Assembly: GCA_905618925.1 (NCBI GenBank)
Contig: CAJQTG010000021.1
Span: 1-64,000 of the forward strand
Reading direction: 5' to 3'
Origin: an uncultured Candidatus Thioglobus sp.
GTDB taxonomy: Bacteria > Pseudomonadota > Gammaproteobacteria > PS1 > Pseudothioglobaceae
Length of the DNA stretch: 64,000 nt
The notes under the pieces were generated by a model. The model made no database searches. It had not been told where the DNA came from and worked only from the letters and a program-made list of their open reading frames with translations. The translations under genes and the position numbers were made by a program. Numbering within the stretch: the stretch's first letter is position 1; the number at the start of each line of letters is the position of its first letter. This document shows positions 1 to 64,000 of this stretch, in pieces.

Positions 1-420
1 TTAAGAGTTAATGGAATTAAATTTTGGTTAAATGGAGGGTCTAAAAAAACTAAATCGAAAGGATTGTTATTTTGTTTATCAAGAAAGATAATTGAATCAT
101 TATTATTCAGTTGGTATTGAAAGTTATCAAGGAGCTTAAAATTAGATTCAAGATTTTTAAAAACTTTTCTATTTTTTTCAATTAAGCAGACTTTTTTGGC
201 ACCTCTAGATATTGCCTCAAGGCTAAGAGAGCCACTTCCAGCAAAAGGATCAATAATTGTCTTATCAGCAATATCAAATTGTAGCCAATTAAAAAGGGTT
301 TCCCTTGTTTTAGCGAGAGTAGGGCGAAGCCCTTCAGCATCAGGAAAGTTAAATTTCCTTCCTTTAAGATTTCCTGCAGTTATTTTAAAAGTATTATCTT
401 TGATAAGGTTAAAGTAATTA
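1..420 (-). CDS. rsmD: 16S rRNA (guanine966-N2)-methyltransferase RsmD, partial (C-terminus beyond window edge, start codon unclear)
   Basis: Reverse-strand frame reads ..KITAGNLKGRKFNFPDAEGLRPTLARTRETLFNWLQFDIADKTIIDPFAGSGSLSLEAISRGAKKV.. and DLVFLDPPF, matching RsmD motifs; frame stays open to base 1. Confidence 0.85.
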
Positions 421-429
421 AATGGTAAG

Positions 430-1506
430 TTAAGATTCTAGAGGTGATTTTAGTTTCACTATTTTGGATCTCCATCCACTGTTAATAGAGACACCTTTAT
501 CACCTCTAATGAATTTAACAAGATTTTTTGAAGAGCAGATAAGTTCAGGAGCAATATCATATTCAATTGACATTTTTTTAATATACTCCTGAGCTTGATT
601 TTTTTTTAGCTTCTCATCAGCAGATAATGGTTGTTGAGTTGCTAGAGGGGCTTGAAGTTTTTTTTCAGTTTGGTTAGTATTTAGAAATTTTTCAAAAAGC
701 ACTTGAGAGCTTGAAGAAAGTTTGTTTTTCCCTGTAGCGTAATCTATTAAGCGCTCATCAGACATTATCCATTTACGAGGCTTATTTTCTTTCCTTGCAG
801 TATCTTCTCGCCATATTACTAAGTGTATTGCCTGTTTTTGAGACTTAGAGTCTATTTTTGAAATCCCACTAGTTTTTTTAATAATTTGCTTAAAATTAGG
901 CTCATAAAGACTTTGTTCTAACAAGAAACTAACCTCCTCACTTAGCCACTGAAGTTTTCCACTTTTAATTAACTCAGCTTTAAGTATTTCATAATGAGGA
1001 AGTAGGTATTTCACATCATCAAGTGCATACTGTAATACGTCCTCTGGAAGAGGCCTGGTTTTCCAGTCAAATCGTGTATGCTTTTTTTCTAGATAAACAT
1101 TTTGTAACGTTTCTGTTAATGCTTGATATGACACTTGAAGAGGGTAATTTAACAGTGAGGCCGCAATTTGAGTATCAAAAATTGTATAAGGTATCCTTTG
1201 AGATAGGTAATAAAGTGCTTCAATATCTTGTCTAGCAGAATGAATAACCCAAATAGTTTTTCTGTCGTAAAGTTTTTCAAAAAGAGGCTCTAAATTTTTT
1301 ATTGCAAGAACATCGATGCATTCTAAATAATTACCAGTTGCAATTTGAATTAAGCAAAGTTCAGGGAAATATGAGTCAATTCTTCTAAACTCAGTATCAA
1401 TTGCAAGAAGAGAGTCGTTTTGAATACTTTGCAGATATTTATTAAGTTGTGACTCGCTTGTAATCAAAGGAATAGTCTCAAATAGATTGTTGTATTTTAT
1501 CAACAA
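430..1506 (-). CDS. rnd: Ribonuclease D
   Basis: 358 aa; DTEFRR, DDVKYLLPHYE exonuclease motifs and HRDC-like C-terminus. Confidence 0.9.
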   Translation of the reverse strand: MLIKYNNLFETIPLITSESQLNKYLQSIQNDSLLAIDTEFRRIDSYFPELCLIQIATGNYLECIDVLAIKNLEPLFEKLYDRKTIWVIHSARQDIEALYYLSQRIPYTIFDTQIAASLLNYPLQVSYQALTETLQNVYLEKKHTRFDWKTRPLPEDVLQYALDDVKYLLPHYEILKAELIKSGKLQWLSEEVSFLLEQSLYEPNFKQIIKKTSGISKIDSKSQKQAIHLVIWREDTARKENKPRKWIMSDERLIDYATGKNKLSSSSQVLFEKFLNTNQTEKKLQAPLATQQPLSADEKLKKNQAQEYIKKMSIEYDIAPELICSSKNLVKFIRGDKGVSINSGWRSKIVKLKSPLES

Positions 1507-1571
1507 CTCGTGCTAGTAATAATTCATTTATGAGATAATCCCAACACTTTAATATTTTATCAACAAAATTT

Positions 1572-3650
1572 ATGTTGCTGAATCAAGCTTTTTCTATAAA
1601 AGAAGCTCCTCGCGCCTTGTTTTGGATAGGCATCTTTTTGATTTCATTTTTTGGAATGTTTTATCTTGGTCTAAATCCTGAGCTAATTGAAAAGTGGTAC
1701 CTAGTTTTGGTTGGCTTTAATATTCTAATGAGCTTAATTGCAATTTATTATATTGTGCTTTCCATGAGAAAGTTAAAATTAAATAATGAACAAGGGGTTA
1801 TTGGGTCAAGATTTACCTGGTCTTTTATAAAAATTGTTCCAGTTTTAGTTTTACTTCCAGTGTTATCATTTTATTTATTTTCTTTTGGGTCAATTAGAGA
1901 TAACCTTCAAATTGCTGAAAGTCAATTTGATGAATTTAACTTAAAGGTTGGTGGTGAGGTTGATGAACTCTATAGGAATACTAATAATGTTGCGATTAAG
2001 TATTATGAGGATAAAACACGCAATATAGGAAAGCTTGTCAATTATTTTGATGCGCCTAGGAAACCTACAGAGCAAATGCAATCAGTACTGAATCTTTTAG
2101 TTTCTGACTTTTGGGCTTGTGAGCTAAAACTATATGACTCTCAAATGAATCTTGCTGCAAAGAGTAAAAGAGATGATTCAATCTGTTTATTGGACGGCTA
2201 TACGGCGTCAACTGATGAATTTACTTTAATTGCACACTATTCTTCAGATATTAATATTGAAAGTCTTGTTATGAGGATGACTCGCTTTCGTGCCGCTGCA
2301 AAAGATGCAGAGTTGACACTTAACTCCTCTATTATTAAAACTCGTTTTTTGATCGATTTTACTTCAACAATTTTATTATCAGTCTTAAGTGCTTTGCTTA
2401 TTGTTTTTCGAATGATTGATCAGTTAATGAGGCCAATGCATAACTTATCAGTTGCTACAAGAGAAATTTCTTCTGGAAACTATGACGTAGAAATTGAACA
2501 GGACCCTAAAAATAAAGATATGCATGATTTAATAGGGCACTTCAACGAAATGAGCAAGAGGATTAAGCAATCTAGAGAGGGTCTTGATACGCACAATCTT
2601 TATTTAGAAACTATTCTAAAGTACTCTTTTGGCGTTATTGCTCTGAACCAAGACAAAAAGATACAAATTATTAATCCTGTTATTGGCAAAATACTTCAAA
2701 TTGAAGATGAGACGAAATTTATTGGACAGTCATATGATGCTGTTGTTGAAAGTTTTGAGAACCTTAATCCACTTTTTTCCTTTATTCAAGAAGAAATTGA
2801 GCAAGATTCATTGGAGTGGAGTAAGGAAATTGAGTTAACACTTAATGATAGGAGTCGGCTTATTTATTGTCAAGGAGCAATCTTAGAGGTAGAAAATAAA
2901 ACGCTTGGTTACGTAATTATAATCAATGATATTTCCAATTTAAATAGGGCTCAAAAGAAAGCCGCATGGGGGGAAGTTGCCGTTCGTATGGCTCATGAAA
3001 TTAAGAATCCTCTTACCCCTATATTATTGTCCGCACAAAGACTTAGAAATTTATTTTTAGAAAAGCTAGATAAAAAAGACTCTGCAATTATAAATAAAAC
3101 AACTCAAACCATTATGGACCAGGTTGCATCTATGGACTCTATGGTTAGTGCTTTTGCAAATTATGCAAATACACCTGAAATTCAAAAGACTTCATCGTCA
3201 CTAAATTCTCTAATCAACAAGTCAGCCGCCCTATATGATAATCATAATGGCATTAGGGTTGATTTAGATTTGAGTGGAGATCTACCTAAATTGCAACTTG
3301 ATCAAGACGCTATTTCTAGAGTATTAATTAATTTAATTAAAAATGCAATTGAAGCTAAGAAAGAAAAAGATAAGTTGAAGATTGAAATTAAATCAAGAAT
3401 TAGCAAAAAAGAAGGCCTAGTTCGATTAACAATTATTGATGATGGCAGAGGGTTTCCTGCAGATATCATTGATAAAGTTTTTGAGCCTTATATTACAACA
3501 AAGGAAAAAAGTGGTGGGCTTGGGCTTGCAATAGTACAAAATATTATTGAGCAGCATGATGGTCAGATATTTGCAAGCAATGTGAAACCTCATGGCGCTA
3601 GAATAACAATTGAATTCAGTATAATTGATGCTCTAAGGGAGATGAAATGA
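1572..3650 (+). CDS. NtrY-like membrane sensor histidine kinase (TM-HAMP-PAS-HisKA-HATPase)
   Basis: 692 aa; HEIKNPLTPILLSAQRL H-box, GGLGLAIV G-box; followed by response regulator and trkA. Confidence 0.88.
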   Translation: MLLNQAFSIKEAPRALFWIGIFLISFFGMFYLGLNPELIEKWYLVLVGFNILMSLIAIYYIVLSMRKLKLNNEQGVIGSRFTWSFIKIVPVLVLLPVLSFYLFSFGSIRDNLQIAESQFDEFNLKVGGEVDELYRNTNNVAIKYYEDKTRNIGKLVNYFDAPRKPTEQMQSVLNLLVSDFWACELKLYDSQMNLAAKSKRDDSICLLDGYTASTDEFTLIAHYSSDINIESLVMRMTRFRAAAKDAELTLNSSIIKTRFLIDFTSTILLSVLSALLIVFRMIDQLMRPMHNLSVATREISSGNYDVEIEQDPKNKDMHDLIGHFNEMSKRIKQSREGLDTHNLYLETILKYSFGVIALNQDKKIQIINPVIGKILQIEDETKFIGQSYDAVVESFENLNPLFSFIQEEIEQDSLEWSKEIELTLNDRSRLIYCQGAILEVENKTLGYVIIINDISNLNRAQKKAAWGEVAVRMAHEIKNPLTPILLSAQRLRNLFLEKLDKKDSAIINKTTQTIMDQVASMDSMVSAFANYANTPEIQKTSSSLNSLINKSAALYDNHNGIRVDLDLSGDLPKLQLDQDAISRVLINLIKNAIEAKKEKDKLKIEIKSRISKKEGLVRLTIIDDGRGFPADIIDKVFEPYITTKEKSGGLGLAIVQNIIEQHDGQIFASNVKPHGARITIEFSIIDALREMK

Positions 3651-4222
3651 AACAAGACTCTACATTTGGCAAAATACTAATCATCGATGATGAAAAAGAC
3701 AATACTGAAATTATTAAAGATATTCTTGAAGATGTAAGTTATACAACCATGCTAGCTAGGAGTGCTATTGAAGCAAAAGCAATAGTTGCTGCCAACACTT
3801 TTGATTTAATATTAATGGATGTTTGGATGCCTGGCCAAGACGGCATATCCCTTTTATCAGAATGGTATTCTGAGGGCTTATTAACCCCTGTGGTAATGAT
3901 GTCAGGTCATGCAGAGCCAAGTGATATAGTTAGAGCTATGAAGCTTGGTGCTGTAGATTTTTTAAAAAAGCCCCTGCATGATTTTTTACCAATATTGAGA
4001 AATATTATGACTCGTCAAGAGCCAGAAAAATCAACTCAGCAAGTTAGCGGTATTGACTTCTCTCTTAAGCTTAAAGAGGCCCGAAATATTTTTGAAAGTC
4101 AATACTTGCTGCATCATCTTTCAGATAATGATAATAATATTGCGGTTGTTGCAGAGATTGCGGGCCTAGAAAGAACAACCTTATATAGAAAACTTAAAGA
4201 TTTAGGGATTGACAAGAAATGA
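3647..4222 (+). CDS. NtrX-like response regulator, short form (REC plus Fis-type HTH, no AAA+ domain)
   Basis: 191 aa; REC domain (IDDEKDN, LMDVWMPGQDG, K) then NNIAVVAEIAGLERTTLYRKLKDLGI; overlaps kinase stop (ATGA). Confidence 0.85.
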   Translation: MKQDSTFGKILIIDDEKDNTEIIKDILEDVSYTTMLARSAIEAKAIVAANTFDLILMDVWMPGQDGISLLSEWYSEGLLTPVVMMSGHAEPSDIVRAMKLGAVDFLKKPLHDFLPILRNIMTRQEPEKSTQQVSGIDFSLKLKEARNIFESQYLLHHLSDNDNNIAVVAEIAGLERTTLYRKLKDLGIDKK

Positions 4223-5589
4223 AAATATTAATTCTAGGTGCTGGCCAAGTTGGGTCAACTCTTGCAAAGTACCTTTGTTCAGATGATGATAACGATATTA
4301 CTATTGTTGATCAAAAAGAAGAAATGCTGACCCCGTTACAGAGGCATTTAGATATAAAAACTGTTATTGGCTATGGAGCATACCCTAGTGTTTTAGAAAA
4401 AGCTGGTATTAAATCCATGGATGTGGTTATTGCTGTAATGCGCTCTGATGAGCGAAACATGGTTGCTTGCAGGATGGCGCATACCTTATATAACGTAAAG
4501 AAAAAGATTGCTCGAATAAGGACCACTGAATATTTACTCAGACCTGAAATATTCTCTAATGACGCTTTACCAATAGACTTTTTAATTACACCTGAGAATT
4601 TAATTACCGAATATATTCAGGGCATTGTTGAACAACCTGGCGCTTCTCAAGTGTTTGACTTTGAAAATGGACTGGTGCAACTTGTTGAAACGCGCGCTTT
4701 CATTGGCACGCCGATTGTTAATAGGCCTGTTAAAGAGCTGCATGAACATATGCCTGATGTCAAAATACGCATAGTAAGCCTTTATCGAAATGAAAAAGCT
4801 ATCCCTGCCAAAAGTGATACCATTATAAGAGAGGGAGACCAAGTCTACTTCCTAGCTAAAAAAGATCATATTTCTAGAGCTTTAAAAGAATTTAGACGTG
4901 CTGAAAATACTTATCAAAAAATCTTCATTGCTGGAGGAGGAAGTATTGGTATTAATGTTGCAAAGCTTCTTGAAGACACTCACAATATAAGGATTATTGA
5001 GCTAAGTGAAGATAGAGCTAAGTATTTAAGTGAGAAGCTTAATAATACTTTAGTGCTTCAAGGTAACGCTTCTGATGAAGACCTGCTAAAGGAAGAAGGG
5101 ATTGAAAATACAGATCTATTTTTAGCTTTAACGGACTCAGATGAAGTAAATGTTATTGTATCAATTTTAGCTAAGCGCTTAGGTGCTCATAAAACTATTG
5201 CACTAGTCAAGCGGGACGTTTATGCAGCTCTCGCTGAGCAAAGTGGAGATGTAGATATTATTGTTTCTCCTGACCAAATCACGGTAAGTGGAATCTTATC
5301 TCATTTAAGAAAGGGTGACTGTATGAAGGTTCATTCCTTGCAGCACGGAAAAGCTGAGGCGATAGAGATAGTGGTTCATGGCAATGAAAAAACATCTGAG
5401 GTAGTTGGAGTTCAAATTAAAGATTTGCCTTTACCTGAAGATGTAGTTGTTGGAGCTATTGTAAGAAATGATGAATTATTAATGGGCTCAAAAAAACTAA
5501 TTATAGAAGAGGGAGACCATGTTTTAATGGTATTAATGGATGTTGGAAAAATTCATGAAGTTGAGGCTTTATTTTTAGAGAATGATTAG
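4219..5589 (+). CDS. trkA: Trk potassium uptake protein TrkA (two RCK/TrkA-N units)
   Basis: MKILILGAGQVGSTLAKYL plus internal IAGGGSIGINVAKLLE repeat. Confidence 0.93.
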   Translation: MKILILGAGQVGSTLAKYLCSDDDNDITIVDQKEEMLTPLQRHLDIKTVIGYGAYPSVLEKAGIKSMDVVIAVMRSDERNMVACRMAHTLYNVKKKIARIRTTEYLLRPEIFSNDALPIDFLITPENLITEYIQGIVEQPGASQVFDFENGLVQLVETRAFIGTPIVNRPVKELHEHMPDVKIRIVSLYRNEKAIPAKSDTIIREGDQVYFLAKKDHISRALKEFRRAENTYQKIFIAGGGSIGINVAKLLEDTHNIRIIELSEDRAKYLSEKLNNTLVLQGNASDEDLLKEEGIENTDLFLALTDSDEVNVIVSILAKRLGAHKTIALVKRDVYAALAEQSGDVDIIVSPDQITVSGILSHLRKGDCMKVHSLQHGKAEAIEIVVHGNEKTSEVVGVQIKDLPLPEDVVVGAIVRNDELLMGSKKLIIEEGDHVLMVLMDVGKIHEVEALFLEND

Positions 5590-5628
5590 TAGTTACTTCA
5601 AATTAAATACTAAAAAGGAATGGGCTAA

Positions 5629-7080
5629 ATGCAGTTAAGTATTGTTGCAAAAACTTTAGGCCTTCTTTTAATGGTCTTCAGTTTTGCTCAGGTACCCCCA
5701 ATATTAGTAGACTTGATATACTCAGAAGGTGAGTATCTAACTTTTGTATTTTCATTTATCCTGACAGTGTTGGGAGGCCTTCTATTATGGTGGCCATTTA
5801 GAGCAATAAAGAAAAGTTTTCGACTTAGAGAAGGCGTTTTAATAGTAGTTAGTTTTTGGATTGTTTTATCTCTTTTTGGAACACTGCCTTTTCTAATTAC
5901 TGAATCAATTAGTACTCTTTCATTTTCTAATGCATTTTTTGAGTCAATGTCTGGCTTAACAACAACTGGTGCGACTGTTTTAAGCCAGCTTGATGATTTA
6001 CCCAAAAGTATTCTTTTTTATAGGCAGCAACTTCAGTGGCTTGGAGGCATGGGAATTATTGTTCTTGCTGTTGCAGTACTACCTCTATTGGGTGTTGGTG
6101 GAATGGAGCTTTATCATGCAGAGTCTAGTGGTATTGCAAAAGATAGGCTTACGCCAAAGTTGCGAAATACTGCGATAGCTCTTTGGAAAATTTACCTTTC
6201 TTTGACTGTTTTATGTGCACTTGGTTATTTCTTTTCAGGCATGTCTATTTTTGATGCGATTAGTCACAGTTTTTCTACGGTTGCAATTGGAGGTTTTTCA
6301 ACGCATGACAGCTCTATTGGTTATTTCAACTCGATACCAATAGAAATGATTGCTATGTTTTTTATGTTTTTAGCGGGCATTAACTTTTCATTACACTTTG
6401 TTGCATGGAATAACCGCTCACTTGTTGACTACATTAAAGATTCTGAATTTAAAACTTATGCAATGGTCTTGTTTTCCGCATCTGCTATTGTAGTAATTGC
6501 CCTTTCTTTAAATGGAGAATACGGCTCAGCTACAGAAACAATAAGGCACAGCCTCTTTCAAACTATTTCAATAGCTACCACAACTGGTTTTACCTCACAA
6601 AATCATAGTAACTGGCCTGCAGCAATACCTGTTTTTCTAATAATGGTTAGTTTTATTGGCGCATGTGTTGGATCTACTGGAGGCGGAATTAAAGTAGTTC
6701 GGGTACTTGTCATGTTTAGATTAGGAATGAAAGAAATACATAGGTTTATACGCCCTAATGCTCAGGTTAGTATTAAGTTAAATAAGGCTAGTATCAATGA
6801 AAAGGCCCTAGTTTCAGTCCTTGGCTTCTTTTCGCTATATGCGATTTCTTTTATTTTTATTATGATGTTGTTAATGTTTACAGGATTAGATCAAGTAACT
6901 GCATATTCTGCAACAGCAGCAACTATGAATAATCTTGGACCAGGCCTTGGAGAAGTTGCGCAAAACTATGGATCGCTGGGCGAAACAGCTAAGTGGATTT
7001 TGAGTTTTTCAATGTTGATTGGCAGGCTTGAGGTTTTGACTATTATTGCCATTTTTCATAGGGCTTTTTGGAGGCATTAA
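5629..7080 (+). CDS. trkH: Trk/Ktr potassium uptake protein TrkH
   Basis: 483 aa multi-TM; repeated TTTGAT/TVAIGGFST/TTTGFTS/NNLGPGLG selectivity loops. Confidence 0.93.
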   Translation: MQLSIVAKTLGLLLMVFSFAQVPPILVDLIYSEGEYLTFVFSFILTVLGGLLLWWPFRAIKKSFRLREGVLIVVSFWIVLSLFGTLPFLITESISTLSFSNAFFESMSGLTTTGATVLSQLDDLPKSILFYRQQLQWLGGMGIIVLAVAVLPLLGVGGMELYHAESSGIAKDRLTPKLRNTAIALWKIYLSLTVLCALGYFFSGMSIFDAISHSFSTVAIGGFSTHDSSIGYFNSIPIEMIAMFFMFLAGINFSLHFVAWNNRSLVDYIKDSEFKTYAMVLFSASAIVVIALSLNGEYGSATETIRHSLFQTISIATTTGFTSQNHSNWPAAIPVFLIMVSFIGACVGSTGGGIKVVRVLVMFRLGMKEIHRFIRPNAQVSIKLNKASINEKALVSVLGFFSLYAISFIFIMMLLMFTGLDQVTAYSATAATMNNLGPGLGEVAQNYGSLGETAKWILSFSMLIGRLEVLTIIAIFHRAFWRH

Positions 7081-7086
7081 TAAGTT

Positions 7087-7117
7087 TATCAGCCCCACCA
7101 GGAGGGCAGGGCTGATA
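7087..7117. terminator. Possible bidirectional terminator hairpin between convergent trkH and hppA
   Basis: TATCAGCCC(7087-7095)...GGGCTGATA(7109-7117), perfect 9-bp stem; T-rich tract on + side is weak. Confidence 0.5.
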
Positions 7118-7127
7118 GAGTATCTTT

Positions 7128-9143
7128 TTACAATAACGGCGCAATAACTAAACTTACAATCGCCATTACATTGATAAGAATGTTCATCGCTGGACCAGAG
7201 GTATCCTTGAATGGGTCACCAACAGTATCACCGACAACAGTAGCTGCATGAACGTCAGTACCTTTACCGCCTAAGTTTCCTTTTTCAACATACTTCTTAG
7301 CATTATCCCAAGCGCCACCTGCATTAGCCATCATTAGAGCCATCAGAACACAACCAAGAAGAGCGCCACCAAGCATTCCACCAAGCGCTTCAGGACCAAT
7401 AAGGAATCCTACGACAACCGGTGCTGCTACAGCAATAACTCCCGGAAGAATCATTTTTTTAAGTGCTGCAGTTGTAGCAATATCAACGCATTTAGCTGTA
7501 TCTGGCTCTGCTTTACCTTCTAGAAGTCCTTTTATCTCTTTAAACTGCCTTCTTACTTCTTCAATCATTTCAAAAGCAGCATCACCAACAGCAGTCATAG
7601 TAAGAGAGGCAATTAAGAATGGAATCGTGCCACCAATAAATAAGCCAATTAAAACGTCTGCACTATTTAACTCAAGTATAAAGTTCATTCCCATTGCTGC
7701 GTAGTTAGCACTAACCGTCTCAGTATAAGCAGTAATAATCGCAAGAGCAGCAAGAGCGGCAGCGCCGATCGCAAATCCTTTGCCAATAGCTGCAGTTGTA
7801 TTACCAAGCTCATCAAGAGAATCTGTTATCTTACGAGTATCCTCTCCAAGTCCAGCCATTTCTGCAATACCACCTGCATTATCTGCAATTGGTCCATAAG
7901 CATCAATTGCCATAGTCATGCCGACCGTTGCAAGCATTCCTATTGCAGCAATACCAACGCCATACAAGCCAACAAAAAGATTAGAGACATAAATAATTAA
8001 GCAAATCATTAATACTGGAATTACAACGGATTGCATTCCAATTGCTAAGCCTTTAATCATTACAGTTGCAGCACCAGTTTTTCCAGACTCTGCAATATCT
8101 CTAATTGGCTTTCCAGCAGTATAGTATTCAGTAACAAGACCAATAATGATTCCGCCAAAGCTTCCCATAAGGACAGCTACCCAAATAGAATTTGAGACAT
8201 CTAAAAAATCGATTAGAAAATAAGATGTAATAATAAATAATACAGCTGAACCGATAGTACCCATTCTCAAAGCAGATTCAGGTGATTTATTTGAAGATAA
8301 TTTAACAAATAAAATTCCAAGAATTGAGCAAATTAAGCCAAGTGATGCAAGCGCTAGAGGAAGAGACATTAACTCAGCTCGGTTTCCACCAAGTGAAGTA
8401 AGGCCATCAATAGCAAGAGTAGAGGCAATTGCTATTGTTGCAATCATTGAGCCACAATATGATTCAAAGATATCTGAGCCCATACCAGCTATATCTCCTA
8501 CATTATCACCAACATTATCAGCAATAACTGCAGGATTGCGAGGATCATCTTCTGGAATCCCTGCTTCTAATTTGCCAACTAAGTCAGCTCCAACATCAGC
8601 ACTCTTAGTAAAGATTCCACCACCTACACGAGAGAATAGTGCAACAACTGAAGCGCCCATAGCAAAACCATGAAGTGCTTCTGAATGCTCTGCACCAAAG
8701 AAGTAGTAAAGTCCGCCTAATCCTAATAAACCAAGAGCCGCAACTGATAAACCCATTACTGAGCCACCAAAGAATGCAACAGTTAGGGCAGCAGAACTTC
8801 CACTATCATGAGCCGCTTGAGCTGTTCTTACATTAGCAATAGTTGCTGTGTTCATACCTATATAACCAGCAGTGGCTGAAGTAACAGCACCTACAAAGAA
8901 ACATAAGGCGCTTAAAGGGCCGAGGAATATATAAAGTAATACTAATAGGGCTAAAGCAAACATGCTTAGCATTTGATATTCACGCTTCATGAAAACAATT
9001 GCACCAATATGAATTTGTTCACCAATTTTTTTAACCTTTCCGCTGCCACCATCTTGCTTACTTATCCACTGATAGATAAATACAACGATAATTAAGCCTA
9101 AGACACCTAATGCAGGTGCTATTAAATTTTGATCAAAATCCAT
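7128..9143 (-). CDS. hppA: Membrane-bound ion-translocating pyrophosphatase
   Basis: 671 aa; [50 protein letters not shown] motifs. Confidence 0.95.
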
Positions 9144-9296
9144 TTCCTCTCCTTAAAATAAATGAAGCGGCAATGATATCCTAAAGTATTTAAAAATTGG
9201 GAAAAAAATACCAGTTTTGAATTGAAATGAACTAAATTAACTCTAAATTTATCTTATAAAATCAATTTTATAAATTTTTGTTGTTTTGGATTCAAA

Positions 9297-10169
9297 ATGT
9301 TTGTAATACGATTTGCACTTCTATCTTCCTTTTTTTATGCTTTGAATGTAAGCATGCTGCCATTAATTTATACTTTTGAGATAAGCGCTTTTTTATTTTT
9401 ATTTATACGTTTTGGTACAACCTTCTTTACTTCATTAATTGTTACTAAGAGTTTATTCTCATTTAGCGAAGTTAAGCGTCAAAAGCTCGGTATTTGGATT
9501 CTGATTCTTTCTATTTTATTTGGCGTTCAGTCCTGGCTTTATGTTGAGGCAGTAAAGTATATGTCAGTTGGGCTTGCTAGTGTAGTTCTGTTTACTTACC
9601 CCTTAATTACTTATTTAATAGTTTCATTACTAAAACGAAGATCGCTCGATTTAATAACAATACTAATGTTCATAGTTGCAACCCTAGGAATTGCTGCAAT
9701 CTCTCAAAGTTCAGAAGGCTTTTATACAATGCTAATTGGGATAGTTTTAGCCTTACTTTCAGCATTGACCTATTCTTTAATACTAATTGTAACACCTAGA
9801 GTGAGTGGGTTAAAAAACTGGGAAATCGTGAAATACACTACTCTTATTCCAGCGCTTACCTTTCTATACTTATTTATAATTGAAACTGGTTTTTATTGGC
9901 CGCAAAGTGAAGGGCTAATTCTTTCTCTCATTTCGGGCACTTTTTTTGCTACGGGAATGATGTTTTATCATATGTCAGTTCGTAAATATGGCCCTATAAG
10001 AACGGCCAATATCGGTTATACAGAGCCTCTATTGGTGCTAGTTTTCGGTTTTATGGCATATTCAGATGCAATTACTCTGACCCAGGGATTAGGCGTAATT
10101 ATGGTTGCCATTGCTTCTATTACTATTGAAAGAAGGCAGCTGATACAAGATACTGCACCAAAAATATAA
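9297..10169 (+). CDS. EamA/DMT-family transporter
   Basis: 290 aa, about 10 TM, two EamA-like halves. Confidence 0.75.
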   Translation: MFVIRFALLSSFFYALNVSMLPLIYTFEISAFLFLFIRFGTTFFTSLIVTKSLFSFSEVKRQKLGIWILILSILFGVQSWLYVEAVKYMSVGLASVVLFTYPLITYLIVSLLKRRSLDLITILMFIVATLGIAAISQSSEGFYTMLIGIVLALLSALTYSLILIVTPRVSGLKNWEIVKYTTLIPALTFLYLFIIETGFYWPQSEGLILSLISGTFFATGMMFYHMSVRKYGPIRTANIGYTEPLLVLVFGFMAYSDAITLTQGLGVIMVAIASITIERRQLIQDTAPKI

Positions 10170-10200
10170 ACTATTATTGCTGAACACTAATATAATAATA

Positions 10201-10323
10201 TTAATCAATTGGAATAGATAAATTTTCTTTAACTTTACTCATAACAACCATTGAATTAAAGCGTTTTATATTTGGATTTTCTAAAAAATATTTTTTATAA
10301 TTATGATCAAACAATACAAACAC
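10201..10323 (-). pseudogene. C-terminal remnant of an Lrp/AsnC-family regulator
   Basis: Reverse strand between two stops reads VFVLFDHNYKKYFLENPNIKRFNSMVVMSKVKENLSIPID*, like Lrp/AsnC C-termini (..YxxFL..lPgVkrf.S..vm..VKe...lPi); no start codon or DNA-binding domain present. Confidence 0.6.
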
Positions 10324-11511
10324 TTAATTCATTCAACTCGTCACGTTGAGAATTTAAATATTCAAGCAGATTTAGAATATAAGCATCAACATATATTGAG
10401 TTTAGAGGCATTTGAGCGAGCAAAGAAAGAAATCACCACATGGGACAATTATGCTCCAACACCGCTCCATGTTTTTTCTGATATGGCTAAAGATGCGGGA
10501 GTTTCATCAATTGCATACAAGGATGAAAACTTACGTTTTTCTCTCAAAAGCTTTAAGGCCCTTGGCGGGGCATATGCAGTGGCAAATCTTTTAATAAAAA
10601 AATTAAAGGATATTGGTATCAACGCGAGCTCACGTGATTTAATTGCTGGAACTTACAAGCATGACACTTCAAAAATCACTGTTTGCTGCGCAACTGATGG
10701 CAACCATGGTAGGTCTGTTGCTTGGGGAGCTCTTCAGTTTGGCTGCAATTGTGAAATTTATATACATCGAAATGTTAGCATTGGCAGGGAAGAGGCAATT
10801 GCGAAATATGGAGCGCAAGTTAATCGAATTAAAGGGAACTATGATGATTCAGTTCGCTTAGCTGCTGAAGTTGCCAATAACAACGATTATACCGTTGTAT
10901 CCGATACCTCATATGAAGGCTATACGGATATTCCAAAAGATGTAATGCAGGGATACACTGTAATGGTGGATGAGGCTCTCAAACAGATGGATGAAATGCC
11001 AACACATGTTTTTTTACAAGGAGGCGTTGGAGGATTCCCAGCTGCCGTAGTTTCCTTCATAGTTGAAAGTCTTGTATGTCCTCCTATTTTCGTGTTGGTA
11101 GAGCCAACAAATGCTGATTGTTTATTTCAAAGCGCAGTCAACGGAAAACCAACTGCTGTTCATGGTGAACTTGATACCATAATGGCAGGACTTGCTTGCG
11201 GCGAAGTATCTGTATTGGCATGGTCTATCCTTGAGAGTTATGTTCCTCACTTTATGTCAATAACTGATGAATCAATTCCTAAAGTGATGCAGCTTCTTGC
11301 CAATCGAGACACGCCAATTGTTGCTGGAGAGTCTGCTGTTACTGGGCTAGCCGGTTTTTTAATAGCAAGTAATGACAGTGAATTGAAAGAAAAACTATCA
11401 ATTAATGAGAATTCAAAGATTTTATTTTTTGGAACAGAGGGTGACACTGATGAAACGATGTATGAAGAATTAGTGGGCAGATCTTCATCTGAAGTTTTAA
11501 GCAGTCTTTAA
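10303..11511 (+). CDS. dpaL: Diaminopropionate ammonia-lyase (PLP fold-II)
   Basis: 402 aa; KDENLRFSLKSFKALGGAYA PLP-lysine region, CCATDGNHGRSVAWGA. Confidence 0.85.
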   Translation: MIKQYKHLIHSTRHVENLNIQADLEYKHQHILSLEAFERAKKEITTWDNYAPTPLHVFSDMAKDAGVSSIAYKDENLRFSLKSFKALGGAYAVANLLIKKLKDIGINASSRDLIAGTYKHDTSKITVCCATDGNHGRSVAWGALQFGCNCEIYIHRNVSIGREEAIAKYGAQVNRIKGNYDDSVRLAAEVANNNDYTVVSDTSYEGYTDIPKDVMQGYTVMVDEALKQMDEMPTHVFLQGGVGGFPAAVVSFIVESLVCPPIFVLVEPTNADCLFQSAVNGKPTAVHGELDTIMAGLACGEVSVLAWSILESYVPHFMSITDESIPKVMQLLANRDTPIVAGESAVTGLAGFLIASNDSELKEKLSINENSKILFFGTEGDTDETMYEELVGRSSSEVLSSL

Positions 11512-11530
11512 TTTGACAGGAGATAAAGAG

Positions 11531-12697
11531 ATGATTATTCCAACTAGAGGCTTTGAGGTTTCTGAATACGAAAACCGGCTTAATAAAATTCAAAAACTTA
11601 TGTCTGAGTCTAAGATGGATGCTATTTTATTGACTACTCAGGTTGATATTGAGTATTACACAGGCTTTAAAACTCAGTTTTTTCAAAGTCCAACGAGGCC
11701 TTGGTACATTTTGATTCCAAATAATGGCAAACCTCAGGCAATTATTCCTACGATAGGCGAGTCAGGAATGAGGGAGACATGGATCGATGATATAAAGACG
11801 TGGACCTCTCCTAACCCAGAAGATGATGGAGTTAGTATTCTCTTGTCTTCAATCAAAGCCTTAATGAAGACTCATAAATGTCTTGGCGTACCCAAGACGC
11901 TCGAAAGCACTCTAAGGATGCCATTGGGTGATTATGAATATCTAGTAAGCTCTTTAAGTGGGATTGAGATTAAAGATGCTAATAAAATTCTCAGAAAGGT
12001 AAGGTTTGTAAAGTCGGCTGCTGAGATTGCAAAAATTAAACATATTTGCCAGTTAACTTCTCAAGGCTTTATAGACTTAGAAGATTTTCTTAAGGCCGGT
12101 GAAAGTGAGCGTGAAAATTGTCAGCGATTCAAGCAGCACCTTCTTTCTCTCGGAGCAGACGACACACCTTATATTGTTTCAGGCTCTGGGCAAGATGGCT
12201 ATGGCTCAATTATTATGGGACCAACAGAGAAGATTATTGAAGAGGGTGACCTTTTTATTATTGATACTGGATCAGTATTTGATAGTTATTTCTGTGACTT
12301 TGATAGAAATTATGCATTTGGACACATATGTGATGAGGCTAAAAAGGCTTATAGAGTTGCCTACAATGCTACTGAAGCAGGCTTTAATGCGGCTCAGGTT
12401 GGAAACACAACCTCAGATATTTTTAATGCAATGAACGACATTCTTCAAAAAGGTGGAGCTTTAGGCAATACAGTTGGTAGGCTTGGTCATGGCTTGGGCA
12501 TGCAATTAACAGAATGGCCATCAAACACTTCAACTGACAATACTATTCTTGAGCCAGGTGTTGTTTTAACTTTAGAGCCAGGAATGGCATTTCTTCCAGG
12601 TAAAGAAATGGTTCACGAAGAAAATATTGTCATTACTGAAAACGGACCTGAGTGGCTCAGTATAAGAGCTGCAGATGAATTACCAATAATTCAGTAG
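11531..12697 (+). CDS. M24-family Xaa-Pro peptidase/creatinase-like hydrolase
   Basis: Pita-bread fold motifs (GHGLGMQLTEWP, LTLEPGM, HEENIVIT); SD AGGAG upstream of ATG at 11531. Confidence 0.82.
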   Translation: MIIPTRGFEVSEYENRLNKIQKLMSESKMDAILLTTQVDIEYYTGFKTQFFQSPTRPWYILIPNNGKPQAIIPTIGESGMRETWIDDIKTWTSPNPEDDGVSILLSSIKALMKTHKCLGVPKTLESTLRMPLGDYEYLVSSLSGIEIKDANKILRKVRFVKSAAEIAKIKHICQLTSQGFIDLEDFLKAGESERENCQRFKQHLLSLGADDTPYIVSGSGQDGYGSIIMGPTEKIIEEGDLFIIDTGSVFDSYFCDFDRNYAFGHICDEAKKAYRVAYNATEAGFNAAQVGNTTSDIFNAMNDILQKGGALGNTVGRLGHGLGMQLTEWPSNTSTDNTILEPGVVLTLEPGMAFLPGKEMVHEENIVITENGPEWLSIRAADELPIIQ

Positions 12698-12746
12698 ATT
12701 TAAATTTTTGCTTCATAAGCTTACATAAAGAGAATTACTCTTATAT

Positions 12747-12765
12747 AATAATGAGAATCATTACT
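12747..12765. promoter_or_regulatory. Candidate Fur box upstream of the Fbp-type ATPase
   Basis: AATAATGAGAATCATTACT, about 15/19 to GATAATGATAATCATTATC. Confidence 0.65.
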
Positions 12766-12780
12766 ATTTGTATTTAAACA

Positions 12781-13431
12781 ATGCTCAGTGTAAGTAATTT
12801 ATCAATATCTTTTGATGAAAATCATGTTCTAGATGACTTTAATTTAGACCTGCAAAGTGGAGATATATTTGCACTTCTAGGTGATAGTGGAAGTGGAAAA
12901 AGTTCGGCTCTCCGATTTATTGCAGGACTTGAGAGCGCGAGTAATGGAAAAGTTGCTCTAAATGGCAATAGTTTAAGTTTAAATGGAAATCATTCAGTCA
13001 AACCAGAGCTAAGAGAAATTGGAATGGTTTTTCAGGATTATGCTCTATTCCCTCATATGACAGTATTTCAAAATATTAGTTTTGGAATTGATTATCTTTC
13101 TAAAAACGAAAAAATTGAAAGAGTTCAAACACTTCTAGAGTTGATTAGCCTTCAAGGAATCGAAAAAAAATACCCTCACCAACTTTCAGGTGGCGAGCAG
13201 CAAAGAGTCTCTCTAGCAAGATCTCTTGCGACATCTCCAAAACTATTACTACTTGATGAGCCTTTTTCTAGTTTAGATAAATCTCATCGTGATCAATTAG
13301 TTCAAGAAGTTAGAGTTATTTTAAAAAATGCTGGTGTCACATCAATCCTTGTAACACATGATGAAAGTGAAGCAGAAGCCTTTGCAGATAGAGTTGGAGT
13401 TATTCATAAAAAGAAGTTGCTTATCAAATGA
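12781..13431 (+). CDS. fbpC: Iron(III)-type ABC transporter ATP-binding protein (FbpC-like)
   Basis: GDSGSGKSS Walker A, LSGGEQQRVSLARSLA signature, LLLDEPFSSLD; downstream FbpA/FbpB homologs and Fur box. Confidence 0.8.
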   Translation: MLSVSNLSISFDENHVLDDFNLDLQSGDIFALLGDSGSGKSSALRFIAGLESASNGKVALNGNSLSLNGNHSVKPELREIGMVFQDYALFPHMTVFQNISFGIDYLSKNEKIERVQTLLELISLQGIEKKYPHQLSGGEQQRVSLARSLATSPKLLLLDEPFSSLDKSHRDQLVQEVRVILKNAGVTSILVTHDESEAEAFADRVGVIHKKKLLIK

Positions 13432-13446
13432 AAATAGGTATCATAT

Positions 13447-13471
13447 GCAAATGATAGTGATTATCATTTGC
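13447..13471. promoter_or_regulatory. Candidate Fur box upstream of the DUF4856 gene
   Basis: GCAAATGATAGTGATTATCATTTGC: 10-bp arms, contains 7-1-7-like TGATAGT-G-ATTATCA. Confidence 0.75.
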
Positions 13472-13514
13472 AATAAGAAATACTTTAACTTTAACTTTAT
13501 TTAAGGAATAAGCA

Positions 13515-14912
13515 ATGTTTATAAAACGATTTACCGCCAAAGCGGTTCCACTAACTGTTGTTCTTACGTCAGCAATTTTGATTTCATCAGCATCATTTGC
13601 TAGGTCAAATGTCTATGCTGATTTTCCAATTACACTTAAAGATTACTCTGGAAGTGCAACAACTTCTACATCATATAAAGGGCAGATGGCAAGACATGTC
13701 CTTGAAAGTTCACTTAAGAAATTAATTTCTAAAGGTGATGTATCTGCAATGCAAAGTTATTATTCTGGTGGAAGTGCAGATAGAGTAATTATTGCTCCAG
13801 CAACAAAAGGTGATTTTGTTATTATGCAATCTACTATTGGCGAACTTTCTAGTAAAAATCTTAGTGGAAAAACTTATAAAGGTTTAATTCCAGGATGGCC
13901 TGGTAATATGACTGGACCTGAAGTAGTCGCTTTTATGTTTGAAAAAGCTGCTGACGTTGAAGGTGGTTATGATCCATCTCATGCGTATGACTATACTCAA
14001 TTAGTGTCTAAATTTTTAATGGGTGCTGTGATGTATAACCAAGCGGTTGATAACTATCTTGATGAAAAGCTTGAAGCAGATACTAAGCCAAATAATAAAC
14101 CATACAAAGATGGTGCTGCTTATACTGGTAAAGAGCATGTTTGGGATGAAGCTTTTGGTTATTTTGGTGCTCCATCGCACACGTTAACTCTATCAGCTCA
14201 AGATGTTTATAATATCGCTAAACAAAAAGATGTAACCGCTGCTGACTATAACTACGACGGTAAAGTCGACTTATACAAAGAAATGGCTTTTGGTCACGCA
14301 TACTATGCATCTTCGTTTGATAAAGGTGGAAAGACAACTTACCTTCATGACATTGTCGGCGCATACATGGACGGAAGAGATATGCTAGTAGCAGCTAATG
14401 CTAGTGCTCTTAGTGATTCTCAACGTGATCAACTTAAAGCTTATGCTCAAGTGATTAAGGCTAACTGGGAAAAGGTAATAGCTGAGGCAGTATTCAAGTA
14501 CGCAGGCGAGACTTATGAAGACATGGTTAAAATTGAGGCAATCCTTGAATCTAATGGAGATGTTTCTAAAGCATGGCGCAACTATTCTAAGCATTGGGGT
14601 GAGCTAAAAGGTTTTGCTCTAGCTCTTCAAGTTGGTGGAAAAGACATGGGTGCTATATCTGTTAGGTTAAACCGCTTGATTGGTCACAGTCCACTTCTTT
14701 TAGGAAACACTCAAGTAACTGGAGTAGATTCAAATGGAGAGTACATCCAGAGTAATTCTGAGTCTTGGGGTGGTTACATGGCGCACATGTTGAAAGTTCA
14801 AAGCCTAATGGTTGATGAGTTTGCAGTAGTTGCAAAATCTCATGATCAAACTGCAGGTTTAGCTGAATTAGTGAAATCTCTTGGAGCAAAATCTAGCGCC
14901 GAGAATGACTGA
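13515..14912 (+). CDS. DUF4856-family secreted protein, probably iron-related
   Basis: 465 aa with signal peptide; FPITLKDYSG..SYKGQMARHVLESSLKK and HVWDEAFGYFGAP resemble DUF4856; Fur box upstream. Confidence 0.65.
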   Translation: MFIKRFTAKAVPLTVVLTSAILISSASFARSNVYADFPITLKDYSGSATTSTSYKGQMARHVLESSLKKLISKGDVSAMQSYYSGGSADRVIIAPATKGDFVIMQSTIGELSSKNLSGKTYKGLIPGWPGNMTGPEVVAFMFEKAADVEGGYDPSHAYDYTQLVSKFLMGAVMYNQAVDNYLDEKLEADTKPNNKPYKDGAAYTGKEHVWDEAFGYFGAPSHTLTLSAQDVYNIAKQKDVTAADYNYDGKVDLYKEMAFGHAYYASSFDKGGKTTYLHDIVGAYMDGRDMLVAANASALSDSQRDQLKAYAQVIKANWEKVIAEAVFKYAGETYEDMVKIEAILESNGDVSKAWRNYSKHWGELKGFALALQVGGKDMGAISVRLNRLIGHSPLLLGNTQVTGVDSNGEYIQSNSESWGGYMAHMLKVQSLMVDEFAVVAKSHDQTAGLAELVKSLGAKSSAEND

Positions 14913-15786
14913 TTTTTTTGCAAATTTTCTTAATCCAGAAAAGCGTTTATTTTTAGGTTACTTAATAAGCGCTGCTTTCATAGCAGTTATATGGATTAGG
15001 ATGGTTCAAAAAAAACCACTGGCAAACATTGTCAGTGGTTTTTTCAATTCCAATGTTTGGTTTTCTAAGTCGGCGATTGGTGACTATAAACTAATGGTAT
15101 TCAATCAATTTTTTATAAAACTTCTAGCGCCAATTTTAGTTGGTCAACTTGCTCTAACCTTATTTGTCTTTGAAAATATGCATTTATTATTCTCAAGACC
15201 TTCAGCATCAGTGCCAGTTTGGATAGTAATGCTAGTATTTACTTCAGTTCTTTTTATTCTTGATGATTTTTCTCGATACTTATTGCATCGTCTTATGCAC
15301 CGAATTCCTTTACTATGGAAATTTCATAAGGCTCATCACTCCGCAACTAACTTAACACCATTAACTGTTCTTAGAACTCATCCAATTGAGGCAGTTCTTT
15401 TTAGTTTCAGAGCTGTAATTGTTCATTCATTATGCCTTGGTGTTTGTTTCTTCTTCTTCGCAGGAAGTGTGTCACTAATTGAAATTTTTGGCTCAAGCAT
15501 GTTTGTTGTTATATTCCATTCATTAGGGTCAAATTTGAGGCATTCTCATGTGAACCTTAGCTACTGGAATTGGCTAGAAAAGATTTTAGTCTCACCTGCA
15601 CAGCATCAGATTCATCACTCAATTAATCCAAAACATTATGACTCTAACTTTGGTGCAATCCTAGCAATATGGGATAATCTTGGGCGGAGCTGTATAGTCT
15701 CTGAAAAAAATCAAGAAATTGAGTTTGGCCTTAAGGATCAATCTGAAAAAGCTCACAATCTTAAAAATTTAATTATTGGGTCTTAA
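14905..15786 (+). CDS. Sterol desaturase/fatty acid hydroxylase superfamily membrane protein
   Basis: Multi-TM with His boxes HRLMH, HKAHH, HQIHH; ATG overlaps previous stop. Confidence 0.83.
   Translation: MTDFFANFLNPEKRLFLGYLISAAFIAVIWIRMVQKKPLANIVSGFFNSNVWFSKSAIGDYKLMVFNQFFIKLLAPILVGQLALTLFVFENMHLLFSRPSASVPVWIVMLVFTSVLFILDDFSRYLLHRLMHRIPLLWKFHKAHHSATNLTPLTVLRTHPIEAVLFSFRAVIVHSLCLGVCFFFFAGSVSLIEIFGSSMFVVIFHSLGSNLRHSHVNLSYWNWLEKILVSPAQHQIHHSINPKHYDSNFGAILAIWDNLGRSCIVSEKNQEIEFGLKDQSEKAHNLKNLIIGS
15010..15044 (+). terminator. Strong intrinsic-terminator-like hairpin inside the sterol desaturase-family CDS
   Basis: AAAAAACCACTG(15010-15021)gcaaacattgtCAGTGGTTTTTT(15033-15044); inner pairing extends stem to about 16 bp around a 3-nt loop; T6 tract. 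Confidence 0.75.
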
Positions 15787-15827
15787 TAATCTTTAATTGT
15801 TAAAGTAATAACGTTTAACTTAATCTA

Positions 15828-16859
15828 ATGGAGTACAAAGTGAACAAAAAAGTATCAATCCTTTCAATACTAGTAATAGCAATTTTATCTACATCTTTTT
15901 CAGCAGCAGTCTTAGCAACAACTGATGATAGTCTTACGGTTTATAGCACAAGGAAAGAACATTTAATTAAGCCACTATTTGACGCTTTTACTAGTAACAC
16001 TGGCATTGAAGTTAAATACCTAACTGGTAACGGTGGTGCTTTAATTGAACGAATTAAATTAGAGGGAAAGAGAACTAAGGCGGATATGTTTATGACAGTT
16101 GATGCTGGTAATCTTTGGTATGCTGCTTCACAAAATTTGTTCCAGCCAGTAGAGAGCGAAGTACTAATTAATAATATTCCTGCTCATCTTAGAGATCCTG
16201 AAGGATTATGGACGGGATTATCAGTCCGTGCAAGAACAATTATTTATAGTACTGAGAGAGTAAATCCTTCGGAATTATCTACATATCAAGACTTAGCGGA
16301 TAATAAATGGAAAGGTAGGCTTTGTTTAAGAACAAGTAAAAAAGTGTATACCAAATCACTCGTAGCATCTTTAATTCATCATGATGGGCAGGAAGCTACT
16401 ACAGATGTTGTAAAGGGCTGGGTTGATAATTTAGCTGCAACTCCAAATGCAGAGGATACCCATGTTATGAGGGCTATTCTTGCTGGTCAATGTGATGTTG
16501 GTATTGTGAATACCTATTACTTTGGACGTCTTCAAGCTGAAAAACCAAATGTTACACTTAAATTATTTTGGGCAAATCAAGGCTCTACAGGAACTCATGT
16601 CAATATTTCAGGAGCTGGAGTTACAAAGTATTCTAGTAATAAAGAAGGATCAATTAAATTATTAGAATTTTTATCTTCAATCGATGCGCAAAAGATTTAT
16701 GTAGAGTTAAATAAAGAGTACCCAGCAAGTCAAAAATTAAAAGCTGATAACTTAATTGCGCAATGGGGCGATTTTAATCAGGATAAAATGAATCTCTCAG
16801 TTGCTGGAAAAAATCAAGCAGATGCCGTCGCCTTAATGCAGAGAGAAGGTTATAGATAA
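15828..16859 (+). CDS. fbpA: Iron(III) ABC transporter substrate-binding protein (FbpA-like)
   Basis: 343 aa; signal peptide, LTVYSTRKEHLIKPLFDAF, C-terminal YPAS; precedes FbpB-like permease. Confidence 0.85.
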   Translation: MEYKVNKKVSILSILVIAILSTSFSAAVLATTDDSLTVYSTRKEHLIKPLFDAFTSNTGIEVKYLTGNGGALIERIKLEGKRTKADMFMTVDAGNLWYAASQNLFQPVESEVLINNIPAHLRDPEGLWTGLSVRARTIIYSTERVNPSELSTYQDLADNKWKGRLCLRTSKKVYTKSLVASLIHHDGQEATTDVVKGWVDNLAATPNAEDTHVMRAILAGQCDVGIVNTYYFGRLQAEKPNVTLKLFWANQGSTGTHVNISGAGVTKYSSNKEGSIKLLEFLSSIDAQKIYVELNKEYPASQKLKADNLIAQWGDFNQDKMNLSVAGKNQADAVALMQREGYR

Positions 16860-16889
16860 TTATGTAGGTATTACAATTTAAATAGCTCA

Positions 16890-18488
16890 ATGAGTATTAG
16901 ACAAAATAATTCAAATATCTTAATGGGCTTTCTAGCATTTTCGGTTGCCTTCCCAATAATAGTTGTATTTTCTGCCTGGCTATTGCCGGGCTCTGAGCTA
17001 TGGGGCCATTTTGCAGAAAATCTTCTTCCTGAGCTAGTTAGCTCTACTTTAATATTACTTTTAGGGGTTGGTATTGGAGTTAGTGTCCTTGGAACTGTTC
17101 TCGCCTACTTAGTTGTAATGGTTGAGTTCCCAGGAAGAAAGTGGCTTGAATGGGCTCTTTTTCTTCCTTTTGCAATACCCGCATATGTCTTAGCTTTTGT
17201 ATATCTTGGGGTTTTTGACTATTCAGGATATGCACAAGTATGGCTTAGAGAGCTTACCGGAATTTCAGGATTTGATATTCGTTCTGGTCATTGGGCGATT
17301 ATCTTAACATTTGTATTGGTTTTCTATCCGTATGTTTATATGATGGCAAGAGCTTCATTCAAGCGACAGAAGATTCAAATGATTGAGGCAGGTAAGATGT
17401 TAGGCGCCTCTCCTTTTAGTGTTTTTTGGAAGATTTCTGTTCCTCTGGCAAGGCCAGCGATAGCTGCTGGATTGCTTGTTACGTTAATGGAGACTTTGGC
17501 AGATTTTGGGGTTGTTTCATTATTTAATTACCCAACTTTCACCACAGCAATTTATTCTGCGTGGGGTGATTTTAGGTCAATTGAGGTTGCTGCTCAACTC
17601 GCATCTTTACTAGTATTGGTTGCATTCCTTCTTATTTACTTTGAAAAGAAAGCGCGCGGCAAGGCCAAGTATTATTCTTCAGATGTTTCTAGTATAAAAC
17701 CTTATCATGCAAATGGCCTAATTGGATGGTTGCTTTTTGTATTTGTGTTTGGCGTATTTATGCTTTCATTTGCAATGCCAATGCTGCAGATCATAATTTG
17801 GAGTTTTGAAAAATTTACTCAAGAGTGGAATCCAAGATACTTTGATTATTTATCTTCTACAGGTATATTGACAATTAGCGCAACAGTTTTGACAGTTTTT
17901 ATTGCAACACTTCTTGCACTCCCTAGCAGAAGGAAGTCTAATAGCAAAGTTCTCCAGATATTAATTAGGTTCTCAACACTTGGCTATGCTTTGCCAGGAT
18001 CAGTAATGGCAGTAGGGCTTCTTTATGGAGTTCAAAATATTTCATTAATTAGTATTTATTTTGGTGGCTCATCAATTAACCATATACTTTTTGGCTCTGT
18101 TGCGTTGTTACTTTTTGCATATGTGTCAAGATTTATGGCGATTGCTTTTAACTCAACTATTGCCTCTAGTGAGCAAATCAAGCCAATGTTTGAGCAAAGT
18201 GCAAGATTACTTGGTGCTAGTCGTTTCCGTTTAATTAAGGAGGTGTATTTGCCAATGATGACTCCTGGAATATTGGCAGGAGCTCTATTAGTTTCAGTGG
18301 ACGTAATGAAAGAACTCCCCGCAACTTATTTATTAAGACCATTTGGCTGGGATACATTAGCAATTCGGGTTTACGAGTTGAGCGCTGAAGGTTTGTACGA
18401 AAGGGCCGCGATACCAGCCCTGATTATGGTATTTCTTGGAGCAGTCATCATGCTTTTATTTAATAAGCTTGATAGAGATAACAACTAA
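16890..18488 (+). CDS. fbpB: Iron(III) ABC transporter permease (FbpB-like, fused double permease)
   Basis: 532 aa, two binding-protein-dependent permease halves (EAGKMLGASPFSVFWKISVPLARPA; QSARLLGASRFRLIKEVYLPMMTPG). Confidence 0.87.
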   Translation: MSIRQNNSNILMGFLAFSVAFPIIVVFSAWLLPGSELWGHFAENLLPELVSSTLILLLGVGIGVSVLGTVLAYLVVMVEFPGRKWLEWALFLPFAIPAYVLAFVYLGVFDYSGYAQVWLRELTGISGFDIRSGHWAIILTFVLVFYPYVYMMARASFKRQKIQMIEAGKMLGASPFSVFWKISVPLARPAIAAGLLVTLMETLADFGVVSLFNYPTFTTAIYSAWGDFRSIEVAAQLASLLVLVAFLLIYFEKKARGKAKYYSSDVSSIKPYHANGLIGWLLFVFVFGVFMLSFAMPMLQIIIWSFEKFTQEWNPRYFDYLSSTGILTISATVLTVFIATLLALPSRRKSNSKVLQILIRFSTLGYALPGSVMAVGLLYGVQNISLISIYFGGSSINHILFGSVALLLFAYVSRFMAIAFNSTIASSEQIKPMFEQSARLLGASRFRLIKEVYLPMMTPGILAGALLVSVDVMKELPATYLLRPFGWDTLAIRVYELSAEGLYERAAIPALIMVFLGAVIMLLFNKLDRDNN

Positions 18489-18577
18489 AGCCTCACCCTA
18501 TAAATTTTTAAAATTGATTAGCTGATATATGAATTGGGTAAAATACTAATTATTATTTTTTCCATAATATTATTTAT

Positions 18578-19762
18578 ATGATTGGTGATTTGCTCGAAGT
18601 AAGAGGTGTTAAGTTTGCTTCAATCTCAAGTGGCATAAAGCAAAATAATGCTTTAGATTTGTCACTAATTTCATTTATTGAAGGTACGCAAACTGCTGCA
18701 GTTTTTACTCAAAACATTTTTTGTGCTGCTCCAGTTATTGTTGCAAAAAATCACTTAAATTCAAATATAAAAGCTCTTCTTATCAATAGTGGGAATGCTA
18801 ATGCAGGAACGGGTCAAAAAGGCTTAGAAGCTTGTTTAGAGACGTGTGAGATTATTGCAAGAAAATTAGATATTGACTCAGATCAAATTTTGCCATTTTC
18901 AACTGGTGTAATTGGACAGTTATTGCCGCTAAAGCCATTTGAAGAAAATACAATAAGGCTAGTTGATGGTCTTTCGTCAAGTACTATGAGTGATGTATCT
19001 AAAGGTATTTTAACTACTGATTTAGTTGAAAAATCTTGCTCAATCTCCCTTGTTATAAATGGCAATAATGTCGCTCTCTCTGGGGTTGCTAAAGGCTCAG
19101 GAATGATTCGGCCAGACATGGCAACTATGTTAAGTTTTATAGTTACTGATATTGGTGCATCAAAAGAAGAGCTTCATGACTGTTTAAATATTGCAGTAAA
19201 TCAGTCTTTCAATCGGATTACAGTTGATGGCGATACTTCAACAAATGATGCCTGTACTTTAAGCGCTACTAATCAATCTAGTGTTCAGCTCAGTCAATGT
19301 AAAGATCAATTTCAAAATGCACTGAATGAAATAACAAAAACATTAGCACAAAAGATTATCAAAGATGGAGAGGGCGCAACTAAATTTGTAGAAATAAAAG
19401 TTGGCGGATTGCCTTTTGTCGATGATTGTCTAGAAGTTGCGTATACAGTTGCCCACTCTCCATTAGTTAAAACTGCATTATTTGCAAGTGATGCAAACTG
19501 GGGCAGGATCTTGGCTGCGGTAGGAAGGTCAAAAGTAGATGGAATCTCTATTGAAAATATTGATATTTTCTTAAATGATTTACAAGTTATCTCTTCAGGT
19601 GAGATAAGTAAAAAATACACAGAGGCTGGTGGAAGCTCCCAAATGCAAAAATCTGATATCACAATTAGAATTGATTTGGGGGATGCGCCTACTAGTGAGA
19701 GCGTATGGACAACAGATCTTTCATATGACTATGTCAAGATTAATGCGGAATATCGCAGTTAA
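18578..19762 (+). CDS. argJ: Glutamate N-acetyltransferase/amino-acid acetyltransferase
   Basis: GVAKGSGMIRPDMATMLSFI autoprocessing motif; 394 aa. Confidence 0.95.
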   Translation: MIGDLLEVRGVKFASISSGIKQNNALDLSLISFIEGTQTAAVFTQNIFCAAPVIVAKNHLNSNIKALLINSGNANAGTGQKGLEACLETCEIIARKLDIDSDQILPFSTGVIGQLLPLKPFEENTIRLVDGLSSSTMSDVSKGILTTDLVEKSCSISLVINGNNVALSGVAKGSGMIRPDMATMLSFIVTDIGASKEELHDCLNIAVNQSFNRITVDGDTSTNDACTLSATNQSSVQLSQCKDQFQNALNEITKTLAQKIIKDGEGATKFVEIKVGGLPFVDDCLEVAYTVAHSPLVKTALFASDANWGRILAAVGRSKVDGISIENIDIFLNDLQVISSGEISKKYTEAGGSSQMQKSDITIRIDLGDAPTSESVWTTDLSYDYVKINAEYRS

Positions 19763-19765
19763 GGT

Positions 19766-20662
19766 TTATAGATATTTTTCAGCCTTTGTATTCTCAATTA
19801 CAAACTGTTTAAATCTCCTTGCAATTGGAGACAACTCTGCGTCTGCATGATGAACTATATGCCACTGTCTGACAATCGGAAAGGGGTCAACATTTAGCTG
19901 CCTAATAATATTATTTTTAAGTTGAAGATTCACAGAATGCATCGAAACAAAACCAATCCCTAATCCTGCTTGAACAGCCTCAACAATGGCTTCATTCGAG
20001 TTAATTTGAATATCTGAATTAAAATTTAAACCTGTAAACTTTTCAATTGTTATGCGAGTGCCTGAACCAACTTCTCTTGTAAGTAAAGTCTCCTTGGCTA
20101 AATCTTTAATTGTGACTCTTTTTTTATTTAACAGTTCATTCTCAGGGTGAGCGATTGCAATTAAAGGGTTTTTCATAAATGCCTGAGAAATTAATGGAAT
20201 ATTTTTTGGAGGCTCTCCCATTATTACTAGGTCAGCATTGTTATTTTTTAGGTTGTTAAGAAGCGACTGCCTATTTGTAACATCGATGTAGAAAGTCATT
20301 TTAGGAAACTCTTTTTTAAACTTTGCGAGTAAGGCGCTAATAAATGAATTTGCAGTGGTTGCAACTGCTATTTGAAGGTGGCCAGAATCTGGGCTGAGTA
20401 TTTCATCTATTTCAAGTTTTGAATTTTCAAGTGTACTGATAGTTTTTACTGCAGTTTCATAAAGCTTTTTTCCAATAAATGTAGCGCTAATTTTTTTTCC
20501 ATTAATATCAAATAATTTTGCTCCAATACTTTCTTGAAGCTGTTGTATCTGCATATATACTGCAGGCTGAGTGATATGGAGCTCTTTGCTTGCGCTTGTA
20601 AATCCGCCTAATCTAATGACTGATTCATAGCTATAGAGTTGTTTTAATGTATAATTAATCAT
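19766..20662 (-). CDS. cbbR: LysR-family regulator, CbbR-like, divergent from cbbL
   Basis: N-terminal LysR HTH (YESVIRLGGFTSASKELHITQPAVYMQIQQLQ); divergent to RuBisCO operon. Confidence 0.85.
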   Translation of the reverse strand: MINYTLKQLYSYESVIRLGGFTSASKELHITQPAVYMQIQQLQESIGAKLFDINGKKISATFIGKKLYETAVKTISTLENSKLEIDEILSPDSGHLQIAVATTANSFISALLAKFKKEFPKMTFYIDVTNRQSLLNNLKNNNADLVIMGEPPKNIPLISQAFMKNPLIAIAHPENELLNKKRVTIKDLAKETLLTREVGSGTRITIEKFTGLNFNSDIQINSNEAIVEAVQAGLGIGFVSMHSVNLQLKNNIIRQLNVDPFPIVRQWHIVHHADAELSPIARRFKQFVIENTKAEKYL

Positions 20663-20765
20663 AATATAAATTGATGATTATTTAAATAAATATTATTTTA
20701 CATTATTTATTTCACATACTATAATGATTTCATTTTTATATTAATATTAAACAGGGAGTGCGACT
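20663..20765. promoter_or_regulatory. cbbR-cbbL divergent promoter region with AT-rich dyads
   Basis: 103-bp very AT-rich intergenic with repeated ATTATTTA/TAAATAA motifs; SD AGGGAG before cbbL. Confidence 0.4.
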
Positions 20766-22187
20766 ATGGCTAAGAAAGGTTACGATGCAGGTGTAAAGGA
20801 ATACCGCGATACATATTGGATGCCCGAGTATGAGCCAAAAGATACTGATATTCTTGCATGCTTTAAAATTACGCCACAACCAGGCGTTCCAAGAGAAGAG
20901 GTTGCAGCAGCCGTTGCAGCTGAATCTTCAACAGGAACTTGGACTACGGTATGGACTGACCTGTTAACAGATCTTGATCACTATAAAGGACGCGCCTATC
21001 GTATTGAAGACGTGCCAGGATCAGACGATGCAATTTATGCTTTTATTGCATACCCAATTGATTTATTTGAAGAAGGCTCAATCGTTAATGTTCTTACCTC
21101 TCTTGTAGGAAATGTATTCGGCTTTAAAGCATTAAGAGCGCTTAGACTTGAAGATATTCGTTTTCCGATTGCTTACGTTATGACGTGTGGCGGTCCTCCC
21201 AATGGAATCCAGGTTGAAAGAGATAAAATGAATAAATATGGCCGTCCAATGTTAGGCTGTACTATTAAACCTAAACTTGGCTTATCAGCTAAAAATTATG
21301 GCCGTGCTTGTTACGAAGGACTGCGAGGTGGATTAGACTTTACAAAAGATGATGAAAATGTAAATTCACAGCCTTTCATGCGCTGGAGAGACCGTTTTGG
21401 TTTTGTTCAGGATGCAATTGAAAGGGCTGAAAGAGAAACAGGTGAAAGGAAAGGTCACTACTTAAATGTAACAGCTCCTACGCCTGAAGAGATGTATAAA
21501 AGAGCTGAGTATGCCAAAGAGTTAGGAACTCCAATCATTATGCATGATTTCTTTACGGCAGGCTTTACAGCAAATACAGGGCTTGCAAATTGGTGCCGTG
21601 ATAACGGCTTATTGCTTCATATCCATAGAGCAATGCATGCTGTTGTAGACAGAAATCCAAATCACGGTATTCACTTCAGAGTACTTGCTAAGTGTTTACG
21701 CCTTTCTGGAGGTGATCATATGCACTCAGGAACTGTAGTAGGAAAACTTGAGGGAGATCGTGAGTCTACTTTAGGTTGGATTGATTGTATGCGTGATAGC
21801 TTTATTAAAGAAGATCGCTCAAGAGGTATTTTCTTTGATCAGGACTTTGGCTCAATGCCAGGGATGCTCCCTGTTGCTTCAGGCGGAATTCATGTATGGC
21901 ATATGCCAGCACTTGTGAATATATTTGGTGACGACTCAGTTCTCCAATTTGGCGGCGGAACACTTGGTCATCCATGGGGTAATGCGGCAGGTGCTGCTGC
22001 GAATCGAGTTGCTGTTGAAGCATGTGTTGAAGCAAGGAACGCTGGAAAAGACTTAGAAAAAGAGTCTAAAGAGATTCTTACTAGTGCAGCCAAACACTCA
22101 CCTGAGCTTAAGATTGCAATGGAAACATGGAAAGAGATTAAATTTGAGTTTGATACAGTTGATAAGCTAGATATAGTGCACAAGTAA
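20766..22187 (+). CDS. cbbL: RuBisCO large subunit, form I
   Basis: 473 aa; [23 protein letters not shown] active site, KPKLGLS; followed by cbbS. Confidence 0.97.
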
Positions 22188-22236
22188 TGTATCGATCAAC
22201 TTTTATTACAAGAAAAACTAATATAAGGAAAATATT

Positions 22237-22596
22237 ATGAGTAAAGTTCAAGACTACCCATCACGCCTTGGCGATAATTCAAGCAGAAAATTTGAAACAT
22301 TTTCATATTTACCTGCAATGAGTGATAAGCAAATTCGTCAACAAGTACAGTATATTGTTGACCAGGGTTACAACCCTGGCGTAGAGCATACTGAAGTTGA
22401 AAATGCTATGGAAAATTACTGGTATATGTGGAAACTTCCTTTATTTGGTGAGACAGATGTTGATACAATTCTTGCTGAATGTAAGGAATGCCATGATGCT
22501 AACCCAGACAACCATGTTCGACTAATTGGTTATGATAATTATGCTCAATCACAGGGCGCTTCAATGGTTATTTACAGAGGCAAAGGATTTAAATAA
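22237..22596 (+). CDS. cbbS: RuBisCO small subunit
   Basis: 119 aa; [32 protein letters not shown]. Confidence 0.96.
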
Positions 22597-22626
22597 TCAA
22601 GTAAAATTAGGTAAGCTTGATTGGAT

Positions 22627-22657
22627 AAACCCCTGTCTAAGTGCAGGGGTTTTTTTT
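22627..22657 (+). terminator. Intrinsic terminator between cbbS and cbbQ
   Basis: AAACCCCTG tctaagtg CAGGGGTTTTTTTT. Confidence 0.85.
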
Positions 22658-22673
22658 GAAAAGGATATAAAAA

Positions 22674-23477
22674 ATGAATGAATTAGACCAATACAAAATT
22701 GCAAAAGAACCCTTTTACCAACCTCAAAATGATGAAATAGATATGTATACCGCTGCGTATATGAATCGTATGCCAGTAATGTTGAAAGGCCCAACTGGGT
22801 GTGGTAAGTCTAGGTTTGTAGAATATATGGCGTATAAATTAGGTAAGCCTTTAATTACAGTTGCTTGCAATGAAGATATGTCAGCTAGTGATTTAGTAGG
22901 GAGATTTCTTCTTGATAAGGAAGGTACAATTTGGAAAGATGGTCCTCTTGCAATGGCTGCTCGTTATGGCGGCATTTGCTATCTAGATGAGGTCGTAGAA
23001 GCCAGGCAAGATACAACTGTTGTGATTCATCCCCTGACAGATTATCGCCGTACTTTACCGCTCGATAAGAAAGGTGAGTTGATTGAAGCGCATCCTGACT
23101 TCCAATTGGTTATATCTTATAACCCTGGCTATCAAAATTTAATGAAAGATCTTAAGCAATCAACTAAGCAAAGATTTTGTGGTTTTAACTTTCAATACCC
23201 AGATGAAAAAACTGAGGCACATATTATTTCTAAGGAATCTGGTGTTGATCCAAAAATAGCATTGAAACTAGTCCAAATTGCTCAAAGAGCTAGAAATCTT
23301 GTTGGTCATGGGCTGGATGAGGGAATATCAACTAGATTATGTATCTATGCAGGACAATTAATTGCTAACAAGGTTAACGAAAAGTCTGCCTGTAAAATTG
23401 CAATGGTTAATCCTATTACTGATGACTTAGATATTGTCGATACTCTTAATGCTGCTATTGACACTTTTTTTGATTAA
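22674..23477 (+). CDS. cbbQ: CbbQ (AAA+ MoxR-type RuBisCO activase component)
   Basis: GPTGCGKSRFVEYMA Walker A, CYLDEVVEAR; 267 aa, adjacent to cbbO. Confidence 0.93.
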   Translation: MNELDQYKIAKEPFYQPQNDEIDMYTAAYMNRMPVMLKGPTGCGKSRFVEYMAYKLGKPLITVACNEDMSASDLVGRFLLDKEGTIWKDGPLAMAARYGGICYLDEVVEARQDTTVVIHPLTDYRRTLPLDKKGELIEAHPDFQLVISYNPGYQNLMKDLKQSTKQRFCGFNFQYPDEKTEAHIISKESGVDPKIALKLVQIAQRARNLVGHGLDEGISTRLCIYAGQLIANKVNEKSACKIAMVNPITDDLDIVDTLNAAIDTFFD

Positions 23478-23486
23478 GGATTAGTA

Positions 23487-25850
23487 ATGAGTGTGGTTCA
23501 ACTTTCGGATTTTGAACAAAAGTTTCGAAATTCCTCTGACATTCTTCATGATGCGCTTGCAGGGAGCTTTGTTGAAGCCTCTAAGGTAATGTCGCCAAAT
23601 GGACTTAAAGTCTATTTAGATGGTGCTGGTGCGCTTCATGCAATGGGTAAAGGTGAGGACATGGTTATCTCTTTCTTGGAAGAGACGCCTATGGTCGTTA
23701 GGGAGGTTGGTGAGTCCATAATTGGTGAGATTGTATTTTCAATTATGAAAATGTCTTCACAAACATCCTCTTCTGTTTTGGTGCTGATGATTGCAAGCCT
23801 TCCAAACGTTGCAAGGCGGATGAGTGACTTTGATTTATTAAAAGGCTACCTTAGGTTAATGGAGCGAATGATAGCTCTAGCCCCTAGAGGCATGAGGCCA
23901 ATGCTAAATAATATTGATCAGTTGACTAGTAAGCTTACTCTTGGGGGCCTAAGAAGGTGGGTTCTTTATGGAGCTGAATCATTTAAACGAGATTTCAAAG
24001 CTCAAATCGCCTATTTTGAATTAAGTAGTGCAGAATCAATGCAAATACTTGAGCAAGAGAGGCGAGGAACGCTATTTATTGATAATCAAAGAAAGTTGCA
24101 GTTTTATCTTAGAGCGTTTTATAATCGTGATTTTTTTCTACGACCTACATCAGGTGACTACGAAACTAAGAAAGGTCTAAGGCCTTATATTGAATATGGA
24201 GTTATGCATATTCCAGATGCTTATGATGACTATAAGCATGCTTCTGGAAGAATTGTTCCTGGTATTGACTGTTATAGGGCAGTTTGTGCTCATGCCGCAG
24301 CTCATATTATGGAAACTAGGGTTGCTTTTAAAGGGGATGACTTAAATCCATTACAAGTTGCATGCGTTTCTCTAATAGAAGACTTAAGAGTAGAGCTAAA
24401 TACTTTAAAAAAATTTCCAGGTATGAAAAAAACTTGGATTGCGCTTCATCCTGATGATGAAGACTTAAAGGATTTAAATCCTTTTATAGTAGATCTGGTT
24501 GATTTTTCAAGGGCCGCATTAGATCAAAAATACACTGCAAAGCAGTCATTTAATAGTGATTTTCTTAAGTTATTTATTAAAAAAATGATCAAAATGCCTG
24601 AGTCATCAGAAATGAGCTATGACTTAGGTATGAAGTATTACGAGCTACTTAAAACTGAAACAGATGTAAAAATAAGCGCTTCCGCTCTTGTATCAACTCC
24701 AATTATATATAGAGATGATAATAGATATATTTGGGAGTATGAAGAGCTTGATTGGCTGTCAGAGGGCAATGATTATGTCCCTGTTAGTCAAAGACAGGTG
24801 CGTAAAAATGTCAATATTATGGAGATGTATAACGAGCTTGATGTTGAAACTGCTGGTGATGATGCGCAGGAAATCTGGACTTTAGAGTCAGAATACTTTC
24901 CTGATGAGCTTGATGGTGTAAGTATTAATGAGGTTGAGGGTAAAGAGCCAGTAAGTGAGCCTTTTCATTACAATGAATGGGATTATCAGCTTCAACTCTA
25001 TCGGCCAAACTGGGCAACTCTGTATGAAAGACGTTTGAGAAAAGGGGATCCAGAGTTAATTAATAAAATTTTAAAAACTCACAAACCTATTGCCAATCAA
25101 CTTAAAAATGCGATTGACCGAATGCAGCCTCAAGGTCTCATAAAACTAAAGAAACAGCAAGAAGGAAGTGAGCTTGATCTTGATGCATGCGTAACAGCTT
25201 TAGCAGATATTAGATCTGGCATAACCCCATCTGACAGGATTTATGTAAAGAAAGTGCAACATATTAGAGATGTCTCTGTTAACTTATTAATGGACTTATC
25301 TGAATCTACCAATGATATGGTTATTGGAAGTGATAAAACAATTTTGGAGCTAATGAAAGAGTCAACTTCATTACTTTCATGGGCAATTGACAAGATTGGA
25401 GATAATTTAACTATTTCAGGATTTGCATCGGATTCAAGACATGATGTTCAGTACTATCGCTTTAAGCCATTTCATTATAGTTTTAATGATGAAGTAAAGG
25501 GCCGATTGGCAGGAATAAAAGGTGGCTTATCAACCAGAATGGGTACTGCAATAAGGCATGCTGGTATAGATTTATTGACCCAATCTTCAGCTAAGAAAAT
25601 TCTTTTGATCTTAACGGATGGAGAGCCTGCAGATATTGATGTTGATGACCCACAGCATCTTCGTATGGATGCAAAAAAAGCGGTTGAAGAATTGCGAAGT
25701 CATGGAATTATAACTTTTTGTATTAGTTTAGATCCTCACGCTGATGAATATGTTTCAAGAATTTTTGGTAAAAATCGTTTTATGGTAATTGATAATATTC
25801 AAAAATTACCTGAGAGACTTCCTCAATTGTTTATCTCATTAACTAAATGA
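23487..25850 (+). CDS. cbbO: CbbO (VWA-domain RuBisCO activase adaptor)
   Basis: 787 aa; C-terminal VWA with MIDAS DLSES and ILLILTDGEPADIDVDD. Confidence 0.92.
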   Translation: MSVVQLSDFEQKFRNSSDILHDALAGSFVEASKVMSPNGLKVYLDGAGALHAMGKGEDMVISFLEETPMVVREVGESIIGEIVFSIMKMSSQTSSSVLVLMIASLPNVARRMSDFDLLKGYLRLMERMIALAPRGMRPMLNNIDQLTSKLTLGGLRRWVLYGAESFKRDFKAQIAYFELSSAESMQILEQERRGTLFIDNQRKLQFYLRAFYNRDFFLRPTSGDYETKKGLRPYIEYGVMHIPDAYDDYKHASGRIVPGIDCYRAVCAHAAAHIMETRVAFKGDDLNPLQVACVSLIEDLRVELNTLKKFPGMKKTWIALHPDDEDLKDLNPFIVDLVDFSRAALDQKYTAKQSFNSDFLKLFIKKMIKMPESSEMSYDLGMKYYELLKTETDVKISASALVSTPIIYRDDNRYIWEYEELDWLSEGNDYVPVSQRQVRKNVNIMEMYNELDVETAGDDAQEIWTLESEYFPDELDGVSINEVEGKEPVSEPFHYNEWDYQLQLYRPNWATLYERRLRKGDPELINKILKTHKPIANQLKNAIDRMQPQGLIKLKKQQEGSELDLDACVTALADIRSGITPSDRIYVKKVQHIRDVSVNLLMDLSESTNDMVIGSDKTILELMKESTSLLSWAIDKIGDNLTISGFASDSRHDVQYYRFKPFHYSFNDEVKGRLAGIKGGLSTRMGTAIRHAGIDLLTQSSAKKILLILTDGEPADIDVDDPQHLRMDAKKAVEELRSHGIITFCISLDPHADEYVSRIFGKNRFMVIDNIQKLPERLPQLFISLTK

Positions 25851-26107
25851 TGGTTGCTGAAAAAGACGATAATTTAATAGATTTTGATCCAAAATATCCT
25901 TCTATTTTGCCAGATGACTGGAATGAAAAGAATTCTCCGAGTGTTTACGAAATATTAGCTACAACAAATACACTTAAAAGAATGTATGCTGAAAAAGTAA
26001 AAGAGATTGAAGAGGGCGTTACTAGTAATAAACTAGGAGAAGAAGCTTTAAGAAATATTGCTACAAATTATCAAACTATAAAGTCACTTCTTTTCCAATC
26101 ACGTTAG
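25847..26107 (+). CDS. Uncharacterised protein overlapping the cbbO stop
   Basis: 86 aa ORF, ATGA overlap with cbbO, acidic helical; no family recognised. Confidence 0.7.
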   Translation: MMVAEKDDNLIDFDPKYPSILPDDWNEKNSPSVYEILATTNTLKRMYAEKVKEIEEGVTSNKLGEEALRNIATNYQTIKSLLFQSR

Positions 26108-26119
26108 GATGAAAAAATT

Positions 26120-26653
26120 ATGAATCTAAGTCATTTCAATGAAGAGATAACAAGTTTAGACAAAGATTTTTTGCAGTCGATACTAGATGGCTCTGCTCTG
26201 GTGATGGTTGAAGACCAGTCATTGGGCCTGGGAAGTTCAAATGGTGCATTTGTAATTTTTTGGATTGAAGATGAGATGTTTTCTTCAGTTGAAGATTTAA
26301 GAAGTTATTTGGTAGAAGAGTCTGAAGATCTTCACGTGAATTATTACAAACATAGCCCTATTAGTAAGGAGTATTTTGAAGCTAAGTTATCCAGCCTAAT
26401 GGATGAGTATGGCCAGGCTGCATTTGTATCTCAGCAAGGAGGTATGCCAGAGAAAAGCCTTATTAGTTCAAATGGCGATTTATTGGTTTTAACCGAAGAA
26501 GACTATACTTTTAAATATGGCTTATACCTAAACCTTGAAGATAATTTAAGCCCTAAAATCTCAGCCTTAAAGGCAAAAACTTGGCTTCAATCAGGCGCTG
26601 CATATAATGACTATATCGCCGTTAATGTTTTTCGATTTAGTTCAATTGAATAG
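26120..26653 (+). CDS. Uncharacterised protein in the cbbQO cluster
   Basis: 177 aa ORF 12 bp after the preceding gene; no family recognised. Confidence 0.7.
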   Translation: MNLSHFNEEITSLDKDFLQSILDGSALVMVEDQSLGLGSSNGAFVIFWIEDEMFSSVEDLRSYLVEESEDLHVNYYKHSPISKEYFEAKLSSLMDEYGQAAFVSQQGGMPEKSLISSNGDLLVLTEEDYTFKYGLYLNLEDNLSPKISALKAKTWLQSGAAYNDYIAVNVFRFSSIE

Positions 26654-26749
26654 TTATTAAGTATATATTTTTATTGTTTTCAACCAATTCTTTCTAATTA
26701 GCTAGAAAGAAAAAGTAGTATAAAATTAAACGAAAATTATTGGGTAGAC

Positions 26750-28057
26750 ATGACTCAGCATCAAAACTTTTTAAACTCCCTTATTCAGCGTATCCGTATG
26801 GGGCGGTCAAATAAAAAAGTATCCAGTCCTGAAAGTATTATCAAGCTTTGCAATCAGCTAGTCAGTAAAAATGGTGAGGCAACTTTATTCTCTCTTGCAA
26901 AAATAATTTTAGAAGATTTTAATACTCTTGCAGAAGAGCAAAAAAAGTTATTTTTTATACAGTTACTTGACCAGTTTGGCGTCGATCGGCCTATTCTCAA
27001 AAAAGCTCTCATTGAATTAAATATTGATGATGAAAGGCAACTTAGAAAACTTCATCAATTAATTGAGCCAAAGAGTCATGAGCTTCTAAGAAGATTAAAT
27101 CAAGTCCCAAATGGAACTTCAGTGCTTTTAAAGATGAGGGAGTCATTGTTAGAGTGTATTAAAGACTCTCCCGAGCTTAAGTCACTTGATGCTGATTTTG
27201 TTCATTTATTTAAGTCTTGGTTTAATAGAGGATTTTTAAGACTTGAGCGCGTTGATTGGTCAACAAGCGCTAGAGTGTTGGAAAAAATCATGCAGTACGA
27301 AGCTGTCCATGATATTTCAGATTGGGAGGATTTACAAAATAGGGTGGCTGCAGATGACAGAAGGTTGTATGCATTTTTTCACCCTGCACTTCCAGATGAG
27401 CCTCTTATTTTTATTGAGGTTGCATTGATGGACGATACGCCAAATTCAATTATGCCAATACTTGATACAACCGTTAAACCAATTGATCCTTTAAGCGCTA
27501 CAACAGCAGTTTTTTATTCTATCTCTAATTGCCAGATGGGGCTAAAGAGCGTTTCTTTTGGGAGTTTTTTGATTAAACAAGTAGTCACTGAAATTGAGAA
27601 GGAATTCAAACAAATCAAGCATTTTGTTACTCTCTCGCCTGTTCCTGGGCTGAAGAAATGGTCTAACAAAATTAACTTATTAGAAGATAAAGATTTGCCT
27701 GAAAATGTAATTAATGATATCAGCGAATGTTGTAAAAATACTAAGCCAAATCCTTTAGTATTGAATCGACTAACTTATTATTACTTAACTCAAGTTAAAC
27801 GTAAAAATGGTCAAGCTATCAATCCTGTTGCTCATTTCCATCTTGGTAATGGTGCATCTCTTTATAAAATTCATGTAGATGCAAATGTTAATCAGAGTGC
27901 TCTGGATGATTCATGGGGGGTGATGGTTAATTACTTATATGATCTAGAGTCAGTTGCTAAGAACCATGAAGATTATGCAAATCAAGAGCCTGTTGCAGTG
28001 TCACCAAAACTTATAAAATCTATTCAAAATAATAAGAAAAAAATCTTAGCCTATTAA
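26750..28057 (+). CDS. Malonyl-CoA decarboxylase
   Basis: 435 aa; LKSWFNRGFLRLERVDWSTSARVLEKI, HPALPDEPLIFIEVAL, NPVAHFHLGNGA are typical MCD motifs. Confidence 0.92.
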   Translation: MTQHQNFLNSLIQRIRMGRSNKKVSSPESIIKLCNQLVSKNGEATLFSLAKIILEDFNTLAEEQKKLFFIQLLDQFGVDRPILKKALIELNIDDERQLRKLHQLIEPKSHELLRRLNQVPNGTSVLLKMRESLLECIKDSPELKSLDADFVHLFKSWFNRGFLRLERVDWSTSARVLEKIMQYEAVHDISDWEDLQNRVAADDRRLYAFFHPALPDEPLIFIEVALMDDTPNSIMPILDTTVKPIDPLSATTAVFYSISNCQMGLKSVSFGSFLIKQVVTEIEKEFKQIKHFVTLSPVPGLKKWSNKINLLEDKDLPENVINDISECCKNTKPNPLVLNRLTYYYLTQVKRKNGQAINPVAHFHLGNGASLYKIHVDANVNQSALDDSWGVMVNYLYDLESVAKNHEDYANQEPVAVSPKLIKSIQNNKKKILAY

Positions 28058-28221
28058 TTTATTGATTCAATTTCTTTTTCAGGTTCAGTAGACATTCTTA
28101 ACTTATTAGCTAAGAACCAAATTAATCCTACACCTAGTGCCCACCAAATAATTTGCCATGCCCAAATTGAGGCAGGCCGACTAAAAGAGGAACGAGGAGA
28201 GTCAGTGCCTTGTCGCAACCA
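28054..28221 (-). pseudogene. Possible C-terminal remnant of a membrane transporter (or an unannotated small TM protein)
   Basis: Reverse frame between stops: WLRQGTDSPRSSFSRPASIWAWQIIWWALGVGLIWFLANKLRMSTEPEKEIESIN*; no ATG, possible TTG start. Confidence 0.4.
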
Positions 28222-28255
28222 TTAAGTACAAAAATGAATCAATGAGGAATTTATT

Positions 28256-28663
28256 ATGATAAACAAAGAAAAAGGTGTAATTGCAAACGAATCTTATGCT
28301 GAGACAGATGATTATATTACGAGAACTTATGTAATGCCTCTTTTGTTTGATGAAGAATCACGCAGAAAATTAATTTCAGAGCACAGAAACAGCCCTGTTG
28401 GAACTGCTCCATCAAATGGAAGGGCTGCTATAGAGCATAGTCATGACCTTAGAAAGGTGCTTGACAAATTACGAAGAGCGCCTATGGCTGGAAAATATGT
28501 TACTGTTTGTGTACGTATGTTTGAAAAATACAAAATTGGAATCGTATCAGGAATTCGTGGTGTTCCAGTTGATATACAAGAAGAAGTATATTCATCAGAA
28601 GAAGCTTGCGAGCATGCAATTTTTTTAAAAAGAATTGCTAATTTAATGAATCATTACAGTTAG
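28256..28663 (+). CDS. Uncharacterised 135-aa protein downstream of malonyl-CoA decarboxylase
   Basis: ORF with SD (GAGGAA) upstream; no family recognised. Confidence 0.7.
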   Translation: MINKEKGVIANESYAETDDYITRTYVMPLLFDEESRRKLISEHRNSPVGTAPSNGRAAIEHSHDLRKVLDKLRRAPMAGKYVTVCVRMFEKYKIGIVSGIRGVPVDIQEEVYSSEEACEHAIFLKRIANLMNHYS

Positions 28664-28671
28664 GTTTTGGT

Positions 28672-28774
28672 TTCTTGTAATCGTCTTTCCTTTTAATATA
28701 CTATTTTAATTACAGTAATAATCATACTGAATAGTTGCTTTCTCCTGCAGAAATATTAATTACGATTACAAGAA
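28672..28774. repeat. 13-bp perfect inverted repeat pair about 77 bp apart
   Basis: TTCTTGTAATCGT (28672-28684) and ACGATTACAAGAA (28762-28774). Confidence 0.7.
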
Positions 28775-28816
28775 TCACCAATTCTGAATCTAGCTAGAGG
28801 TTGTGACGACAGCCTA

Positions 28817-29503
28817 TTAATTTAATAGGTTATATGCCAAACTAACAACACTAAACAGCACTATCTGGTGTGTTAGGTAGATAATTAGAGCGTGCTTTCC
28901 TATTACCTCAAGCCAATTTAATCGAAATATAAATATTTTCTGATAATAAGGATAATGCCCTAGATAAATTCCAATAAAGACAAAGGATAGCCATGGGAAT
29001 AGAGGGTAATAATCAACACTACCAAGTGGTAAATAAGGTTCAAGGAGGTATGAAATAAAACTAAGGTTAGGTTGGTCAAAAATCGAACCAATAAGAATTA
29101 ACGCGGCAATCAGCAAGGAGATCTTAGGAAGATTTACAAAGGAAATTGCTATGATAGTGGAAAACCAAATTAAATGAAGGATCCCAAAATAAACCCACCC
29201 ATCAGGAAACATTACGTAAGTTCCAGCTGAAATGAGTAGAGCAGCTATTCCTAAATACATTAAGCGTTTAAGAAATTTTTTAAAATTAATACCTTTACTA
29301 TGAGCAATAACTAAGCTAATTCCAACAGCGCTTAAGAAAAGAAATACAATCAAGCAGCGCCATGCTATTCCAGCCCAATGAGTAAATAATGGGATCTGAG
29401 AAAAGCCAAAAGAATTAAGATCATAAATAAAGTGAAAAGCAATCATCATAATGATTGCAATGCCACGCATTAAATCAAGTGCTGAATCTCTTGTGCTAGT
29501 CAT
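28817..29503 (-). CDS. DUF1624/heparan-alpha-glucosaminide N-acetyltransferase-like membrane protein
   Basis: 228 aa; RDSALDLMRGIAIIMMIAFHFIYDL, multi-TM. Confidence 0.75.
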   Translation of the reverse strand: MTSTRDSALDLMRGIAIIMMIAFHFIYDLNSFGFSQIPLFTHWAGIAWRCLIVFLFLSAVGISLVIAHSKGINFKKFLKRLMYLGIAALLISAGTYVMFPDGWVYFGILHLIWFSTIIAISFVNLPKISLLIAALILIGSIFDQPNLSFISYLLEPYLPLGSVDYYPLFPWLSFVFIGIYLGHYPYYQKIFIFRLNWLEVIGKHALIIYLTHQIVLFSVVSLAYNLLN

Positions 29504-29533
29504 CGTTCGTTTGTTATTTAAGAGGCAATAAAT

Positions 29534-30064
29534 TTACTCAAACACTTGAGAGGCATAACTTTTATCGATAGTTATGACGGACTCATCAAGGAGCTCAAGG
29601 CATTTTGGTACAGCCAGAAATACTGCGCCAAGACATACGGAAATTGCTACTGGCTTGCCAGGAAGATTGATAATCAAAGTATTACCTCGAGTGCCTGCGA
29701 TTTGACGTGAAAGAATTGCTGTAGGAACCGTCCTAAGTGAAACAATTCTCATTTGCTCTGCAAATCCATCAAAGATCCTTTCACAAACTTCTTTAGTAGC
29801 CTCAGGCGTTACATCTCGAGTAGTTGGACCCGTTCCACCTGTTGTAAGAATTAAATTACAACCAAGGTTGTCACTCATCTCTTTGAGAGTTTTCTCTATT
29901 AAAGGCTGCTCATCTTCAATTATTTTTGAAACTACCTCGTATGGGCTAGTTACTGCTTTTGATATCCATTCCTGCATTGCAGGTCCGCTAATATCTTCAT
30001 AGATTCCTCGCGCTGCTCTATCTGAAATAGTAAGGAATCCAATTTTAATTTTAGAATCAGTCAT
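29534..30064 (-). CDS. mog: Molybdopterin adenylyltransferase (MogA/MoaB family)
   Basis: LTTGGTGPTTRDVTPEAT motif; within moa cluster. Confidence 0.9.
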   Translation of the reverse strand: MTDSKIKIGFLTISDRAARGIYEDISGPAMQEWISKAVTSPYEVVSKIIEDEQPLIEKTLKEMSDNLGCNLILTTGGTGPTTRDVTPEATKEVCERIFDGFAEQMRIVSLRTVPTAILSRQIAGTRGNTLIINLPGKPVAISVCLGAVFLAVPKCLELLDESVITIDKSYASQVFE

Positions 30065-30072
30065 GTAATTTA

Positions 30073-30309
30073 CTAACCTCCAGTAACGGGTGGGAAAAAA
30101 GCCACCTCATCATCTTCTTTAACAATCGTATCTGCTGCTGCCATTTCTTGATTGACAGCGCATAAGATATTATTTGGAAAGTGTTCACTCCCATGTTTCT
30201 CAATAAGTTTTTGTTTGATTAAAGATATTGAAACCGGCGCGTCAAAGTGCATCAAGTCATGACTTGTCTTCAAGTTTTCCTTTAGAGAGGCAAAGTAAAT
30301 AATTTTCAT
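30073..30309 (-). CDS. moaD: Molybdopterin synthase small subunit
   Basis: 78 aa ubiquitin-like, C-terminal FFPPVTGG. Confidence 0.93.
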   Translation of the reverse strand: MKIIYFASLKENLKTSHDLMHFDAPVSISLIKQKLIEKHGSEHFPNNILCAVNQEMAAADTIVKEDDEVAFFPPVTGG

Positions 30310-31301
30310 CCACCAATCTCCACCATTTGACTGCTACTAATATTATCAATTACGGAGTCAAAGAAATGTTTTTCAGGTTTTTTTGTTATTGCATCAAGGA
30401 TTAATTGCTTAATTTCTGTGTCAGTCATTCCTGATCTAAGGGCATCACGAAGTGATACTGAGTCTTTTTGACCAAGGCATAAAATTAATTCACCTTTAGC
30501 TGTTAATCTGACACGGTTACAGCTACTACAAAAATTATTAGAAACAGCTGATATTGTTGCAACACTTGTGTTGGTGCCGTTAATATGAAGTGCTTTTGCC
30601 GGTCCATCAGTTTGTTGAGCTTTCTTTGATTCAAGTTTACTTCCAAACCTTTTAAAGACTCTTTCAAGAATATCTTTTTCACTGTAATGTCTATCAACAG
30701 CCTCAATGCCAGCAAGCCCAATAGGCATAGTTTCAATAAAACGAATATCAATTCCTCGACCAATAGCAAAATCTATCATGGACTCAATCTCATCATCATT
30801 AACACCTTTCATGACAACCATATTAAGTTTGATAGGGTGCATTCCAGCAGATATTGCTGCATCGATTCCTTTTATAACTGTTGCCAAGTCACCGTCCCTT
30901 GTAATTTCTTTAAAGCGCTGTGGGATCAGAGAGTCAATTGAAATGTTTGCTCTATTAACGCCATTAGCCTTTAATTTGGCAGCTAGTGGAGGCAAAAGAT
31001 GCGCGTTAGTGGAAAGTGGAGTATCAGTAATGCCAGGAATTTCTCCAAGCATTTTAGTTAAGTCAAGAATATCTTTTCGAAGGAGGGGTTCTCCACCCGT
31101 AAGGCGTACCTTCGTGACTCCTAGCTCTGAAAATAAACGAACAATTTTTGCAGTTTCCTCAAAAGAGAGGACCTGAGATCTTTTAGTATGGGTTTGGTGG
31201 TCCTCATCTCTACAATAATGACATCTATAATTACAATGATCTGTAACTGAGACTCTTAAATAAGTAATTTCTCGATTAAAAGGGTCAATTAGTTTATTCA
31301 T
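30306..31301 (-). CDS. moaA: GTP 3',8-cyclase
   Basis: Radical [12 protein letters not shown]-terminal [20 protein letters not shown]. Confidence 0.96.
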
Positions 31302-31777
31302 TTTGGCAATATCCAGTGCCCAGACTTACCACCTTTCTTTTCTAAAAGCTGGACATTATCAATGAGCATGAAACGATCGACCGCCTTGCACATATCATAA
31401 ACAGTAAGAGCAGCAATACTTGCAGCAGTTAATGCTTCCATTTCAACACCAGTCTTGCCAGTTAGTTTTGCTGTAGCAATAATATCAATGCAGTTCTTTT
31501 CATTATTAGGCGTAAGTTCTACGCTCACTTTAGATAGCATTAGTGGATGACAAAGAGGAATGAGGTCTGAGCATTTTTTTGCAGCTTGAATCCCAGCAAC
31601 CCTAGCAACAGCAAGGACATCACCTTTTTTATGTGAGCCAGAGACAATTAAGTCAAGCGTTTCAGTTTTCATTACTACTCGAGCGCAAGCCTTAGCTTCA
31701 CGCGCAGTATCATTTTTATCAGAAACATCTACCATTTGCGCTTCACCATTAGCGTTGATATGGGTTAATTTACTCAT
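31298..31777 (-). CDS. moaC: Cyclic pyranopterin monophosphate synthase
   Basis: [38 protein letters not shown]. Confidence 0.96.
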
Positions 31778-33036
31778 CTTGTTAATTCATCCATTGAGTA
31801 GTAGTTGAGTATAGTCCCAGCCTCAAAGGTTGTGTTTTCAGGTATCTCAATAATTCCATCAGCCCAAACAACTGAACTCATAACATCTGAACCCTGCTTT
31901 GGGAAGAGATTTGCTAAAGGGGTTTCTGTTGAATAATCAATACGAACGCGCGCATACTCACGCCTAGGCTTAGCACGTTTGCAGTCAAAGCTAGTTTTCA
32001 CCTTTAAAATTTTAGATTCATAGTTACTATTTCCTTGCATTTTTTTTATAAATGGCAATGAAAAAATACAAAAAGTTACAAAGCTTGATACCGGATTTCC
32101 TGGCAGCCCAATAAATGGAGTCTGCTTAACTTTACCATAAGCCAAGGGTTTTCCTGGTTTCATTCGAATTTTCCACAGATTTAATTCACCAAGTTTTTCA
32201 ACAGCAGGTTTAACATGATCTTCTTCGCCTACAGAGACCCCACCAGTTGTCATAATTAAATCACACTGACTCTCAAGGGCTTCTAGTGCATCACAAGTTG
32301 CATCTAACTTGTCTTCTATATTTCCTAGGTTTACTACATCACATCCAACCTGCTTGAGAAGTGCTACAAGAGCATAGCGATTAGAGTTGTAAATTTTTCC
32401 AGGTGACAAAGGATTTCCAGGCTCAACTAACTCATCACCCGTAAAAAAAACACCTACTTTAATTTTTTTAAAAACGACCAATTCACCAACACCAACTGAG
32501 GCCGCTAAAGAGATATCTTGGGGTTTGATTTGTTTACCTGAGCTAAGAATAACATTACCTTTGAGGATGTCATTTCCAGTTGGCCGAATATTTTCATTTA
32601 AATTAATAGCTCTTGCAACTGTGATCTGAGATTTATCCTCAGAGAGCTTACATTCTTCTTGCATAACAACCGTATTAGCCCCTTTTGGAATTGGAGCGCC
32701 AGTAAATATTCTTGCAGCACTGCTGCTATTTAAGTCTTTACCAGTTGAGCCTGCAGCAATTCTATCTACAACTTTAAAGCTCAGATTTTCTTGTGCTACC
32801 TGGCTATCATTAAGTGCAATAGTGTAACCATCCATTGCGCTATTATCAAAACCTGGGACGTTGATTGTTGAATGTATGTCACTTGCTAAAATTCTACCGA
32901 GTGAATCATCCAAAGAAACGGCTTCTGTCTTTGCTGTAACACTAGCAGAGTCAATTAGAAAGGACAAAGCATCGTCTGCACTCATCAGTGAATCATTAAA
33001 CATTGCTGAGCTTGAGTTAGTACTTTGACTATTCAT
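31774..33036 (-). CDS. moeA: Molybdopterin molybdenumtransferase
   Basis: [40 protein letters not shown]. Confidence 0.95.
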
Positions 33037-33129
33037 TAGGTGTTATGGATTTAATATTCATACGGTATATTATACAATTGTAAGTAAATTTTCTAATTAA
33101 AAATAACTTGAAAAAAGCACAAGCATTAA

Positions 33130-33708
33130 GTGAATAAAATATCAAAAAATGAGATTTCAGCTGTTATCTTAGCTGGGGGTATGGGCTCAAGAATGGGTGG
33201 AAGAGATAAGGGGCTCATTGAGTTTCGAAATCTTCCGTTAATTTCTTATGCAGCTAGTGTTGCTAAGGATAGGGTAAGTCAAATATTTATAAGTGCAAAT
33301 AGAAGTTTGGAAGATTATTCTAAATATGGCAAAGTAATTGTTGACGATTTAGAGGGATACCAGGGCCCACTAGCTGGAATTTCTAAAGCTTTAAAAGTCT
33401 GCACTTCTAATTATTTGTTAGTACTTCCATGTGACAGTCCAATGATTGATGTGACCTTAATCGATTCTCTTATTGCGAGAATGGAGTCTAGTGAGTGTGA
33501 TATTTGTGTTGCTCATGACGGCGAAAGAATGCACGCAACCTTTGCGCTTATGAAGTCAAATCTTAATGAAAGTCTCGATGAATTTTTAGCAGAAGGGGGC
33601 CGTAAAATGGCTCTCTGGTATCGTCAGCAACGAACTGAAAGAGTTAATGTCTCAAGTCATTTAGAGCTGTTAACTAATTTAAACAATCCAGAAGACTTTA
33701 AAATTTAA
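33130..33708 (+). CDS. mobA: Molybdenum cofactor guanylyltransferase
   Basis: ILAGGMGSRMGGRDKGLIEF; 192 aa. Confidence 0.92.
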   Translation: MNKISKNEISAVILAGGMGSRMGGRDKGLIEFRNLPLISYAASVAKDRVSQIFISANRSLEDYSKYGKVIVDDLEGYQGPLAGISKALKVCTSNYLLVLPCDSPMIDVTLIDSLIARMESSECDICVAHDGERMHATFALMKSNLNESLDEFLAEGGRKMALWYRQQRTERVNVSSHLELLTNLNNPEDFKI

Positions 33709-34157
33709 GATTTCCAACGCTTTTTTTGTTTTTCATCTTTGGATCTTGCCTCAACCCACTCTTCATTATTTTCTGTTACTTCTTTTTTCCAAAAAGGGGC
33801 GTCAGTTTTAAGGAAGTCCATAATGAAATTGCATGAATAAAAAGCTTCTTGACGATGTTTACTAGTTGTTATAACCAAGACTATTTGATCATTGACATCA
33901 AGAGTTCCAATGCGGTGAATAATAGTGACATTTTCAATTTCCCATTTATCCCTTGCCTTTTTAACAATTGATTCTAAAGATTTTTCAGTCATCCCTGGGT
34001 AGTGCTCAAGAGTCATAGAGCTTAGTGTTTTTGGTTGAAGGTCTCTCACTGTTCCAACAAAGGTAACAACAGCGCCTATACTAGAATTATTGGCCTTAGC
34101 CAGCTTAACTTCAGTGGTTAAGTCGAAATCATTTGTTTGAATGAGAATTTTATCCAT
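33705..34157 (-). CDS. moaE: Molybdopterin synthase catalytic subunit
   Basis: GAVVTFVGTVRD, LEHYPGMTEKSL, HRIGTLDVND, FWKKE. Confidence 0.95.
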   Translation of the reverse strand: MDKILIQTNDFDLTTEVKLAKANNSSIGAVVTFVGTVRDLQPKTLSSMTLEHYPGMTEKSLESIVKKARDKWEIENVTIIHRIGTLDVNDQIVLVITTSKHRQEAFYSCNFIMDFLKTDAPFWKKEVTENNEEWVEARSKDEKQKKRWKS

Positions 34158-34217
34158 TCTTTGATTTTATCTTTATTAAGATTATTACTGGAATTAAATA
34201 GTTAAAAATGACTCAAA

Positions 34218-34913
34218 CTAGTTTTGCTTTGATAATTTTCCTACAAGAGTTATTCCTAGTGCAACTGATGGTCCAATTCCAAGTGCAAACAAAACCGTTC
34301 CAAGGCCAACAACTTCACCCAATAATTTATCAATGTTATTGAGGAGGCAAAGAGAGCCAATAATAACAACACTAATTTCAATCGTTGTTCGAATTGAATA
34401 TATCGGCATATTGGTTATTCTTTGTAAGCCAATCATTAATCCATCCCTTGGCCCAGCACCTAAGTTTGAAATCAAATAAAAGCCACTCCCAAGTCCAATA
34501 ACAAGAATACCAATAATGACCTGAAAAACCTGCATTGGATAGGCCTCCGGATAGGGCAAGTAGTAAACTGAAAACTCAATTGTTAGTGCTATGATAAAGG
34601 CATTGAGTATTGTTCCCATTCCAGGTTTTTGTTTAAGTGGAATCCACATGAACAAGACAAAAATACTGATAACAAAAGTAGAAAAGCCAATTGACCAGTC
34701 TGTAAGATTTGATATACCTTGAGCTAATACTGTGTAAGGGCCAACACCTGCACCACTAGTTATTAAAAGACTTTCTCCAAGGCCAAATAAAAATAATCCA
34801 AATACTAAAAAGATAAAAGTTAGTGGCTTAGGCTTAAGATTAAATGAGTCTTCAGAGCTCCAAGCAACTTTAGGGATAGTTTTAATAGTAAAGACTTCTT
34901 TAGAAAATTTCAT
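34218..34913 (-). CDS. YczE/YitT-like integral membrane protein
   Basis: 231 aa multi-TM, GAGVGPYTVLAQGISN, LGAGPRDGLMIGLQRIT. Confidence 0.7.
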   Translation of the reverse strand: MKFSKEVFTIKTIPKVAWSSEDSFNLKPKPLTFIFLVFGLFLFGLGESLLITSGAGVGPYTVLAQGISNLTDWSIGFSTFVISIFVLFMWIPLKQKPGMGTILNAFIIALTIEFSVYYLPYPEAYPMQVFQVIIGILVIGLGSGFYLISNLGAGPRDGLMIGLQRITNMPIYSIRTTIEISVVIIGSLCLLNNIDKLLGEVVGLGTVLFALGIGPSVALGITLVGKLSKQN

Positions 34914-35017
34914 TTATTCTGAGCAGTTAAAAAATTTAGAGTAATAATACAGTTGTTTATGACAACTCTATAGCTGTGTATTAATTATTATATTTATCTT
35001 CTAAATTTCAAGTTTTA

Positions 35018-35028
35018 ATGATTATCAT
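35018..35028. promoter_or_regulatory. Fur-box-like palindrome upstream of the PhyH gene
   Basis: ATGATTATCAT perfect palindrome around one base, about 50 bp before ATG. Confidence 0.4.
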
Positions 35029-35080
35029 AGGTTTAAGGAAAATGAACTCATAAAATATCAATACTAACTAATCAATCCTC

Positions 35081-35878
35081 ATGACAACGCTTCTTACTAA
35101 ATCAGAAATACAAGACTTTAAAGATGATGGTGTCGTTGTTCTTCGAGGTATTTTTAATGAGTGGATTGATACTTTGGCAAAGGGCGCTGACTTTCATATT
35201 AAGAATCCGAGCGAAGGGGCATTGGTTCATAAAGGAGCAGATTTTCAAGGTAAGTTTTTAGAGGACTTTTGTAATTGGCAGCGAATTCCAGAGTACAAAG
35301 AATTTGTGCTCAACTCACCGCTTGCTTCAATTGCTGCAGACTTAATGGAGTCAAAATCAGCGCAATTTTTTCATGATCATTTTTTTTATAAAGAGGCGCT
35401 CTCAGGAGCTCCTACTCCTTGGCACCAAGATCTGCCTTATTACTGCGTTTCAGGACATCAAACGGTCAGTTTTTGGCTACCTCTTGAGGCAAGAGAGAAG
35501 ACTATATCATTAAGATCATTGGCAGGAAGTCATCATTTAAATAAAGAGATTCGACCAACAAGCTGGGCGAATAACGAGAGCTTTTATGAAGATAATGATG
35601 CTTTTATGGATATGCCAAATACTGATAATAATGATTTTAAAATTAAGCAATGGGAAACTGAACCAGGCGATGTTGTTGCTTTTAACTTCAAGACAATACA
35701 TGGTGCAAATGCTAATAAGGTTGATGATATAAGCCGTACTCTTTCGTTTCGCTTACTTGGAGATGACGTGGTTTATCGACATAGACCAGGGCGAACTTCA
35801 CCTAATTTCCCAGGCATTAACCAGAAAAATGGTGAACGATTAAGAGAAGACTGGTTCCCTATAATTTGGGGTAATTAA
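35081..35878 (+). CDS. Phytanoyl-CoA dioxygenase family Fe(II)/2OG oxygenase
   Basis: 265 aa; WHQD and distal HGAN iron ligands, R in SFRLLGDD. Confidence 0.85.
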   Translation: MTTLLTKSEIQDFKDDGVVVLRGIFNEWIDTLAKGADFHIKNPSEGALVHKGADFQGKFLEDFCNWQRIPEYKEFVLNSPLASIAADLMESKSAQFFHDHFFYKEALSGAPTPWHQDLPYYCVSGHQTVSFWLPLEAREKTISLRSLAGSHHLNKEIRPTSWANNESFYEDNDAFMDMPNTDNNDFKIKQWETEPGDVVAFNFKTIHGANANKVDDISRTLSFRLLGDDVVYRHRPGRTSPNFPGINQKNGERLREDWFPIIWGN

Positions 35879-35882
35879 GATT

Positions 35883-36644
35883 ATGGATTTAGCAAACTAC
35901 TCTTTGGAGATTCTAACTTTTTTATTTTTCGTTGGAATGGTTGCTGGTTTTCTTGATACTTTGGTTGGAGGAGGCGGTTTGTTAGCGGTACCTGCATTGC
36001 TATTAAGCGGTATTCCTCCTATCTATGTCCTGGGAACAAATAAATTTCAAGGCAGCATGGGCACAGGAATTGCAACATTACTGCTTTTTCGCAAAAAAAA
36101 GCTGAATTGGAGTGCTATAAAATATTTAATGTTAGTGTCTTTTATGGGCTCAGTAATAGGTGGAGTTATAGTTCAGTTTATAGACACCAAGGCACTATCT
36201 TTTGCAATACCAATAGTACTGGTATTTATTTCAATTTATTTTATTATCTCACCTAAGCCTAATAAAACCTCTAAGAGCGCGGCATCTAACAAAAGTTTTG
36301 ATAAATATGCTGTTCCAGCAGTTGGTTTTTACGATGGTATGTTTGGACCTGGCGCAGGATCTTTTTTTGTAATGACAGCGGTTATGCTAAAAAAACTTGA
36401 AATTATTCAAGCAACAATTCTAGCAAAGCCATTAAATTTTGCATCAAACATTGCCGGATTTATAGTTTTCTTTAGTTTTGGCCATATAGCCTTTTTAATT
36501 GGCCTGGTAATGATGGCAGGACAATTAATAGGCGCTTTTTTTGGAACCCATTATTTATTAAAGGCTAACCCACTTGTTATTCGGTTTTTAATTGTCATTA
36601 TGTCAATTTCAATGCTTGCTCGGTATTTGTATTCTCTTGTTTAG
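35883..36644 (+). CDS. TSUP (TauE/SafE) family sulfite/anion exporter
   Basis: GFLDTLVGGGGLLAVPALLLSGIPP..LGTNKFQG and repeated GFYDGMFGPGAGSF. Confidence 0.9.
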   Translation: MDLANYSLEILTFLFFVGMVAGFLDTLVGGGGLLAVPALLLSGIPPIYVLGTNKFQGSMGTGIATLLLFRKKKLNWSAIKYLMLVSFMGSVIGGVIVQFIDTKALSFAIPIVLVFISIYFIISPKPNKTSKSAASNKSFDKYAVPAVGFYDGMFGPGAGSFFVMTAVMLKKLEIIQATILAKPLNFASNIAGFIVFFSFGHIAFLIGLVMMAGQLIGAFFGTHYLLKANPLVIRFLIVIMSISMLARYLYSLV

Positions 36645-36731
36645 CATTAATGCTGTCAAAAATAAGATTCTCTTAAGCGTATCATTTGCTCAATCTACTG
36701 ATTAAGGTAATATTTTTCAATATTGAAAATT

Positions 36732-38129
36732 ATGGAATATAGAATAGAAACAGATTTTTTAGGTGAAATGAAAATACCTTTTGATGCTTATTACGGAATC
36801 CATACTAAGCGCGCTGTTGAAAATTTTCCTATAGCTGATGTTGCGATTTCAGTTTATCCAAATATAGTTATAGCCTATGCAATGGTCAAGCTTGCTTGCG
36901 CTCGAGCAAATAATAAATTGGGCCTATTAGAGGATAAAATTTTTGAGCCTATAGTCAGCGCTTGTGAGAGAATTATTAATGGTGAATTTCATGATCAGTT
37001 TATTGTGGAGATAATCCAGGGAGGCGCCGGCACTTCAACAAATATGAATGCAAATGAGGTCATTGCTAATGTTGCACTAGAAATGATAGGGAAAGAGAAG
37101 GGCGATTATGATGCCATCTCCCCGCTTATGCATGTAAATATGTCACAGTCAACGAATGACACCTATCCTACTGCCTTGCTGGTTGGATTTTTAAAAGAAT
37201 ATGATCCTTTATTGGAGGCAATAAAAGCCCTCTCTGATTCTTTTCATGCCAAAGGCGTTGAATTTGCTGGGGTCATTAAAATGGGGCGCACACAACTTCA
37301 AGATGCTGTGCCAATGAGCCTTGGTCAGGAATTTACTGCTTTTGGTAATACTTTGTTAGATGACATTAAAAGGCTTAATGAAATGTCACAATTATTTTTA
37401 GAGGTTAATTTAGGAGCTACCGCTATTGGAACTGGAATTAATAGCCATTTAGATTATCCAAAAATAGCAGTAGAGGCTTTGGCAGAATTATCTGGACTAC
37501 CTTTAGTGCTGGCTCCAAATCCAATTGCTGCAACCTCTGATACCAGTGCCTTTGTGTCATTCTCATCTGTTTTAAAGCGAGTAGCTATAAAGCTTTCAAA
37601 AATATCTAATGACTTAAGATTGTTATCATCAGGTCCAATTGCTGGTTTTAACGAAATTAATCTTCCCGCCGTGCAAGCTGGATCATCAATTATGCCTGGG
37701 AAAGTTAATCCTGTTATTCCTGAGGCTGTTAATCAAACTGCTTTTCAAGTAATTGGAAATGATTTGGTAATTACTCTGGCAGCTGAAGCTGGTCAAATGC
37801 AGCTCAATGCTTTTGAGCCTGTTTTAGCCGTAAATATATTACGCTCATTACGCTATATAACTAATGCGATGGTTATGCTAAGAACAAAATGTGTGGACGG
37901 AATTACAGCTAATGTTGAAGTGTGTGCAAGATATGTTGAACAAAGTCCGGGGATAGCAACATTTTTTACGCCTCATTTAGGCTATAAAGAATCAGCTCGT
38001 ATTGCCAAAAAAGCTCTAAAAGATGGAATGACTGTTCGAGAAATTATTATTCAAGAGGGGCTTATGACCGAAGAGCAGGTGAATGAAGTTTTGCATGTGG
38101 ACAATCTGACAAAGCCTAATATTCGTTGA
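36732..38129 (+). CDS. aspA: Aspartate ammonia-lyase
   Basis: GAGTSTNMNANEVIAN, GSSIMPGKVNPVIPE signature. Confidence 0.93.
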   Translation: MEYRIETDFLGEMKIPFDAYYGIHTKRAVENFPIADVAISVYPNIVIAYAMVKLACARANNKLGLLEDKIFEPIVSACERIINGEFHDQFIVEIIQGGAGTSTNMNANEVIANVALEMIGKEKGDYDAISPLMHVNMSQSTNDTYPTALLVGFLKEYDPLLEAIKALSDSFHAKGVEFAGVIKMGRTQLQDAVPMSLGQEFTAFGNTLLDDIKRLNEMSQLFLEVNLGATAIGTGINSHLDYPKIAVEALAELSGLPLVLAPNPIAATSDTSAFVSFSSVLKRVAIKLSKISNDLRLLSSGPIAGFNEINLPAVQAGSSIMPGKVNPVIPEAVNQTAFQVIGNDLVITLAAEAGQMQLNAFEPVLAVNILRSLRYITNAMVMLRTKCVDGITANVEVCARYVEQSPGIATFFTPHLGYKESARIAKKALKDGMTVREIIIQEGLMTEEQVNEVLHVDNLTKPNIR

Positions 38130-38168
38130 GTTGTAAATACTTAAAAGTCACGCTTTAAAGACTTGAGC

Positions 38169-38768
38169 TTAATCGAGTTTAAATGGTGGGTACTCATCTG
38201 TTGTTAATAAAAATGCGTAAGCATTTACTCTTAATGACCAGCGCAAGAAGCCTTCAATAAAATTAAATATGCCTCTAGGATATCTTCCTGTGAATAGAAT
38301 AGCAAACCAAGCAAAAATAGTACAAAAAACAACAGCAATGAACATAAATACTAAAACGATGAAGTGTGGAATAACTAGAATCCATTTGACAAGTGGCTTC
38401 CATCTATTTAGGTCTTTCTTAACGTCTGGATAAGGTAAATCAACTTGTATTGCCTGTTCATCGTCTGTTGAAGGATATTCGTCTCTCAGTAGTAGACCGT
38501 AGGCAGCAATTCTATAGATAAATTTAGTAATACCGACATTCCAATCAAACCACCATTTTGGGTATTTTTCTTTAAATATAATCATCAAAGCTACTGCAAT
38601 GGATAACGCTTCAGCATAGGAAGAAATAAGAGCAAGAATCAGAATAATTGGTATGATTAATACTAATCTAAAAAGAGCCGTTGATTTATTAGATTTTTCT
38701 GGGTAATCAATCTTTAGGTTTACTGGATATTGCTTCATTTTTAATCCTCTTAGAAAATTATTTACCAA
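38169..38768 (-). CDS. DUF4389 membrane protein
   Basis: 199 aa; FTGRYPRGIFNFIEGFLRWSLRVNAYAFLLTTDEYPPF. Confidence 0.8.
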   Translation of the reverse strand: MVNNFLRGLKMKQYPVNLKIDYPEKSNKSTALFRLVLIIPIILILALISSYAEALSIAVALMIIFKEKYPKWWFDWNVGITKFIYRIAAYGLLLRDEYPSTDDEQAIQVDLPYPDVKKDLNRWKPLVKWILVIPHFIVLVFMFIAVVFCTIFAWFAILFTGRYPRGIFNFIEGFLRWSLRVNAYAFLLTTDEYPPFKLD

Positions 38769-38976
38769 TATAAAAAACTTCTTGTATCTCTTTGTTGAAT
38801 GCTAATGCAATTTTGAAAGCTAACTCTAGAGATGGGGTGTACTTGTATTTCTCAATTGCAACGACTGTTTGTCTGGATATACCAACTAAATCAGCAAGCT
38901 CCAGTTGCGTCATCTCGTTATTATTAAATCTGAGTTTTCTGACAGTATTCTCGATATGAATTTTTTTCTTAGCCAT
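38758..38976 (-). CDS. XRE-family HTH transcriptional regulator (YozG-like)
   Basis: 72 aa; TQLELADLVGISRQTVVAIEKYKYTPSLELAFKIA. Confidence 0.87.
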   Translation of the reverse strand: MAKKKIHIENTVRKLRFNNNEMTQLELADLVGISRQTVVAIEKYKYTPSLELAFKIALAFNKEIQEVFYIGK

Positions 38977-38985
38977 TGTAAATAA

Positions 38986-39405
38986 CTATTTATAGAGATA
39001 TATTTTCAAAAAAGTACTACAGATGCTTGCTAAGAACACTGAAAAAGTTATAGCAATTATTCCAAAGTTTATATGTAGGTTAAACCATCCTAATAGAGTA
39101 AGAATAATCACAAGGGAGATACCAAATATGACACTACTTAACCTCAAAGCATAGAACTCAATGATATTATCCCTTTCATCTACGACATTTTTTTCTTTGC
39201 TCTGAGTAATGATTGCTGAAACTATAGCGATAACTATGGCAAAAAAAATAGCTGCAAGTATTGATACTCCAATGCCTTGAACAAGCACTTGAGTAATTGA
39301 AGCGATACTCATATTAGTGGCTGCATTTAATTTAGAGTACATCCAGATAATTGCTATTGCAGCTGAGATTATTTCGGTTAAAGTATTTCTAATTTTTATA
39401 TTCAT
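38986..39405 (-). CDS. Small membrane protein (possibly DUF2178-like)
   Basis: 139 aa, 4 TM; next to HTH regulator, DERDNIIE motif. Confidence 0.6.
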   Translation of the reverse strand: MNIKIRNTLTEIISAAIAIIWMYSKLNAATNMSIASITQVLVQGIGVSILAAIFFAIVIAIVSAIITQSKEKNVVDERDNIIEFYALRLSSVIFGISLVIILTLLGWFNLHINFGIIAITFSVFLASICSTFLKIYLYK

Positions 39406-39508
39406 ATCTATATTTATAAGTTATTTAATATGTAAATTATAACATACTTAATGTAATGTATAACATACTTTATGTCAAATATATATTACATAATTGAGGG
39501 TGAGCTTA

Positions 39509-40564
39509 CTATAATTTATGAGGAATAATAAAATTTGTATGAAAATGCTTCCATTCATAGCGCTCAGGGTAATGACGTCTATAATCTTCAAACTTTGAAC
39601 TGTCTTTGAGGACTTCATGGTCATCAAAGAATGAGTATATTGAGTTGAGTGTTTCATGAAGAGAGTTTTCATTAATGGCTCTTATTTCAGGGTTAATCAG
39701 CGACTCAATTTCATTATTAAATGGAGCTTTTGTAAAGCTACATAACTCTTTATAAATCATAAAACTACCCATAAATTTTGCATCTATTGAGTGCCCTGCA
39801 ATGTGAGGTGTTGCCCAGTATGCGTTACTTTGCAGTTTGGGATTAATATTGGGCTCATCCTCCCAACAGTCTATTATGTTTTCTTTTGTTTTGGCTATCT
39901 CCCAAAGGTTTTCATCAATTATGCCCCCTCGAGCTGCATTGATTAAAATAGTATCTTCTTTAATAAGGTTAAAGTTTTGACTTCCAAGAAGATTATGAGT
40001 AGGGTGGGTTCCTGAAAATGTTAAAGGGGTATGAAAAGTTACAATATCAGCACTTAGCGCTATATCGAGGTCAACAAACTTATTTTTTCCTTCACTAGCC
40101 TCACGAATGGGATCATTAAGAAGAGTAGTTATCCCAAGCTGCTTTGCTTTAAAGTCTAACCTTGATCCAACATTTCCAACACCAATTATTCCAAGCGTTT
40201 TGGTTGATAAATCAAAATTATGGTCATTGGCTAGATTTGAAAGAGCGCTAATGACATACTCTGCTACTGCGTTGGCATTGCAGCCTTGGGCAGATGCAAA
40301 TGAAATGCCATTTTCATTCAAATAATTTTCATCAATATGATCAAGTCCTACAACTGTTGAGCCAACAAACTTGACTTTAGTTCCATCAAGGAGCTTCTTG
40401 TCTACTTTAGTTCTTGATCTGACAATAAGTATCTCACAATCTAATAAACTCTCTCTGGTAATCAGCCTGCCTGGAAGGGTGGTAATTTCACCAAAGCTAG
40501 AGAAGATTTCTTTATAACCCCATACGGCATCATCAATCATTAGTTTCATTGGGAAATGCTCCAA
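39509..40564 (-). CDS. pdxB: Erythronate-4-phosphate dehydrogenase
   Basis: [48 protein letters not shown]. Confidence 0.9.
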
Positions 40565-41217
40565 TCAATAGGCTCTTGATTCGTTGATTTAAGGTAATTG
40601 TTCGTTTTAGAGAAATGCCTAGAACCAAAGAAGCCTTTATAAGCTGATAAAGGAGAAGGGTGTGGAGCGCTAAGTATCAGATGCTTACTGCTATCTATTA
40701 ATTCAGATTTTTTGTTTGCGTAAGCGCCCCATAAAATAAATACTAAATTATTTTTATTGCCACTTAAAATTTTAATAACTTTGTCTGTAAAGTTTTCCCA
40801 TCCTTGGTTGGCATGAGAAGTAGGGCTATTTTGCTCAACTGTAAGAACGCTATTAAGAAGAAGAACGCCTTGATTGGCCCATGAAACTAAATTTCCATGC
40901 TCAGGTTTAGAGAAGCCTACATTATCACTTTGAAGCTCCTTGAAAATATTTCTAAGTGACGGCGGAATAACAATGCCTTTTGGGACTGAGAAGCTTAAGC
41001 CTTCTGCTTGACCCTCTTGATGATAAGGGTCTTGTCCCAGGATAATTACTTTGGTTTTTTCAAAACTTGAATATTCCAGTGCTTTGAACCAAGAGTCTTT
41101 AGGCGGATAGATATTTAAATTCTTTTTTGATTTAAGATAAGAATCTAAAGCTTTAAAATATTGCTTGTCTTTTTCAGGATTTAAATAATCTGACCAGCCA
41201 CTTTTAAAATGGGTCAT
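40546..41217 (-). CDS. ung: Uracil-DNA glycosylase
   Basis: [46 protein letters not shown]. Confidence 0.96.
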
Positions 41218-41267
41218 AATGTTTGATGATTAACTAATATGACCCTCTATTATATCAAGGAATAAAT

Positions 41268-41924
41268 ATGACAGACTGGCACAGTAGATGGGAGAGCAAT
41301 AAAATTGGTTGGCATGCAGACCAGGTTAACCAGAATTTGATTGAGTATTTTTCAAAGCTCAACTTAGTAGATGGTGATAAGATTTTTGTGCCACTTTGTG
41401 GTAAGAGTGTTGATATGCTATATCTTTTACAAAGAGGCCTCAAAGTTGTTGGCGTAGAGATGAGTGAGATTGCTGCTAAGCAGTTTTTTAACGAGAATAA
41501 ATTAGAATACTCTGTTTCCAAAGTGGATGATTTAATGCTTTATGAAGGAGATGGAATTCAAATATTCTGTGGTGACTTCTTTACTTTAAAAGCAAACCAC
41601 TTAGTTGACGTCAAAGCTGTTTATGATCGTGCTTCACTTATTGCCTTAGATAAGGCGTTAAGACAGAAATATGTTAATCATTTAAATGATATAATATTAA
41701 AAGATGTAAGGGTGTTATTGTTAACTTTGAACTATCCTCAACATCAACGGGTTGACCCACCATTTGCAGTTAGTAAATCTGAGGTTGACTCACTTTATGG
41801 TGGTTCGTTTCAATATCAAGAACTTCAAAATATTAGTGATATTAAAAATGAGCCAATGTTCCTACTTCAAGGAGTAGATTTTGTTGAAAAAGCAGTGTAT
41901 TGTCTGCAAAAAGTGAGAATGTAA
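41268..41924 (+). CDS. tpm: Thiopurine S-methyltransferase
   Basis: WHSRWESNKIGWH; VPLCGKSVDMLYLLQRGLKVVGVEMSE. Confidence 0.92.
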   Translation: MTDWHSRWESNKIGWHADQVNQNLIEYFSKLNLVDGDKIFVPLCGKSVDMLYLLQRGLKVVGVEMSEIAAKQFFNENKLEYSVSKVDDLMLYEGDGIQIFCGDFFTLKANHLVDVKAVYDRASLIALDKALRQKYVNHLNDIILKDVRVLLLTLNYPQHQRVDPPFAVSKSEVDSLYGGSFQYQELQNISDIKNEPMFLLQGVDFVEKAVYCLQKVRM

Positions 41925-42229
41925 TGGCTAAAAAAATGACGGGTATAGTAGCCCAATTTGGTACAAAAGGTTATGGATTTATTACGGGAGACGATAATGA
42001 AAAGTATTTCGTTCACCAGAAAAATGTTTTTAATAAATCACGTTTAAGAAGTGATACTAGAGTTAAATTTAAAGTTGAGAACTCTGATAAAGGTTTAGTT
42101 GCTATTGATGTTAAGTTAGAGAAAGTTGCCGAAGAGTCGGAGCCTTTAACTGATAATGATATTAAAGCAATGTTTGGTGTTTTATTGGTTTTTCAGTTGA
42201 TTATTGCTTACTTTGTTTTTATTGCTTAA
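41924..42229 (+). CDS. Cold-shock-domain protein with C-terminal TM segment
   Basis: TGIVAQFGTKGYGFITGDDNEKYFVHQKNV; hydrophobic C-terminus. Confidence 0.8.
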   Translation: MAKKMTGIVAQFGTKGYGFITGDDNEKYFVHQKNVFNKSRLRSDTRVKFKVENSDKGLVAIDVKLEKVAEESEPLTDNDIKAMFGVLLVFQLIIAYFVFIA

Positions 42230-42838
42230 ATGAAAAAACTGTTTGTCCTATGTTTGTTAGTTGTAATTTCTGTTTCTGGGTGTCTTTCAACGCCTGCTAG
42301 AGAAGTTACTAACATCTGTAATTTGCTTGACGAGAAGGTGAGCTGGTATCGAGCAGCTAAGCTGAGTGAGGAAAAATGGAAAGTGCCGATGCATTTGCAG
42401 ATGGCAATCATTCATCAAGAGTCTCGCTTTGCTTCAAAAGCGAAGCCACCACGTAATAAAATTTTTGGAATCATACCTGGTGCAAGACCAACAGATTCAT
42501 TTGGCTATACCCAGGCTAAAAAAGCGACTTGGGAATGGTATCAACTTAAAACTGGTAACAAGACTGCCAAAAGAGATGATTTTGCTGATGCGATTGATTT
42601 TGTTGGCTGGTATGCTAACCAGTCTTCATTAAGGTCTAAGATTAGTAAAACAGATGCATATCGCCAGTATCTTGCATACCATGAGGGCCATGGTGGCTTT
42701 AATAAGAAAAGCTATGAAAGCAAGGCCTGGTTGCTTGATATTGCAAAAAAAGTTGAAAGTAAATCTAACACCTATAAGACTCAGCTCTCCCAGTGCAGAG
42801 ATGAGCTTGATAGTAATAGAATCTGGACGCTTTTCTAG
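42230..42838 (+). CDS. Lipoprotein with SLT-like transglycosylase domain
   Basis: Lipobox VSGC; LQMAIIHQESRF..SFGYTQAKKATWEWY. Confidence 0.8.
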   Translation: MKKLFVLCLLVVISVSGCLSTPAREVTNICNLLDEKVSWYRAAKLSEEKWKVPMHLQMAIIHQESRFASKAKPPRNKIFGIIPGARPTDSFGYTQAKKATWEWYQLKTGNKTAKRDDFADAIDFVGWYANQSSLRSKISKTDAYRQYLAYHEGHGGFNKKSYESKAWLLDIAKKVESKSNTYKTQLSQCRDELDSNRIWTLF

Positions 42839-42850
42839 ATTACTTTGCTA

Positions 42851-43162
42851 ATGTGGTTTAATACATTAGAATCCCCTCCGCTACCTAATCTGATGAAAGA
42901 GATCCATATTGAGGATCTTGATTTAGTTATTACTACTATCAACAAGCAATTGTATTGTTTTGAGAATCGTTGTCCACATGAAGACATTAAGCTGAGTCTA
43001 GGGTGTGTTCAAGGTAATGAAATTAAATGTGCACTTCATGGCTACAAATTTAATTTAGTATCTGGCCTCTGCGTAGATGATGATATTCATCCGCTTAATA
43101 CTTTCCAAGCTAAACTTAAAGATGGCCTTGTAAGCATTCAAATTGAGGAAGCAGATAAATGA
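42851..43162 (+). CDS. Rieske [2Fe-2S] ferredoxin-like protein
   Basis: CPHEDIKLSLG...CALHGYKFN Rieske boxes; start uncertain. Confidence 0.82.
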   Translation: MWFNTLESPPLPNLMKEIHIEDLDLVITTINKQLYCFENRCPHEDIKLSLGCVQGNEIKCALHGYKFNLVSGLCVDDDIHPLNTFQAKLKDGLVSIQIEEADK

Positions 43163-44235
43163 ATTCGGCTGAATTGATGCATTCTATTATTCAGCGCATA
43201 GCGACTGGTCCAGAGCTTAGTAAAAGTATTAGCTTAGAAGAGTCAGAGCTTGCAATGAAGGCGATTTTAAAAAATGAAATCGATGAAGTACAAAGTGCAA
43301 TTTTTTTAATTGCAATGAGAATGAAGCGTGAAACAACGGATGAAAATATTGGCATTTTATTGGCATTATTGAGTTCAATTAACTCCAGGCAATCTTCAGT
43401 TGAGAATTTAATAGATATTGGGGACCCCTATAGCGGCTTTAATCGATCCATCCCCATTTCTTCTTTTTTACCACCCTTGCTTGCAGAGTTAGGTTTTCCA
43501 ACTGTTATTCATGGCTTAGATTCTGTTTCTCCAAAATTTGGATTAACCCACCGTCATATTTATAAAGCTATAAATCAGAACGTTGATTTGCCAATTGGTG
43601 ATGCTCTAAATAGAATAGAGGATGGATCTATTGGCTGGACTTATATTGATCAAAGTAAATATTGTAAGCCACTTCATGATCTGGTCCCACTTAGAAATAA
43701 ATTAGTTAAAAGAACTGTTCTGAATACAGTTGAATCATTAATTGGCCCTATAAAAGGTATTAATACTCATTCAATTTTGGGCTATGTTCATAAACCTTAC
43801 CCACCAATATACGCCTCTCTTGCAGATCAAGCAGGCTTTTCAAGTAGCCTATTAATACGCGGTGTGGAGGGCGGAGTAGTTCCATCACTGAGGCAAAAAG
43901 GAATGATGGTATCTTATTTTAAAGGTGAGGAAAAAGACAGGTTTGATATTGACCCAAAAGTAATAGGTATTAATCGTGAATTACGTGCAATTAGTTTTCC
44001 AAAGGAATTTGAAGGCCTTAAAAATAGAGATTCGTTGGCAGCCTACGTTGCTGAGTTAGGACAATCAGCTCTGTCTGGAAAGGCGGGGATGTTTTATGAT
44101 GGTTTAGTTTATTCTGCTAGCTTGATTCTATGGCATATTGGTGAGGAAAAGACATTACTAGCTGCATCTGAAAGAGTTAGAGCTGTCCTGGATTCATCAA
44201 ATGCTTTAGTTCGTATAGAAGATAAGCAAAATTAA
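43159..44235 (+). CDS. Anthranilate phosphoribosyltransferase-like (TrpD2/YbiB family) protein
   Basis: Glycosyltransferase-family-3 N-terminal helices; LVPLRNKLVKRTVLNTVESLIGPI; RGVEGGVVPSL. Confidence 0.75.
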   Translation: MNSAELMHSIIQRIATGPELSKSISLEESELAMKAILKNEIDEVQSAIFLIAMRMKRETTDENIGILLALLSSINSRQSSVENLIDIGDPYSGFNRSIPISSFLPPLLAELGFPTVIHGLDSVSPKFGLTHRHIYKAINQNVDLPIGDALNRIEDGSIGWTYIDQSKYCKPLHDLVPLRNKLVKRTVLNTVESLIGPIKGINTHSILGYVHKPYPPIYASLADQAGFSSSLLIRGVEGGVVPSLRQKGMMVSYFKGEEKDRFDIDPKVIGINRELRAISFPKEFEGLKNRDSLAAYVAELGQSALSGKAGMFYDGLVYSASLILWHIGEEKTLLAASERVRAVLDSSNALVRIEDKQN

Positions 44236-44238
44236 GTT

Positions 44239-45954
44239 TTAAAATTGCTGTTGGTTGAGCTTTGCGTATTCACCAGAGGCTTTAATTAATTCTTTATGAG
44301 ATCCTTGCTCAATAATCTCACCCTCTTTTAATACGATTATGCGATCTGCATTTTGAATTGTGCTTAATCGATGCGCAATAATGATTGTGGTTCGGCCTTT
44401 CTGCATTTTAGTGATTGCTGATTGAACGAGTTTTTCAGTTGCTGAATCGAGCGCTGAGGTTGCCTCATCAAGAATCAAAATAGGACTATCTTTTGCAATT
44501 GCCCTGGCAATAGAGAGTCTTTGGCGCTGACCTCCTGACAAGGTAACGCCGTCTTCTCCAATATTAGAGTTAAACTTATCATCGAGTTTTTCAATGAACT
44601 CAATTGAATTGGAGATATTAGCAGCATTAATAATCGAATCCATTGGCATTTTATCTTTTTGACCAAAGGCAATATTGCCACTGATCGTATCATTAAATAG
44701 TCTTACATTCTGATCTACAAATGAAAAATTTGACCTAAAAGATTCTAAATCGAAGCTATTAATATCTTCATTAGCTATAGAAATTTTGCCATCTGTTGGA
44801 TTATAGAAGCGTGTTAATAGATTAACTAAAGTGGTTTTCCCGCTTCCTGTAGAGCCAACAAGGGCAATAGTCTCTCCTTGTTTAATATTTAGAGTGATAT
44901 TTTTTAATGAAGGATTGTTATTTGAATAAGAAAAACTTACATTATCAAAATGAATATCTCCAATAGCTTGATCCATTTTTTTACCACCATGATTTGACTC
45001 AGATTTTTCATCAATTAAATTAAAAACACTAACGCCTGCTATTAATGCTTGTTGTAATGGCTTGTTAATATTAATAAGTGTCTTAGCAGGCTTTATCAGC
45101 ATTCCCATTGCAGTAAAGTAAGCTAAAAAATCACCCGCGCTCATCACAAGGTAGGTTGATGATAAATATACAACACAGCCTAAAGCTAAACCAATTAAAG
45201 CATTTACTATCGAAGTGTTAAGGCCACTAGCCATGTCAACTTTGAATCTTTGCTGGCGAATCATATTAATAATATTAAAAAATTTGTTTTGCTCACTAGA
45301 TTGGGCGTTGTATATTTTGATTAAATCATTGCCTGAAATATTTTCATCGAGAAGATGGGTCATTTTGCCCATTGACTCTTGAACTTTTCTTGATCCTTTC
45401 CTAATTCTAGCGGTAGATAGTTTTACTGCAAAATATACAAGTGGAAGGAGCACTAAAAGAGTAAGGCTTAGTAAAGAGTTTTTGTAGAATAGATAAGTTG
45501 TTAATATTACAACAGTAAATGAAGATTTTATAAATTCTAGCCAAATTGTTGATGCTGCAGCAGAGATTTGCTCAACATCAAAAGTCAATTTAGACAGCGT
45601 CTCTCCTGTTGTATTTTTATCAAAGTAAGTCTTAGGGAGTTTAAGAAGTTTTGCAAACATATCAACTCTAAGGTCTAATATTACTTTGTTCGAAATCCAA
45701 GAGCTTGCACTAATTGATATTAAAGCAAATATAGAACTCATTGCTATAACAATAAATAAAATTACTGAATATGTAAACGCAGCGTCACTAGAGCGATTAG
45801 AAGAGAATAATGTGTCAACTATTTGGCCTGTAATCTCAGGTATTGAGGTTTCCAATACCGTAGCAAAAACCATCATTATTGAAGTAAAGGCAAGTTTTCC
45901 AATGTGAGCTTTTAAATATGGAAAGAGTCTCTTTACGAATTGTCTATAACCCAT
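44239..45954 (-). CDS. msbA: ABC transporter fused TM-ATPase (MsbA-like)
   Basis: 571 aa; GSTGSGKTTLVNLLTRFY, LSGGQRQRLSIARAIAKDSPILILDEATSALD. Confidence 0.85.
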   Translation of the reverse strand: MGYRQFVKRLFPYLKAHIGKLAFTSIMMVFATVLETSIPEITGQIVDTLFSSNRSSDAAFTYSVILFIVIAMSSIFALISISASSWISNKVILDLRVDMFAKLLKLPKTYFDKNTTGETLSKLTFDVEQISAAASTIWLEFIKSSFTVVILTTYLFYKNSLLSLTLLVLLPLVYFAVKLSTARIRKGSRKVQESMGKMTHLLDENISGNDLIKIYNAQSSEQNKFFNIINMIRQQRFKVDMASGLNTSIVNALIGLALGCVVYLSSTYLVMSAGDFLAYFTAMGMLIKPAKTLININKPLQQALIAGVSVFNLIDEKSESNHGGKKMDQAIGDIHFDNVSFSYSNNNPSLKNITLNIKQGETIALVGSTGSGKTTLVNLLTRFYNPTDGKISIANEDINSFDLESFRSNFSFVDQNVRLFNDTISGNIAFGQKDKMPMDSIINAANISNSIEFIEKLDDKFNSNIGEDGVTLSGGQRQRLSIARAIAKDSPILILDEATSALDSATEKLVQSAITKMQKGRTTIIIAHRLSTIQNADRIIVLKEGEIIEQGSHKELIKASGEYAKLNQQQF

Positions 45955-46027
45955 CGTGATTTGTTTGTTTGGATGTGCCCATATTCTACCTAATTTTGTG
46001 TATCATAACTATTTCAAACTTTGTTAG

Positions 46028-47668
<1,641 letters not shown>

Positions 47669-47722
47669 GTTTTATTTGTATTAAACTTTAAACATTGTTA
47701 ATCGTTATTAAAATCTTGTCCA

Positions 47723-48961
47723 ATGATAAAAACTGATGTAGTTATTTTGGGTGGAGGAGTAATAGGCTTATCCATTGCCCTAAAAATGCTTAATACGGGC
47801 AGAGAGGTAATTCTTTTAGATCCTGAAGAGCCAGGAACTGGAACCTCTTACGGTAACGCTGGAACAATAGCTGAATATGCCGTTCTTCCTGTTGGATCTC
47901 CTGAAATTATAAAAAAACTACCATCTTTATTGTTTAATAAAAATAGCCCTATTTCTGTAAAGCGCTTTGAAATTCTCTCATTAGCACCTTGGTTGATTAG
48001 ATTTTTGTACCAATCCATGCCCAAGCAAGCTGCTAAAAACGCTCAGGCAATTACAGATCTTTTGGCAAATTCACGACTTCGTTGGGAAGAATTGGCAGAT
48101 CAGATAAATGGCAAATCTTTACTAAACAGTAATGGCAATATTTACTTGTATAAAACAGATGCTTCCTATGAATCTGGCTTTAAGGATATTAATAATCGGA
48201 AGAAGTATGGTTTAAATGCCGAAATGTTAAATCCATCAGAGCTTAATAAGCTAGAGCCAAATTTGAATTTTTCTGAGGGCGGAGCATCTTATTTCCCAGA
48301 TGGAGCTTATATGCGCGACCCTGGAAAAATGACAAAACTATTGTTAGATGCAAGTGTTAAAAAAGGGTGTCAAGTTATTAAGAAAGCAGCCAATAGAATT
48401 GAGAGGACTAGTGAGGGTGTTAAAGTAACTTTAGCAGATAAATCAGAAATTATAACCAAACATCTTGTCATATCAGCTGGTGCATATTCCAAGAAATTTG
48501 CAAAACAGGCTGGAGATTATATTCCCTTAGATGCTGAGCGTGGATACCATGTTGAATATGATATGAAAGATCCATTATTAAATAGACCTTGTTGCTCCGC
48601 AGAGAGTGGATTTTATATGTCTCCAATGACTGGAAGATTAAGAGTTGTTGGAACTGTTGAGTTGGGAGGGTTAAGTCCAGAAATCTCTAGGCATAGAGTA
48701 AATTACTTAGAAAAAGGAGCTTTAAGTTTTTTTCCAGACCTAGGAAAGCCTAGTAGGGAGTGGCTGGGTTTTCGTCCATCAATTCCAGATAGTAAACCAG
48801 TTATTTCTGAATCTAGTAAAGGTAATGATATTATTTATGCCTTTGGACATGGTCATATTGGACTAACTTTGGCGCCAGTCACCGCAGAAATTGTTGAGTC
48901 AATTATTACTAAGTCTGAGCCTCCACTTCCAATTTCTGAATTTTCAGTCCAAAGGTTCTGA
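47723..48961 (+). CDS. FAD-dependent D-amino-acid dehydrogenase-like oxidoreductase (DadA family)
   Basis: VVILGGGVIGLSIALKML; GFRPSIPDSKPVI; FGHGHIGLTLAP. Confidence 0.82.
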   Translation: MIKTDVVILGGGVIGLSIALKMLNTGREVILLDPEEPGTGTSYGNAGTIAEYAVLPVGSPEIIKKLPSLLFNKNSPISVKRFEILSLAPWLIRFLYQSMPKQAAKNAQAITDLLANSRLRWEELADQINGKSLLNSNGNIYLYKTDASYESGFKDINNRKKYGLNAEMLNPSELNKLEPNLNFSEGGASYFPDGAYMRDPGKMTKLLLDASVKKGCQVIKKAANRIERTSEGVKVTLADKSEIITKHLVISAGAYSKKFAKQAGDYIPLDAERGYHVEYDMKDPLLNRPCCSAESGFYMSPMTGRLRVVGTVELGGLSPEISRHRVNYLEKGALSFFPDLGKPSREWLGFRPSIPDSKPVISESSKGNDIIYAFGHGHIGLTLAPVTAEIVESIITKSEPPLPISEFSVQRF

Positions 48962-48997
48962 TAATAATCACAGCTTTAATTTTGTTACAGGTTAAGT

Positions 48998-50389
48998 TTA
49001 TTTCTTTTTAACAAATCTCATTAGGCGTTTCTTTTTTTGAACTTGACGAGCTGAAAGAATATTCTTTCTATCTTTAAATGGATTTTCACCACTCTTATAT
49101 TGGATTTTTACAGGTGTGTTTGTAAGCTTTAAAGATGTAATAAAAAAATTCTTTAAAAAACGCTCATAGCTACTTGGGACACTATCAACATGATTGCCAT
49201 GAAAGGTAAAAGTTGGCGGAAAAACATCAGACTGATTTACAAATTTTAATCTAAGTCTTCTTCCAGCAACAGGAGGAGGAGAGTGGGCTTTATTGGCTTG
49301 CTCTAGAATTCTATTAAGTTGTGAGGTTGGGTGTCTTCCACCAGCATTCTCAAAAGATCTTTTAATGGGTCCAAATAATTTTCCAACACCAGATCCATGA
49401 AGGGCTGAAATATAATGAACTGAGGCATAGTTTATAAATGAAAGCTTAATATCAAGTTTTCTTTTTACTTCACTTTTTTGATAATCATCCAAACCATCCC
49501 ACTTATTAATTACTATTAAAAGTGCACGACCTTTGTCTGCTATCATTCCTAAAAGAGTAGCATCTTGTTCAGTCACGCCTTCGTGAGCATCTAAAACTAG
49601 AACTACAACATGTGAATCTTCAATTGCATCTTTAGCCTTAATAATACTAAAAATTTCGACTTTGTGGCTGACGCTTCTTTTACGCCTTATTCCAGCTGTA
49701 TCAATTAAGGTGTATTGCTGACCTTCACGCTCAAAAGGGATAAAGATCGAGTCACGAGTTGTCCCAGGAAGGTCAACTGCCATAACCCTTTCTTCACCTA
49801 ATATACGGTTTATGAGTGTTGATTTACCAACATTAGGCCTACCTAAAACTGCTACTGCAATCCCCTTAACCTCTGGGATTACATCTTCTGTTGCAGCGGG
49901 AAGAAGAGGAATTGTTTTTTCAATGAGGTCTGGAATTCCTTGATTATGCTCAGCTGATATAAGGGAAGGATCACCTAGCCCGAGTTCATAAAATTCTGCA
50001 GCTGAACTTTTATTTAATCCTTCAGCCTTATTGCATACCAAGATAATGTTTTTTCGCAGTTTTCTGAGCTGAGAAGCAATATCTAGATCAAGAGAAGTCA
50101 CTCCATCTTTATTACTGACAATAAAATAGATTACATCAGACTCATTAAGCGCATTGAGTACTTGAGCATGTATCCCAGAATCAATAACTGATTCTTCGTG
50201 TGTCATGCCGCCAGTATCAACAATTGTGCAATGAATGTCATCATCAAGCTCGATATTCACGTATTGACGATCACGCGTTAAGCCTTCAAAATCAGAAACA
50301 AGCGCCTGACGAGACTTGCTAAGACGATTGAATAGTGTCGACTTGCCTACATTAGGCCTGCCAACCAATGAGATGATGGGGTAGCTCAC
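48998..50389 (-). CDS. der: Ribosome biogenesis GTPase Der
   Basis: Two G domains GRPNVGKSTLFNRL and GRPNVGKSTLINRI. Confidence 0.97.
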   Translation of the reverse strand: MSYPIISLVGRPNVGKSTLFNRLSKSRQALVSDFEGLTRDRQYVNIELDDDIHCTIVDTGGMTHEESVIDSGIHAQVLNALNESDVIYFIVSNKDGVTSLDLDIASQLRKLRKNIILVCNKAEGLNKSSAAEFYELGLGDPSLISAEHNQGIPDLIEKTIPLLPAATEDVIPEVKGIAVAVLGRPNVGKSTLINRILGEERVMAVDLPGTTRDSIFIPFEREGQQYTLIDTAGIRRKRSVSHKVEIFSIIKAKDAIEDSHVVVLVLDAHEGVTEQDATLLGMIADKGRALLIVINKWDGLDDYQKSEVKRKLDIKLSFINYASVHYISALHGSGVGKLFGPIKRSFENAGGRHPTSQLNRILEQANKAHSPPPVAGRRLRLKFVNQSDVFPPTFTFHGNHVDSVPSSYERFLKNFFITSLKLTNTPVKIQYKSGENPFKDRKNILSARQVQKKKRLMRFVKKK

Positions 50390-50410
50390 AATTTTCTAAG
50401 AAATTTTATA

Positions 50411-51028
50411 TTAATTCAGATCGTCTAACTTAATCTGAATTAGTTGGGTAAGACTTGAGTTTGCAGTAACATTTTCGATTGCAAGGCTATAGTATTTTTT
50501 AGCCTCTTCTTTGTTGTTAAGATCTAAATAAATATCACCAGTAAGATTATAAAATAAACCAGAAAATCCTTCTCCAGCATCAACATCAAGAACTGCAAGT
50601 GCTTCATTATGTTCACCAAGCTGCAAGTGAAGTGAAGCGGATCTTAAAATAGCAGTTGAAGCAATAACAACATTTTCACGACTTATTAAAGGCTTTAGAG
50701 AGTCAAGTGCAAGAGCATAATTACCAGCTTCAAATAAATATTTAGCCATTAAGAACGTAGCTTGATCAGCGTAACTGCTTGAAGAGTGATCCTTAATAAG
50801 CTTATCGTAAGCCCCAATATTAGTGGAATCTGAAGCATAACTTAAATATAAAGTTCTAGCATTCAAAGCTTGACTATCTTGATAATCACCATATGAATTC
50901 CAGCCAAATACTCCTGCAAGACCAAGAACTGCTCCACCAATAATTTGCTTGCCGTTACTATTCCACCATTTTTTAATTTTGTCGACTTGTTCTTCTTCCG
51001 TGTCGCTAATTTCTATAAAATTTTTCAT
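50411..51028 (-). CDS. YfgM-like tetratricopeptide membrane protein
   Basis: EEEQVDKIKKWWNSNGKQIIGGAVLGLAGVFGWNSY; lies between hisS and der. Confidence 0.85.
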   Translation of the reverse strand: MKNFIEISDTEEEQVDKIKKWWNSNGKQIIGGAVLGLAGVFGWNSYGDYQDSQALNARTLYLSYASDSTNIGAYDKLIKDHSSSSYADQATFLMAKYLFEAGNYALALDSLKPLISRENVVIASTAILRSASLHLQLGEHNEALAVLDVDAGEGFSGLFYNLTGDIYLDLNNKEEAKKYYSLAIENVTANSSLTQLIQIKLDDLN

Positions 51029-52290
51029 AATATCTCCTGAAGATGCTGAATGATACCCTCAAGCTCAATCGATTGCTGGACTCCTTGGCCTTTTAAAGGC
51101 TTAATACTCAACTGATTGTTTGATAACTCTTCCTCTCCAAGAATTAAAGCAAAGTCAGCATTAGATTTATCTGCTTTTTTCATTTGGCTTTTTAAGCTCC
51201 CCATGCTTATGTCATTACTAAGTGTAATATTTGGAAGCACCTGGAGAATTTTTTTGGACAGCTTCATTGACTCAATCTGCGCCTTATCACCTAGAGCAAC
51301 AAAATAGAGTTGGCACCTCTTGTTAACAAGCTGACTGTTTTTGTCTTGAATTAGAAGGGCTATTCTCTCTAAGCCCATTGCAAAGCCAATTGCTGGAGTA
51401 GGATTGCCACCCATTTTTTCAACTAAACCATCATATCTGCCACCACCACAAATAGTGCCTTGCGACCCTAAATCATTTGAAATCCACTCAAACACAGTTT
51501 GATTATAGTAGTCTAAGCCCCTTACAAGTTTTGGATTAACCTCATAAGGAATATCTAAATTATCTAAATAGGTTTTTAAAATAGTAAAGTGCTCTTTAGA
51601 TTCATCATCTAAATGATCAATCATTTTGGGAGCATTAGAAATTAGTAACTCAAGGTCTTTATTTTTACTATCCAATATTCTTAAAGGATTTGTCTTTAAT
51701 CGACGCAAACTATCTTCATCAAGTTGGCTTATATTTTCATTAAAAAAGCCTGTAAGAATCTTTCTATAAGTGGATCGACTTTCTTTTGAACCTAGTGAAT
51801 TAATTTCTAATCTTGCATTGATTCCAAGAGATTTCCAGAGTGAATCTGTAATAGATATTAATTCAGCATCAATTTTGGCATCAGAAGCGCCAAAAACTTC
51901 TGCCCCTACTTGGTGGAATTGTCGGTATCTTCCCTTTTGAGGCCTTTCATGCCTAAACATTGGGCCATTATAAAAAACCTTTTGTATTCCTTCGCGCGGC
52001 AAATTATGCTCAATCATCATTCTAACTACGCTAGCTGTGCCTTCAGGCCTTAAAGTTAAAGAGTTACCATTATTGTCTTCCCATGTGTACATCTCTTTTT
52101 CTACAATGTCTGTCACTTCTCCAATTGCACGAGAAAAAGTCTCTGTACTTTCAACAATTGGAGTACGGCAATATTTATAGCCGTAAGAGATAAGGAGATT
52201 ACTAATAGTTTCATCCAAAAAACTCCAAAGGGCAGAGTCTGCTGGTAACAGATCATTCATACCTCGAATAGCTTGAATTTTATTTGACAT
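51025..52290 (-). CDS. hisS: Histidyl-tRNA synthetase
   Basis: IQAIRGMNDLLP; LVRGLDYYNQTVFEW; GGGRYDGLVE. Confidence 0.97.
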   Translation of the reverse strand: MSNKIQAIRGMNDLLPADSALWSFLDETISNLLISYGYKYCRTPIVESTETFSRAIGEVTDIVEKEMYTWEDNNGNSLTLRPEGTASVVRMMIEHNLPREGIQKVFYNGPMFRHERPQKGRYRQFHQVGAEVFGASDAKIDAELISITDSLWKSLGINARLEINSLGSKESRSTYRKILTGFFNENISQLDEDSLRRLKTNPLRILDSKNKDLELLISNAPKMIDHLDDESKEHFTILKTYLDNLDIPYEVNPKLVRGLDYYNQTVFEWISNDLGSQGTICGGGRYDGLVEKMGGNPTPAIGFAMGLERIALLIQDKNSQLVNKRCQLYFVALGDKAQIESMKLSKKILQVLPNITLSNDISMGSLKSQMKKADKSNADFALILGEEELSNNQLSIKPLKGQGVQQSIELEGIIQHLQEIL

Positions 52291-52376
52291 CAGTAAGCTT
52301 TAAATAATAATAATATGTATTTTACCAATTAAACCTCATCGAGAGTTTAAGCAATAATTAAGTTCTATTAAAAATG

Positions 52377-53279
52377 CTATAAATTTTTGATTCCACTTGG
52401 TACATGACCAGTAGGAACGTACTGAGATGCTGAATCACAATGCTGCTGCTGATCATCAAAAAAAATATCTGCTCCAAACTCTCTTAGAAAGACGCCTTTT
52501 TCAAGCCCACCAAGAAAAAATGACTCATCTATGCGTATCCCCCATTCTCTCATGGTGTGAATAACTCTTTTATGTGCTGGGGCCGATCTTGCAGTAACTA
52601 ATGCAGTTCTAATAGGGTTATTTTCTTCAGGAAATGTTGATTGAATTTTTTGTAAAGAGACCAGAAAAGATTTAAATGGGCCGGCTTTTAGTTTAATTTT
52701 TTCAGACAGGACTTCGTTTTCATGAAACGCTTCAAGACCTTTCTCTTGAAATATTTTTTCAGATTCATCCGAAAAAATCACAGCATCCCCGTCAAAGGCA
52801 ATTCTGAGTTGTGAAGGATGACTATGGTTTGATTTTGACTCAATAATTGATGCGGCTGCATAGCCGGACTTTAAAGCTTTTTGAACATCATTATAGTTAC
52901 TAGACAGAAACAAGTCCGCTTCAAAGGCGCCAACAAAAGGGTGGGTACTTTCTCCGCGAGTAAACGCTGCTCTTGAAATATTTAAACCATAATGCTCAAT
53001 TGAGTTAAAAATTCTTAGGCCAGTATCAGCACTATTCCTTGAAAGTAAGATGACATCAATTGGAGTTTTTTTACTATTTAATTTAAGTAATTTTTTGACC
53101 AAAGTAAACCCTACACCTGGTTCAAGAACTACTTGCTCATTTTCTTGTTGGTGTTTGGCGTAAGCCTCAATACCCTCATCTTTAAAAATTTGGTGTGAGT
53201 GATCAAGATTAAATAATGCTCTTGAGGAGATTGCAATGACTAATTTTGTGCTTTCAGTTTTTATTTGCTTTTTGCCCAT
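52377..53279 (-). CDS. Cytosolic 5'-nucleotidase family protein (NT5C1-like)
   Basis: LVIAISSRALFNLDHSHQIF; FFLGGLEKGVFLREFGADIFFDDQQQHC. Confidence 0.82.
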   Translation of the reverse strand: MGKKQIKTESTKLVIAISSRALFNLDHSHQIFKDEGIEAYAKHQQENEQVVLEPGVGFTLVKKLLKLNSKKTPIDVILLSRNSADTGLRIFNSIEHYGLNISRAAFTRGESTHPFVGAFEADLFLSSNYNDVQKALKSGYAAASIIESKSNHSHPSQLRIAFDGDAVIFSDESEKIFQEKGLEAFHENEVLSEKIKLKAGPFKSFLVSLQKIQSTFPEENNPIRTALVTARSAPAHKRVIHTMREWGIRIDESFFLGGLEKGVFLREFGADIFFDDQQQHCDSASQYVPTGHVPSGIKNL

Positions 53280-53731
53280 TCTGCTCCATTGTACCTTTCC
53301 AAACAATAATCTAGCCACCTTAGCATGAAGAGGTTAAGCTCTAATTGAAAGGCTAAATCACTGCAGTCATTAATTAGAGGGTGAGACTCATTAATTCTTG
53401 TTTCTTTGCATATTGAGGTAACCTCTAAAAGTCTTGCATCAAAATAAATTTTGAAACAAATATCTGGTCGATTAATAATTGCCTCTTGAGACTTAATCTT
53501 GTGAGTTAATGTATATGTGCCTGTATAAGGGGCCTTATCATGACAAAGTAAAAACAGGTCATTAGATGGTTTTTTTATTCCAACAAAGTCATCTTTAATA
53601 GACGGTAGAAGAGGTATAAGTCTTGATATTTTTTTAAAGTTAAGCTCAAAAATGTCAGATATATTTGAGTAAGTTACTTTTTTTTGGTTATAAATTAATT
53701 TATTTAGTATTTGATCGTTTGTCATAGCCAT
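53261..53731 (-). CDS. DUF1249 (YqiB-like) protein
   Basis: LLPSIKDDFVG; DICFKIYFDARLLEVTSI; next to cpdA homolog. Confidence 0.8.
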   Translation of the reverse strand: MAMTNDQILNKLIYNQKKVTYSNISDIFELNFKKISRLIPLLPSIKDDFVGIKKPSNDLFLLCHDKAPYTGTYTLTHKIKSQEAIINRPDICFKIYFDARLLEVTSICKETRINESHPLINDCSDLAFQLELNLFMLRWLDYCLERYNGAEWAKSK

Positions 53732-54423
53732 ACTGTTTCACAATTAATTTCGCCTTCATCACTCAAATTGTAGTGGTTAAAACCAATCATTTCTGGACCG
53801 TTAAATTGAAGAGTAGTCGATGGACATGAAAAGAGCTTTACATCGTTTCTGATAAACTCAGAGCCTTGGTGAGCATGACCCCAAATAACAGCCTTAATTT
53901 TACTGAACTTATCTATAGTATTAAAAAAATTATCTGAATTCTCTAAGGATTTTTTATCATCCCAATTACTTTGCATAGAAATTGGTGGGTGATGAAGGCA
54001 AAGCACAATAAATTTTTTAGTTGAAGATAAAATTTTTTCAGTTAGCAATTCAAGCTCATCCTTTCTTATAAAGCCACTAGTTTTGATATCTTGAACAGAG
54101 TCTATTGAAATTATTTCCCAATCAGCAATAGTTATTTTTGTTAAATAATGCTCACTAAATGCTGAAGATAAATTTAATTTATTGTCATGGTTTCCAGGAA
54201 GAATAGAAAGATTAGAACTGATTGGTCTGATTATTTTTTTGAATATTGAGTAAGATGATGCAGTTCCATTATGAGCTAAATCACCACTAATTATTAGTGC
54301 ATTATAATTTCTACTAGAAATGCTTTTGACTATAGTGCTAAGATTTTTTTGAGAGTCAGTACCCCACACATTTTTTTCATCATCTATGTGATTGTCACTA
54401 ATTTGAATAAAGGAGTTGTTCAT
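53722..54423 (-). CDS. CpdA-like 3',5'-cyclic nucleotide phosphodiesterase (calcineurin-type)
   Basis: QISDNHIDDEK; ISGDLAHNG; LPGNHDNK; LCLHHPP; WGHAHQGSE. Confidence 0.85.
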   Translation of the reverse strand: MNNSFIQISDNHIDDEKNVWGTDSQKNLSTIVKSISSRNYNALIISGDLAHNGTASSYSIFKKIIRPISSNLSILPGNHDNKLNLSSAFSEHYLTKITIADWEIISIDSVQDIKTSGFIRKDELELLTEKILSSTKKFIVLCLHHPPISMQSNWDDKKSLENSDNFFNTIDKFSKIKAVIWGHAHQGSEFIRNDVKLFSCPSTTLQFNGPEMIGFNHYNLSDEGEINCETVWL

Positions 54424-54459
54424 GGAAACTATATTGGCAAATGTATTTTTATAGAAGCT

Positions 54460-55902
54460 TTAGAAGTCACCTTGGTCAAAATTTGTCATATTTTTAACAT
54501 ATGATGCATCCATTTGCTCATCACTTACACCCTGAAATCTATCTTCAAAAGCTAAATCTTCAAATTTAGAATATTGTCCTACAAAGGCTAGTTTAATATT
54601 ACCTGTTGCTCCATTTCTATGCTTCGCAATTCTTAAATCAGCTTTTCCTACTTCCTCTGGATTGGTGTAGGAATCATCATGATAAACTTCATCACGATAT
54701 ATAAATCCAATAATATCAGCATCTTGCTCAATAGAGCCTGATTCACGTAAATCAGCCATTTGAGGTATTCTTCCTTTGCCAGTTTTAGCGCGAGACTCTA
54801 CGCCTCGATTAAGCTGAGAGAGCGCAATCACTGGAACATTAATTTCCTTAGCAAGAGCTTTTAATGAGCGTGAAATTTCTGAGATTTCTTGAACTCTATT
54901 TTCTGATTTTCCATGTACAGTCATTAATTGTAAATAATCCACCATTATCAGGCCTAGATCAGGATATTTTCTTTTGAGCCTTCTACATTTTGCGCGTATT
55001 TCAGTTGGGGTAATTGAAGGAGTTTCATCGATCAAAATTGTATTTTCTTCAAAGGCTCTTACTGCATGATTAAAGCTGTTCCAATCAATCTCAGACATAT
55101 CACCATCTCGTAACTTACTTGAATCTATCCGTCCAAATGATGAAATCATCCTTATTACTAATTGTTCTGTTGGCATCTCAAGACTAAAAACTGCAACAGG
55201 CGTCGAATTATGAATTGCTACATGCTCTACAATATTCATTGATAGGGCTGTTTTACCCATACTTGGCCTTCCTGCAATGATAATAAGATCGCCATTTTGA
55301 AGTCCTGATGTTAATTTATCTAATTCAGAAAAACCAGTCTCAGTTCCTTTAAAACCTTTCTTTTCTTGCATTTCATGAACTCGATTAACAACATCTTTAA
55401 TAATGTCTTTTACATTTGTAATTTCTTGCTTATTACGACTTACTTGCTCTGCAATTTCAAAGATTTTTTTTTCAGATAAGTCTAGTAAATTATTTACTTC
55501 AATATCTTTTGGATGGAAGGCAGTATCAGCCAGCTCCCTTCCAATCTTGATTAGTTGTCTAAAGATTGAAAGTTCTCTTACATGTTTTGCATAAGCGTCA
55601 ATATTTGAAACGCTTGGTGTGTTTTCTGCAATTTGAGCAAGATAAGCAAACCCTCCAATAGAATCTTCATCATGTGTTTTAATAACCTGCTCTTTAACAG
55701 TAAGGATGTCTGCGGGCTTGTCATGCTCAAGAAGGATAACTATTGCATCATAAATGATACGATGAGAGGTTTGATAGAAATCATCAGAGCTAATTATATT
55801 AACAACATTATCCCAAGAATCATTATGCAATAAAAGGCCACCCAGAACTGATTGCTCAGAATCAATTGAATTTGGCGGTATTTTTGGGTTTTCAATATCC
55901 AT
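54460..55902 (-). CDS. dnaB: Replicative DNA helicase
   Basis: PPNSIDSEQSVLGGLLL; AGRPSMGKTALSMNI; LMVDYLQLM. Confidence 0.98.
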   Translation of the reverse strand: MDIENPKIPPNSIDSEQSVLGGLLLHNDSWDNVVNIISSDDFYQTSHRIIYDAIVILLEHDKPADILTVKEQVIKTHDEDSIGGFAYLAQIAENTPSVSNIDAYAKHVRELSIFRQLIKIGRELADTAFHPKDIEVNNLLDLSEKKIFEIAEQVSRNKQEITNVKDIIKDVVNRVHEMQEKKGFKGTETGFSELDKLTSGLQNGDLIIIAGRPSMGKTALSMNIVEHVAIHNSTPVAVFSLEMPTEQLVIRMISSFGRIDSSKLRDGDMSEIDWNSFNHAVRAFEENTILIDETPSITPTEIRAKCRRLKRKYPDLGLIMVDYLQLMTVHGKSENRVQEISEISRSLKALAKEINVPVIALSQLNRGVESRAKTGKGRIPQMADLRESGSIEQDADIIGFIYRDEVYHDDSYTNPEEVGKADLRIAKHRNGATGNIKLAFVGQYSKFEDLAFEDRFQGVSDEQMDASYVKNMTNFDQGDF

Positions 55903-55921
55903 TAGTGCAGTTTAGAAAAAT

Positions 55922-55946
55922 AAAAAGCCCTCAAAAAGGGCTTTTT
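55922..55946. terminator. Intrinsic terminator between rplI and dnaB
   Basis: AAAAAGCCC TCAAAAA GGGCTTTTT, effective on both strands. Confidence 0.8.
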
Positions 55947-55977
55947 ATTTTAACTTACTTATGTGATTTGAATTAAC

Positions 55978-56433
55978 TTATTCTGCTTCAGTTGAAGCGA
56001 TAACTATTACTTTAACTGTAACAATAACTTCTGCATATAGAGAAACTGTAACTTCATATTCACCTATATTTCTTATAGCTTCAGACATATTAATGTCTCT
56101 TTTTTCAACTTCAAAGCCTTGTTCAAGAAGATTTTCAGCAATATCAGCTGGACTAACAGAGCCATAAAGTTTTCCTTCTTCACCTGCATTCGCTGTAATT
56201 GTGCAAACAACATCTGACATGGCCGTTTCTTTTGATTGCGCGTCTGACATGGCTGCAAGTTCTTTAGCTTCAAGATCTGCACGTATTATTTCAAAAGTAG
56301 CCATATTAGCTTTATTTGCAGGCTTAGCTTTTCCTTGAGGAATTAAATAGTTTCGAGCATATCCAGACTTAACGTTTGCAATATCACCAAGGCTACCTAA
56401 TTTTTCATTTTTTTCTAACAAAATTACTTTCAT
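55978..56433 (-). CDS. rplI: 50S ribosomal protein L9
   Basis: MKVILLEKNEKLGSLGDIANVKSGYARNYLIPQGKA. Confidence 0.97.
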   Translation of the reverse strand: MKVILLEKNEKLGSLGDIANVKSGYARNYLIPQGKAKPANKANMATFEIIRADLEAKELAAMSDAQSKETAMSDVVCTITANAGEEGKLYGSVSPADIAENLLEQGFEVEKRDINMSEAIRNIGEYEVTVSLYAEVIVTVKVIVIASTEAE

Positions 56434-56441
56434 GAGGTCTC

Positions 56442-56699
56442 CTATTTTTTGTGTTTGTCAGTATATGGAATTAACGCCAAAAATCTAGCTCGTTTAATTG
56501 CAGTAGTTAACTGCCTTTGAAATCTAGCTGTTGTGCCAGTTATTCTTGATGGAGTGATTTTTCCACTATCGTCAATATTTCTGAGCAAAGTTTCGACATC
56601 TTTATAATCGATCTCCTTAACACCAGCTTTTGTAAAACGACAAAAGCGGTTGATAGGGATTTGAAATTTACGTCTTTTGGTTACTTGTTTTTTAGCCAT
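56442..56699 (-). CDS. rpsR: 30S ribosomal protein S18
   Basis: [29 protein letters not shown]; 85 aa. Confidence 0.97.
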
Positions 56700-56708
56700 T
56701 ACGATCTC

Positions 56709-57080
56709 CTATTTCTTGTCAGCAACGCGATCTTTGGCTTTGTCTTTACCATGATCTTTATCAGATTCTGTAACCATAATTGATGGATCAGTGACAGCTT
56801 CTTTCTTAGAGATTATTAAGTTTCTAAGTATAGCGTCATTGAATCGGAAGTTATAGTTCAATTTATCGAGAGTATCTTTGTCACACTCAATATTCATCAT
56901 TAAATAATGTGCTTTATAGATTTTATCGATTGGATAGGCGAGGTGTTTGCGACCCCAGTCTTCGTCTCTGTGAACCATGCCACCATCTGAAGTGATTAGT
57001 TCTTTGTATTTTTCAATCATTGTCGTTACCTGAGAGCTTTGATCAGGGTGGACAATGAGAGTTATTTCATAATGTCTCAT
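56709..57080 (-). CDS. rpsF: 30S ribosomal protein S6
   Basis: [47 protein letters not shown] 7 nt before ATG. Confidence 0.96.
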
Positions 57081-57100
57081 TAACATCTCCTTATGGGTTT

Positions 57101-57133
57101 AAAAAAAAGCTTGCCAACTACTGTTGATCAAGC
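57101..57133 (-). promoter_or_regulatory. Terminator/attenuator-like hairpin in the rpsF leader
   Basis: Reverse strand GCTTGATCAACAGTAGTTGGCAAGCTTTTTTTT directly upstream of the rpsF SD; upstream TTGATA-N16-TATAAA promoter. Confidence 0.55.
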
Positions 57134-57250
57134 AAGGAAGGGGGTATTTTATACTACTTAATCTATATTTATCAATTATTTGATGTTGTTATCGTATTAT
57201 GTAGACATTGAAGTGAGCTGTTGAAATTAACTCTATTTATAATCGACTAC

Positions 57251-57928
57251 ATGAAAACTAAACTTGAAGTTTGTATTGATAATTTAGCTGGACTAGAAGC
57301 CTGTATCAAGGGCAATGCTGATAGGATAGAGCTATGCAGTTCGCTTATTCACGGTGGCCTAACTCCGGAAACTGATTTAATGAGGCATGCTTCAAATGCT
57401 GCAATTTCTGTGCGCATGATGGTTCGCCCAAAAAATGGTAATTTTCATTATTCATCCAAAGATCTAATACAAATGAAAAATGATATTGATATGGCTCGTT
57501 CCTTTGGCTTTGAAGGTGTTGTTTTTGGAGCTACATTAGTAAATGGGGGAATTGACCAAGCTTTTCTAGAGAAGCTTGTCACGCATGCATTTGGATTAAA
57601 AAAAACTTTACATAGGGCTATTGATACAATATCTGACCCAGTCGATGCAGTTGACGTTGCTCATAATTTAGGCTTTGATTGCATCTTATCCTCTGGAGGC
57701 TTTGACACGGCTAATGAAGGTCTATTAGTCCTCAAAGAAATGTACAGCAGAGCTTTGGGTAAAATCGAAATTATGCCTGGGTCTGGTGTTAATCCAGAAA
57801 ATGCTCAAAAAATTGCTAAGAGCTCTAACTTTAACTGGCTTCATTCTTCTTGCTCCAGCCTACTTGAAAATAGTCCTTTTACTGACGCTAATAAAATTAT
57901 AAGTATAAAAAATGAAATCAATTACTAG
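57251..57928 (+). CDS. cutC: CutC family protein
   Basis: LEVCIDNLAGLEACIKGNADRIELCSSLIHGGLTP. Confidence 0.93.
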   Translation: MKTKLEVCIDNLAGLEACIKGNADRIELCSSLIHGGLTPETDLMRHASNAAISVRMMVRPKNGNFHYSSKDLIQMKNDIDMARSFGFEGVVFGATLVNGGIDQAFLEKLVTHAFGLKKTLHRAIDTISDPVDAVDVAHNLGFDCILSSGGFDTANEGLLVLKEMYSRALGKIEIMPGSGVNPENAQKIAKSSNFNWLHSSCSSLLENSPFTDANKIISIKNEINY

Positions 57929-58577
57929 TTCATGGATTAAACGAATACTTTTATTATGTATTTTTATTTTCATTTCGTATGTTTTATATTTAAATAGTTT
58001 AGTTAAGGCTGAATTTTCTTCAGATATAGAGTCAATAGAGGATGTAATTCAAGCTCAGTATTCTTTTGATGACTACCCTAAAGATTTAGTTAATATGCTC
58101 TTGTTGGTTGAGGATCAATTATTTTTTAATCATAACGGTGTTGACTTTAAGGAAATATTAAGAGTTTTATACGGGTATTTATTTGATGAAAAAGACCTTA
58201 GAGGCGCAAGCACAATAACCCAGCAGCTGATAAAAAACTCACTACTCTCAAGAGACAAAACATTAACAAGAAAAACTAAAGAGTCACTAATGGCAATCTT
58301 ATTAGAGTTGTCATATGACAAAAAATTCATTCTTGAGAGATATATGAATACGGTATATTTAGCCCAACAAGGATCTACTGCTATTCATGGCTTAGCTAGT
58401 GGAAGCTTGCACTATTTTAACAAAGACGTAAGTAGTTTAAATTTAAAGGAAATGGCTACGCTTGTTGCCTTACTTAAAGGACCTTCTTATTACAATCCTG
58501 CGAATTTTCCTGATCGCCTTAAAAAACGTGTTGAAATGATTTTGTCGATGCATAAAAACTATAAAAGAATAATTTGA
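57912..58577 (+). CDS. mtgA: Monofunctional peptidoglycan glycosyltransferase (GT51)
   Basis: LLLVEDQLFFNHNGVDFKEI; RGASTITQQLIKN; RKTKESLMAILLE. Confidence 0.85.
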   Translation: MKSITSSWIKRILLLCIFIFISYVLYLNSLVKAEFSSDIESIEDVIQAQYSFDDYPKDLVNMLLLVEDQLFFNHNGVDFKEILRVLYGYLFDEKDLRGASTITQQLIKNSLLSRDKTLTRKTKESLMAILLELSYDKKFILERYMNTVYLAQQGSTAIHGLASGSLHYFNKDVSSLNLKEMATLVALLKGPSYYNPANFPDRLKKRVEMILSMHKNYKRII

Positions 58578-59233
58578 TGAATATACTTGCTATAGATACT
58601 TGCACTGAGGTTGCATCTGTTACTTTATATTCTTCTGGAGTTAGAACGAGTAGAGTGCTGACTAATATTGAAAAAAGTTCTGGACACATCCTGAAACTCT
58701 GTGACGAAGTTTTTCATGAATCAGGAAAGCAATTAAAAGAAGTTGATTTAATTGTATATTCAAAAGGCCCAGGTGCTTTTACAGGCGTGAGAATGTGTAT
58801 TGGTGTTGTGCAGGGGCTTTCGCTTTCTTGCAGTATTCCTACCATTGGTTTTTCAACACTTGAATTGTTAGGATTTAGGGCATCTAAAATACTTAAAGCA
58901 GAGAAAATTGCCATTGCACTTGATGCGCGTATGGAAGAGGTTTACTGGGCAGTTTATGATCATGGAGTTATTAGTAAAATGAAAATTTGCAGCCCTGAAG
59001 ATGTTGATTACTTAGATGTTGATTTTGTGGGCGTAGGGACAGGGTGGGGAGTGCATCATGATAAGCTCCATATAGCCTCTAATGTTAAGTTAACTGACCT
59101 TACTATCTACCCTGAAGCATGTGAATTGGTAGATTTATCTCTTAAGGCAATTGAGTTGGGTCAAAATCCAACATTCGAACTCCCTCAACCAATATATTTA
59201 CGAAACAACGTCGCTCAAAAATCATTAAAATAA
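58574..59233 (+). CDS. tsaB: tRNA threonylcarbamoyladenosine biosynthesis protein TsaB
   Basis: ILAIDTCTEVASVTL; GPGAFTGVRMCIGVVQGLS. Confidence 0.93.
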   Translation: MMNILAIDTCTEVASVTLYSSGVRTSRVLTNIEKSSGHILKLCDEVFHESGKQLKEVDLIVYSKGPGAFTGVRMCIGVVQGLSLSCSIPTIGFSTLELLGFRASKILKAEKIAIALDARMEEVYWAVYDHGVISKMKICSPEDVDYLDVDFVGVGTGWGVHHDKLHIASNVKLTDLTIYPEACELVDLSLKAIELGQNPTFELPQPIYLRNNVAQKSLK

Positions 59234-59261
59234 AATCTTTTTTTTATAGCTTTTTTTACTT

Positions 59262-59999
59262 ATGTGGAAATGGATTCAAAGGCAGTCGTCTCCTAAAATT
59301 TTTTACCAAACCTGTTCCAATCTAACCCCTTGGTTTTTTTGGCCATTTATTGGTTTTTTAGTTATTGGTTTATACTGGGCGCTTATCGTTTCTCCTGCGG
59401 ATTATCAACAAGGAGATGGCTACAGAATTATTTTTATTCATGTACCTAGTGCAATTTTATCAATGATGGTTTACGCAATCATGGCTATTGCTGGTGGTAT
59501 TGGACTTATCTGGCAAATTAAAATGGCTGAAGTGGTTGCAAAAGTTTCAGCGCCTATTGGTGCTGCCTTTACAATTATTGCATTAGTGTCGGGAGCAGTC
59601 TGGGGGAAGCCAATGTGGGGAGCCTGGTGGGTTTGGGATGCAAGACTAACCTCAGAGCTTATCTTACTTTTTTTATATCTGGCTTATATGTCTCTCAATA
59701 ATGCCTTTGATAATCCAAGAACTGCAGCTAAATCAAGCTCAATCTTGGCGTTAGTTGGGTTGGTAAATTTGCCCATTATTCATTATTCAGTTAAATGGTG
59801 GAATACTCTTCACCAGGGCTACTCTGTTGGCACTGGGGGCTTAAAAGATCCTGATATGCAAATTGCTCTCGCGTTAATGTTTGTTGCATCTATCTTCCTG
59901 TACGCACTATTGGTAGCTATTAAGGCTAAGACTGAAGTGTTAATTCGTGAACAAAATTCGCGTTGGGTTCAAGAGGAAGTTACTGGAGCATCCATATGA
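59262..59999 (+). CDS. ccmC: Heme exporter protein CcmC
   Basis: IIFIHVPSAILSMMVY; WGKPMWGAWWVWDARLTSELILLFLY WWD motif. Confidence 0.95.
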   Translation: MWKWIQRQSSPKIFYQTCSNLTPWFFWPFIGFLVIGLYWALIVSPADYQQGDGYRIIFIHVPSAILSMMVYAIMAIAGGIGLIWQIKMAEVVAKVSAPIGAAFTIIALVSGAVWGKPMWGAWWVWDARLTSELILLFLYLAYMSLNNAFDNPRTAAKSSSILALVGLVNLPIIHYSVKWWNTLHQGYSVGTGGLKDPDMQIALALMFVASIFLYALLVAIKAKTEVLIREQNSRWVQEEVTGASI

Positions 60000-60163
60000 C
60001 AATGGTAGAGTATTTTTCTTTTCTTCCTTATGGCAAGTATGCCTTTTATGTATGGCTAGCATATGGCATTTCTACGATAACAGTTATTACACTTTTCTTA
60101 AGTGCAAATAGGAATCATCAAAAAGCCTTAATCAATCTAAAAAATAAGTATTCAAGAAAGTAA
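59996..60163 (+). CDS. ccmD: Heme exporter protein CcmD
   Basis: Small single-TM GKYAFYVWLAYGIS; ATGA overlap with ccmC. Confidence 0.88.
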   Translation: MTMVEYFSFLPYGKYAFYVWLAYGISTITVITLFLSANRNHQKALINLKNKYSRK

Positions 60164-60609
60164 TGACTAGAAGACAAAACCGTATGCTCCTTGTTGCGCT
60201 TCTTTTATTTGGAGTATTTTCAACTGGCTATTTAGGCATTAAAGCGTTTAATGAAAATCTATTATATTTCTATACACCAACTGATATAGCCAATGGAAAA
60301 GCACCAGTTGGAAAAAGTTTTAGAGTTGGTGGGCTGGTTGAAAAAGATAGCGTTCAAAGGCAGGACATGATGGTAAGCTTTGTGGTGACAGATAACAATA
60401 AATCAATTGAAGTGAAGTACACAGGTATTCTGCCCGATCTTTTTAGAGAAGGGCAGGGGGTTGTTACGAGTGGTTCATTAACTTCAAAGTGTATTGGTAA
60501 GGAATGTAAATATACATTCTTGGCAACAGATGTATTAGCTAAGCATGACGAAAACTATATGCCGCCTGAAGTTGCTGCAGCATTAAAATCTACTGAAATA
60601 AAAGAATGA
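60163..60609 (+). CDS. ccmE: Cytochrome c maturation protein CcmE
   Basis: FRVGGLVEKDSVQRQ..VSFVVTD; LPDLFREGQGVV; HDENYMPPEV. Confidence 0.95.
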   Translation: MTRRQNRMLLVALLLFGVFSTGYLGIKAFNENLLYFYTPTDIANGKAPVGKSFRVGGLVEKDSVQRQDMMVSFVVTDNNKSIEVKYTGILPDLFREGQGVVTSGSLTSKCIGKECKYTFLATDVLAKHDENYMPPEVAAALKSTEIKE

Positions 60610-61127
60610 AAAAACTAATTCCATTAATTGTATTTGTTATTATTGCAGTTTTTCTGTTTTTGAGCCTTAGTTCAAATCCAAGTAAGCTTCCATCTCCGCT
60701 CTTAGGAAAAATATTTCCTAGTATTCAAGGTAAAGATTTTTACACAGATGAGACCATTGAAGTTTCAGATCTGCTTGCTAGTAATATGACTTTAGTAAAT
60801 GTTTGGGCATCTTGGTGTACTACCTGTCGAAAGGAGCATCAAATGATTATGAATATAGCTGAAAACACAAACTTACAAATGATAGGTATTGACTACAAAG
60901 ACACTAGGGAAAATGGTGCAAAGTATTTAGAAATTATGGGTAATCCTTATGATGAAATTATATTTGATCCAAGTGGTAAGATTGGAATGGATCTTGGGGT
61001 TTATGCAACACCTGAAACTTTTTTAGTTAATGAAAAAGGCGTGATTCTATATAAGCATATTGGTGAAATTAATAAAAATGTCTGGGATGAAAATTTTGCG
61101 ATTCATCTAAATCCTATTAAAAGTTAA
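60606..61127 (+). CDS. CcmG/DsbE-like thiol:disulfide interchange protein
   Basis: LVNVWASWCTTCRKEH; GVYATPETFLVNEKG; follows ccmE. Confidence 0.88.
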   Translation: MKKLIPLIVFVIIAVFLFLSLSSNPSKLPSPLLGKIFPSIQGKDFYTDETIEVSDLLASNMTLVNVWASWCTTCRKEHQMIMNIAENTNLQMIGIDYKDTRENGAKYLEIMGNPYDEIIFDPSGKIGMDLGVYATPETFLVNEKGVILYKHIGEINKNVWDENFAIHLNPIKS

Positions 61128-61282
61128 AGTATTTTTAATAAAATTGCATATTATGCAATACTTTATTTATAATTTTTTGCCAGATATGGCTTGAGACATG
61201 GGTTTACTGATGTATAATATTTGTGAATGCCAATATATATATGGTTTTTATTAAATTTATAAAAATATAAGGAATTTTAACA

Positions 61283-61555
61283 ATGAATAAATCAGATTTA
61301 GTTTCAGCCATTGCTGATAACTCAGGCCTATCTAAAGCAGACGCAGCTCGCGCTTTAGAAGCAACAACTAGCGCTATTACTGGCGCATTAGCAAAAGGTG
61401 ATTCAGTTGCCATTACAGGTTTTGGTAGTTTCCTAGTTAGGGCTCGTGCAGCTCGCAGTGGTCGTAACCCACAAACAGGCGCTACAATTCAAATTAAAGC
61501 TTCAAATGCTCCAGCATTTAAAGCAGGAAAATTATTAAAGGAATCTGTTAACTAA
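61283..61555 (+). CDS. hupB: DNA-binding protein HU
   Basis: MNKSDLVSAIADNSGLSKADAARAL; GFGSFLVRARAARSGRNPQTG. Confidence 0.95.
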   Translation: MNKSDLVSAIADNSGLSKADAARALEATTSAITGALAKGDSVAITGFGSFLVRARAARSGRNPQTGATIQIKASNAPAFKAGKLLKESVN

Positions 61556-61576
61556 ACAGATTTTTGCCAGTATAAT

Positions 61577-61612
61577 ATGCCCGATTCCTGAAGTGATTCG
61601 GGCATTTTTTTT
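61577..61612 (+). terminator. Intrinsic terminator after hup
   Basis: ATGCCCGA(61577-61584)...TCGGGCAT(61598-61605) followed by T tract to 61612. Confidence 0.8.
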
Positions 61613-61613
61613 G

Positions 61614-61689
61614 GGGCGCTTAGCTCAGTTGGGAGAGCATCGCCCTTACAAGGCGAGGGTCACAAGTTCAAGTCTTGTAGCGCCCACCA
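61614..61689 (+). tRNA. tRNA-Val (anticodon TAC)
   Basis: GGGCGCT/AGCGCCC acceptor, anticodon loop CTTACAA, T arm GTTCAAGTC, encoded CCA. Confidence 0.95.
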
Positions 61690-61695
61690 AAAATT

Positions 61696-61772
61696 GGAGC
61701 GGTAGTTCAGTTGGTTAGAACGCCTGCCTGTCACGCAGGAGGTCGCGGGTTCGACCCCCGTCCGCTCCGCCA
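61696..61772 (+). tRNA. tRNA-Asp (anticodon GTC)
   Basis: GGAGCGG/CCGCTCC acceptor, anticodon loop CTGTCAC, GGTTCGACC T loop, encoded CCA. Confidence 0.96.
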
Positions 61773-61904
61773 TCTTGTTAGTTGTAACCTTCCGAAATAC
61801 AGCCTCTCTAAAGTTAGTCAGAAGTGCTTAATCGTTCACAGCAAATGATTGTATTTTATTAAATGCTTTCATAGAAGGGTTAAGCTAACATAGTCGCACG
61901 GACT

Positions 61905-61920
61905 TCCGCTCTACCATCTT
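61905..61920 (+). repeat. Imperfect copy of the tRNA-Asp 3' end (possible att relic)
   Basis: TCCGCTCTACCATCTT vs TCCGCTCCGCCATCTT at 61761-61776, 14/16. Confidence 0.45.
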
Positions 61921-61965
61921 AATTGTTTTAATCAGTTTTATTAATTCACTCTAAAACGTTTTAAA

Positions 61966-62967
61966 CTATTTTGAATTTGAAATTAACTCTTCAGCAAAGG
62001 CATTAATTTCTAATTGCCTATCTTTAACTATACTTTCACCTAAAGAAATAAGATAGTCTAAATAGTCTTTATCTGTATTGTCCATACTACTACTCTGATT
62101 ATCATCAAAAGAGCTATCCAGCCTAAGATAACTAGGGTTATTATCATATACTGCATTTAGTTGATAGTCAGAAGCTGAGGCTACTGCATTAGATGTTAAG
62201 TAAGAGCCTTGATAAAGCCATTCTGCTGCCCCCCAATTGGCTGTTACTTCACAATCAAGATTTGTAGTTTTTCTCCCTGTTCCAAGTGAAAGCATCATAG
62301 TGTCTTTTGCATGAAGATCTGAGTTATGATAGCGAAATTCAGCATAAGCTGAAAGGGCTGGATTGTTTGCAAAGACCCCTCCATCAATAAAACAACGATG
62401 CTCTTTATTGTTAACAGTAGAAATTTGAGCTGGAGGGAAGAATGTTAATGCAGATGTGGCGCCTCTTAGTAAATCTTTTACATAGAAATTATGTCTCGGA
62501 CTTATTAGTGCTTTTTGTTGACGAAAAAAATAGTTTTTGCCTCTTGATAAATCATAAACAGGTATTAGAGAAGGCTTTAAGAGGTCTTTAAGTTCTGATT
62601 TCCCAAAGTACTTTTGAAAAACAGATTCTAAGCCTTCAGGGTCATATTTTACGTTTACTATTCCAGAGACAGATTTGATCTCTTGAAATAAAGAGGAGCT
62701 GAAAATAATTTGACCATTTTCCAAATAAAGATCAAGAATTTCTTCAGAGCTATATTTTGGACGATTATTATTGTCAGGAGATAAAAGGCCAGCAATTATT
62801 ATGGCTCCAGTACTAGCACCTGAAAATAAATCAAAATAATCATGAATTCTTGAGTTTGGATTATTAGAAAGACGTTTAAGTAGTTTTTCGAGGTGTAACA
62901 ATACCACGGCGGGCACTATGCCTTTAATACCTCCTCCATCTATAGATAAAATTCTAGTCCTATTCAT
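61966..62967 (-). CDS. Patatin-like phospholipase (CapV/CBASS-effector-like fold)
   Basis: 333 aa; ILSIDGGGIKGIVPA oxyanion loop, GASTG nucleophile elbow, DGGVFANNP. Confidence 0.9.
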   Translation of the reverse strand: MNRTRILSIDGGGIKGIVPAVVLLHLEKLLKRLSNNPNSRIHDYFDLFSGASTGAIIIAGLLSPDNNNRPKYSSEEILDLYLENGQIIFSSSLFQEIKSVSGIVNVKYDPEGLESVFQKYFGKSELKDLLKPSLIPVYDLSRGKNYFFRQQKALISPRHNFYVKDLLRGATSALTFFPPAQISTVNNKEHRCFIDGGVFANNPALSAYAEFRYHNSDLHAKDTMMLSLGTGRKTTNLDCEVTANWGAAEWLYQGSYLTSNAVASASDYQLNAVYDNNPSYLRLDSSFDDNQSSSMDNTDKDYLDYLISLGESIVKDRQLEINAFAEELISNSK

Positions 62968-63354
62968 TTAAATTTATTATATTTGAATTATAGAGATTAA
63001 TAATATTAATCAATTAATTAGATATTTTTGGTTCACTAAAAACTAGAATAGATTTATGAATAAAATATTAGTATTTGGCTTACTAATCTTGAATATTGGG
63101 ATGAGAGTAATCAGTTAAGTATGACTATTTAATAAAAAAGAATAAAAGTAGTTTGAGAAATATCATTGTTAACTTTGTAGAGTTTTACAATACTCTTTCC
63201 CACTTCCATAATGAATCCTTTTGTAGCAGGGTTAATTAACCTCAGTAAAGCGTATATTCGCTACGCCATTTTTTAAATAGATTATAAAATCTCACTACTT
63301 TGAATACATTGTGTGAAAATGATGTTCATTTAGAACATAGATTCAAAATCCAAT

Positions 63355-64000
63355 GACTGTTGATTCAATTAAAGATAATGACGCTCTTAATGGTGAGATT
63401 TTTCCGACATTCGTTAGGTATCTGATTCCGTCTATTCTGGGCCTAATTGCGATGACATCTTCCTCATTGGTAGATGGCATTTTTATTGGAAACTATGTGG
63501 GTATTACTGCTCTGGCTGCAGTTAATCTCATCATTCCAATAATAACGCTCCTATTTGGCGTTAGCATGATGATGTCAATTGGCGGTTCAGTTCGAGCCGG
63601 TAAGTATCTTGGAGAAGGAAATAAGCCAGCTGCATCGGCAATTTTTAGTAAGTCAATAATTTCTATGGTGATCTATGCGCTGGTTCTGATAACGCTCACA
63701 CTTGCATTTGAAGATCAGATATTTGCGGGTCTAGGAGCTACTCAAGAGCTGTTTCCAGTGATGAGCGAGTATTACCGAATCATTATGCCATTTGTAATTT
63801 TTCAGTTGATTATTATCCCGCTGTATTTTTTCATTCGCTTGGATGGCTTACCTAATCTTGCCGCTGCTGCGCTTGGAGTTGGTGCGGTCGTTAATATTGC
63901 ACTGGACTATTTCTTTATTGCAGTTTATGACTGGGGATTAACTGGAGCTGCGTGGGCAACAGGCATATCAGAAGTTCTATCTCTACTAGTTATTATGTTT
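63355..64000 (+). CDS. MATE-family efflux transporter, partial (3' end beyond window)
   Basis: Open frame MTVDSIKDNDALNGEIFPTFVRYLIPSILGLIAMTSSSLVDGIFIGNYVG... to window end. Confidence 0.88.

Follow-up and report, generated by a model that had tools for sequence, protein, structure and literature searches.

The window, that is, the whole stretch of 64,000 nt that was analysed, belongs to a genome of the SUP05/Thioglobus group. The features discussed here are listed below in the order of their coordinates; H1 and H2 denote two stems in the coding sequence of FAH.

13446–13472, no strand assigned: Fur-box-like palindrome TGCAAATGATAGTGATTATCATTTGCA, a 12-bp dyad, 5′ of the DUF4856 gene
13515–14912, plus strand: DUF4856 gene, 465 aa, upstream of FAH (PF16148, E 2.5e-12)
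14905–15786, plus strand: FAH, fatty acid hydroxylase/sterol-desaturase-family gene, 293 aa (PF04116, E 4.3e-23)
14905–14912, plus strand: overlap ATGACTGA of the FAH start and the DUF4856 stop (stop codon at 14910–14912), present in 10/10 orthologues
14942–14973, plus strand: stem H1, AGCGYTTATT / AATAAGCGCT, 10 bp with a 12-nt loop, paired in 10/10 orthologues
15008–15015, plus strand: A tract (A8), coding for Gln-Lys-Lys, the pairing partner of the U tract
15010–15044, plus strand: hairpin H2, arms 15010–15025 and 15029–15044, loop 15026–15028
15039–15044, plus strand: U tract of H2, immediately 3′ of the final stem G, U6 in the window
15840–16859, plus strand: fbpA-like solute-binding protein gene, 3′ of H2 (Pfam SBP families; synteny in 10/10; GTG start preferred)
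16890–18488, plus strand: fbpB-like permease gene, 3′ of H2 (PF00528; synteny)

The Fur-box-like palindrome is kept in all ten orthologous loci, with 15–17 of 19 positions matching the classical Fur box. Similar Fur-like boxes are visible 5′ of DUF4856 in SAR116 loci. The DUF4856 protein is likely exported. Its AlphaFold model is mostly helical (pLDDT 78.5) and found no structural match in the PDB with E ≤ 0.001; the sequence search of the PDB returned no match and the literature search found no paper on DUF4856 function. The modelled fold is possibly undescribed. The start of the fbpA-like gene is probably GTG 15840, preceded by GGAG, rather than ATG 15828, because several orthologues lack the ATG and carry GTG or TTG at the later position (window coordinates 15828–15842). 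The possibility of an additional Fur promoter in the spacer from FAH to fbpA was set aside, since that spacer shows no Fur box.

Hairpin H2 occupies codons 36–47 of FAH. The sequence at 15010–15044 is AAAAAACCACTGGCAAACATTGTCAGTGGTTTTTT, and in the window RNA it forms a stem of 16 bp, including one G-U pair, with the loop ACA and a U6 tract. The original prediction had described a strong intrinsic terminator embedded here in a coding sequence. The sequence and ORF check returned the same hairpin sequence, coordinates, open frame and encoded peptide, and the fold of 15010–15044 reproduced the 16-bp pairing, the 3-nt loop and the U tract. The predicted distance of about 105 nt into the sterol-desaturase-family gene agrees with the FAH ATG at 14905 and the start of H2 at 15010, and the predicted overlap of this ATG with the DUF4856 stop measures 8 nt. 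The fold has an energy of −19.1 kcal/mol and a z-score of −6.6, and none of 200 shuffles was as good. To call this hairpin “strong” is a little too favourable: A-U pairing of the A tract with the U tract accounts for six of its 16 pairs, and the core of 10 bp, half of it G-C, reaches only −12.9 kcal/mol. A later FAH start that would place H2 outside the gene is unlikely, since codons 1–60 encode conserved protein, and these N-terminal residues are also present in SAR116 FAH.

Three features of an intrinsic (Rho-independent) terminator are present in H2: a stable stem with a short loop, a U tract straight after the stem in 10/10 orthologues and location on the transcribed strand, where the wobble pairs are G-U. 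The palindrome can be read on either strand, and the minus strand has U8. Ten simulated 64-kb sequences with matching dinucleotide composition contained no 16-bp stem of this kind; their longest comparable stem, of 15 bp, was found once. The two further strong hairpins with a U tail in the window, at 22627–22652 and 55917–55951, are intergenic. A search with Rfam covariance models returned nothing at H2 up to E 1. A repeated or mobile element was rejected, as the genome has a single copy of the H2 pattern and same-genus relatives have it at the FAH locus only.

A search of 29 genomes of the genus revealed a close FAH in ten, the window’s own genome included; the other nine proteins are 79–95% identical to that of the window. 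DUF4856 is present in exactly these ten genomes, and the order M24 peptidase – fbpC – DUF4856 – FAH – fbpA – fbpB – argJ is kept in all ten loci, the M24 peptidase gene lying beyond the contig end in one of them. H2 is located at identical codons in every orthologue. With 16 pairs in ten sequences, 159 of 160 cells are standard pairs, and slid-partner controls pair at most 56% of cells. Five pairs vary among the orthologues, three of them with changes on both sides. The covariation measures were equalled by 1 to 6 of 500 column shuffles, which leave relatedness in. The two lineages that matter most for the compensatory evidence are divergent, and their replacements differ. In G004 (L009), with the arms CCACTTGTAA/TTGCAAGTGG, a G-C pair is replaced by U-A and an A-U pair by G-C, and the peptide is altered together with the stem (GTC to GCA, Val to Ala). 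In G019 (L011), with the arms CCACTAATGA/TCGTTAGTGG, the compensatory change is also clear. The stem is followed by U6–7 in all ten orthologues, and the A tract is A6 or longer in each.

The polarity of the variation points to the strand on which H2 acts. Nine cells of the alignment are wobble pairs that read G-U or U-G in the coding strand; the opposite strand would have A-C mismatches there, which identifies H2 as a structure of the plus-strand RNA. Wobble polarity and the sequence changes within the stem rule out a minus-strand terminator or a DNA operator. When conservation of the hairpin was compared with that of the peptide, a check proposed with the original prediction, every same-genus relative found has H2, none carrying the peptide without the hairpin. 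Judged from these comparisons, H2 is under selection as a plus-strand RNA hairpin with a U tract.

The coding side bears the same mark. Codons 35–46 of FAH have the lowest synonymous divergence in the gene when 12-codon windows are compared (0.12 versus a gene mean of 0.355), and the arms of H2 are conserved above the amino-acid expectation (p = 0.019). CTG makes up 2% of the Leu codons in neighbouring genes. Codon 39 of FAH is nevertheless CTG in eight of ten orthologues, the sole CTG-majority column among the 51 all-Leu columns of the two genes, and in the two species without CTG at this codon, the partner base in H2 is also changed. Both the rare conserved CTG and the local synonymous dip are thus explained by H2.

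The pair of DUF4856 and FAH was also found outside the genus. In SAR116 alphaproteobacteria the two genes stand together, with fbpA adjoining where checked (L055–L058); they do not overlap, and the gap between them contains a strong hairpin of different sequence (e.g., AAAACTGACCAGC-AAAA-GCTGGTCAGTTTT in L057 and TGTAAGACATC...GATGTCTTACA in L091). Class-wide searches revealed close DUF4856 homologues in nine more Alphaproteobacteria and in one distant Gammaproteobacterium, each followed by FAH, and most of these ten loci contain a hairpin between the two genes. Some of the hairpins are classical terminators, such as GGGCGAC...GTCGCCC-T8 in L097 (U8) and TGGCCACCC...GGGTGGCCA-TTTTTATTT in L107 (U5); others have no U tract (L104, L106, L111).

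The survey of boundary folds comprised 35 loci (10 SUP05, 15 SAR116 and 10 other), many of them closely related and therefore not independent events, with about ten unrelated stem sequences. The boundary window folds more stably than all control windows of the same genes in 31 of the 35; L086 and L106 have a clear hairpin at the boundary that is not top-ranked. A boundary hairpin unrelated in sequence to H2 is present in 23 of the 25 loci outside SUP05. L103 and L110 failed the compact-hairpin test, and L103 shows by eye a long-range complementarity, GGCTCAGAAAAT...ATTTTCTGAGCC. On inspection by eye, 14 of the 23 non-SUP05 hairpin loci have no run of at least four U, either in the 3′ part of the stem or immediately beyond it, and no such hairpin was seen at the more distant FAH homologues without DUF4856 (L012–L022). 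As far as these loci indicate, the conserved feature is a hairpin at the DUF4856/FAH boundary, embedded in coding sequence in the SUP05 genus with its overlapping genes; H2 lies inside FAH codons because FAH overlaps DUF4856.

The pair is distributed in patches: it was found in 10 of the 29 genomes of the genus, in SAR116, in other, scattered Alphaproteobacteria and in one distant Gammaproteobacterium, with an identity across the scattered lineages of about 48–59% (L055–L058, L097, L103–L111), which suggests horizontal transfer of DUF4856-FAH as an iron-related module. The fbpB gene of G009 (L067) is a mosaic in the region 5978–7589, with stretches of about 90% identity alternating with stretches of about 50%, and its FAH shows 84% similarity versus 96% for the adjoining DUF4856. 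This pattern looks like recombination.

Considering these data together, we find it rather probable that H2 is an operon-internal 3′-end element that raises DUF4856 mRNA over that of FAH-fbpAB through partial intrinsic termination combined with protection by the stem. Transcription would start at a Fur-controlled promoter 5′ of DUF4856, as the Fur-like box suggests, and RNA polymerase would reach H2 and its U tract about 100 nt beyond the DUF4856 stop, where a fraction would be released. The H2 stem would then protect the DUF4856 mRNA against 3′ exonucleases, the remaining polymerases would continue into FAH-fbpA-fbpB and DUF4856 mRNA would be expected to exceed that of FAH and the transporter. 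The position of H2 fits control of DUF4856 versus FAH-fbpAB expression, and setting DUF4856 mRNA above the rest of the operon would be the simplest function of a boundary hairpin. The original prediction, that H2 may end most DUF4856 transcripts and make FAH and fbpAB depend on readthrough or on translation at the FAH start melting the stem, is supported in part.

As for the means, partial intrinsic termination is the preferred mechanism for the SUP05 genus in view of the stem and its U6–7, and H2 probably acts there as a partial terminator. Termination may be weak, since G-C pairs make up only half of the core and the U tract has six to seven residues. Moreover, a terminator that is translated is normally disrupted by the leading ribosome, which counts against termination at H2. 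A ribosome re-initiating at the overlapping ATG and moving close to the polymerase should prevent the H2 stem from forming, and this effect would couple downstream expression to translation. Premature termination in E. coli is inhibited when a ribosome trails closely behind (PMC13323073). The ancestral job common to all lineages may not be termination, because 14 of the 23 hairpins outside SUP05 have no run of at least four U. Protection after endonuclease cleavage is the more likely mode in lineages without the U tract, and the frequent absence of U tracts there makes protection of the mRNA 3′ end a serious rival or an added role.

A possible, though less probable, explanation is therefore a barrier to mRNA decay without termination: the operon would be read through, an endonuclease would cut FAH-fbpAB and H2 would block 3′–5′ exonucleases, so that the DUF4856 mRNA would live longer. 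The model for such a barrier is provided by the protective 3′ hairpins that Dar and Sorek described in E. coli (2018; PMC5927463): at operon boundaries these mostly fall within the coding part of the downstream gene, 107 ± 56 nt from its start, show conservation of wobble positions and lack a U tract. H2 resembles them in being stable, situated at a two-gene boundary 105 nt into the downstream gene and wobble-conserved (arms p = 0.019; codons 35–46 lowest in the gene), and SAR116 and several other lineages keep the hairpin without a U tract. However, unlike the E. coli set, H2 has U6–7 in every one of the ten species of the genus examined. Despite the matching place and conservation, H2 was not assigned to the E. 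coli protective set because of this difference.

RNA 3′ ends within open reading frames are frequent in E. coli (PMC7815308) and in Borrelia (PMC10319736). For Borrelia bmpAB, a termination hairpin has been held responsible for a 3′ end that lies in bmpB (Ramamoorthy 2005, as cited in PMC10319736). Going by that citation, H2 would resemble bmpAB in giving a 3′ end within the downstream gene of an operon; the genes and sequence of the H2 locus are unrelated to it. As summarised or cited in PMC5927463, the stems of the intergenic hairpins of malE-malF and puf, standing after the first gene, raise its mRNA versus that of later genes. Like them, the hairpins between DUF4856 and FAH in SAR116 and the other lineages are intergenic, whereas in the SUP05 genus the stem falls within the following gene and carries a U tract.

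One variant of the partial-termination reading, which we regard as somewhat doubtful, would make the FAH start an attenuator that is dual-coded and responds to translation: H1, H2 and the overlapping start codon would act as a switch in which re-initiation at FAH decides termination and sets readthrough of the iron-controlled operon past DUF4856, and a hairpin that is intergenic elsewhere would be held in coding sequence at an amino-acid cost. The ATGACTGA overlap in ten of ten orthologues is consistent with such a switch, and so are the properties of H1. The arms of H1, 14942–14951 with 14964–14973, lie within the FAH start and are conserved at synonymous sites (permutation p = 0.002), whereas the loop is not (p = 0.45). 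Moreover, in a scan of both genes for shared stems (at least 9 bp, at least 3 G-C, loop of 3–15), H1 and H2 were the only stems common to at least six orthologues, each being present in all ten. On the other hand, RNAalifold on 225 nt retained H2 and no conserved pairing that would exclude it was found. H1 is invariant except for one C/T, has no two-sided changes among the ten orthologues, which makes its RNA nature less certain, and was not found outside the SUP05 genus; the inverted repeat could be an RNA or a DNA site. A long stem around H1 in the window fold, CTTAATCC/GGATTAGG, was discarded, being absent from most relatives in the alignment. The AGCGC of H1 recurs at the end of DUF4856 (14895–14899).

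A programmed ribosomal frameshift at CAAAAAAAACC, with H2 as the stimulator, is very improbable: a run of eight A does stand just 5′ of the stem, but the run is itself base-paired, one orthologue reads AATAAAAAACC and the −1 and +1 frames, which lack conservation, stop within 1 to 25 codons, so neither a conserved slippery site nor a conserved shifted frame was found. That the palindrome arose by chance or from the peptide and has no function as RNA is hardly credible, for although the codons of K-K-P-L and S-G-F-F favour complementary letters and codon resampling with the peptide fixed reaches an equal stem in about 1% of cases (0.7–2.2% per species in the ten species), the compensatory changes, the slid controls with at most 56% of cells paired, the rare codon kept and the boundary hairpins of other lineages all speak against it.

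To sum up the comparative evidence, H2 is a real RNA hairpin, embedded in coding sequence and under selection, at an operon boundary that is itself conserved. Boundary hairpins embedded in coding sequence are already known from E. coli and from Borrelia bmpB; the evolutionary record of H2 is unusually clear. The locus provides a clean natural example of selection on one DNA stretch for both its protein and its RNA structure, with compensatory changes crossing codons. The hosts are abundant, mostly uncultured ocean bacteria for which transcript maps are scarce. The unrelated hairpins at the same two-gene boundary in distant proteobacteria would represent convergence, or replacement in place, of a device that sets the ratio within the operon. 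The finding points to the uncharacterised, probably iron-regulated DUF4856 protein, which cells may need in excess over its transporter.
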